Assembly: GCA_903959175.1 (NCBI GenBank)
Contig: CAJBVW010000072.1
Span: 1-32,015 of the forward strand
Length of the DNA: 32,015 nt
Origin: an uncultured Pseudomonadota bacterium
GTDB taxonomy: Bacteria; Myxococcota_A; UBA796; SXON01
Direction: 5' to 3'
Part shown: one piece after another, positions 1 through 32,015 of the stretch
Layout: the number at the start of each line of letters is the position of its first letter
Numbering within the stretch: position 1 is the stretch's first letter
Notes under the pieces: model-generated
Told to the model about the DNA's origin: nothing
What the model saw: only the letters and a program-made list of their open reading frames with translations
Databases searched by the model: none
Made by a program: the position numbers and the translations under genes

Positions 1-340
1 CGCCCCGGGGATCCGGAGGGTCCCCGCGCGAGGGGGCGTCACCCGAAGGGCGGAGACCGGCGCCCGGGCCGGGCTCCGTCGGGCGGCGCCCGGGCCGGCC
101 GATAGCACCCGGCCGGCCTTCGGCCGGCGCGCCCCATCCGGGCTGCGGTCGAGGATGGGCGGGCGTTCGGGCCGGATGATGGCTCATCCTCTTCCGGAAA
201 AAAGGGCGTGCCGCGAAGTGGATGCGAAGGTGAGGTGGACGAGCTGCATCGTGACGCAAGCCTGCATGCAGCCGACTGGGCGGCAAGCGCGCGCGCCGAA
301 TTTCTGCGCGGTTGCTCGGAGCCGGCTCCCGCGGTTCCAA

Positions 341-422
341 GTGATAAGTGATGAGGTCAGACCCCGCTTCGAAGAAATCGAGGTTCGCTTGTCGCAGGTG
401 ATAAGTGATGGGGTCTGACCCC
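341..422. repeat. REP-like direct repeat pair
   Basis: Two 25-base direct copies lie at 341-365 and 398-422, differing at two positions. Each begins GTGATAAGTGATG and ends in a GACCCC block. In the second copy the end is a near-perfect palindrome, GGGGTC-T-GACCCC. The 32-base spacer contains the palindrome CTTCGAAG. A paired, partly palindromic, non-coding element next to a gene resembles the REP/BIME elements mobilised by REP-associated tyrosine transposases. No transposase gene is visible in the window, so the family assignment is inference. Confidence 0.6.
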
Positions 423-430
423 TCCGGCCC

Positions 431-465
431 TCCGAGGTGACCCCTCCGAGGTGACCCCTCCGAGG
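431..465. repeat. 14-bp tandem repeat, about 2.5 copies
   Basis: The unit TCCGAGGTGACCCC occurs at 431-444 and 445-458, with a partial third copy from 459. It lies directly after the REP-like pair and shares the GACCCC motif with it, so it may have arisen by slippage at the end of that element. Confidence 0.7.
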
Positions 466-510
466 GCCCCCTTGGCGAGCTCGCCCACCGCCCGCCGTGT
501 CTGCTGGCCG

Positions 511-540
511 TTGTCCACGGGCACCCCCGCGGAGTAGCAT
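511..540 (+). promoter_or_regulatory. Candidate promoter of the AmpG-like gene
   Basis: TTGTCC at 511-516 and TAGCAT at 535-540 are separated by 18 bases. They match four of six positions each of the sigma-70 -35 and -10 consensus. The start codon lies 24 bases downstream of the -10 box. This is a pattern match only. Confidence 0.35.
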
Positions 541-564
541 TGGCGACCCCCCTCCCGGAGCGGC

Positions 565-1956
565 ATGCCGCGTCTGAACCTGCTCGCCACGCCGAACGGC
601 CGACTCGCCGCCTTCACCTTGCTCTATGTCGGAGAAGGGCTGCCGCAGGGCTTCGCCACGGCCGCGGTCGCGCTGGAGCTGAAGCGGATGGGGATGGGGG
701 CGGAGGCGCTCGGGGTGTTCTCGGCCTCGATCATGGCGCCGTGGGCCTGGAAGTGGCTGTTCGGACCGATCGTCGACAACGTGTACCTGCGCCGCTTCGG
801 ACGGCGTAGCCAGTGGATCGTCGCGGCGCAGATCGGCATGCTGGTGACGCTGGGCGTGGCGCTGGCGCTGTTTCCGACGGAGGTGACGCCGGACGGCGCG
901 GTGGTGGGCCTCGGCCTGTTCACGACGCTGCTGCTCACCCACAACGTCTTCGCCGCGTGCCAGGACGTCGCGATCGACGCGATGGCGGTGACGGTGCTGA
1001 CCGACGCGGAGCGCGGCCGTGCGAACGGGCTGATGTTCGGCGGCGCGCAGCTCGGCATGGCGGCCGGCGGCTCGGGGGTCATCGCGCTCAAGGGGGTGTT
1101 CGGGTTCTCGACGGCGAGCCTGCTGGTGCCCGCGTGCCTCCTCGTGCTCCTCACGATGATGCTTCGGTTCGTGGCGGAGAAGGCGCTGGCGCCGGCCGCG
1201 GACGAGGTCGAGGGGCGCGGCTGGCGCGCGGTGGGCGGCGAGGTGGTGGACTACGTCAAGACGGTCGGGCGGGTGTTCTTCACCACGCGCACGGGTTTCA
1301 TGGGGTTGCTCCTCTCGTTGTTGCCCGCGGGCGGCATGGCGCTCTCGCTCACGGTGAGCAACGTCATCACGCCGACGCTCGGCATGACGGACGACGAGAT
1401 CGCGGCCCTCGGCTTCGCGAGCTCGCTGGTGTTCGCGATCGCCTGCGTGACCGGGGGCGCGCTCTCGGATCGGTTCGGCCGGCGCCGCACGCTCGCGATC
1501 TTCGCGTCGGGCACGGTGCTGCCGACGTTGTGGCTCGCCTGGCGCTTCCACGCCGCGGGCTTCCTCGTGGCGCCCCCGGCGGGCCCCGACGGGATGTGGC
1601 CGCGCGCCGAGGGGCTGATCACGGACTGGTGGGTCGGCGGGATGGTGTTCGCGGTGTTCGTCGGGCTGATGTACGGCGTTCGAAGCGCGTTCTACATGGA
1701 CATCGCCGAGCCGCGCATCGCCGCCACGCAGTTCACCGCGTCGATGGCGCTGTTGAACTTCGTGACGATGTACTCCTACTGGTGGCAGGGAAGCGCGCTC
1801 CAGCCCGCGGCCGAGGGCGGCTGGGGCTTCACGCTGCCCCAAGCGCTCGCCACCGACGTGGGGATCGGCCTGCTGTTCCTCCTCGTGCTGCCGTTCGTGC
1901 CGCCGCGGAAGGTCGAGCCCGCGCAGGTGGTGCCGGTGGGCGCCGTCGCCGGGTAG
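565..1956 (+). CDS. MFS transporter, AmpG/PAT-like
   Basis: This 463-residue polytopic membrane protein has the layout of a 12-helix major facilitator. The opening segment with EGLPQGF and the motif QDVAIDA at about residues 133-139 match the AmpG (muropeptide permease/PAT) branch, where the equivalent motif is (T/Q)QD(I/V)A(I/V)DA. The second half has the MFS loop signature SDRFGRRR. AmpG proteins import anhydro-muropeptides for cell-wall recycling; relatives carry other small solutes or acetyl-CoA, so the substrate here is open. The ATG at 565 is preceded by GGAG at a short distance. It is followed by 167 bases before the kinase gene and is probably monocistronic. Confidence 0.85.
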   Translation: MPRLNLLATPNGRLAAFTLLYVGEGLPQGFATAAVALELKRMGMGAEALGVFSASIMAPWAWKWLFGPIVDNVYLRRFGRRSQWIVAAQIGMLVTLGVALALFPTEVTPDGAVVGLGLFTTLLLTHNVFAACQDVAIDAMAVTVLTDAERGRANGLMFGGAQLGMAAGGSGVIALKGVFGFSTASLLVPACLLVLLTMMLRFVAEKALAPAADEVEGRGWRAVGGEVVDYVKTVGRVFFTTRTGFMGLLLSLLPAGGMALSLTVSNVITPTLGMTDDEIAALGFASSLVFAIACVTGGALSDRFGRRRTLAIFASGTVLPTLWLAWRFHAAGFLVAPPAGPDGMWPRAEGLITDWWVGGMVFAVFVGLMYGVRSAFYMDIAEPRIAATQFTASMALLNFVTMYSYWWQGSALQPAAEGGWGFTLPQALATDVGIGLLFLLVLPFVPPRKVEPAQVVPVGAVAG

Positions 1957-2060
1957 GGGCACGCGCCACGGCGGCGTCTGGGTGACATCCCGTGACCGAC
2001 CCTTGACACGTCAGGCGCGGCCGTTCCGCGGCCGGGTTCCCGCGCCATCGCGGTCGGGGA

Positions 2061-2090
2061 ATGACACCGACCCCCCCGAGGGTCTACCAT
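2061..2090 (+). promoter_or_regulatory. Candidate promoter of the kinase gene
   Basis: ATGACA at 2061-2066 (five of six to TTGACA) and TACCAT at 2085-2090 (four of six to TATAAT) are spaced by 18 bases. The upstream in-frame ATG of the kinase gene is the first three bases of this -35 box, so if the promoter is real the protein must start at 2124. The expected leader is then about 27 bases. Confidence 0.45.
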
Positions 2091-2123
2091 CGTGGTGTCG
2101 CGCAGCTCACGCGCGCTGGATCG

Positions 2124-5100
2124 ATGAAGGAAACTCAGGAACTACCTATCCAATTCGGGCGCTATCAGCTGCTCGAGCGCATCGCGGCAGGCGGGATGGC
2201 CGAGGTGTTCCTGGCCCGGAGCTTCGGCGTGGAGGGCTTCGAGACGCGCCTCGTAATCAAGCGGATCCTGCCGGAGCTCGCGCAGAACCCGAGGTTCGTC
2301 GGGATGTTCGTGCACGAGGCCAAGCTCTCGGTGTCGCTGAACCACCCGAACATCGTGCAGGTGTTCGACCTCGGGAAGGTGGGTGAGGACCACTACATGG
2401 CCATGGAGTACATCCAGGGCCGGGACCTCACGCAGGTCCTCCGCGTGCTGCGCCGCAACGGCGAGCGACTGCCCATCCCCATCGCGGTGACCATCGCCGC
2501 CGCCGTGGCCCGCGGGCTCGGCTACGCGCACGCCCGCGCCGCACCGGACGGCCGGCCGCTCTACATCGTGCACCGCGACGTGAGCCCCCACAACGTGATG
2601 GTGTCCTACGAAGGCGACGTGAAGCTCGTCGACTTCGGCATCGCGCGCCTCATCGGGGAGACCGCCAGCGCGCTGGCCCCCGCGAGCTCGGACGCGCGGC
2701 GGCCCGGCGGCGGGAAGTTCGCGTACATGTCGCCGGAGCAGGCGATGGGCGAGGCGCTCGACGGGCGCTCGGACCTCTTCTCGCTCGGCGTGGTGCTCTT
2801 CGAGATGCTGGCCGGGCGGCGCCTCTTCGCGGACGGCGACCCCGAGGAGAAGCTCCGCGCCGTCATCGCCTGCGACATCCCGGACGTGCGCGCCTTCAAC
2901 CCCGAGGTGCCCGACGCGCTGCGCGCCGTGCTCGCCAAGGCCCTCGCGAAGGACCCGGCGGAGCGCTACGCCGACGCGACCCTGCTCGAAGAGGACCTCC
3001 GCGCCCTGCTCTTCGAGATGGGCTTCCGCGGGGACGCCGCGCAGCGCGCCGGGCTCATGCGCCGGCTCTTCGCGGAGGAGATCGCCGGGCAGCGCGGCAG
3101 CGCCGAGCTGGAGCTGCTCGCGGAGGACCTCCACAACATGCACACGGGCGTCGAGCCCGAGCCGCTGGGCGGCTCCGCGCCCGACAGCGCCGGCACCCCC
3201 GCGACCGGCACGCACACCCTCGGACACACCCCCGGACACACCGACGAGCGCGCGCCGCGGCTCCTCCAACCGCACGGGGAGCGCCGCTCCGTCGTCGTCC
3301 TCACGGCCGAGGTCAACGGGCTCACCGACATCTCCGCCCGCGCCGAGAGCGAGGACATCGCGCGCATCCACTACCGGATGCTGCGCATGGTCCGCACCCT
3401 CGTGGACCGCATGGGCGGCGTCGCCGAGCGCTTCGACGACGACACGCTCTCCGTCTTCTTCGGCCTCCCCCGCGCCCTCGGGGACGACCTCGACCGCGCC
3501 CTCACCTGCGCCCGCGAGTTCCACCGGCTCGCCGCGCGCCTCCGTAAGCGTGGGATCGCGCTCGAGTTCTCGGTCGGCGTGCACATCGGCGACCTGACGG
3601 TTAGCCAGCGCTTCGGCAAGCGCTTCCGCTACGCCGCCCGGGGCGACACGCTCAAGAGCTGCGTGCGGCTCGCCTACGCCGCCGAGCCCGGCACCACGCT
3701 CGTGTCCGACCGCGTCGCGGCCCTCGCGGGCGACCGCTTCCCCTTCGACCGCGGCCCGGAGCTGCGCAAGAAGGGCGCGCGGGGCACGCGGCCGACGTTC
3801 CTGCTCGCGGGAGAGCGGCGGCCGGGCGTGCGCGGGGCGGCGGGGCGCTGGTTCCGGCGCGGCGACGAGCTCGAGGTGCTCCGCGAGATGGTCGCGGGGC
3901 TGCGCGAGGGCACCGGCGCGCGGCTGGCCATCACCGGCGACGCCGGCATCGGCAAGTCGCGGCTGTTCCGGGAGCTGCGCGAGCTCGCGGGCCGGCGCGG
4001 CATCCCCGTCTTCTCCGGGCGCGCCATCCCCTTCGGCAGCGATCGCCCCCTCGCCCCCTTCCGCGACCTCGTCAGCGACGTGCTCGGCATCAACCCCGAG
4101 ATGGGCCTGCCCGGCATCCGCGAGCGCCTCGACCGGCTCCAGGAGCTCCAGTTGGAGCCGTCAGACATCGCCGTCATCGCGACGCTCTTCGCGGTGGACG
4201 TGGGCGAGCGTCGCGAGCCGGGCCGGGAGGCGATGTTCACCGCGGCGGCGCGCCTCGTGCGCGGGCTCGCGGCGGACGGCCCCGTCATCCTCATGCTGGA
4301 GGATCTCCAGTATCTCGACCCGCTGGAGCGCTCGCTCTTCGAGCAGCTCCTCCGCGCGGCCGAGGGCGAGCCCGTGTTCCTCCTCGGCAGTTGGCGCGGG
4401 CGGCTCCCCGAAGGCCTGGGCGCGCTCCTCCGCGAGGTCGTGCTCGCGCCGCTCACCCCCGAGCAGGCGGACGCCATGGCGGCCGATCTGTTGGGCGCCG
4501 AGGCGATCGGCCCCGACCTCACGCGCCTCGTGCGCCGCACCGCCGAGGGCAACCCGCTCTACCTCGCGGAGATCATCAAGGCGCTGCACCAGGCGGGCCG
4601 CATCTACTTCGAGGGCACGACCGGCCGCCTGCGGGATCCCCGCATCGACCCCGGCCTCCCGCCCACCCTCCAGGGGCTCATCGCCGCGCGCATCGACGCG
4701 CTGGAGCCCGCTGCGAAGGGGGCGCTGCAGGTCGCCGCGATCGTCGGCCTCACGTTCTCGCCGCCGCTCCTCGGCGCGGCCGTGGGCGCGGACGACCCCA
4801 CGCTCCTCATCGGCGAGCTCGTGCGCGCCGGCCTCATCGTGCCGGAGAGCCGCAGCCCCGACACCGCCTACGTCTTCGCGTCCGTGCTCGTCTGGGAGTG
4901 CGTGCTGCGCAGCATCCTGGGCATCCAGCGTCGCGAGTACCACCGCATGGTGGCGGCCGGCATGGAGCAGATCCACGGCCCCCGCATCGAGCTGGTGGCC
5001 GAGTCCTACGCCGCCCACTGCCACGCGGGCGGCCGCATCCGGGACGCCGCCCTCGCCGTCTGCCGCGCGGGAGACGCCCACCGCCGCTCCCAGTTCCTCG

Positions 5101-6143
5101 ACCGCGCGCTCGAGTGCTACCTGCGCGGCATCAACTGGCTCAGCGCCGCGCCGCGCGACCAGCAGGACGACCGCCTCGACGCGCGCCTCCACCTCTGCGC
5201 CGGCGAGGTCGCGCTCCTCCTCGGCCGCGCGCGCGCGGAGAACCTCCTCCACGTCGCCCTCGACCTCGTCGCGGACGCCGGCCCCGCCGACTACGAGGCC
5301 CGCGCCCTGCTCGCCCTCGGCCAGATCCAGGCCGCGTCCGGCAAGTCGATGATGGCGCGCGCGCACCTCGACGCCGCGCTCGGCCTCGTGCGGCGCCTCA
5401 AGGACGTCGCCGGGCAGGTCCAGTGCCTCGAGGCCCTCGGCGGGCTCGCGCTGGAGGAGGGCCGCATCGAGGAGGGGCGCGTCCACTACGAGGAGGGGCT
5501 GCGCGTCGCCGGGGAGGACCGGGTGTTGGCCGCGCGTATGTTGCTCGGGCTCGCCAGTCACGCGTTACGACGGGACGACAACCCGAACGCGCTGGCGCTG
5601 CTGCGGCAGGCGCTCCCCTACGCCGAGAGCACGGGAGACCGCATCCTCCTCGGCCGGATCGTCAACAACATCGGCATCGCCCACTTCAACGAGGGCCGCT
5701 ACCACGACGCCCTCGAGGAGTTCCGCCGCGCGCTCCAGGTGCGCCAGGGCCTCGGCTACCGCTTCGGCGAGGTCGTGAACCTCCACAACATCGGCGACGC
5801 CTGGGTGCGCATCGGCGACATCGCGCGCGCCTACGCCAGCTTCGAGCAGAGCCGGGAGCTGGCGCGGGAGTCCGGGTGGGAGCGCGGGATGGTGATGAAC
5901 GACGTGTTCCTCGCCTACCTGCGCGGCCTCCGCGGCGAGGACGTGACCGACGCCCTGGAGAAGGCCGGGGCCGCCGCCGCCCGCCTCGGCGATCGCGAGA
6001 TGACGGTGCAGGCGCGTTGGCTCCTGGCGCGGCTCCTCCAGGACCGCCGCGATCCCAACGCCGACCGGATGCTCCGCGCCGTCGAGTCCGAGGCGCGGGA
6101 GGCCGGGTTGGTCGGGATCCTCAAGGAGATGGCGGGGGCGTAG
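2124..6143 (+). CDS. Ser/Thr protein kinase fused to cyclase-like, AAA ATPase and TPR domains
   Basis: This 1339-residue cytoplasmic signalling protein has four parts. Residues 12-300 are a Hanks-type kinase with a Gly-loop, Lys46, HRD at 150-152 in the form HRDVSPHN common in Myxococcota, and DFG at 170-172, so it looks catalytically intact. Residues about 388-560 resemble a class III nucleotide cyclase but are degraded: the first metal Asp is Glu396, the GD turn reads DD around 438-439, and the transition-state Asn is replaced. From about 585 there is an AAA/STAND-type ATPase with Walker A GDAGIGKS (605-612) and Walker B VILMLED (721-727). The rest, roughly 970-1330, is helical with TPR repeats. 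ATG 2124 is preferred over ATG 2061 because the latter overlaps the promoter candidate and lacks a spaced ribosome site. It probably phosphorylates unknown targets in response to a ligand or partner bound by the ATPase/TPR part. Confidence 0.92.
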   Translation: MKETQELPIQFGRYQLLERIAAGGMAEVFLARSFGVEGFETRLVIKRILPELAQNPRFVGMFVHEAKLSVSLNHPNIVQVFDLGKVGEDHYMAMEYIQGRDLTQVLRVLRRNGERLPIPIAVTIAAAVARGLGYAHARAAPDGRPLYIVHRDVSPHNVMVSYEGDVKLVDFGIARLIGETASALAPASSDARRPGGGKFAYMSPEQAMGEALDGRSDLFSLGVVLFEMLAGRRLFADGDPEEKLRAVIACDIPDVRAFNPEVPDALRAVLAKALAKDPAERYADATLLEEDLRALLFEMGFRGDAAQRAGLMRRLFAEEIAGQRGSAELELLAEDLHNMHTGVEPEPLGGSAPDSAGTPATGTHTLGHTPGHTDERAPRLLQPHGERRSVVVLTAEVNGLTDISARAESEDIARIHYRMLRMVRTLVDRMGGVAERFDDDTLSVFFGLPRALGDDLDRALTCAREFHRLAARLRKRGIALEFSVGVHIGDLTVSQRFGKRFRYAARGDTLKSCVRLAYAAEPGTTLVSDRVAALAGDRFPFDRGPELRKKGARGTRPTFLLAGERRPGVRGAAGRWFRRGDELEVLREMVAGLREGTGARLAITGDAGIGKSRLFRELRELAGRRGIPVFSGRAIPFGSDRPLAPFRDLVSDVLGINPEMGLPGIRERLDRLQELQLEPSDIAVIATLFAVDVGERREPGREAMFTAAARLVRGLAADGPVILMLEDLQYLDPLERSLFEQLLRAAEGEPVFLLGSWRGRLPEGLGALLREVVLAPLTPEQADAMAADLLGAEAIGPDLTRLVRRTAEGNPLYLAEIIKALHQAGRIYFEGTTGRLRDPRIDPGLPPTLQGLIAARIDALEPAAKGALQVAAIVGLTFSPPLLGAAVGADDPTLLIGELVRAGLIVPESRSPDTAYVFASVLVWECVLRSILGIQRREYHRMVAAGMEQIHGPRIELVAESYAAHCHAGGRIRDAALAVCRAGDAHRRSQFLDRALECYLRGINWLSAAPRDQQDDRLDARLHLCAGEVALLLGRARAENLLHVALDLVADAGPADYEARALLALGQIQAASGKSMMARAHLDAALGLVRRLKDVAGQVQCLEALGGLALEEGRIEEGRVHYEEGLRVAGEDRVLAARMLLGLASHALRRDDNPNALALLRQALPYAESTGDRILLGRIVNNIGIAHFNEGRYHDALEEFRRALQVRQGLGYRFGEVVNLHNIGDAWVRIGDIARAYASFEQSRELARESGWERGMVMNDVFLAYLRGLRGEDVTDALEKAGAAAARLGDREMTVQARWLLARLLQDRRDPNADRMLRAVESEAREAGLVGILKEMAGA

Positions 6144-6160
6144 GCCTCGCGGGGCCGACC

Positions 6161-8098
6161 CTACTCACACACCCGCTCCCCCCACTGATCCACGTTGTTC
6201 CCCTCGAAGCACTCGTCCACGGTGCCGAAGGACGTGGCGTCTCCGCCGTCGATGGTCACGAAGAGGTCGGTGAGGGGCGTCGGCACGCCGGTGAGCTCGA
6301 TCGACTCGGAGGCGGAGGCGCGGCCGGCGGGGAGCGCGGAGGTCCAGGTCATGCTCCCGAGGTGGACGGCGCCCGCCTCGGTCTCGCCCCAGATGTCGAC
6401 GAGCACGTCCTCCGTCACGTCCTGGTAGCCCTGGTTTCCGACGGTGAGCCACACGGTCACCTGGCCCCAGTCACACGCGTCGACGCACACGTCCTGGATC
6501 TCGACGAAGAGGTCCGGCCACGCGCGGCTGGCCCCGGGGGTGAGATCGCCCGAGCGGAAGTTGTTGTACGTCAGCCAGTTGGCGTCCTGGTAGAGCGGGA
6601 TGCTGCCGTCGTCGTTGACGTTGGTGATGCTGTACGCGTGTTGGTTCCACACGCGGCGGCCGGGTTGCCACGAGTGGTCGTCGTCCGAGAACACGGTCAG
6701 GCCGGTCATGCTGCCCCAGCGCCCGGGGGTGTTGGCGACGACGATGTCGGCGCTGCCATCCGCGTTCACGTCCGCGATCGTGGGGTACTCGAACCACGTG
6801 TTGTTCGAGTGGGTGGCGTCCTGCATCTTCATGCTGCCGTCGCGCCCGTCGAACACCCACACCCACCGCTCGTCCGCGTAGACCACGTCGGCGACGCCGT
6901 CCCCCTCGAAGTCGAACACGCTGGCGCCGGTGTTCCCGGAGCTCGGGTCCGTCGTCTCGGTGACCTGCCACGACACGGAGCAGTCGCGCTCGAACACGAC
7001 GTAGGTGGAGTTGGCCGCGACGCCGATCTCGGCGTACCCGTCCGCGTCGAAGTCGGCGACGGTGGGTGGGCCGCCGTACGAGCTGGTCGCGGAGGGGATG
7101 GCGGCGGTGCAGAGCACGGTGCCGTCGTCGTCCTGGACGCGCATGGTCGCGTTGCCGGTCACGACGACTTCGCCGAACGCGTCGTCGTCGAAGTTGCCGA
7201 CGGCGGTGTAGCCGTCACGCTCGCCGTTGTACCAGAGCGCGGTGCCGTCCATGCGATACGCGGCGTTGCCCGTGATGACCTCGAGGGCGCCGTCGAGGTC
7301 GAGGTCGACCGCGTAGCCGCTCGACCCGACGTTGAGCGAGCTGCCCCACCCGTACTCGCCGCGGCCGACGACGGTGCCGTAGGCGTCCACGATGCAGCTC
7401 CCGATGATGACCTCGGCGAGGCCGTCGTGGTCCATGTCGGCGATGCCGGGGGCATCCGAGATGCCGTCGATGTTCTCGCCGCAGTCGGTGACGGACCAGA
7501 GGCTCGCGCCGGTGCGGTCGAAGGCCTCCACGCCGCCCGCGATGGCCGCGAGGATCTCGACGTTGCCGTCGCCGTCGATGTCCCCGCAGGCCGCCCCGCC
7601 GGTGATCTGGAGGGTGCCGGCGCCGGTGGCGCCCCACAGCTCGTGCCCGTCGTCGCCGGAGACGGCGCGCAGCACGCCCGGCGAGTACGTCACGAAGACG
7701 ATGTCGGGCACGTCGTCCTGGTCCTGGTCGCCGTCGTCGTCGTCGTCCGTGAGCGAGCAGACCACGGGTTGCATCATACAGCTCGCCGAGCCCGGCGAGG
7801 TCGCGAACGTCGCGCTCGACCAGAGGACCTCGGGCGTGAAGGTGCCGACCACGGTGCCGCCCTCGTCGCAGGCGTCCAACTTGGGCACGTCGCGGGCGGC
7901 GAAGGTCTGGTCGTCACACTCGGGCGGGTCGCCGAGCTCGGCGGAGTCGGGTGGCGGGGTGATCGACGTGTCCACGTCCGGGGCGGGCGGGTCGACCTCC
8001 TCGTCCTCGCGGCCCGCGCCCATGCGGACGGGGTTCAACACGGAGTCCATCGTGCACCCAGCGGTGGCGACGAGGAGCAACAAGAGCGGGGCACGCAT
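6161..8098 (-). CDS. FG-GAP/VCBS-repeat lipoprotein
   Basis: This 645-residue protein starts with a lipoprotein signal ending in ATAGC (Cys15) and should be anchored in the outer or inner membrane facing outward. After an acidic, Pro-rich linker there are about seven beta-propeller-type FG-GAP/VCBS repeats, each with a calcium-binding-like D-x-D-x-D-G loop, for example DIDGDG, DMDHDG, DLDLDG, DFDADG and DFEGDG. A C-terminal beta-sandwich-like region follows, containing TVGNQGY, LTGVPTP and a final Cys pair. No enzyme motif is visible; binding or adhesion is the likely role. GGAGG at 8110-8114 lies 11 bases before the ATG. The gene ends 17 bases from the convergent kinase gene. Its C-terminus is clearly paralogous to the partial gene at 31755-32015. 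Confidence 0.88.
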   Translation of the reverse strand: MRAPLLLLLVATAGCTMDSVLNPVRMGAGREDEEVDPPAPDVDTSITPPPDSAELGDPPECDDQTFAARDVPKLDACDEGGTVVGTFTPEVLWSSATFATSPGSASCMMQPVVCSLTDDDDDGDQDQDDVPDIVFVTYSPGVLRAVSGDDGHELWGATGAGTLQITGGAACGDIDGDGNVEILAAIAGGVEAFDRTGASLWSVTDCGENIDGISDAPGIADMDHDGLAEVIIGSCIVDAYGTVVGRGEYGWGSSLNVGSSGYAVDLDLDGALEVITGNAAYRMDGTALWYNGERDGYTAVGNFDDDAFGEVVVTGNATMRVQDDDGTVLCTAAIPSATSSYGGPPTVADFDADGYAEIGVAANSTYVVFERDCSVSWQVTETTDPSSGNTGASVFDFEGDGVADVVYADERWVWVFDGRDGSMKMQDATHSNNTWFEYPTIADVNADGSADIVVANTPGRWGSMTGLTVFSDDDHSWQPGRRVWNQHAYSITNVNDDGSIPLYQDANWLTYNNFRSGDLTPGASRAWPDLFVEIQDVCVDACDWGQVTVWLTVGNQGYQDVTEDVLVDIWGETEAGAVHLGSMTWTSALPAGRASASESIELTGVPTPLTDLFVTIDGGDATSFGTVDECFEGNNVDQWGERVCE

Positions 8099-8258
8099 GG
8101 ATGGAGCATCCTCCGGTGGTCGGCGGCGCCCCCGACCCCCCCGGGCCTTGCGCGCTGCTTCGGTTCATCTCGGTACATCCTTGGATATGCCCGAGGCTGG
8201 GGCCCGGGAACGGGGGCCCCGGCATTTAGGCCCGTTAGAGGGGGCGCTCGAGGTACGC
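8099..8258. promoter_or_regulatory. Divergent intergenic region
   Basis: These 160 bases separate the divergent FG-GAP lipoprotein (-) and secreted protein (+) genes and must hold both promoters, though I cannot pick a clear -35/-10 pair. GGAGG of the minus gene is at 8110-8114. A 7-bp inverted repeat GGGGCCC/GGGCCCC lies at 8199-8205 and 8214-8220 with an 8-base loop; it has no T tract and could be an operator or chance in GC-rich DNA. Confidence 0.4.
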
Positions 8259-9809
8259 ATGCCGCTCCCCGTCGCGCTCGCCGGCCTCCTCTCCACCGCC
8301 CTCGCCGCGGAGGGCCCCGACGCGCGGCTGGATCGCCTGATCGCCGCGTCCCAGCTCGATCGTACGGCCCTCTCCGCCCTCGCCGCGTCCGACCCCGCGA
8401 TCGTCTACCAGGCGCTCGATCCGGCCGCCCGCGCCGCGCTGGCGGTGCTCCTGGCGTTCCCCCCGAGCGAGATCCGGCGGGTGCGGGACGGCCAGGCGGT
8501 GATCCGCACCGCGGGGGAGTGGAGCGACGCGGAGTGGCAGGCCCTGGTTCGGCTGGCCGAGCAGGTGGGGACCAACCCGAAGAAGGTGACACAGGTCCGC
8601 GCGACGGTGTCGGGCGGGGAGCTCGTGCGCATCGAGCTCGCCGGGAAGCGGGACACCGTGGGGGTGGGCATCGCGTGGCCCGAGGGGTGGCGTCGCGCCG
8701 AGGTGGTGGAGGCGCTCGACGCCGAGCTCGGCATCGTCCTGCCGCAGCTCCCGGTCACCCTGGTCGACCCCTCCTTCGAGGACGAGCACGCCCTCGGCGT
8801 CGCGTGGACGACACACGCCCCCGTCTTCACGACGGTCGCGCGGGACTCGGCGCGGGTGCACGCCGGGCGCGCGTCGATCCGGTTCGAGCGCACCCGCAGC
8901 GCGCGGCAGAGCCCGGGCGTCTCCCAGGGCATCGACGTTCGGCCGGGCGATCGGGTGGTGTTCAGCGGGTGGGCGGCGCCGGAGCGGGGGGCGATGGTGG
9001 TGGCGAGCCTCGCGTTCGACACCCGGTTGAGCAACGGGGGCACGAGCGCGTCGACGACCGGCACCGGCGACTGGGAGCGGCTCGCCTTCTCGATGGTGGT
9101 CCCGGAGGGTGCCACGCACGCGGCGATCTGGCTGGAGCAGGTGACGGGCGCGGCCGCCAACGTGGACGACCTCGTGCTCACCGTCGACACCGGCGCGCCG
9201 AGCCCCGCGGCGGCGTGGCAGCCGACCACTCAGGGCGCGATCACCGTCCTGGCCGACCTCACCCGTGTCACCGACCCGGCGGCGCTCGCTGCGCACCTGG
9301 AGTGGGCGCTGCTGGCGGGGTTGGGCAACCTGTCGCTGGCGCCCCAAGGGAGGGCGGACGTGTACGCCTACGCCGACGAGGCCCACCGCGGCGTGGTCCC
9401 CGGGGGATCGGACGACCCCGCGGCGGGGATGTGTTGGGTCGTGGCGGGCTCGCCGTGGGCGGGCGCGTGCCCGGTGGCGGTGATGGTGACACGGGCGTGG
9501 GGCCCGGCGGGCAACCCGGTGATGGGCGTGGGGCTGCCGCGCGCGTTGGCGGGCAGCGGCGAGGACCTCGACGCGGCGGCGCGGCCGGGGCTCGCGGGGG
9601 TGCCGCGTGTGGGCGCGCTCGCGACGTCCTGGCACGGGACCCCCGCCGAGGTCGCGGCGGCGACCTCCTTCGCGGCGTGGCTGCTGCGCACGCAGAGCAT
9701 CGCGGGGGCGCGGGCGGCGTGGCAGGCGGCGGCGCTGGACGGCTACCGGGCGGCGGGGCAGGACCTCGCGGCGCTCGACGCGGCGTGGCGGGCGTCGGTG
9801 GGGCGGTAG
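8259..9809 (+). CDS. Secreted protein, galactose-binding-like, degenerate peptidase-like C-terminus
   Basis: The 516-residue product begins with a short Sec signal (hydrophobic residues 3-15, cleavage likely after ALA). ATG 8259 is chosen because it starts this signal and has GAGG about five bases upstream; the frame extends far upstream but only antisense to the neighbouring gene. Residues about 165-310 begin with LVDPSFED and look like a carbohydrate-binding or galactose-binding beta-sandwich. The C-terminal third has a segment, AWGPAGNPVMGVGLPRAL, that resembles the region after HExxH in peptidase-MA-like proteins, where one expects a GEGLA-type motif. The zinc-binding HExxH itself is absent (CPVAVM occupies that place). 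I do not recognise a defined family; a secreted non-catalytic binding protein is my best reading. Confidence 0.7.
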   Translation: MPLPVALAGLLSTALAAEGPDARLDRLIAASQLDRTALSALAASDPAIVYQALDPAARAALAVLLAFPPSEIRRVRDGQAVIRTAGEWSDAEWQALVRLAEQVGTNPKKVTQVRATVSGGELVRIELAGKRDTVGVGIAWPEGWRRAEVVEALDAELGIVLPQLPVTLVDPSFEDEHALGVAWTTHAPVFTTVARDSARVHAGRASIRFERTRSARQSPGVSQGIDVRPGDRVVFSGWAAPERGAMVVASLAFDTRLSNGGTSASTTGTGDWERLAFSMVVPEGATHAAIWLEQVTGAAANVDDLVLTVDTGAPSPAAAWQPTTQGAITVLADLTRVTDPAALAAHLEWALLAGLGNLSLAPQGRADVYAYADEAHRGVVPGGSDDPAAGMCWVVAGSPWAGACPVAVMVTRAWGPAGNPVMGVGLPRALAGSGEDLDAAARPGLAGVPRVGALATSWHGTPAEVAAATSFAAWLLRTQSIAGARAAWQAAALDGYRAAGQDLAALDAAWRASVGR

Positions 9810-9823
9810 CCCCCCGCTACCGC
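9803..9823. terminator. Hairpin spanning two convergent stop codons
   Basis: GCGGTAGC at 9803-9810 pairs perfectly with GCTACCGC at 9816-9823 around a CCCCC loop. The TAG of the plus-strand gene (9807-9809) and the TAG of the minus-strand 55-residue ORF (9817-9819) both sit inside the stem. There is no T tract on either side, so it is a weak or factor-assisted bidirectional terminator, or a transcript-end stabiliser. Confidence 0.5.
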
Positions 9824-9984
9824 GGCCCGAACAACGGCGGCGGCGGCCGTAACAGGCGCGTCGGCATCGTGAAGCCGAGGCGCTCGTTCACCGCGACGAG
9901 GCGGTCGGCCCAGGCGAGGACGCGGGCGCGGTCGAGGGCGTCGTCGTCGATGCCGCGGGGGTCGGAGACGGCGCCGAAGTCCAT
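9817..9984 (-). CDS. Small hypothetical protein, 55 residues
   Basis: This short ORF is likely real. It starts at ATG 9984, nine bases after the stop of the sensor kinase gene. Its codons show near-complete G or C third positions, as in the neighbouring genes, and it ends exactly where the convergent gene ends. The product has an acidic-amphipathic N-terminal half (residues 7-36, including RVLAWADRLVAVNERL) and a Pro-rich tail with PPPP near residues 47-50. There is no membrane segment. A possible ribosome site, AAGGG, lies in the end of the upstream gene. It could be a small partner of the sensor kinase. I do not recognise a family. Confidence 0.6.
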   Translation of the reverse strand: MDFGAVSDPRGIDDDALDRARVLAWADRLVAVNERLGFTMPTRLLRPPPPLFGPR

Positions 9985-9993
9985 GCGGGGCGC

Positions 9994-12345
9994 CTACCCT
10001 TCGTCCAGGATCAGCTCCTCGACCGGCATCAGGCGGAACAACACCGAGCGGAGCGTCGTGAAGTCGACGGGGCGCTGGAGCACCACCCACCCCTGGGCGA
10101 CGAGGCGCTCGCGGGTGCTGTGCTTGAGGCCGGCGGGGATGAGCACGAGGGAGTTGCGCGTCAGGCCGGGGGCGGTCTCGGCGAAGCGGGCGAGCAGGCG
10201 GAGGCCGAAGCTCTCGGGGCGCGGGAAGCCAAGCACGGCGGCGTCGTACTGGCCGCTGGCGAGGGTGGTGAGGGCATCGGCGATCGTCGCGCGGCTGGTG
10301 ACCGCGTGGACCTCGCCGATGTGGCGCTCGAGCGCGCGGCGGAGGAGGTCCTCGTCCTCGACGAGCAGAACGCGGCCGCGGAGGCCGGAGGGGGGGCGGG
10401 GCACGTCGACCGACTGGACGGCGACGGCGGCGTCCGCCGCGGGGAAGTTGACGCGGACGCGCGCGCCGGTGCCCGCCGCCGTGCCGATCTCGAGGTTGCC
10501 GCCGGCGAGGCGCAGCGACTCGCGCGCGAGCCCGAGGTACAACGGGGCGAAGCCGGGCTGGGAGGCGAGGTAGGGGAGGTCGGTGAGGCGGGACTGCACG
10601 TCCACCGAGTAGCCGGCGCCGTTGTCGCGGCAGTCGAGGTAGAGCCAGCCGCCCTGGTGGCGACCCTCGATGACGACGTGGGGGTTCTCCGCGCCCTCGC
10701 AGGAGGCGGCGCTCGCGAGGAGCAGCAGCACGAGGCCGCGCAGCAGCGGGCGGCGGGCGGCGCGCGCGGCGGGGAGGTCGTCGAGGACGTACTCGATCTG
10801 GATGCGGTTCTCGAAGTGGTGCGCGATGAGGTCCCGCGCGGCGTCCAGCTCGCGCGTGAGGCGCACGGGGCCCGGGGGATCGGCCTCGCCGGCCTCGAAG
10901 CGCCCGATGTCGTCCACCAGCGTGCGGAGGCGGTGCACGCCCTCGCCGAGGCGGTACATGATGTCGTCGAGCTCGCCGTCCAGCTCGCCCAGGCGGGAGC
11001 GCCGGGTGAAGGTCTCGAAGTCCCGCATCGACGCGCCGTTCCCGACGAGGCGGGCGATGCCGCGCAGATCGTGAAGGCGCGCGAGGATCTGGCGGTGGTC
11101 GGGCTCGAAGTAGGTGCAGGCGTCGACGAGGCGCTTGACCACGCCCTCGACGAACACGCCGTCCAACGCCTGGGTCTTCGTGGAGAGGGCCTCCTCGGAG
11201 AGGGAGAGCATCTCCGAGCGGTCCGCGAGCACGCACAACACGCCGACCATCGTGCCGTCCACCCCGCGCACGGCCTGGGCCTCGACGTCGGCCGGGGCGC
11301 GGGTGCCGTTCGGGCGCTCCACCCAGATGCGCGCATGGAAGCGGCCGCGGCCCGCGAGGCGGGTCTGGAGGGCCTCCCACGACTGGCCCTGGGAGCACAT
11401 GACCTCGTCGAAGAGGCGCTTGCCGGTGGCCTTCGCGGCGCCCATGCCCCCGAGGCGTTCGGCCCCGCGGCCCCAGATGCGCACCCGGCCCTCGCTGTCC
11501 GTGAGGACGACCGCCGCCGCCGCGACCTGCCCGAGGGCGCGATCCAGGGCGGTGTCCCCCACCTCTTCCGTCGGGCCCGCCGCGCCCGCCCCGGCCGCGA
11601 CCGGGCTCACCACGAAGGCGACCGCGACCATCTGCCCGCGCTCGTTCTGCACGCGGGACCCGTGCAGGGTGCACTCTAGCGTGTCCCCCGCCTCACGACG
11701 CAGCGCGTGGGCCCACTGGAGCTGGCCCTCCTGCCGCAGCCGATCGATCCAGCCGAGGGTGGTGCTCCGCGCGTTCTCGTCCGCGAGGAGGTTGGAGAGC
11801 GGCCGCTCGAGGGCGCTGCGCGGCGCGTAGCCGAACAGGCGCTCGGCGCTGCCGGTCCAGTGGATGATGCGGCCCTCGAGGTCGGCGACGATGATCGCCT
11901 CGGGGAGGCGCTCCAACAGTGCGTTCTGGAGGCGAACCCACTGTTCGAGCTTGCGACGGTCGGTCACGTCCTCGCCGACGAGGACGAGCACCCGGGAGCC
12001 CGGCTCGCCCTGGCACGCGAACTGCCAGCGCACCTGCCGCTGGTCCCCCTGGCGGGAGGTGAACACCCACTCCACGTCCCGCGCGGGGGCGCCGGTGAGC
12101 GCGCTGCGGTGGGCGGCGAGGACGGCCTCGCGGAACGCCGGGTCCGGGTAGAGGAGGCGCACGAGCGTGCGCAGATCGGGCACGGCGCCGAGCTCGTAGT
12201 CGATGCGGTTCCGCATCGCCTTGTTGACCGAGAGCACGCGCTCGCGCTCGTCGACCGCGTACAGGAGCGCGTGCGTACGCTCCAGCAAGGCCTCGATCGC
12301 GCCAGCGCCGAGGTCGGGGAGCTGCAGGCGCGGCGTCGTACTCAT
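9994..12345 (-). CDS. Hybrid PAS sensor kinase with Hpt-like box and pseudo-receiver
   Basis: This 783-residue cytoplasmic signalling protein has no membrane helices. Three PAS-type sensor domains occupy about residues 10-400; the first begins IEALLERTHALLYAVD. The phosphotransfer helix reads HDLRGIARLVG with His425, closer to an Hpt box (H-x-x-K-G-x-A) than to a standard HisKA HELRTP box. The ATPase domain keeps the DNGAG box (574-578) and a Gly-rich GTGARVRVNFP motif, but its N-box Asn appears replaced by Ser. The C-terminal receiver-like domain (from about 655, VLLVEDED) has Gly706 where the phosphorylated Asp is expected. It may act as a scaffold or atypical kinase. ATG 12345 follows GGAGG closely and leaves 13 bases after the OPT gene; ATG 12381 in that gene's end is an alternative. 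Confidence 0.85.
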   Translation of the reverse strand: MSTTPRLQLPDLGAGAIEALLERTHALLYAVDERERVLSVNKAMRNRIDYELGAVPDLRTLVRLLYPDPAFREAVLAAHRSALTGAPARDVEWVFTSRQGDQRQVRWQFACQGEPGSRVLVLVGEDVTDRRKLEQWVRLQNALLERLPEAIIVADLEGRIIHWTGSAERLFGYAPRSALERPLSNLLADENARSTTLGWIDRLRQEGQLQWAHALRREAGDTLECTLHGSRVQNERGQMVAVAFVVSPVAAGAGAAGPTEEVGDTALDRALGQVAAAAVVLTDSEGRVRIWGRGAERLGGMGAAKATGKRLFDEVMCSQGQSWEALQTRLAGRGRFHARIWVERPNGTRAPADVEAQAVRGVDGTMVGVLCVLADRSEMLSLSEEALSTKTQALDGVFVEGVVKRLVDACTYFEPDHRQILARLHDLRGIARLVGNGASMRDFETFTRRSRLGELDGELDDIMYRLGEGVHRLRTLVDDIGRFEAGEADPPGPVRLTRELDAARDLIAHHFENRIQIEYVLDDLPAARAARRPLLRGLVLLLLASAASCEGAENPHVVIEGRHQGGWLYLDCRDNGAGYSVDVQSRLTDLPYLASQPGFAPLYLGLARESLRLAGGNLEIGTAAGTGARVRVNFPAADAAVAVQSVDVPRPPSGLRGRVLLVEDEDLLRRALERHIGEVHAVTSRATIADALTTLASGQYDAAVLGFPRPESFGLRLLARFAETAPGLTRNSLVLIPAGLKHSTRERLVAQGWVVLQRPVDFTTLRSVLFRLMPVEELILDEG

Positions 12346-12358
12346 CCCCTCCGCTCTA

Positions 12359-14416
12359 TCATCCGTGGAGGATGAACACACTGATGAGCTGGTCGCCGAT
12401 GCCGGTGAGGGCCGCGCCCGCGACGAGGCCCGCCGCGATCGGCTCCTGGCTCTCGATCCAGAGGCCGTGGCCGGTCGTGCCCGGGTCCTTCTTCTTGTAG
12501 TAGCGGGCCATGAGCGCGAAGAACGCCGCGCCCGACCACATCATCAGCGACGAGTCGAACGGGATCACGACGCCCAGGCCGACGGCGACCGCGGAGATCG
12601 GGAACTTGTTCTTCGTGCCGACGCGCAGCACCTCGAACACGATGCCGACGACGGCGGCGACGCCCATCGCGATGATCGAGCTGGTGTGCAGGGCCTTGCC
12701 GCCCGAGGCGATCAGCATCGCGACGCCCTTCCAGATGTCCACGCCGGGCATCGGGAACTTCTCGGTCATCACCTGCGGCCCGAGCGGGAGCGACGGGTCG
12801 TACTCGGGGAGGAACAGCGGGAAGAACAGGAAGGTGGCCGCGATGCCGCCGCCGATGACGCCGATGACGTGGCCCCAGGCCTGCTGGCGGGGCTTCGCGC
12901 CGAGCATGTAGCCGGGCTTGATGTCCATGAGGAGGTTCGAGGCGTTGCTCGCGACCTCGCTCGTCATGCCGGCAGTGATGAGGTTGGTGGCGGGGTTCGC
13001 GCGGTCGAGGGCGCCGAAGGTGAACTGCGTGATCTTCGAGAGCGAGCCGGTGGGCGTCGTGCTGGTGAGGCCGGTCGCGTTCGCGGCGATGAGCGTGAGC
13101 ACGATGATCATCGGCACGGCGAGGAGGCCGAGCCAGGGGTTGATGTCGAACCAGAGCCAGTTCAGGAACACCGAGAGGGCGGCGAAGATGGGGACGCCGA
13201 CGAAGCTGACCCAGAGGGGGAGCTCGATGTGGCCGAGCACGTCGGTGCCCTCGTCCTTCTTCTTCTTGGCGAACATGCCGGTGAAGGCGCTGATGATGAC
13301 CTGCGGCTTGGCGACGAGGCCCGCGAGCGAGCCGGTGACCATGATGGCGACGCCCCACCAGAGGCACCAGGTGTTGAGCAGGTGCGCGCGGCCGAAGATG
13401 GGGCCGTCGGGGCCGACCGACTTGGGGAGGATCTCGCCGATGGAGATCATCCACGGGGCGAGCACGCCGAAGTTGAGGAGCGCGCCGATCATCAGGCTGT
13501 TCGCGATGCGCAGGCCGGTGAGCCCGCCGGCGCCGAACATCGTGATGTCGAGGATCGGGGAGATGCCGAGCTGCCGGATGTCGGTGCCCATGATCTTCGG
13601 CACCCACCACGAGTACTGGGCGCCGAGGTCGTAGTACCAGCCGAGGAGCTTCTCGGGGAGGTGCCACACCGCGTCCGCCGGGCGGCCGAGGAGGCGGGAC
13701 TGGAGGAGCTCCTGGTAGCCCTCGAGCTTGAGGAACTCGATGGCGCCCGCGATGCCGGCCGCGCCGAAGAGCGCCTGGGCCTTGAGCCCGCCGAGCCACT
13801 GCTCGTGGGGCGTCGCGCCCTCGCCCACGCGGGGCTGGGGCATGTCGTCGACCATGTTCTTCGTGCCGCCGAGGGGGGCGTCCGCGTAGAGGGAGTCGAG
13901 CACGACGGCGCAGGCGCGGCCCTCGGGGAAGGGCTGCTGCTCGTCGTTGATGAAGCGGCGCTTCATCGGGAAGGCGACGAGCACGCCGAGGATGGACGTG
14001 ACGGACATCCACGCGAAGATCTCGTACCAGGGCAGGACCGTGTCGGTCATGACCATGAAGGCGGTGAGGCTGGAGACGAGCGGCGCGGTCATGTAGCCGG
14101 CGGCGGTGGCCACGGACTGGACGGCGTTGTTCTCCAGGATCGTGAAGCCCTTCATGAGGCCGGCGCGCGCGAAGGCGCGAAACATCGCGTAGGCGAGGAT
14201 GACGCTCGTGACGCCGACGCCGAGGGACCAGCCGGTCTTCGCGCCGATGTAGAGGTTGGTCGCCGATAGTACGCCGCCGAGCACGAAGCCGGTCACGCCG
14301 GAGCGGATCGTGAGCTGCGGCATATTGCCGCGGTAGACGTTCTCCAGCCACCAACGGTCCTTCTGCTCGCGGGTCCAGGTGCGGATCTGCTCGTCGTCGA
14401 GGTGCTGGAGCGCCAT
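12359..14416 (-). CDS. OPT-family oligopeptide/metal-chelate transporter
   Basis: The 685-residue product is a highly hydrophobic polytopic protein of the OPT superfamily, which imports oligopeptides or metal chelates by proton coupling. The N-terminal segment LTIRSGVTGFVLGGVLSATNLYIGAKTG is typical in pattern (short Gly-rich helices, then an NLYIG-type motif), and later segments such as GLRIANSLMIGALLNFG and MLIASGGKALHTSSI fit. Length is normal for bacterial OPT proteins. ATG 14416 is chosen because the family begins just after it and a -10-like box lies about 30 bases upstream; the longer open frame runs into the divergent gene's promoter. It is the first gene of a probable three-gene unit with the sensor kinase and the 55-residue ORF. 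Confidence 0.88.
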   Translation of the reverse strand: MALQHLDDEQIRTWTREQKDRWWLENVYRGNMPQLTIRSGVTGFVLGGVLSATNLYIGAKTGWSLGVGVTSVILAYAMFRAFARAGLMKGFTILENNAVQSVATAAGYMTAPLVSSLTAFMVMTDTVLPWYEIFAWMSVTSILGVLVAFPMKRRFINDEQQPFPEGRACAVVLDSLYADAPLGGTKNMVDDMPQPRVGEGATPHEQWLGGLKAQALFGAAGIAGAIEFLKLEGYQELLQSRLLGRPADAVWHLPEKLLGWYYDLGAQYSWWVPKIMGTDIRQLGISPILDITMFGAGGLTGLRIANSLMIGALLNFGVLAPWMISIGEILPKSVGPDGPIFGRAHLLNTWCLWWGVAIMVTGSLAGLVAKPQVIISAFTGMFAKKKKDEGTDVLGHIELPLWVSFVGVPIFAALSVFLNWLWFDINPWLGLLAVPMIIVLTLIAANATGLTSTTPTGSLSKITQFTFGALDRANPATNLITAGMTSEVASNASNLLMDIKPGYMLGAKPRQQAWGHVIGVIGGGIAATFLFFPLFLPEYDPSLPLGPQVMTEKFPMPGVDIWKGVAMLIASGGKALHTSSIIAMGVAAVVGIVFEVLRVGTKNKFPISAVAVGLGVVIPFDSSLMMWSGAAFFALMARYYKKKDPGTTGHGLWIESQEPIAAGLVAGAALTGIGDQLISVFILHG

Positions 14417-14573
14417 CGGTGCCGTTCTCGGGGGTTGGGGCCGGGAGCATACCGCAACCCGGCGTCGGCAACAGCGGCGTGACGCCGGCGGGGCGCGCGT
14501 CACACACCCACGCGCCCCTCGGGACACGGCCGCGCCCGAGGTGGTACCTTCGCCGCCCACCGCGACCGGAACC
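14417..14573. promoter_or_regulatory. Divergent promoter region, OPT versus 599-residue protein
   Basis: These 157 bases separate two divergent units. On the minus strand TATGCT (plus-strand 14446-14451) is a good -10 candidate for the OPT gene, giving a leader near 20-25 bases. On the plus strand TACCTT at 14545-14550 is a weaker -10 candidate for the gene starting at 14574. No convincing -35 partner was found for either. Confidence 0.35.
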
Positions 14574-16373
14574 GTGCAGAAGCCCATCCTCCTGACCCCC
14601 ATCCCGCCGCCCCCGCCCGAACAACGTGTGGCTCGCGACGCCCGCTTCGCCGCCGAGGGCGAGCGTCGCCACCGCTACCACCTGCCCGAGGCGCTCGACT
14701 CCGCCAACCCGATCGGGTTCCGAACGCGCGTGCCGCTCACGATGGACGAGGCCGCCCAGGCCGCCGCGCTCCTCTCGCTCGAGCCCCCCGCCGCCTTCGT
14801 CCCGCCCACCGCCGCGCCCACCGAGGCCGAGCTCTTCGAGGAGGCCTCCCTCGGCGTCCTCTCCTCGCGGCAGTCCACCAACTACCGGGGCCACCGGCAG
14901 GTCACCCTCGGGCCGGCCGACGCAGCCACGCTCGCGGGGCTCCTCCGCCGCCTGGACGGCCTGGACGCGCGCCCCGGCGGCTCCCCCGTCCTCGACGGCG
15001 CCGCCTACGCCCACGTGGGCCTCTCCCGGCCCTACCGCACGCCGTTCACCTTCCTGCTCACCTTCATCGGCCACCAGCCCGTTGCGAGCCTGCTGACCGT
15101 GCCCGTCCGCGCGTGGAACAAGAAGTTCCACTACCAGGACGACATCCCGACCATCGGCTACCTCCAGCACCTCCACATCGGCATCTGGGCCGAGGCCCTC
15201 GAGCGCGCCGCGCTGCTCGCGTCCGCCGGGCGCCGCCGCGCGAACGTGCTGATGGCGCCCTTTTCAGGGCCCGAGCTCCAGGCGAAGAACGCGGCGGTGC
15301 TCGCGGAGATCGAGGCGCTCGTGGGCCTCACCGACGCCGACCGCGCCGTCGGCTGGCGCGTGTGTCTGGTCGCGCAGGTGGGAGACGTGACCACGCCCTC
15401 GCCGCTGACGCCCGAGGTCTGCCGGAAGGTGGGCGCGAACCTCCTCGCGTTCCGCTCCGAGCGCATCCAGCCGGGGGTCAACGCCGAGGACAAGGCGCCG
15501 CCCGCCTACCAGACCCGCCAGGACATGGAGGTCCCCCAGGGCCTCACCGAGATGGCCGCGCGCGCCGCCTACAACGCCTTCTATCGGTGGACGGGCGTGG
15601 ACCGCGAGGCGGCGAAGGAGCTCATGCTCCTCGAGCGCATCGACGTGCTCACGCCCAACGGCAAAGAGCGGCTCCGCGCCGTCCGCACCGAGCTCGACGC
15701 GGTGACGGACAAGTTGGTCGCCGGCATCCCCCTCTGGGCGGACCTCCCCACCGGCCGCTCCCTCTCCAAGAACGCCGCGCGCGGAAAGAAGGCCTTCGGC
15801 CTGGCCGGGCAGCGCATCTACGTCGGTGGCCTCGCCCCGAAGAAGGTGGACGCCGCGGGCATCGGTTTCCTCCACGCGGTGCGGGCCTTCGGCGCGGCGG
15901 CGGCGCGCAGCGCGCTCGTGTGTGAGCTCGCCGGCTGCATCGACCTGCCCGCGGGCTGCGATCTGCTCGCCGGTATCTGCCTCATGGCGGGGCCGGTCAA
16001 CCAGAACGACATCGGCAAGCAGTTCTACGGCGGCGCGGACCTCCTCTCCGGCGCCTACCCGGACGACGAGCCCTGCGCGCTCCTCGTGTGGACGCTCAAG
16101 GCCAAGACCGTGGCGGATCCCATCGGGAACGAGGAGCAGCTCCTCAACGCGAAGCAGAAGGGCGCCCTGGTGGACCTGCGCGCCGCGCCCCACGAGGTCG
16201 CCGCGGTGCGTCGGGACGGGAAGATCGAGCCCATCCGGTCCCGCGAGGGGCGCGTCAACGCCGAGCGCGCCTTCGCCGATGTCGGCAACTTCGTGACCGA
16301 CCACGAGGGCCGGGAGATCCCCGGCAACCGCGGCTCCGCGTGGCCCGAGGCGTGGCGCGGGAGCGTCTGGTGA
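14574..16373 (+). CDS. Unrecognised 599-residue protein
   Basis: I do not recognise this protein. It looks soluble: a Pro-rich start, an Ala-rich N-terminal part, a central region with PVRAWNKKFHYQDDIPTIG and an HLHIGIWAEALE helix, and a C-terminal region with KKVDAAGIGFLHAVRAFG. Four cysteines stand at residues 450, 455, 462 and 469 in a hydrophobic context, followed by NQNDIGKQFYGG and a strand-rich end. The Cys spacing (5, 7, 7) is not a standard iron-sulfur or zinc motif. The GTG start at 14574 has GGAA just upstream and a -10-like box about 25 bases before it; GTG 14629 is an alternative. Its TGA overlaps the GTG of the MaoC-like gene (GTGA), so the two are translationally coupled and probably act together, perhaps on acyl-CoA or acyl-carrier substrates. 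Confidence 0.75.
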   Translation: MQKPILLTPIPPPPPEQRVARDARFAAEGERRHRYHLPEALDSANPIGFRTRVPLTMDEAAQAAALLSLEPPAAFVPPTAAPTEAELFEEASLGVLSSRQSTNYRGHRQVTLGPADAATLAGLLRRLDGLDARPGGSPVLDGAAYAHVGLSRPYRTPFTFLLTFIGHQPVASLLTVPVRAWNKKFHYQDDIPTIGYLQHLHIGIWAEALERAALLASAGRRRANVLMAPFSGPELQAKNAAVLAEIEALVGLTDADRAVGWRVCLVAQVGDVTTPSPLTPEVCRKVGANLLAFRSERIQPGVNAEDKAPPAYQTRQDMEVPQGLTEMAARAAYNAFYRWTGVDREAAKELMLLERIDVLTPNGKERLRAVRTELDAVTDKLVAGIPLWADLPTGRSLSKNAARGKKAFGLAGQRIYVGGLAPKKVDAAGIGFLHAVRAFGAAAARSALVCELAGCIDLPAGCDLLAGICLMAGPVNQNDIGKQFYGGADLLSGAYPDDEPCALLVWTLKAKTVADPIGNEEQLLNAKQKGALVDLRAAPHEVAAVRRDGKIEPIRSREGRVNAERAFADVGNFVTDHEGREIPGNRGSAWPEAWRGSVW

Positions 16374-17197
16374 GCGCGCTGCACTACCCGACGCCCCCGG
16401 CGGTGTCGCTCCTCACGAGCTTCCTCAAGCGCGGCGCCTGGAAGGGCACCCTCCCGCGCATCGAGGCCCGCGCGGACGCGATCCCCACCGAGTGCGCGGC
16501 CTATGCCAAGGTATGTGGGTTCGCGGCGCCGGATCCGCTCCCGCTCACCTGGCCCGGCGTCGCGACCGTGGGCCTGCAGCTCGCGATAATGACCTCCCCG
16601 GCCTTCCCCCTCCCGGTCACCGGCATCGTCCACACGCGCCAGCGCATCACGCGCCGCCGCCACCTTCGGGCGGGCGAGGCGCTCTCGGCCACCTGCGTCG
16701 TCGACGGCCACCGCGTCGCGCGCTCCGGCGGCGAGTTCGATCTCGTCGTCTCCGTCTCGTCCGCCGGCGAGGTCGTGTGGGAGGGCGTCACGACGATCCT
16801 CACCCGCCCCATCAAGGGCCACGGCGGCGAGCGCGAGGCCGTCGACGCCCCTCCGCCGACGGGTGCGCTCGTGCGCTCCACCCGGTGGCGCGTCCCGGCC
16901 GACCAGGGCCGCCGCTACGCCGCCGTGAGCGGCGACTACAACCCCATCCACCTCTACGGCCTGACCGCGCGCCCGTTCGGCTTCAAGGCCGCCATCGCCC
17001 ACGGCTGGTGGACGCTCGCGCGCGCCCTCGCCGAGCTGGACGCGGACGTGCCCGAGGCCTGCACGGTCGACGCGCGGTTTGTCGCGCCCGTGACGCTCCC
17101 GGGGACCGTCACCTTCGAGGCCCGGCGTTCGCCCGAGGGGATCGGGTTCGAGGTGCGGGGGCGGAAGGTGTGTATCGTGGGGAGGGTGGTTGGCTGA
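16370..17197 (+). CDS. MaoC-like hot-dog hydratase
   Basis: This 275-residue protein has the double hot-dog layout of MaoC/hydratase-2 enzymes, which add water to trans-2-enoyl-CoA or related thioesters. The C-terminal half holds the signature SGDYNPIH with catalytic-type Asp189 and His194, followed by FGFKAAIAHGWW, the expected family continuation. The N-terminal half (about residues 10-145) is a second, motif-free hot-dog-like repeat. The GTG start overlaps the upstream stop, and upstream in-frame codons only lie inside the preceding gene. Acyl-CoA substrate is inferred from the family; the partner gene is unknown. Confidence 0.82.
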   Translation: MSALHYPTPPAVSLLTSFLKRGAWKGTLPRIEARADAIPTECAAYAKVCGFAAPDPLPLTWPGVATVGLQLAIMTSPAFPLPVTGIVHTRQRITRRRHLRAGEALSATCVVDGHRVARSGGEFDLVVSVSSAGEVVWEGVTTILTRPIKGHGGEREAVDAPPPTGALVRSTRWRVPADQGRRYAAVSGDYNPIHLYGLTARPFGFKAAIAHGWWTLARALAELDADVPEACTVDARFVAPVTLPGTVTFEARRSPEGIGFEVRGRKVCIVGRVVG

Positions 17198-17212
17198 GAG
17201 GTGCCCCCCCCT

Positions 17213-17848
17213 TTACCGCGGCGCCCCCTGCCCCCACGTCTCCCCGCCGCCCGTCAGGTACTCGATCTCCGCCACCGTGTCGGGGCGGCCGAGCGCCCGG
17301 TTGCGCCCGGGGAAGCGGCCGAAGCGCACGATGACGGCGCGGTGCTTCTCGGCGAAGTCGAGGTAGAAGCGGGCGAGGGTGCGGTCGGCGCCGGTGGCCT
17401 CGCGCACGAGGGCGCCGAAGAGGGCGACCGCCTGGTCCTGGTCGGCGATGGACTCGCCGTGCTCGAAGGGGAGGTAGACAAAGGTGCGGTGGGCGGCCGA
17501 GAGGGGGCGATCCCAGCCCGCCTGGAGGACGCGCGCGGCGAGGCGGCGGGCGCGGGGATCGGTGGCGAAGGCGCGGGCGCCGCCGCGGAAGAGGTTGCGG
17601 GAGACCTGGTCGAACACGACGATGGCGGCGAGCGCGCCGGCGGGGGTGTCGGCCCAGGCCTCGACGGCGTCGAGGTCGTCGAAGAGGGCGCTGAACAGCG
17701 TGGTCAGCTCGGCGTCGAAGGCGGGGTCCGGCATGAACCAGCGGCGCTGGAGCTCGCTGCGCGGGGCCACGCCGAGGTCGGTGCCGCCGAACCAGACCTC
17801 GAGGACGTCGGCGGGGGTCACGGGCGGCACGCGGGAGGGGCTGGTCAT
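17213..17848 (-). CDS. DUF924 family protein
   Basis: The 211-residue product matches the DUF924 pattern: VLEVWFG near the N-terminus, then QRRWF, a central FDQVSRNLFRG, FVYLPFEHGE, and a C-terminal FGRFPGRNRALGR. The family is all-helical and TPR-like, with no established biochemical role that I know of. Length is normal. The ATG at 17848 is 16 residues before the first family motif. It converges on the MaoC-like gene with a 15-base gap and is divergent from the beta-helix gene. Confidence 0.88.
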   Translation of the reverse strand: MTSPSRVPPVTPADVLEVWFGGTDLGVAPRSELQRRWFMPDPAFDAELTTLFSALFDDLDAVEAWADTPAGALAAIVVFDQVSRNLFRGGARAFATDPRARRLAARVLQAGWDRPLSAAHRTFVYLPFEHGESIADQDQAVALFGALVREATGADRTLARFYLDFAEKHRAVIVRFGRFPGRNRALGRPDTVAEIEYLTGGGETWGQGAPR

Positions 17849-17910
17849 CCCGTGGGCATAACCACGCTCGGGCCCGCGCGGTGCGGTGGCGTCACGACGG
17901 GGCGGGCGGC

Positions 17911-17927
17911 GGCGCTACACTCCACCG
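17911..17927 (+). promoter_or_regulatory. Candidate -10 element, possibly leaderless
   Basis: GGCGCTACACT at 17911-17921 contains TACACT, a four-of-six -10 match ending six bases before the ATG at 17928. Transcription would begin at or next to the start codon, and no ribosome-binding site is visible. Nearly the same sequence, GGCGCTACTCT, precedes the antitoxin gene at 29983. Confidence 0.4.
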
Positions 17928-19127
17928 ATGTTGGCCGTGCGCGTGTCCTCCGGGACGACCTTCCCCCCCTTCGACGACGCCGTCGGACAGACCCGCATCC
18001 TGACGGGCACCCTCGCGGAAGCCCAGGAGGCGGCGCTCTCGGCGGCGGGGTTCACCCTCGTGGCGAGCGCCCCGACGGACGCGCCGTACCTCGTCTTCTC
18101 CGACCGCGTGTGGTTCACCGCGTCCTTCCTGCGGTGCGTACGCGCCACCGGCGGCGTCGGCCGGGTGCGCATCTCCGACGAGACGTGGCTCCGCGAGATG
18201 GGGCCGCTCCAGACCGCGCCCGAGCGCCCCGAGGTCGCGATGGTCGCCGCGGGCGCGCCGCCGAGCCTCGACGGGCCGGACCTCCCCGTCGACCTCCAGC
18301 TCCGCGCCGCCCCGCCCGTGGTCCTCCACCCCGCCTTCGCGCATGCCCAACGCCCGCTCGTGACCGGTACGCGCCTCGTCCACGGGGTCGAGCACTGGAG
18401 CCACGTGCTGCGGGTCAACCTGCTCGCGCTCGTGGCCACGGCCGAGGAGGCGAAGGCCGAGTTCGAGGCGTCCCCCTTCTGGAAGCGCGCGCTCCGCGTG
18501 ATCGGGATCCTGCTGCGCGCGCGGAGCATCAAGCCCCACGCCATCGCCCGCGCCCTCAACCGCGTCGGCACCGGCTGCACCATCCACCCAACGGCCGTGG
18601 TCGAGGCGTGCCAGCTCGGGAACAACGTGGAGGTCGGGCCGTACGCGCTCCTCCGCGGCTGCATCGTCGGCGACGGCGCGAAGATCGAGGACTACGCGCA
18701 CGCCTCTGTGTCGGTGATCGGCGCGGGCGCGCGGCTGGGCCGCACGGCGATGTGCAACTTCTCCGTACTCTATCCGGGGGCGTTCGTCAGCGCGGGCGGC
18801 GGTTGGCAGATGTGCGTGTTCGGCCGCGACGCCTTCGTGGCGATGACCGCCACCGCGTACGACCTCTCCTTCGGCGGCCCGATCCGCGTCGTGCACCGCG
18901 GCGCCGTCGTGAGCGCGGAGACGCACTTCCTCGGCGTCGCCATCGGACACCGCGCGAAGATCGGAGCGCACGTCAAGATGGGCTACGGGATGGCCGTCCC
19001 CAACGACGCCTTCCTGGTCGCCCCCTCGGGGGACGTGCTCCGCAAGTGGCCGGACGCGATCGAGGGCGCGGCCACGGTGCGGGACGGGGTGGCGGTGCCC
19101 GTCGTCGCGCCGAAGCCCGCACCGTAG
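17928..19127 (+). CDS. Left-handed beta-helix (hexapeptide-repeat) protein
   Basis: This 399-residue protein has a C-terminal hexapeptide-repeat domain, residues about 215-375, with repeats such as IHPTAVVEACQLGNNVEVGP and IVGDGAKIEDYA. These form a left-handed beta-helix as in acyl- and nucleotidyl-sugar transferases like GlmU and LpxA. The N-terminal 130 residues (with DAPYLVFSDRVWFTASFL) look like a reduced nucleotidyltransferase-like domain, and a helical linker follows. No intact nucleotide-binding Gly-rich motif is visible, so I assign only the fold. ATG 17928 is chosen because a -10 box lies directly before it. The gene ends three bases from the convergent membrane-protein gene. Confidence 0.8.
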   Translation: MLAVRVSSGTTFPPFDDAVGQTRILTGTLAEAQEAALSAAGFTLVASAPTDAPYLVFSDRVWFTASFLRCVRATGGVGRVRISDETWLREMGPLQTAPERPEVAMVAAGAPPSLDGPDLPVDLQLRAAPPVVLHPAFAHAQRPLVTGTRLVHGVEHWSHVLRVNLLALVATAEEAKAEFEASPFWKRALRVIGILLRARSIKPHAIARALNRVGTGCTIHPTAVVEACQLGNNVEVGPYALLRGCIVGDGAKIEDYAHASVSVIGAGARLGRTAMCNFSVLYPGAFVSAGGGWQMCVFGRDAFVAMTATAYDLSFGGPIRVVHRGAVVSAETHFLGVAIGHRAKIGAHVKMGYGMAVPNDAFLVAPSGDVLRKWPDAIEGAATVRDGVAVPVVAPKPAP

Positions 19128-19130
19128 GGT

Positions 19131-20204
19131 TCAGCCCAACAACCAGCGTCGCAGGCCGCTTCCCGGCGGGCCGAGGCGCCAGAGCCAGCCGTCCAGCAGG
19201 TAGTGGGTGAGCTGCGCCGTCGCGAGGAGCGGCACTGCGAGCGTCGCGACCCACTCGGGGAGATCGGCGGGGGCGAAGAGGTGTTCGCGCCACACGAGGG
19301 CGTCCCACGCCACCTCTTCGAGGACCGCCGCGAGGATCGGGATCGCGAGGAACGCGCCGAGGGCCGCCGGGGCGAACCAACCCGGGGTGAGCGCGCCCTC
19401 GCCGTCGCGCCATTGCCGCCGGCCGACGTGGTGGACGAGCGCGAAGTAGGGGATCCCGTGCGCCACGACGTTCGCGAGGGTGAAGGCGGCGTCTCCGTTT
19501 GTGAGCACGATGCCGACGGTCCAGCTCGCGGCGGTGGAGAGCACCCAGAGGTCCCGCCCCGGCTGCCACACGCGGCCCCGGAGCCTGAGCGCCGCCCAGG
19601 TGGCAAACAAGCCAGCGGTAACGATGCCCGCGATCGGCACGACCCACCCCGGCAGCCCGACGAGGAAGTCCGTGGCGGTGAACCAGGAAAAGGCGCGTGG
19701 CAGATGGGCGTGCCACCACACGACGGGGAACACGCAGAGCATCGCGACGGTGGCGTGCTCGACGCGCGCTTCGAGGGCCGCGCGAGGGACACCGGCCCGC
19801 GCCCGGTAGAGCGCCGCGAACCCCTGCTGTTGCCGCACGAAGTGGAAGACGGCGACGTAGGCGAGGACCGTCCAGAACCACGTCGGCGCGAGGCTGTGGA
19901 GGGTGACGGCGCCGCCGAACGCGGCGAGGGGGACGCCCCACAACAGGCCCGGGCGGTCCCGACGGACGTCGGGAGCGAGCCACGCACGGTAGAGCGTCGC
20001 CCAGGTGTGCGCGACGTCGACGAGCACGACGAGGGCGAGCCACCCGAGCAGACCGACCTCGGCGCCTTCGGGGAGGAGCAGCGCGCCGGCCGCGGCGAGG
20101 AGCGCGGGGCCGCTGAACCACGCGACGTCGTAGGCGGGGGAGACGAGCCAGCCGGCGGGCGTGGGGGCGGCGGTGGCGGGAGAGGCGGACGCCGTCAGAG
20201 CCAC
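19131..20204 (-). CDS. Polytopic membrane protein with intramembrane histidines
   Basis: The 357-residue product has about nine membrane segments. Histidines recur in or beside helices: VDVAHTWATLYR, VAVFHFVRQQQGF, NVVAHGIPYFALVHHVG and AQLTHYLLDGWLWR. This pattern suggests a membrane metal site, as in Brp/Blh carotenoid-cleaving proteins or other diiron membrane oxygenases, but I cannot assign a family. The GTG start at 20204 overlaps the end of the FAD-protein gene by 10 bases; the next Met is deep inside the protein, so the start is fairly secure. As the last gene of the long minus-strand unit, it is probably co-translated with the oxidase and may act on the same substrate or anchor it. 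Confidence 0.75.
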   Translation of the reverse strand: MALTASASPATAAPTPAGWLVSPAYDVAWFSGPALLAAAGALLLPEGAEVGLLGWLALVVLVDVAHTWATLYRAWLAPDVRRDRPGLLWGVPLAAFGGAVTLHSLAPTWFWTVLAYVAVFHFVRQQQGFAALYRARAGVPRAALEARVEHATVAMLCVFPVVWWHAHLPRAFSWFTATDFLVGLPGWVVPIAGIVTAGLFATWAALRLRGRVWQPGRDLWVLSTAASWTVGIVLTNGDAAFTLANVVAHGIPYFALVHHVGRRQWRDGEGALTPGWFAPAALGAFLAIPILAAVLEEVAWDALVWREHLFAPADLPEWVATLAVPLLATAQLTHYLLDGWLWRLGPPGSGLRRWLLG

Positions 20205-21880
20205 GTCGCGCCGGGGCGGCCGTGGAGCGCGAGCACGGCCTCGGCGGCGCGGATGCCGTGGAAGCTCGCCTCCTCGAAGAGGGAGACGCCGGAGAGGTCC
20301 GTGTGGGCGAGGTGGACGCGCGGGTGGAGCGCCGCGAGGGCGTCGAGGCGGCCGACGCGGTGGAGGCCGGGCGCGGGGACGACCGTGCCGTGGCCCCAGT
20401 GCCACACGTCGAGCCGCTCCAGGACGTCGAGCAGATCGGGGTGGGAGGGGCCGAGGTCGTCCAGGACGAGGTCCCGCGCGGCCTCCCAGGGCTCGTCGAG
20501 CAGGGCGCGGCGGCCGGCGAGGGGATCGCCCAGGACGGGCTGGTACCAGGAGAGGACCGAGGGCCCGCCGTAGTTTCCCCCCTGGTGGGTCGCGGTGACG
20601 TAGCCGAGGCTGGCGGCGCCGTAGACCACGCTGTCCCACGCCGTCGGGACGCCGTGCGCGCTCGGGAGGCGGGAGACCTGGAGCTGGGCGACGCGCCAGG
20701 GGGCGTGGTCGGGGAGGGCGGCGTCGGGGAGGGCGCGGAAGCCGGCGAGGTCGAGCGGGCCATCGGTCACGACGGGCGTGCGCAGGGGCGTCCCGACCGG
20801 CGGGGCCCCGAGGAGGCGGCGGGCGAGGCGCGCGGGCACCGCGAGGACGACGGACCCGGCCTCGATCCCCAGGGTTCGCGCGGTGCCGTCGGCGCCGGGG
20901 ACGTCCGCCCACACGCGCACGCGGCCGTCCTCCACCTCGACCTGCCGCACGACCACGCCGGTCTCGACGGGGACGCCGGCGCGCGTCACGAGGTGGTCGA
21001 CCAACCACCCGTTGCCCGCCGGCCAGGTGAGGACGTGGGTGCCGAGGTCCCTCGCGTCTCCGGGGTCGGGCCGGCGCGAGCAGAAGTAGTGGAGCCCGGC
21101 CCAGGCGGAACAATCGGTGAGGGAGGCGCCGAAGTCGTCGCGTGTGGCGTACTCGAGCGACCACCGCATCACGGGCGCGGTGAAGCCGAGCTCGTCGAGG
21201 AACGACGCGAAGGAGCGGTCGGCGAGGGCGCGAATCGCGGGGTCCTTCGAGCTCTTGGCGACCGGGATGGTGAAGGCGGGCAGGCCGTCGGCGCCGACGC
21301 GGGCGGACCACTCGGCGACGAGCGCGCTCCACGCGTCGCGCTGGCGGCGGTCCTCGGGCTCGGCGTGGGCCTCGGGCCAGAGGCCGTCGATCCACCTGCC
21401 CCCGTCCCAGATGCGCTCCTCCGGCGCGAGGCACAACGCGTCGGAGGAGTAGGTGGGGCGGCCCTCGGCGTCGGCGCCGGTGATGACGCCAACGTCGCGG
21501 AGGAGGCGACGGACGTGGAGCGCGTCCGGGCCGGGGAGGGTGAGGTAGTGGGCGCCCCACGGGTAGGCGCCGCGCGGCCCGGTGCCGGAGACGGCGGTGC
21601 CGCCCGGGGCCGACCAGAGCTCGAGGAGCCGCACGGAGAGGCCCTGCCCGGCCAGGCGCCACGCGGCGGAGAGCCCGGCGACGCCCGCCCCGACGATGAC
21701 GACGTCGGCGCGCTGGAGCTCGCCCCCGGCCACGAAGGGGGCCTGCCAGCGGTGCCCGCGCGCGGCGAGGCCCGCGGAGGCGGCGGTCCCGAGGGGGGCA
21801 ACGGGAGCGGCGGGGGGGCGCCCGCACGCCGCGAGGCCGGTGCTCGCGAGGCTCCCGGCGAGGAAGGCGCGGCGGTTCAC
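20195..21880 (-). CDS. Exported FAD-dependent amine-oxidase-like protein
   Basis: This 561-residue flavoprotein has an N-terminal twin-arginine motif (NRRAFLAG, Arg3-Arg4) and then a lipobox-like GLAAC with Cys19, so it is probably exported folded by Tat and then lipidated. The FAD-binding Rossmann motif GAGVAG is at 64-69, ending in an acidic residue after the second strand. The segment YPWGAHYL fits the flavin site of amine oxidases, and the C-terminal HTDLSGVSLFEEASFHGIRAA fits the family's final FAD motif. The substrate is unknown; its neighbour, a spermidine-synthase-like enzyme, suggests an amine. GTG 21880 overlaps the stop of that neighbour (GTGA), so they are translationally coupled. 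Confidence 0.85.
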   Translation of the reverse strand: MNRRAFLAGSLASTGLAACGRPPAAPVAPLGTAASAGLAARGHRWQAPFVAGGELQRADVVIVGAGVAGLSAAWRLAGQGLSVRLLELWSAPGGTAVSGTGPRGAYPWGAHYLTLPGPDALHVRRLLRDVGVITGADAEGRPTYSSDALCLAPEERIWDGGRWIDGLWPEAHAEPEDRRQRDAWSALVAEWSARVGADGLPAFTIPVAKSSKDPAIRALADRSFASFLDELGFTAPVMRWSLEYATRDDFGASLTDCSAWAGLHYFCSRRPDPGDARDLGTHVLTWPAGNGWLVDHLVTRAGVPVETGVVVRQVEVEDGRVRVWADVPGADGTARTLGIEAGSVVLAVPARLARRLLGAPPVGTPLRTPVVTDGPLDLAGFRALPDAALPDHAPWRVAQLQVSRLPSAHGVPTAWDSVVYGAASLGYVTATHQGGNYGGPSVLSWYQPVLGDPLAGRRALLDEPWEAARDLVLDDLGPSHPDLLDVLERLDVWHWGHGTVVPAPGLHRVGRLDALAALHPRVHLAHTDLSGVSLFEEASFHGIRAAEAVLALHGRPGATWL

Positions 21881-23391
21881 CGGCCCATCTCGCGCCAGTC
21901 TTCGGTGTAGAGGCGCACGAGGAGCTGGTTGTCGAGCCTGTTGACCACGGTGCCCTGGGGGGCGAGGTCGACCGGGAAGTGGAAGAGCGTCGCGAGCGTC
22001 TCCGCGTTCAGGAAGCGGAGCCCGTCGAGCACGGGGCGAAACTCGGTGATCGGCGCCATGGAGGCGAGGACGAAGCCCCACTCGCCGAAGGAGGGGACGT
22101 AGGCGTGGTAGGGCCGCACGGCGAGGCCGGCCTCGCGCATGGTCTCGACGATGCAGCCGTAGGCCTGGGGCGAGAAGAGCGGGGAGGTCGCCTGGACCGA
22201 CACCGCCGCGCCCGGCGCGAGGATGCGCTGGAGGAGCCGGTAGAAGGTGAGGGTGTAGAGCTTCCCAAGGCCGAAGTTGTTGGGGTCGGGGAAGTCGGAG
22301 ATCACCACGTCGAAGCCGGGGCCCGTGTAGTTCCGCACCCATGCGAACGCGTCATCGTTCACGACGGTCACGCGGGGGTCGGACAAGGCGCCGCCGTTGA
22401 GCGCCGCGAGGTCTTCCCGCTCGGTGAAGAGGCGGGTCATCTCGGGGTCGAGGTCGACCAGGACGACGGAGGTGATCTCGGGGTGCTTGAGGATCTCACG
22501 CACGGCGAGGCCGTCGCCGCCTCCCATCACGAGCGCGCGCTTCGGGGCCGTGACCGCCGCGACCGCCGGGTGCACCAGGGCCTCGTGGTAGCGGTACTCG
22601 TCCACCGAGGAGAACTGGAGCGCGCCGTCGATGAACAGGCGCGTGTCGCGGTGCGAGTGCGTCAGGACGAGGCGCTGGTAGGAGGTCTGGACCGACATCA
22701 CGACGGGATCCGCGAACAGGTCGCGTTCCATGCGCTTCTCCAGGTCCCCCGCGACCGCGAGCCCGACCCCGAGCGCGACGACCGCGCCGCCCGAGAGCAC
22801 GCGCAGCCGCGTGAGCACATGCGCGGGGGCCTCGAAGAGGAAGGTGGTCCAGAGCGCCACGATCGCGTTGACGAGGCCGAGGACCAGCGAGGTGCGGAGG
22901 AGCCCGACGTGGGGCAGGAAGAACAGCGGGAACAGCAGCGAGGCCGCGAGGGCGCCGACGTAGTCGAGCGCGAGGACGCGGGCGACGAGCTCCTTGAGGC
23001 TGGTGCGGGACTCGAGGATGCGGATGAGGAGCGGGAGCTCGAGGCCGACGCCGGTGCCGACGAGGCCCACCACGATGTAGAGCACCGCGCGAAAGCCGGG
23101 GGTGTACGTGAACCCCGCGAAGAGGAGCGGCGCCGAGAAGCCGCCGAGCAGGGCGACGGCGACCTCGACCTCGACGAAGCGGGCGACGAGGTCCTTCTCG
23201 AGGTAGCGCGACAGCCAGGAGCCGACGCCCATCGCGGTGAGGTACGCGCCGATGACCGTGCTGAACTGGAAGACCGAATCGCCGAGCAGATACGACGCGA
23301 GCGCGCCGGCGACGAGCTCGTAGACGAGGCCGCACGTCGCGATGAGGATGGTCGAGAGGAAGAGCACCCGCGCGGTGGGGGCGCCCGTCAC
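21877..23391 (-). CDS. Membrane-embedded spermidine-synthase-like aminopropyltransferase
   Basis: This 504-residue protein has about seven N-terminal membrane segments (residues 8-220) and a cytoplasmic SpeE-type domain. Family residues are present: YRYHE, the nucleotide-binding MGGGDG (GGGDG at 290-294), an acidic strand end VDLDPEM, and an active-site region SDFPDPNN with Asp366 and Asp369. Soluble SpeE moves an aminopropyl group from decarboxylated S-adenosylmethionine to putrescine; the membrane-fused branch has no single settled substrate. No S-adenosylmethionine decarboxylase gene is in the window, so the donor must come from elsewhere or differ. GTG 23391 is four bases after the DUF350 stop; an ATG at 23399 meets a stop at once. 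Confidence 0.87.
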   Translation of the reverse strand: MTGAPTARVLFLSTILIATCGLVYELVAGALASYLLGDSVFQFSTVIGAYLTAMGVGSWLSRYLEKDLVARFVEVEVAVALLGGFSAPLLFAGFTYTPGFRAVLYIVVGLVGTGVGLELPLLIRILESRTSLKELVARVLALDYVGALAASLLFPLFFLPHVGLLRTSLVLGLVNAIVALWTTFLFEAPAHVLTRLRVLSGGAVVALGVGLAVAGDLEKRMERDLFADPVVMSVQTSYQRLVLTHSHRDTRLFIDGALQFSSVDEYRYHEALVHPAVAAVTAPKRALVMGGGDGLAVREILKHPEITSVVLVDLDPEMTRLFTEREDLAALNGGALSDPRVTVVNDDAFAWVRNYTGPGFDVVISDFPDPNNFGLGKLYTLTFYRLLQRILAPGAAVSVQATSPLFSPQAYGCIVETMREAGLAVRPYHAYVPSFGEWGFVLASMAPITEFRPVLDGLRFLNAETLATLFHFPVDLAPQGTVVNRLDNQLLVRLYTEDWREMGR

Positions 23392-23395
23392 GCGT

Positions 23396-23611
23396 TCATC
23401 CGATCGCCGCCGCGATGATGATGGCGAGGCCGATGACCACCGAGCCCATCACGATGCCGAGGGCGGTGTTCTGGTCCTCCTCGATCTCCTTGCGAAGGGA
23501 GAAGGGCGCGACCTTCCCCATCAGCCAGAAGGCAAGCAGGAACACCAGGATGCCGAGCCCCGTGTAGAGGAGCGTAGCGATGAAGTAGTAGGGGTCGAGC
23601 GGGTCGTGCAC
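23396..23611 (-). CDS. DUF350 membrane protein
   Basis: The 71-residue product has two membrane helices, residues about 8-28 and 48-70, joined by an acidic, charged loop LRKEIEEDQNTALG that is typical of DUF350 (UPF0719), here a single-repeat form. In E. coli the DUF350 protein YjfL is encoded with a glutathionylspermidine-synthase-like enzyme, a polyamine-linked context comparable to this one. The GTG start is supported by GGAG six bases upstream. The frame extends further upstream but lies antisense in reading terms to the Gly-rich gene and has no membrane-protein character. Confidence 0.82.
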   Translation of the reverse strand: MHDPLDPYYFIATLLYTGLGILVFLLAFWLMGKVAPFSLRKEIEEDQNTALGIVMGSVVIGLAIIIAAAIG

Positions 23612-23617
23612 GGGGAT

Positions 23618-23621
23618 CTCC
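23618..23621 (-). promoter_or_regulatory. Ribosome-binding site deciding the DUF350 start
   Basis: GGAG on the minus strand, six bases before the GTG at 23611, in a gap of only 17 bases between two genes. It fixes the DUF350 start. Confidence 0.65.
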
Positions 23622-23628
23622 GGGGAAC

Positions 23629-23841
23629 CTATTTTCCGCCGCTCCACCCGCCGCCGCTCCCGCCACCGCCGCCGCCGCCGCGGTAGAGCGGTACGTAGAT
23701 CGGGCGGTAGGAGCCGGGGTTTGCGCGCACGCTCTCGGGCACCGCGGCGCGGGGCGTGGTGGGTGGCACCCACCCGGTCAACACGATTGCGGCGACGACG
23801 ATCGCGAAGGCGAAGCCGAGGAAGTTGTGGAGCTTGAACAT
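23629..23841 (-). CDS. Small single-pass protein with Gly-rich tail
   Basis: This 70-residue protein has one hydrophobic helix (residues about 7-24, in LGFAFAIVVAAIVLTGW), a Pro-rich middle, and a low-complexity tail of Gly, Ser and Trp ending GGWSGGK. The helix could be a signal anchor that places the tail outside the cytoplasm. The ATG overlaps the stop of the DUF4178 gene by one base (TGATG), which supports the start and coupling. I do not recognise a family. The Gly-rich tail is common in small membrane partners of envelope systems. Confidence 0.72.
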   Translation of the reverse strand: MFKLHNFLGFAFAIVVAAIVLTGWVPPTTPRAAVPESVRANPGSYRPIYVPLYRGGGGGGGSGGGWSGGK

Positions 23842-25724
23842 CAGGCCTTCTCCCCCGTGTCCGCCCACCGCTTCTGCTCGAACACCCCCACGTCCATGAA
23901 GTACGCGATCGGGCCGAGGAGGGCGTAGACGAACAGCAGGATCGCGGGGAGGGTCCAGCCCGGATCGCGCGTGGCGCTCACGGTGAGGAGCTTGCCGATG
24001 TCGAGGTCCGCGGCGGCGGCGCCGAGGCCGACGCGCCCGGTCCAGGTGCCGGCGGGGAGCGTGGCGGTGGCGGTGCTGTCGCCGTAGGTGGTCCACTCCC
24101 AGAGCTCGCCGGTGCCGGTGTGGATGAAGGACACCAGCACGTCGGGGGAGGAGGGCAGGTTGCTGTCGAGCGTGACGTCGACCGTCGCCTCTTCAGCGAG
24201 CACGATCGGCTCCGTGACCCAGGCGTTCTCGCCCCCGACGACGATGTATTCGTGCGCGAAGAGGGGCGCGCGCGCGGGGAGGACGAGGGCGAGCACGAGC
24301 AGCACGGCGGCGACGCCGAGGAGGAGGCCGCCGCGGAGCATCGCGCGGGCGGTGGCGGCCGGCGTGTTGTGGGGGTTGGGCTGGTGCGGGGCGACGCCGG
24401 TGGGGGTCGGGAGCTGCACGCGGAAGGCCTGCGCGACGTCCGACGCGGGGAGCCAGGTGCCGACGGACCAGGTGTTCTCGGTGTCGGTGCGCTCGCCCGA
24501 GAGCATGAGCGGCGGGTCGATGTAGTCGGCGGTCCAGGCGGTGTCGCCCTTCTGGACCTCCCAGGTGAACTCGCCGAGGACGTGGCGGACGAAGGCCTGG
24601 CCGGTCTGGAAGCGGCGGAAGGTGTTGTTCTTCAGCCGCAGGGTGGCGCTCTCGCCGGTGCGGGACGCGGAGCGCGGGAGGGCGCCGCGGAGCGGCTCGA
24701 CGAAGCTCCAGTGGCGCTTGGTGTCGTCCACCAACCAGGCGAAGCCGCGGTACGGGTTGTGGAGGAGGTACTCCGTCCACGACCACTCGCCCTCGTCCAC
24801 GACGTAGCGGACCATCGCCCCGATCACGACCCAGTCCACCCCGCGGAGGGTGCCGCGGGTGCCGAGGGGGAGACCGGGCTTGAAGGCGGCCTTCTGGGCG
24901 CGGGAGAGGAGCTCGGCGGTGGCGAGGTCGCCCTCGGCGTCGATGCCGAGGGTGGAGCCGCAGAAGGGGCAGCCCATGCGCTGCGTGTCGCCGGGGGCGC
25001 GGATCGTGAGGGCGCCGCCGCAGTTCGGGCACTGGAGCGCGCGTACGGCGGTCAGCTCGGGGCCGGCGAACTGGACGAGCACGGGGTCCGACCAGCCCGC
25101 GAAGGCGCGCAGGCCCTCCATCTGGAGCTGGACGAGCGTGACGTCGCGACCGATCCAGAGCACGGCGCGGCCGGTGCCGTCGACGTCGGCGAAGTCGAGC
25201 GTCGCGACGCGGGGGCCGTCCTCCTGGCGGAGATCGAGGTAACGCGCGCCCTCGCCGGGGATCACGGGGAAGGGGAGGTTGCCCTCGGCGGCGACGACGG
25301 CGACCTCGTCATCCTCCATGACGCGCCACTTCGCGTCCCCGAGGGTGAGGCTGGCGCCCACGGTGGTCGCGCGGACGGGGGGGACGGAGATGTGCTCGCC
25401 GTAGGCGAACCATTGGCCGTTGCCCTCGCCGATCCAGCCGTCCGTGCCGTCCTCGAAGGTGAGGTACCACTCGTTCCAGCGGACGTGTTCGCGCGCCTTG
25501 CGGAGCACGCCGGCGACGCGGAAGGCGCGCCCGTCGAGGTTGCCGCGGGCCTCGAGCTGGATGGGCGAGAGGTCCCGCTGGAAGCGGGCGATCTTGCCGT
25601 AGTCCCGGAGGATGTCCCCCTCGCGGACCACGCACGACTGGCACGCGTCGCACACGGCCGTCAGCGCGGCGCCAGAGCGGAACGTGAGCGGAGAGCCGCA
25701 CGAGGGGCAGGACGAGGAGATCAC
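23841..25724 (-). CDS. DUF4178 zinc-ribbon membrane protein
   Basis: The 627-residue protein has two zinc-ribbon-like Cys groups: C6xxC9 with C25xxC28, and C232xxC235 with C252xxC255. Each is followed by a DUF4178-like beta-rich domain; EWYLTFEDGTDGWIGE in the first and EYLLHNPYRGFAWL in the second are the family's telling stretches. Two membrane segments lie near residues 460-480 and 590-612, enclosing a probable extracytoplasmic beta domain, with a short tail ending in the cytoplasm. DUF4178 proteins occur with DUF350 and SpeE-like genes in other bacteria as I recall; their function is not known. The GTG start overlaps the previous gene's stop (GTGA) and begins just before the first CxxC. 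Confidence 0.83.
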   Translation of the reverse strand: MISSSCPSCGSPLTFRSGAALTAVCDACQSCVVREGDILRDYGKIARFQRDLSPIQLEARGNLDGRAFRVAGVLRKAREHVRWNEWYLTFEDGTDGWIGEGNGQWFAYGEHISVPPVRATTVGASLTLGDAKWRVMEDDEVAVVAAEGNLPFPVIPGEGARYLDLRQEDGPRVATLDFADVDGTGRAVLWIGRDVTLVQLQMEGLRAFAGWSDPVLVQFAGPELTAVRALQCPNCGGALTIRAPGDTQRMGCPFCGSTLGIDAEGDLATAELLSRAQKAAFKPGLPLGTRGTLRGVDWVVIGAMVRYVVDEGEWSWTEYLLHNPYRGFAWLVDDTKRHWSFVEPLRGALPRSASRTGESATLRLKNNTFRRFQTGQAFVRHVLGEFTWEVQKGDTAWTADYIDPPLMLSGERTDTENTWSVGTWLPASDVAQAFRVQLPTPTGVAPHQPNPHNTPAATARAMLRGGLLLGVAAVLLVLALVLPARAPLFAHEYIVVGGENAWVTEPIVLAEEATVDVTLDSNLPSSPDVLVSFIHTGTGELWEWTTYGDSTATATLPAGTWTGRVGLGAAAADLDIGKLLTVSATRDPGWTLPAILLFVYALLGPIAYFMDVGVFEQKRWADTGEKA

Positions 25725-26677
25725 GGGACGGGCAACGTACCCGATCCGCGGCGGCGCGACCGGGGGGAACGTACGGCGCCGGTGAGCGAGAGGAGGAGCA
25801 TCCAGGCGGAGCCGGCGCGGCAGCCCGATCCGCAGCCGGCGTCGTCCGACGGGGGAGCGGTGTCGGAGTCGGTGTCGGCGGTGTCCACCCTGGCGGAGTC
25901 GGCGGTGTCCCCGGTGTCGGGCGCGGCGGTGTCCCCGGTGTCGGCGGTGTCCCCGGTCTCGGCGGTGTCGACCGGGGCGGTGTCCCCGGTGTCGACGATC
26001 GCGGTGTCGCCGGTGTCCCCGGGGCCGTCCTCGTCGCGCGTGCCGTCGCAGTCGCCGTCGTCGGGGACCTCGGTTCCGTCGGGAGCGCCAGGGTACACGG
26101 AGGCGTTCCGGTCGTCGCAATCCCCGTCGAGCTCGGTGACGCCGTCGCCGTCGTCGTCCGTCTCGACGCCGGGGCAGCGCGTGTTGTCGGTGCCGGGCGT
26201 GCCGGCCGCGGAGCCGGTCGGGTCGGGACACCAGTTTGCCGGCCGATCGTTGGCCCACTCGTTCGACGCCAACCCGCCGTCGAGCTGATGCGGGAGCGCC
26301 GCCCCGACGCCCCACGTCGCGTCCCACACGACCTCGTCCACGACGCCGAGGAGGTCCGTGTGCAGCACCGCGCCGGCCTCCGGGCGCAGGTCGAAGCCGG
26401 CGGGGAGCGTCACGTCGCGCTCCACGGGGCTCTCCGCGCTCGCGAACACCGCGTATTCGCCGGGGCGCACGATCAGGGTGAGGGTGACCTGGAAGGAGTC
26501 CCCGTCGGCGTCGGTGAAGACCTGCTCGACGAGGTTCTGGCCGTTGGTGGCGTTGTTCCGCACCTCGAACCACTGCCCGCCGTCCGCCGCGGGGCCCGCG
26601 TGGACCTCGGTGATCGTGGTCGTGCCGCGCGCGAAGGGCACGTGCGCGGCGGCGAGGGGGACGAGGAGGAGCACCAC
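25721..26677 (-). CDS. Surface protein: lamin-tail-like, MopE metal-binding motif, GDT repeats, anchor
   Basis: This 318-residue exported protein has a Sec signal (residues 1-11, cut near AAA-H). Residues about 20-150 resemble a lamin-tail domain (ITEVHAGP...GGQWFEVRNN). Residues about 170-215 match the MopE-type metal-binding motif with DGDCDD, YPGAPD and DGDCDG, typical of Myxococcota and relatives. An Asp-Thr-Gly low-complexity linker follows to about 285. The end, with CGSGC, a hydrophobic stretch and an Arg cluster, resembles the MYXO-CTERM type of sorting signal. The start is one of two adjacent GTG codons. It overlaps the DUF4178 gene by four bases and may be the cell-surface component of the same unit. 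Confidence 0.8.
   Translation of the reverse strand: MVLLLVPLAAAHVPFARGTTTITEVHAGPAADGGQWFEVRNNATNGQNLVEQVFTDADGDSFQVTLTLIVRPGEYAVFASAESPVERDVTLPAGFDLRPEAGAVLHTDLLGVVDEVVWDATWGVGAALPHQLDGGLASNEWANDRPANWCPDPTGSAAGTPGTDNTRCPGVETDDDGDGVTELDGDCDDRNASVYPGAPDGTEVPDDGDCDGTRDEDGPGDTGDTAIVDTGDTAPVDTAETGDTADTGDTAAPDTGDTADSARVDTADTDSDTAPPSDDAGCGSGCRAGSAWMLLLSLTGAVRSPRSRRRGSGTLPVP
25857..26030 (-). repeat. Coding repeat for Asp-Thr-Gly linker
   Basis: Imperfect tandem units such as GGTGTCCCC and GGTGTCGGC (plus-strand reading) encode alternating GDT, DTA and DTG triplets in the surface protein. The unit length varies in multiples of three, so the frame is kept. Such tracts are prone to length changes between strains. 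Confidence 0.75.
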
Positions 26678-26744
26678 GCGCGGGACTATCCGGACGCCGG
26701 GAGTACGGCGGCGCCCGCGGTTCGGATCTCGACCCGCCGCGGGC

Positions 26745-28382
26745 TCAGCGGAGGATCGCGTACCCGAGGGCCGCCGCCGCGACGATCGCCACGACGATGC
26801 CGACGATCATACCCGTCTTCCCGGCGGGCGCAGTGGGCTCCGGCTCCGGGAGCGCCGCCACCGCCGCGCGCTCGATGGCGCCGCCGCCGGTCTCGGTGGG
26901 GCCGGTGTCCTCGTCGTCGGGGCCGTCCGGGCCGTCGTCGCCCGGCGCGCCGGGCTCGTCCCCGCCCTTCGACTGGACAACGGCCTGAACGCGGCCCTCG
27001 AGCACGCCGAAGCAGAGGGGGGAGAGCCCGGGCTGGGCGTCGGCACTGCGGCCGGCGTCCTCGAAGCAGTAGCGGGCCCAGGCGATGAGCGTGCCGGTGG
27101 CCTGGATGTCGTCCCCGCGGCGGAAGCGCGCGATGCCGCGCACGGGGGCGGCCGCGACCACGAGCGCGCCGAGCCGCGCGTGCACCTGGTCGAGGCGGCC
27201 CTTGGAGAGGAGCAGCTCCGCGGCGTACTCGCCGAGCACGGTGAGGCCGACCAGCCGGCCGTCCTCCACGTCCTCGACGAAGGGGAGGTCGAGCTGCTCG
27301 AGGTTCCGGACGGCGGCGGCCTCGGCGAGCGCGAGCGTGGCGGTCTCGGGCTCGGGCCACCCCTCAGCGGGCATGCTCGCGACGGAGGTGGGGGTGTCCA
27401 CCACGACGGTCACGAGGGGCATGTGGTCGACCGGGCGGGCGCCGGAGAGCAGCGTACGGGTCGCGACGGCGTCCCGGTTGCGCCAGGTGGGCGGGCGCAG
27501 GAGCGGGAGGAGGGTGCCGGGCGGGCGCACGGCGCGCTCGGGGGCGGGGACGGCGTCGAAGGGATCGGCGTGGCCGATGGCGCGGGCGCGGTCGAGGAGC
27601 TCGGCCCACGCGTCGTCCGTGAGGGCGCGGAAGCGCACGCTCGCGTCGTCCACGGGGGTGACGTGATCGGGGGCGAGGCCCGCGAGCGCGGCGACGGGGA
27701 CGTGGCAGGTCGGCTCGTCCATGAGCGCGTAGACGTCGCCACCGGAGAGGAAGTAGTCGACCCCGGAGGCGATGGCGTGGACGACCACCTCGCGGCCGTC
27801 CCGCGCGATGCGGATACCCTTGGAGACGTAGTACGCGCCCTCGTCCTCGGGCTCGAGGCCGTTCGGGTAGAGCACGTCCCGCATCACGCGGAGGAGGGGC
27901 TCGGTGCCGGCCCCGACGCGCGCGAGGGTGGCGGGGCCGATCGTCACGTTCCGGGTGGGGCCGGGCATGGTGAGCGGGCGCTCGGCGGCGAGGGTGCGCG
28001 CCTTGTTGAAGTCGTCGTCCACGGTCGTCGCGATCCAGGCGGCGTCGAAGGTGGCGAGGAACGTGTCGGCGTCGAGGTCTCCGGAGCCCTCGCGCTGCAC
28101 GGTTGCGCCGTGGGCGCGCGCGAGGCCGGCGACGAGGCGGACGGCCGCGGCGAGCTCTTCCGGGGCGGAGCACGAGAGGGCGCGCACGGTGAAGACGCCG
28201 CCGTCGGGGCCGATCTCGACGCCGCGCGTGGAGATGCCGGGGAGCGAGAAGTGGGCGAAGGCGTCGTCGCCCCAGGGCTCGGGGACGGCGTCGATCCCGG
28301 CGATCTCGGGCTCGTCGAGCAGGGCGCGGAGCTCCTCCTGCGTGGGCGGGCGGGGGCGGCGGAGGGAGAACGTCGTGGCCAA
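26745..28382 (-). CDS. Unrecognised tail-anchored protein
   Basis: The 545-residue product is mostly soluble with mixed alpha-beta character. An acidic low-complexity linker (GDDGPDGPDDED) lies near residue 470, and a single C-terminal membrane helix (KTGMIVGIVVAIVAAAALGYAI) is placed so that the main body faces the cytoplasm. I recognise no family; the centre contains GVDYFLSGGDVYALMDEP and an Arg/Pro-rich PPTWRNRDAVATRTLL. The TTG start is unusual but has GGAG six bases upstream and a -10-like TACGCT beyond it. As the first gene, 67 bases before the surface-protein gene, it probably heads the minus-strand unit and could be its cytoplasmic sensor or membrane adaptor. Confidence 0.75.
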   Translation of the reverse strand: MATTFSLRRPRPPTQEELRALLDEPEIAGIDAVPEPWGDDAFAHFSLPGISTRGVEIGPDGGVFTVRALSCSAPEELAAAVRLVAGLARAHGATVQREGSGDLDADTFLATFDAAWIATTVDDDFNKARTLAAERPLTMPGPTRNVTIGPATLARVGAGTEPLLRVMRDVLYPNGLEPEDEGAYYVSKGIRIARDGREVVVHAIASGVDYFLSGGDVYALMDEPTCHVPVAALAGLAPDHVTPVDDASVRFRALTDDAWAELLDRARAIGHADPFDAVPAPERAVRPPGTLLPLLRPPTWRNRDAVATRTLLSGARPVDHMPLVTVVVDTPTSVASMPAEGWPEPETATLALAEAAAVRNLEQLDLPFVEDVEDGRLVGLTVLGEYAAELLLSKGRLDQVHARLGALVVAAAPVRGIARFRRGDDIQATGTLIAWARYCFEDAGRSADAQPGLSPLCFGVLEGRVQAVVQSKGGDEPGAPGDDGPDGPDDEDTGPTETGGGAIERAAVAALPEPEPTAPAGKTGMIVGIVVAIVAAAALGYAILR

Positions 28383-28388
28383 GAGGGG

Positions 28389-28414
28389 CTCCGGTGGGAA
28401 GCGCCGCGAGCGTA
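28389..28414 (-). promoter_or_regulatory. Ribosome site and candidate -10 for the eight-gene unit
   Basis: On the minus strand GGAG at 28389-28392 stands six bases before the TTG at 28382. TACGCT (28409-28414) is a weak -10 candidate, giving a leader near 20 bases. The patatin gene reads away from the same 101-base divergent gap, for which no clear promoter was found. Confidence 0.4.
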
Positions 28415-28483
28415 GCCAGGAGGGCCGGGGCGCGCCGGGGCTATCGACACGCCCGGGCGAGCCGGGTAGTCGGCTCCCACCCG

Positions 28484-29932
28484 ATGTTCCGCGCCTCCTC
28501 GACCCGCCGTTCCCTCCGCGCCGCCCGCGCCGCGCTCGACGCCGCCACCTCCTACGCCGGGTGGAAGCAGGCCGCCGAGGACTGGGACCACCTCTCCGGC
28601 GGCGCCGCGTGGCGCGCGGAGGACGACTCCGAGTTCTACGACGCGCCCCTCGTCCGCGCCGACGTCCAGACGCTCCGCGCCCTCCGCCAGCGGGGAGACG
28701 GCCTGCGCCTCGTCGAGGCCCTCACCGCGACCGTCTACCGGCACCAGGCCGACATCGCGGCCGTCGAGCTCTACGGCATCGCGCTCGCCGGCACCAAGCA
28801 CCTCGTCCGCGCCTGGCTCGACGAGGTCGAGGCTGCCCTGCGCTGGCTCGTGGCCAACCCCGTGCTCGGCCTCACCGCCGAGGCCAAGGCGCGCCGCTTC
28901 GAGGACGCCTGGAAGGTGTACGGCCGCACCGCGCTCATGCTCTCGGGCGGCGCCACCTGGGGCTTCCACCACCTCGGCGTGGTCAAGGCCCTCTTCGAGG
29001 ACGGCGTACTCCCCCACATCCTCTCGGGCGCGAGCACGGGCGCGATGATCGCGGCCGGCGTCTGCACGCGTACGGACGCGGAGGTGGCGGCGATGTTCGC
29101 CGACACCGACACCATCCGGCTCGACGGCCTGCTCCCCCTCTCCGCGGGCCGCGCCGTCGGCTCCGGCGCGTGGCTCGACCCCGACCGCCTCCACGAGGTG
29201 CTCCGCCACAACGTCGGCGAGTGGACCTTCGCCGAGGCCTGGCAGCGCAGCGGGCGCGCTCTGAACATCTCCGTCTCGCCCACGCGCACCCGCCAGAAGC
29301 CGCGCGTCCTCTCCCACCTCACCGCGCCCGACGTGTACGTGGCCAACGCCGCGCTCGCCTCCAGCGCGCTCCCCGGCCTCTTCCCGCCCGTCGTCCTCAA
29401 CGCCCGCGGCCCCGACGGCACCCCCGTCGCCTACGTCCCGAGCGAGCGTTGGGCGGACGGCTCCCTCTACGGGGACCTCCCGAAGCTCCGCCTCGCGCGC
29501 CTCCACAACGTCAACCACTTCATCGTGAGCCAGACCAACCCGCACGTCGTCGCCTTCAGCGGCCAGCGCGGCAAGGCGGGCGTGGCCCCGGCGGTCGCGG
29601 GTGTCGCGTCCAGCACCGCGCGCGCCCAGGGCGCCTTCGCGGCGGACGTCGTGCGGCGCATCATGCCCGAGTGGACCGGCCCCCTCCGCCAGACCGCGGA
29701 CCGCGCCTACGCCCTGGTGACGCAGGACTACCGCGGCGACATCGAGATCTACCCGCGCTTCCGGCCGGAGCTCCTCCGCAAGGTCGTGGTCAACCCCTCC
29801 CGTGCCGACCTCGCGCTCTTCATCCGCGAGGGCGAGCGCTCCACTTGGCCGAAGCTCCCGATGATCGAGGATCAGACGCGGTTGGGGCGGGTGTTCCGGG
29901 AGTGCGCGGCGGCGGTGCGGGCCACGGGCTGA
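28484..29932 (+). CDS. DUF3336/patatin-like phospholipase
   Basis: This 482-residue protein has an N-terminal helical DUF3336-type domain (with YAGWKQAAEDWD) and a patatin lipase domain. The oxyanion loop is SGGATWGFHHLG, the nucleophile elbow GASTG holds Ser184, and the second catalytic residue is Asp325 in DGSLYGD. The arrangement matches the Tgl3/Tgl4/SDP1-type acylglycerol lipases and their bacterial relatives, which release fatty acids from membrane or storage lipids. There is no signal peptide, so it should act at the cytoplasmic face. ATG 28484 is chosen over an earlier in-frame start because the conserved region begins just after it. Confidence 0.92.
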   Translation: MFRASSTRRSLRAARAALDAATSYAGWKQAAEDWDHLSGGAAWRAEDDSEFYDAPLVRADVQTLRALRQRGDGLRLVEALTATVYRHQADIAAVELYGIALAGTKHLVRAWLDEVEAALRWLVANPVLGLTAEAKARRFEDAWKVYGRTALMLSGGATWGFHHLGVVKALFEDGVLPHILSGASTGAMIAAGVCTRTDAEVAAMFADTDTIRLDGLLPLSAGRAVGSGAWLDPDRLHEVLRHNVGEWTFAEAWQRSGRALNISVSPTRTRQKPRVLSHLTAPDVYVANAALASSALPGLFPPVVLNARGPDGTPVAYVPSERWADGSLYGDLPKLRLARLHNVNHFIVSQTNPHVVAFSGQRGKAGVAPAVAGVASSTARAQGAFAADVVRRIMPEWTGPLRQTADRAYALVTQDYRGDIEIYPRFRPELLRKVVVNPSRADLALFIREGERSTWPKLPMIEDQTRLGRVFRECAAAVRATG

Positions 29933-29948
29933 CCCCCGCACCTCGCGC

Positions 29949-29977
29949 TTGCTAACGTTGGATAGCGGCGCTACTCT
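29949..29977 (+). promoter_or_regulatory. Candidate promoter of the toxin-antitoxin pair
   Basis: TTGCTA at 29949-29954 and TACTCT at 29972-29977 are 17 bases apart. The -10 box ends five bases before the ATG at 29983, so the transcript would be leaderless or nearly so. GCTA and TAGC at 29951-29954 and 29963-29966 form a small inverted repeat between the boxes that could be an autoregulation site. Confidence 0.4.
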
Positions 29978-29982
29978 ACGTC

Positions 29983-30576
29983 ATGTCCGTCCCCCTCGTC
30001 GCCGCCTTCCTCCACGCGCACGGCCTGAACGTCGCGCCCGAAGAGCTCGAGGCCGCGCTGGTCGAGGCGATCGCGGCCCGCCGCGCGGTGCTCTACCCCT
30101 TCGAGGGGCGCTCGGGGCTCACCGCGCCCGAGGCGGACGCGTTACGACGGGGTGGCTTCGATCTCGAGCCGCGGGCGATGGGGAAGGACGACCCGGTGGT
30201 GCGCGCCGCCGCGGAGCACGCCGCCATCCTCGCCTCCGCCCTCACGACCGCCGAGGCCGCCGCGCGGCTCGGGGTGAGCGAGGGGCGGGTGCGCCAGCGC
30301 TTCGCCCAGCGGACGCTCTACGGGCTCCACGGGCGCCGCGGCTGGCTCGTGCCGAGCTTCCAGTTCGCGTCGGGAAACGCCGAGCTACCCGGCTGGGACC
30401 GCGTGGTCCCCCACCTCCCCGCGTCGCTCTCGCCGGTCGAGGTGCTCGGCTGGCTCACCCTCCCCAACGCCGACCTCGTCGTCGGGGAGGACGAGCGCCC
30501 CGTGAGCCCGCGCGACTGGCTCCTCGCGGGCAACGACCCCGCGCGCGTCGCGGAGCTCGCGGCCGGACTCGGGTAG
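29983..30576 (+). CDS. Antitoxin-like DNA-binding protein
   Basis: The 197-residue product sits seven bases before a RES-domain toxin gene, the usual order for Xre/MbcA/ParS-RES pairs. A helix-turn-helix is visible at about residues 88-112 (TTAEAAARLGVSEGRVRQRF). The C-terminal part, SPVEVLGWLTLPNADLV then SPRDWLLAGNDPARVAELA, resembles the toxin-binding region of these antitoxins. The first 80 residues are not part of the usual, shorter antitoxin and have no recognised fold. It should neutralise the toxin and repress the shared promoter. The assignment rests on position plus the C-terminal pattern. Confidence 0.75.
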   Translation: MSVPLVAAFLHAHGLNVAPEELEAALVEAIAARRAVLYPFEGRSGLTAPEADALRRGGFDLEPRAMGKDDPVVRAAAEHAAILASALTTAEAAARLGVSEGRVRQRFAQRTLYGLHGRRGWLVPSFQFASGNAELPGWDRVVPHLPASLSPVEVLGWLTLPNADLVVGEDERPVSPRDWLLAGNDPARVAELAAGLG

Positions 30577-30583
30577 CGCGCCG

Positions 30584-31207
30584 ATGCCGAAGTTCCCGGA
30601 GCCGCCCCCCGCGGCCGTCCTCGCCGCGCTCGGGCCCGACGTGCACGTGCTCCCCGCGGGGACCGAGCTCTGGCGCGTGTACTTTCAGGGCGGGCGCCAC
30701 CCCACGACGTGGGACCGCCTCCGCGCCTTCGGACCGACCAACGCCCGCTTCGACCCACACCTCCCGCCGCCGCGCGTGCAGGACCGCAAGGTGCTCTACG
30801 GCGCGAGCGACGGACCGGTGTGCGTCGCCGAGGTGTTCCAGGAGACGCGCGTGATCGACCGCGCCGCGAACGACCCCGCGCTCGTCGGCTTCGCGGTCAC
30901 GCGGGCGCTGACGCTCCTCGACCTGACTGGCGTGTGGCCCACGCGGGCCGGGGCGTCGATGGCGATCAATTCGGGGACGCGTCTCCGGGCGCAGCGCTGG
31001 GCGCGCGCGATCTACGAGGCCTTCCCAACGCTCGACGGCATCCACTACGCGTCGTCCATGTTCGGGAACGCTTCCGCGGTCGCCCTGTTCGAGCGGGCCG
31101 AGGACGCGCTTCCAGACTTCCCGTTCCTCCACCGCCGCCTGGACGATCCCGTGCTCGACGGCGTGCTCCGCAACGTCGCCGCGCGCATCGGCTACCTGCT
31201 CCTGTAG
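30584..31207 (+). CDS. RES-domain toxin
   Basis: This 207-residue protein has the RES domain pattern: LWRVY with Arg31, NARFDPH with Arg55, VLYGAS with Tyr72, CVAEVFQE with Glu83, and a Ser in the C-terminal SMFGNASAVALFE. RES toxins degrade NAD+ (MbcT by phosphorolysis) or ADP-ribosylate a target (ParT), stopping growth when the antitoxin is lost. Key residues look intact. Its last 16 bases overlap the convergent nuclease-like gene. Confidence 0.85.
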   Translation: MPKFPEPPPAAVLAALGPDVHVLPAGTELWRVYFQGGRHPTTWDRLRAFGPTNARFDPHLPPPRVQDRKVLYGASDGPVCVAEVFQETRVIDRAANDPALVGFAVTRALTLLDLTGVWPTRAGASMAINSGTRLRAQRWARAIYEAFPTLDGIHYASSMFGNASAVALFERAEDALPDFPFLHRRLDDPVLDGVLRNVAARIGYLLL

Positions 31208-31713
31208 GACCACACCAGCGCCGCCGCGAGCCCGACGACCACCCCGAGCAGCAGCCCCGACCAGAAGGCGCGCGCGGTGCGGCGGGCGAGGGCGGGGAAG
31301 GCGACCTCGACCACGCGCTCGGCCTCCATGTCGACGAGCAAGACTCCATCTACATCGTAGGTGGTAGCGTACTCCAGGAGCTGACGACGCGTGCCGCGCT
31401 CGCGCAGGTCCGTCGCGCGGGGGCCGCTCTTGGCCTCGGCCACGAAGATGCGGCCGCGCCGCTCGACGAGGTAGTCGGCGCGGAGGTCGGCATCGACGGG
31501 GGCGCCGTCCTCCGTGACCCGGCACGGTGCGGTGACCTGCGTGTCCAGCACGGTGTAGCCGGCGGCGGCGAGCACCTGGGCGGCGCCGGCCTCCAGCCTA
31601 CGCGATCGGCTGAACCGGGCGGCGAGCTTGGCGCGCCGGAGCGCGCGGGGCACCCACGCCATCGCGAGGGCGCCCGCCAACAGTCCGGCAAAAAGAACGA
31701 GCCGGGGATCCAC
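31192..31713 (-). CDS. Membrane-anchored PD-(D/E)XK nuclease-like protein
   Basis: The 173-residue product has a membrane helix at about residues 5-20 and another near 146-166, with a restriction-endonuclease-fold domain between them. Likely active-site residues are Glu41 (LEAGAAQVLAAAGY), Asp80 in RADYLV, and Glu93-x-Lys95 in VAEAKSG. The order fits NERD/Mrr-like nuclease domains. Both ends in the membrane with a cytoplasmic nuclease domain is the simplest topology. The GTG start at 31713 falls inside the terminator hairpin of the upstream gene; the next start, ATG 31662, would remove the first helix. Substrate and role are unknown. Confidence 0.75.
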   Translation of the reverse strand: MDPRLVLFAGLLAGALAMAWVPRALRRAKLAARFSRSRRLEAGAAQVLAAAGYTVLDTQVTAPCRVTEDGAPVDADLRADYLVERRGRIFVAEAKSGPRATDLRERGTRRQLLEYATTYDVDGVLLVDMEAERVVEVAFPALARRTARAFWSGLLLGVVVGLAAALVWSYRSR

Positions 31714-31721
31714 CCCGGCTC
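31690..31721 (-). terminator. Intrinsic terminator of the downstream lipoprotein gene
   Basis: Read on the minus strand, a perfect 9-bp stem (GAGCCGGGG with CCCCGGCTC, 31721-31713 and 31707-31699) encloses a 5-base loop and is followed by GTTCTTTTT. It lies 33 bases after the stop codon at 31755. Stem, loop and T tract are all present, making this the clearest terminator in the window. Confidence 0.82.
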
Positions 31722-31754
31722 TCTACCTCAATCTGAACGGATGTCCAGTGAAGA

Positions 31755-32015
31755 CTACCCGTAGCAGACGATCTCGCCCCACTCGATCTCGTTGTCGGTC
31801 TCGTCACACTCGCCGATCTGGCTGCGGTCGAGGGAGGAGCCGCCGTCGACCTCGATGCGGATGTCGAAGAGCGGCGTCGGGACGCCGGTGAGGTGAGTCT
31901 CGACGGAGGCGTCCATGTACCCGGCGGTGAGGGTGGCGGTCCACGTCACGGTGTCGAGGATGACATCGCCCGTGTCGGTGGTGCCGATGATCTCGACCTC
32001 GATATCGTCCGTCAC
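31755..32015 (-). CDS. Partial FG-GAP-type lipoprotein, C-terminal end
   Basis: Only the last 86 residues are in the window; the frame is open at the right edge, so the true start lies beyond it. The segment aligns end to end with the C-terminus of the lipoprotein at 6161-8098: TVTWTATLTAG against SMTWTSALPAG, the shared LTGVPTP, then a DGG turn, and a final Glu-Cys-(Asp/Phe)-Glu plus WGE-(I/R)-VC. It is therefore probably the end of a paralogous repeat-containing surface lipoprotein. Expression ends at the terminator at 31690-31721. Confidence 0.85.
   Translation of the reverse strand: MTDDIEVEIIGTTDTGDVILDTVTWTATLTAGYMDASVETHLTGVPTPLFDIRIEVDGGSSLDRSQIGECDETDNEIEWGEIVCYG

Follow-up and report, generated by a model that had tools for sequence, protein, structure and literature searches.

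The window analysed here is the whole stretch of 32,015 nucleotides, and its positions 2124..6143 carry a gene for a kinase / pseudo-cyclase / STAND-type ATPase / TPR protein of 1,339 amino acids; this gene and all of its features described below lie on the + strand. Homologues L021 and L022 align with the protein over its full length at 90-91% identity. The longest call in the open reading frame listing reaches back to 2061 (1,360 amino acids). However, in the close homologue L021 a stop codon lies in frame a few codons 5' of the methionine equivalent to 2124, and hence 2124 is the better start. Pfam analysis of the whole protein revealed Pkinase at residues 14-288 (E 6.5e-33), AAA_16 at residues 575-753 (1.6e-18) and TPR_12 (2.9e-14). 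Guanylate_cyc at residues 388-562 scored 17.9 bits in the whole protein, under the 21.9-bit cut-off, and 23.6 bits, over the cut-off, when the domain was scanned alone. The gene was found in 60 of the 71 class genomes and is near-universal and apparently single-copy across this bacterial class. Outside the genus, the gene neighbourhood seen in the window is mostly not conserved; the exceptions are some scattered matches, namely a PAS protein in L134 and L144 and a hexapeptide protein in L134, L137 and L138. An anti-phage role was considered and dropped, the PADLOC matches being generic kinase ones.

The Hanks-type Ser/Thr kinase domain occupies residues 12-297 (2157..3014; PF00069, E 6.5e-33). 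Alignment of relatives placed the HRD motif at residues 150-152 (2571..2579) and the DFG motif at residues 170-172 (2631..2639). Eight residues (K46/E65/H150/D152/N157/D170/F171/G172) are invariant in all 67 rows that have the region, and the window protein possesses the VAIK lysine, the C-helix glutamic acid, the HRD aspartic acid, the asparagine and DFG. The domain thus looks like a working Ser/Thr protein kinase, as predicted from these motifs. It is followed by a fast-evolving linker (residues 298-384; 3015..3275) with 48% mean identity in the window's family f1 and dN/dS up to 0.50.

Further downstream, the AAA_16 NTPase (residues 575-753; 3846..4382) contains Walker A at residues 605-612 and Walker B at E726-D727. 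The Walker lysine, Lys611, was found in 65 of 68 rows and is replaced by arginine in the other three. Pro846 (4659..4661) of the STAND GxP-type motif is kept in the window protein and is proline in every row ungapped there; the glycine of this motif varies among rows. Among class rows outside the order, Walker A serine is changed to alanine or glycine in 5/7 and Walker B aspartic acid to asparagine in 5/7, and therefore the STAND switch may not be functional in every member. The TPR region (approximately residues 1001-1300; 5124..6023) matches Pfam TPR_12, best at residues 1180-1249, and also matches TPR structures by sequence, such as GPSM2. Intact kinase and ATPase motifs had been claimed in a preliminary description of this DNA, and in the window protein this holds for the kinase motifs and for Walker A and B.

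Between linker and ATPase lies a cyclase-homology domain (CHD) at residues 385-566 (3276..3821), which lacks the complete catalytic set. Its profile matched PDB 2w01 at 1.1e-29 and it aligned to motif-complete cyclases with an HHalign probability of 99.7%, so that by profile comparison the CHD certainly has the class III cyclase fold (PF00211), with homology spanning the whole catalytic domain. AlphaFold models built from a three-row alignment of the window protein, L021 and L022 were too poor for a fold search, both for the CHD (pLDDT 52) and for residues 1-760 (pLDDT 35).

Analysis of the cyclase site was extended to 58 rows of the class, a count that omits L106, the most divergent class row, and to 27 distinct kinase-less relatives. 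Glu396 (3309..3311) stands at the first metal aspartic acid (D1), a position that is acidic in all 58 class rows (glutamic acid in 37, aspartic acid in 21). Asp439-Asp440 (3438..3443) replaces the Gly-Asp turn; position 439 is aspartic acid in 50/58 class rows, and Asp440, the retained second metal aspartic acid (D2), is acidic in 57/58. The ribose-orienting/transition-state asparagine is replaced by Lys511 (3654..3656), and lysine or arginine occurs here in 56/58 class rows and in 0/27 kinase-less relatives. These three substitutions had been pointed out in the preliminary description, and alignment with class III cyclases recovered each of them. Three more defects and three retained residues go beyond that description. 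Alignments with cyclases place Arg436 (3429..3431) at the base-reading lysine position. Arg502 (3627..3629) takes the place of the base-reading aspartic acid (basic in 49/58 class rows; Asp/Glu in 24/27 kinase-less relatives), and Ser483 (3570..3572) that of the beta-4 triphosphate-positioning arginine (basic in 0/58 class rows; Arg/His in 27/27 kinase-less relatives). Retained along with Asp440 are the alpha-4 arginine, Arg515 (3666..3668; basic in 55/58 class rows), and the beta-7/8 lysine, Lys550 (3771..3773; basic in 58/58). Overall, only two of six canonical catalytic positions (E396/R436/D440/R502/K511/R515) keep their residue, short of the set of a competent cyclase; judged by these residues, the cyclase chemistry of the CHD is broken.

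Comparison with relatives revealed that the full D/D/N/R set (D1, D2, Asn and Arg) is missing in 68/68 kinase-fused homologues and in seven further kinase-AAA proteins, that is, it is found in 0/75 kinase-attached cyclase domains. L051, which is a fragment lacking the CHD, was left out of these counts, as were the duplicates L021, L022, L084 and L085. The set is kept in 15/27 distinct kinase-less CHD-AAA-TPR relatives, after removal of four duplicate rows (L154, L156, L168 and L169; 18/31 with them); these rows were chosen by similarity to the window protein or to TIGR03903, not randomly. In family f1 the CHD is the best-conserved domain (76% identity, dN/dS 0.008-0.09), and by these measures the dead CHD is under tighter constraint than the live kinase. 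The same kinds of cyclase-site change occur in relatives whose CHD is only ~31-41% identical, a recurrence that excludes a chance origin of the defects. As far as these alignments reach, the dead state is ancient and shared across the class, and it is neither an isolated case nor a sign of decay. The claim that a pseudo-cyclase is joined to an intact kinase is thus backed by residues, relatives and selection, and the class-wide old state, the conserved new charge pattern and the coupling to an intact cyclase in nine relatives, both described below, go beyond the single-protein view.

The former active site of the 58 class members carries a conserved charge pattern, acidic on the D1/D2 side (396/439/440) and basic on the opposite side (502/511/515/550). 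The enrichment of gained charges at this site is borderline (2/9 vs 6/174, Fisher p=0.052) and does not count as proof here. The split between E396/K511 and D396/R511 resembles length compensation. It represents a single clade difference, that is, one independent pair without statistical covariation, and covariation of 396 and 511 was dropped as evidence for this reason.

Strict preservation of the dead CHD in relatives suggests that a former enzyme was reused as a control part. The preliminary description had proposed a nucleotide-sensing or dimerising pseudo-cyclase that controls a kinase; we consider it an even bet that the protein is a cytosolic STAND-type kinase switch in which the pseudo-cyclase serves as a protomer-pairing module. 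The TPR region would take in the signal, and the AAA_16 core would shift its nucleotide state and promote multimer formation. The CHD would make no cAMP or cGMP now; it would stay folded and pair protomers, and the paired CHDs would bring two kinases together for trans-phosphorylation, the N-terminal kinase being the sole enzymatic output kept throughout. With one side of the emptied cleft acidic and the other basic, inter-protomer salt bridges could close it in place of Mg-NTP. This scheme builds on what can be read directly from the genes and their relatives (the order of the domains, the loss of residues, their conservation, purifying selection and intact kinase motifs); dimer geometry, salt bridges, trans-phosphorylation and TPR sensing are inferred by analogy with known class III and STAND proteins. 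According to the part of PMC2576301 consulted, an active class III dimer draws its metal aspartic acids from one protomer and the alpha-4 Asn/Arg and the beta-7/8 lysine from the other. STAND proteins with a TPR sensor pass from a closed ADP form to an open ATP multimer, as set out in the consulted part of PMC6468293, and PknK, a STAND kinase, forms homodimers in vivo according to a section heading of PMC9045387.

Counting against the pairing module, the retained D2, arginine and lysine would equally fit a phosphate ligand. The altered cleft may be a ligand sensor, which takes up a nucleotide or some other phosphate compound without cyclising it and gates the kinase. The near-invariant D2, alpha-4 arginine, beta-7/8 lysine and acidic 396 make metal and phosphate contacts possible, and the low dN/dS of the CHD is in keeping with such a role. 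However, both base-reading positions and the beta-4 arginine are replaced, and hence usual ATP/GTP recognition is unlikely; we regard the sensor as a possible reading, about half as probable as the pairing module.

Less probable again is a partnership with a genuine cyclase, in which the pseudo-cyclase would heterodimerise with a class III cyclase in the membrane, or dock the kinase on it, linking the STAND kinase to cAMP output. Nine family-f1 genomes (genera g3 and g4) possess a same-strand, multi-span cyclase gene with intact catalytic motifs that starts at, or within ~40 bases of, the stop of the kinase gene; start and stop codons overlap in five of these pairs, and the two genes are adjacent in 9/9 family-f1 genomes holding both. 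However, the window's genome has no full-length homologue of this cyclase and no cyclase gene adjoins the kinase gene in the window, three g4 genomes (G009/G018/G019) keep the kinase gene alone, and in family f4 the two homologues sit on different contigs. Cyclase partnership therefore cannot be the general function. We hold it similarly doubtful that the cyclase was turned into a charge-clamped dimer/docking domain of a STAND kinase and that, in some members of the lineage, translation couples this kinase to a genuine membrane cyclase, so that a single operon would cross-wire Ser/Thr phosphorylation with cAMP by means of an active/dead cyclase pair.

It is very improbable that the CHD still produces cAMP or cGMP through unusual residues: glutamic acid is able to bind metal and one clade (17/68 kinase-fused rows) keeps D1, D2 and Arg, but the asparagine is Lys/Arg in nearly all class rows, the base-reading residues are replaced and the beta-4 arginine is lost. 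Least probable of all is a decaying vestige: in its favour, the CHD is barely recognisable in kinase-fused homologues outside the class (rows L113-L121), but against it, no domain is better conserved in family f1.

Pseudo-kinases are well studied, pseudo-cyclases far less. The defined set of replaced residues constitutes a testable pseudo-cyclase case spanning a bacterial class, and the coupled cyclase of the nine relatives offers a direct route to testing for control of a real cyclase by a pseudo-cyclase.

Among known systems, TIGR03903 TOMM_kin_cyc (NCBIfam, TOMM system kinase/cyclase fusion) has the same domain order, and its match is co-linear over the kinase and the cyclase-AAA-TPR part. 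The window protein reached 275 bits, below the 705.75-bit cut-off, and no TOMM-type gene was found by Pfam among the ten window open reading frames scanned. The only protein over this cut-off in 188 genomes, L157, likewise lacks the cyclase catalytic residues. The absence of the catalytic set from every kinase-attached cyclase domain examined calls the name 'kinase/cyclase fusion' into question. To our knowledge, M. tuberculosis PknK has no cyclase domain. PknK-type proteins likewise hold a kinase within a STAND protein, as the consulted part of PMC9045387 describes. A precedent for inactive bacterial cyclase domains is found in the cNMP-cyclase domains of vWA proteins in conflict systems, which the consulted part of PMC7159879 predicts to be inactive and proposes as nucleotide binders or dominant negatives; their architecture and gene context differ from those described here. 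A literature search, with subscription journals mostly outside its coverage, found no comparable kinase-pseudo-cyclase protein. Like the window protein, bacterial CHD-AAA_16-TPR cyclases and human ADCY10 (soluble adenylyl cyclase) have a CHD followed by NTPase and TPR, and the CHD profile matched ADCY10 structures at ~1e-12. Kinase-less relatives in the phylum keep the catalytic residues more often, whereas the window protein combines an altered CHD with an additional kinase of the active type. The CHD profile also matched receptor guanylyl cyclases such as ANP receptor 1 (9bcv, 2.8e-12), in which a kinase-like domain precedes the cyclase domain. These receptors are the mirror image, with a pseudo-enzyme as kinase domain and a working cyclase; an active/dead cyclase pair in one operon, if true, would reverse their arrangement of a dead kinase in control of an active cyclase.

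The target gene is a single open frame on the forward strand (2124-6143) encoding 1,339 amino acids. Pfam analysis revealed a protein kinase domain (residues 14-288), a weak guanylate cyclase domain (residues 388-562), AAA_16 (residues 575-753) and TPRs. The nearest whole-protein NCBIfam model, TIGR03903 (TOMM kinase/cyclase fusion), is co-linear with the target, which scored 275 bits against it, far below the cut-off of 705.75. Since the cyclase-homology domain (CHD, residues 385-566) passes the Pfam cut-off by itself (23.6 vs 21.9) and a profile of 16 class members matched class III cyclase structures (top 2w01, 1.1e-29), its predicted class III cyclase fold is not in doubt. AlphaFold, run from three nearly identical sequences, gave no usable model. 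In the window, a convergent gene for an FG-GAP repeat protein (6161-8098, reverse strand) has its stop about 18 bases from that of the target; the other neighbours encode MFS, a PAS-domain protein with HATPase_c, an OPT transporter, DUF924, spermine synthase and patatin.

The gene is single-copy in its own genome (611 contigs, 7.2 Mb, 95% complete). It was matched at E <= 1e-110 in 60 of the 71 class genomes searched, at one place in each, the sole exception being a genome with the match in two pieces. Among the 11 class genomes below this criterion, partial matches were found in four (G034, G037, G052 and G028), so that seven had no piece seen. The CHD-to-TPR part was matched at 1e-40 in 52 of 188 phylum genomes (an even draw, class members included). 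Nine full-length kinase-fused homologues (L113-L121) occur outside the class, and two database records match the target at 90-91%.

Residues of the CHD were mapped by alignment with intact relatives and, independently, by profile-profile HHalign (99.7%) against motif-complete cyclases, and the two agree. Glu396 occupies the position of the first metal aspartate and Lys511 that of the asparagine, the GD turn reads Asp439-Asp440, and the second metal aspartate (Asp440) and the arginine (Arg515) are retained; the three defects named in the preliminary description (Glu for the first metal aspartate, DD for GD, loss of the asparagine) are thus all correct in both alignments. Three further defects were found: both alignments place Arg436 at the base lysine and Arg502 at the base aspartate, and Ser483 replaces the beta-4 arginine. 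The beta-7/8 lysine is retained as Lys550. Residue roles and their placement on opposite protomers follow PMC2576301.

Analysis of 58 class rows revealed a recurrent charge pattern at this site: an acid at 396 (58 rows) and 440 (57), aspartic acid at 439 (50), basic residues at 502 (49), 515 (55) and 550 (58), and lysine or arginine at 511 (56), with position 483 basic in none. As active dimers put 396 and 440 opposite 511, 515 and 550, the pattern suggests, by analogy, that the former active site in class members is a salt-bridged, nucleotide-free interface. Neither the E/K versus D/R split at 396/511, which is one clade event, nor the over-representation of gained charges there (p=0.052) adds to this reading. 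An emptied obligate-dimer fold, set between kinase and STAND core, would pair the kinases, and a kinase-pairing module is our best reading of the CHD, with about an even chance of being right. STAND proteins with TPR sensors are described as closed while ADP is bound and as switching to a multimer with ATP (PMC6468293); PknK is named as a STAND kinase, with homodimers in vivo according to a section heading (PMC9045387). That the CHD instead serves as a ligand sensor is possible, at clearly lower probability.

Control of a true cyclase by the CHD is less probable still. A PF00211 survey found cyclase genes adjoining the kinase gene in relatives. At nine loci of the window's family, f1 (L025, L027, L028, L029, L030, L032, L033, L035 and L051), the coupled gene lies directly downstream on the same strand, and its start coincides with the stop of the kinase gene or is no more than about 40 bases away. 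The start codon overlaps the preceding stop codon in L030, L032, L033, L035 and L051. Its product has a hydrophobic, putatively multi-span N-terminal half (by eye), a PF00211 domain (two of nine scanned), FVDIR as first-metal motif, and intact LDKF-GDG and N-A-A-R motifs. Across the class, close full-length homologues of this cyclase (E <= 1e-100) were found in 10 genomes, all of f1; nine of these genomes carry it next to the kinase gene, and the remaining one, G007, lacks a homologue of the kinase. A search of the window's own genome returned catalytic-domain matches only (best 4.1e-29), and seven PF00211 matches there exceed the cut-off, the CHD included. G009, G018 and G019 keep the kinase and are missing the cyclase neighbour, and family f4 has more distant homologues (34-40% identity) on contigs other than the kinase's. 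Given these loci and these absences, the coupling is real but local to one subclade. At three f3 loci (L139, L140, L146), a convergent gene with a J-domain-like N-terminus (DnaJ-like, by eye) ends beside the kinase gene.

Residual cyclase activity of the CHD is very unlikely. The two metal aspartates, asparagine and arginine occur together in none of 68 kinase-fused homologues and none of seven further kinase-AAA proteins. The set is complete in 15 of 27 distinct CHD-AAA-TPR relatives (18 of 31 rows including duplicates) with no kinase match to the target at the search cut-offs used. One subgroup of these (L125, L126, L129-L131, L164, L166, L176) keeps the metal aspartates and arginine, with glycine for asparagine. 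The only protein in 188 genomes to exceed the TIGR03903 cut-off, L157 (G116:C2), is one of the seven kinase-AAA proteins and is likewise devoid of the residues needed for cyclase catalysis; the family may therefore be misnamed as far as 'cyclase' is concerned. In the kinase, K46, E65, H150, D152, N157, D170, F171 and G172 are invariant in all 67 rows with the region, and R151 is not; in the ATPase, the Walker lysine is retained in 65 of 68 rows. Seven class rows outside the order (L098, L100-L102, L104, L106, L109) combine an intact kinase with altered ATPase motifs (Walker A serine to alanine or glycine in 5/7; Walker B aspartate to asparagine in 5/7). In the window's genome, L010 (C597), L018 (C599) and L014 (C33) join a kinase directly to an AAA_16-like ATPase with no cyclase domain (by eye); on C599, about 3.4 kb separates two kinase matches.

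Decay of the CHD is the least likely reading of all: it is the most conserved domain in the window's family (identity to the window protein averages 76%, against 73% for the kinase, 64% for the ATPase and 61% for the TPRs), with dN/dS of 0.008-0.086 in eight f1 pairs, lowest or near-lowest among domains in most; in two f3 pairs the value is about 0.18, like other domains there, and in the rest of the order the kinase is better conserved (58% vs 41%).

A model (TIGR03903) already describes the architecture, and neither STAND kinases nor pseudo-enzymes are new as kinds of protein. Inactive cNMP cyclases of other bacterial systems, for which PMC7159879 gives a proposed nucleotide-binding or dominant-negative role, are a precedent for the CHD. 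As far as the literature searched shows, a class-wide constrained pseudo-cyclase with a defined new charge pattern is new, as is the coupling, in a subclade, of a pseudo-cyclase gene to a motif-complete membrane cyclase.
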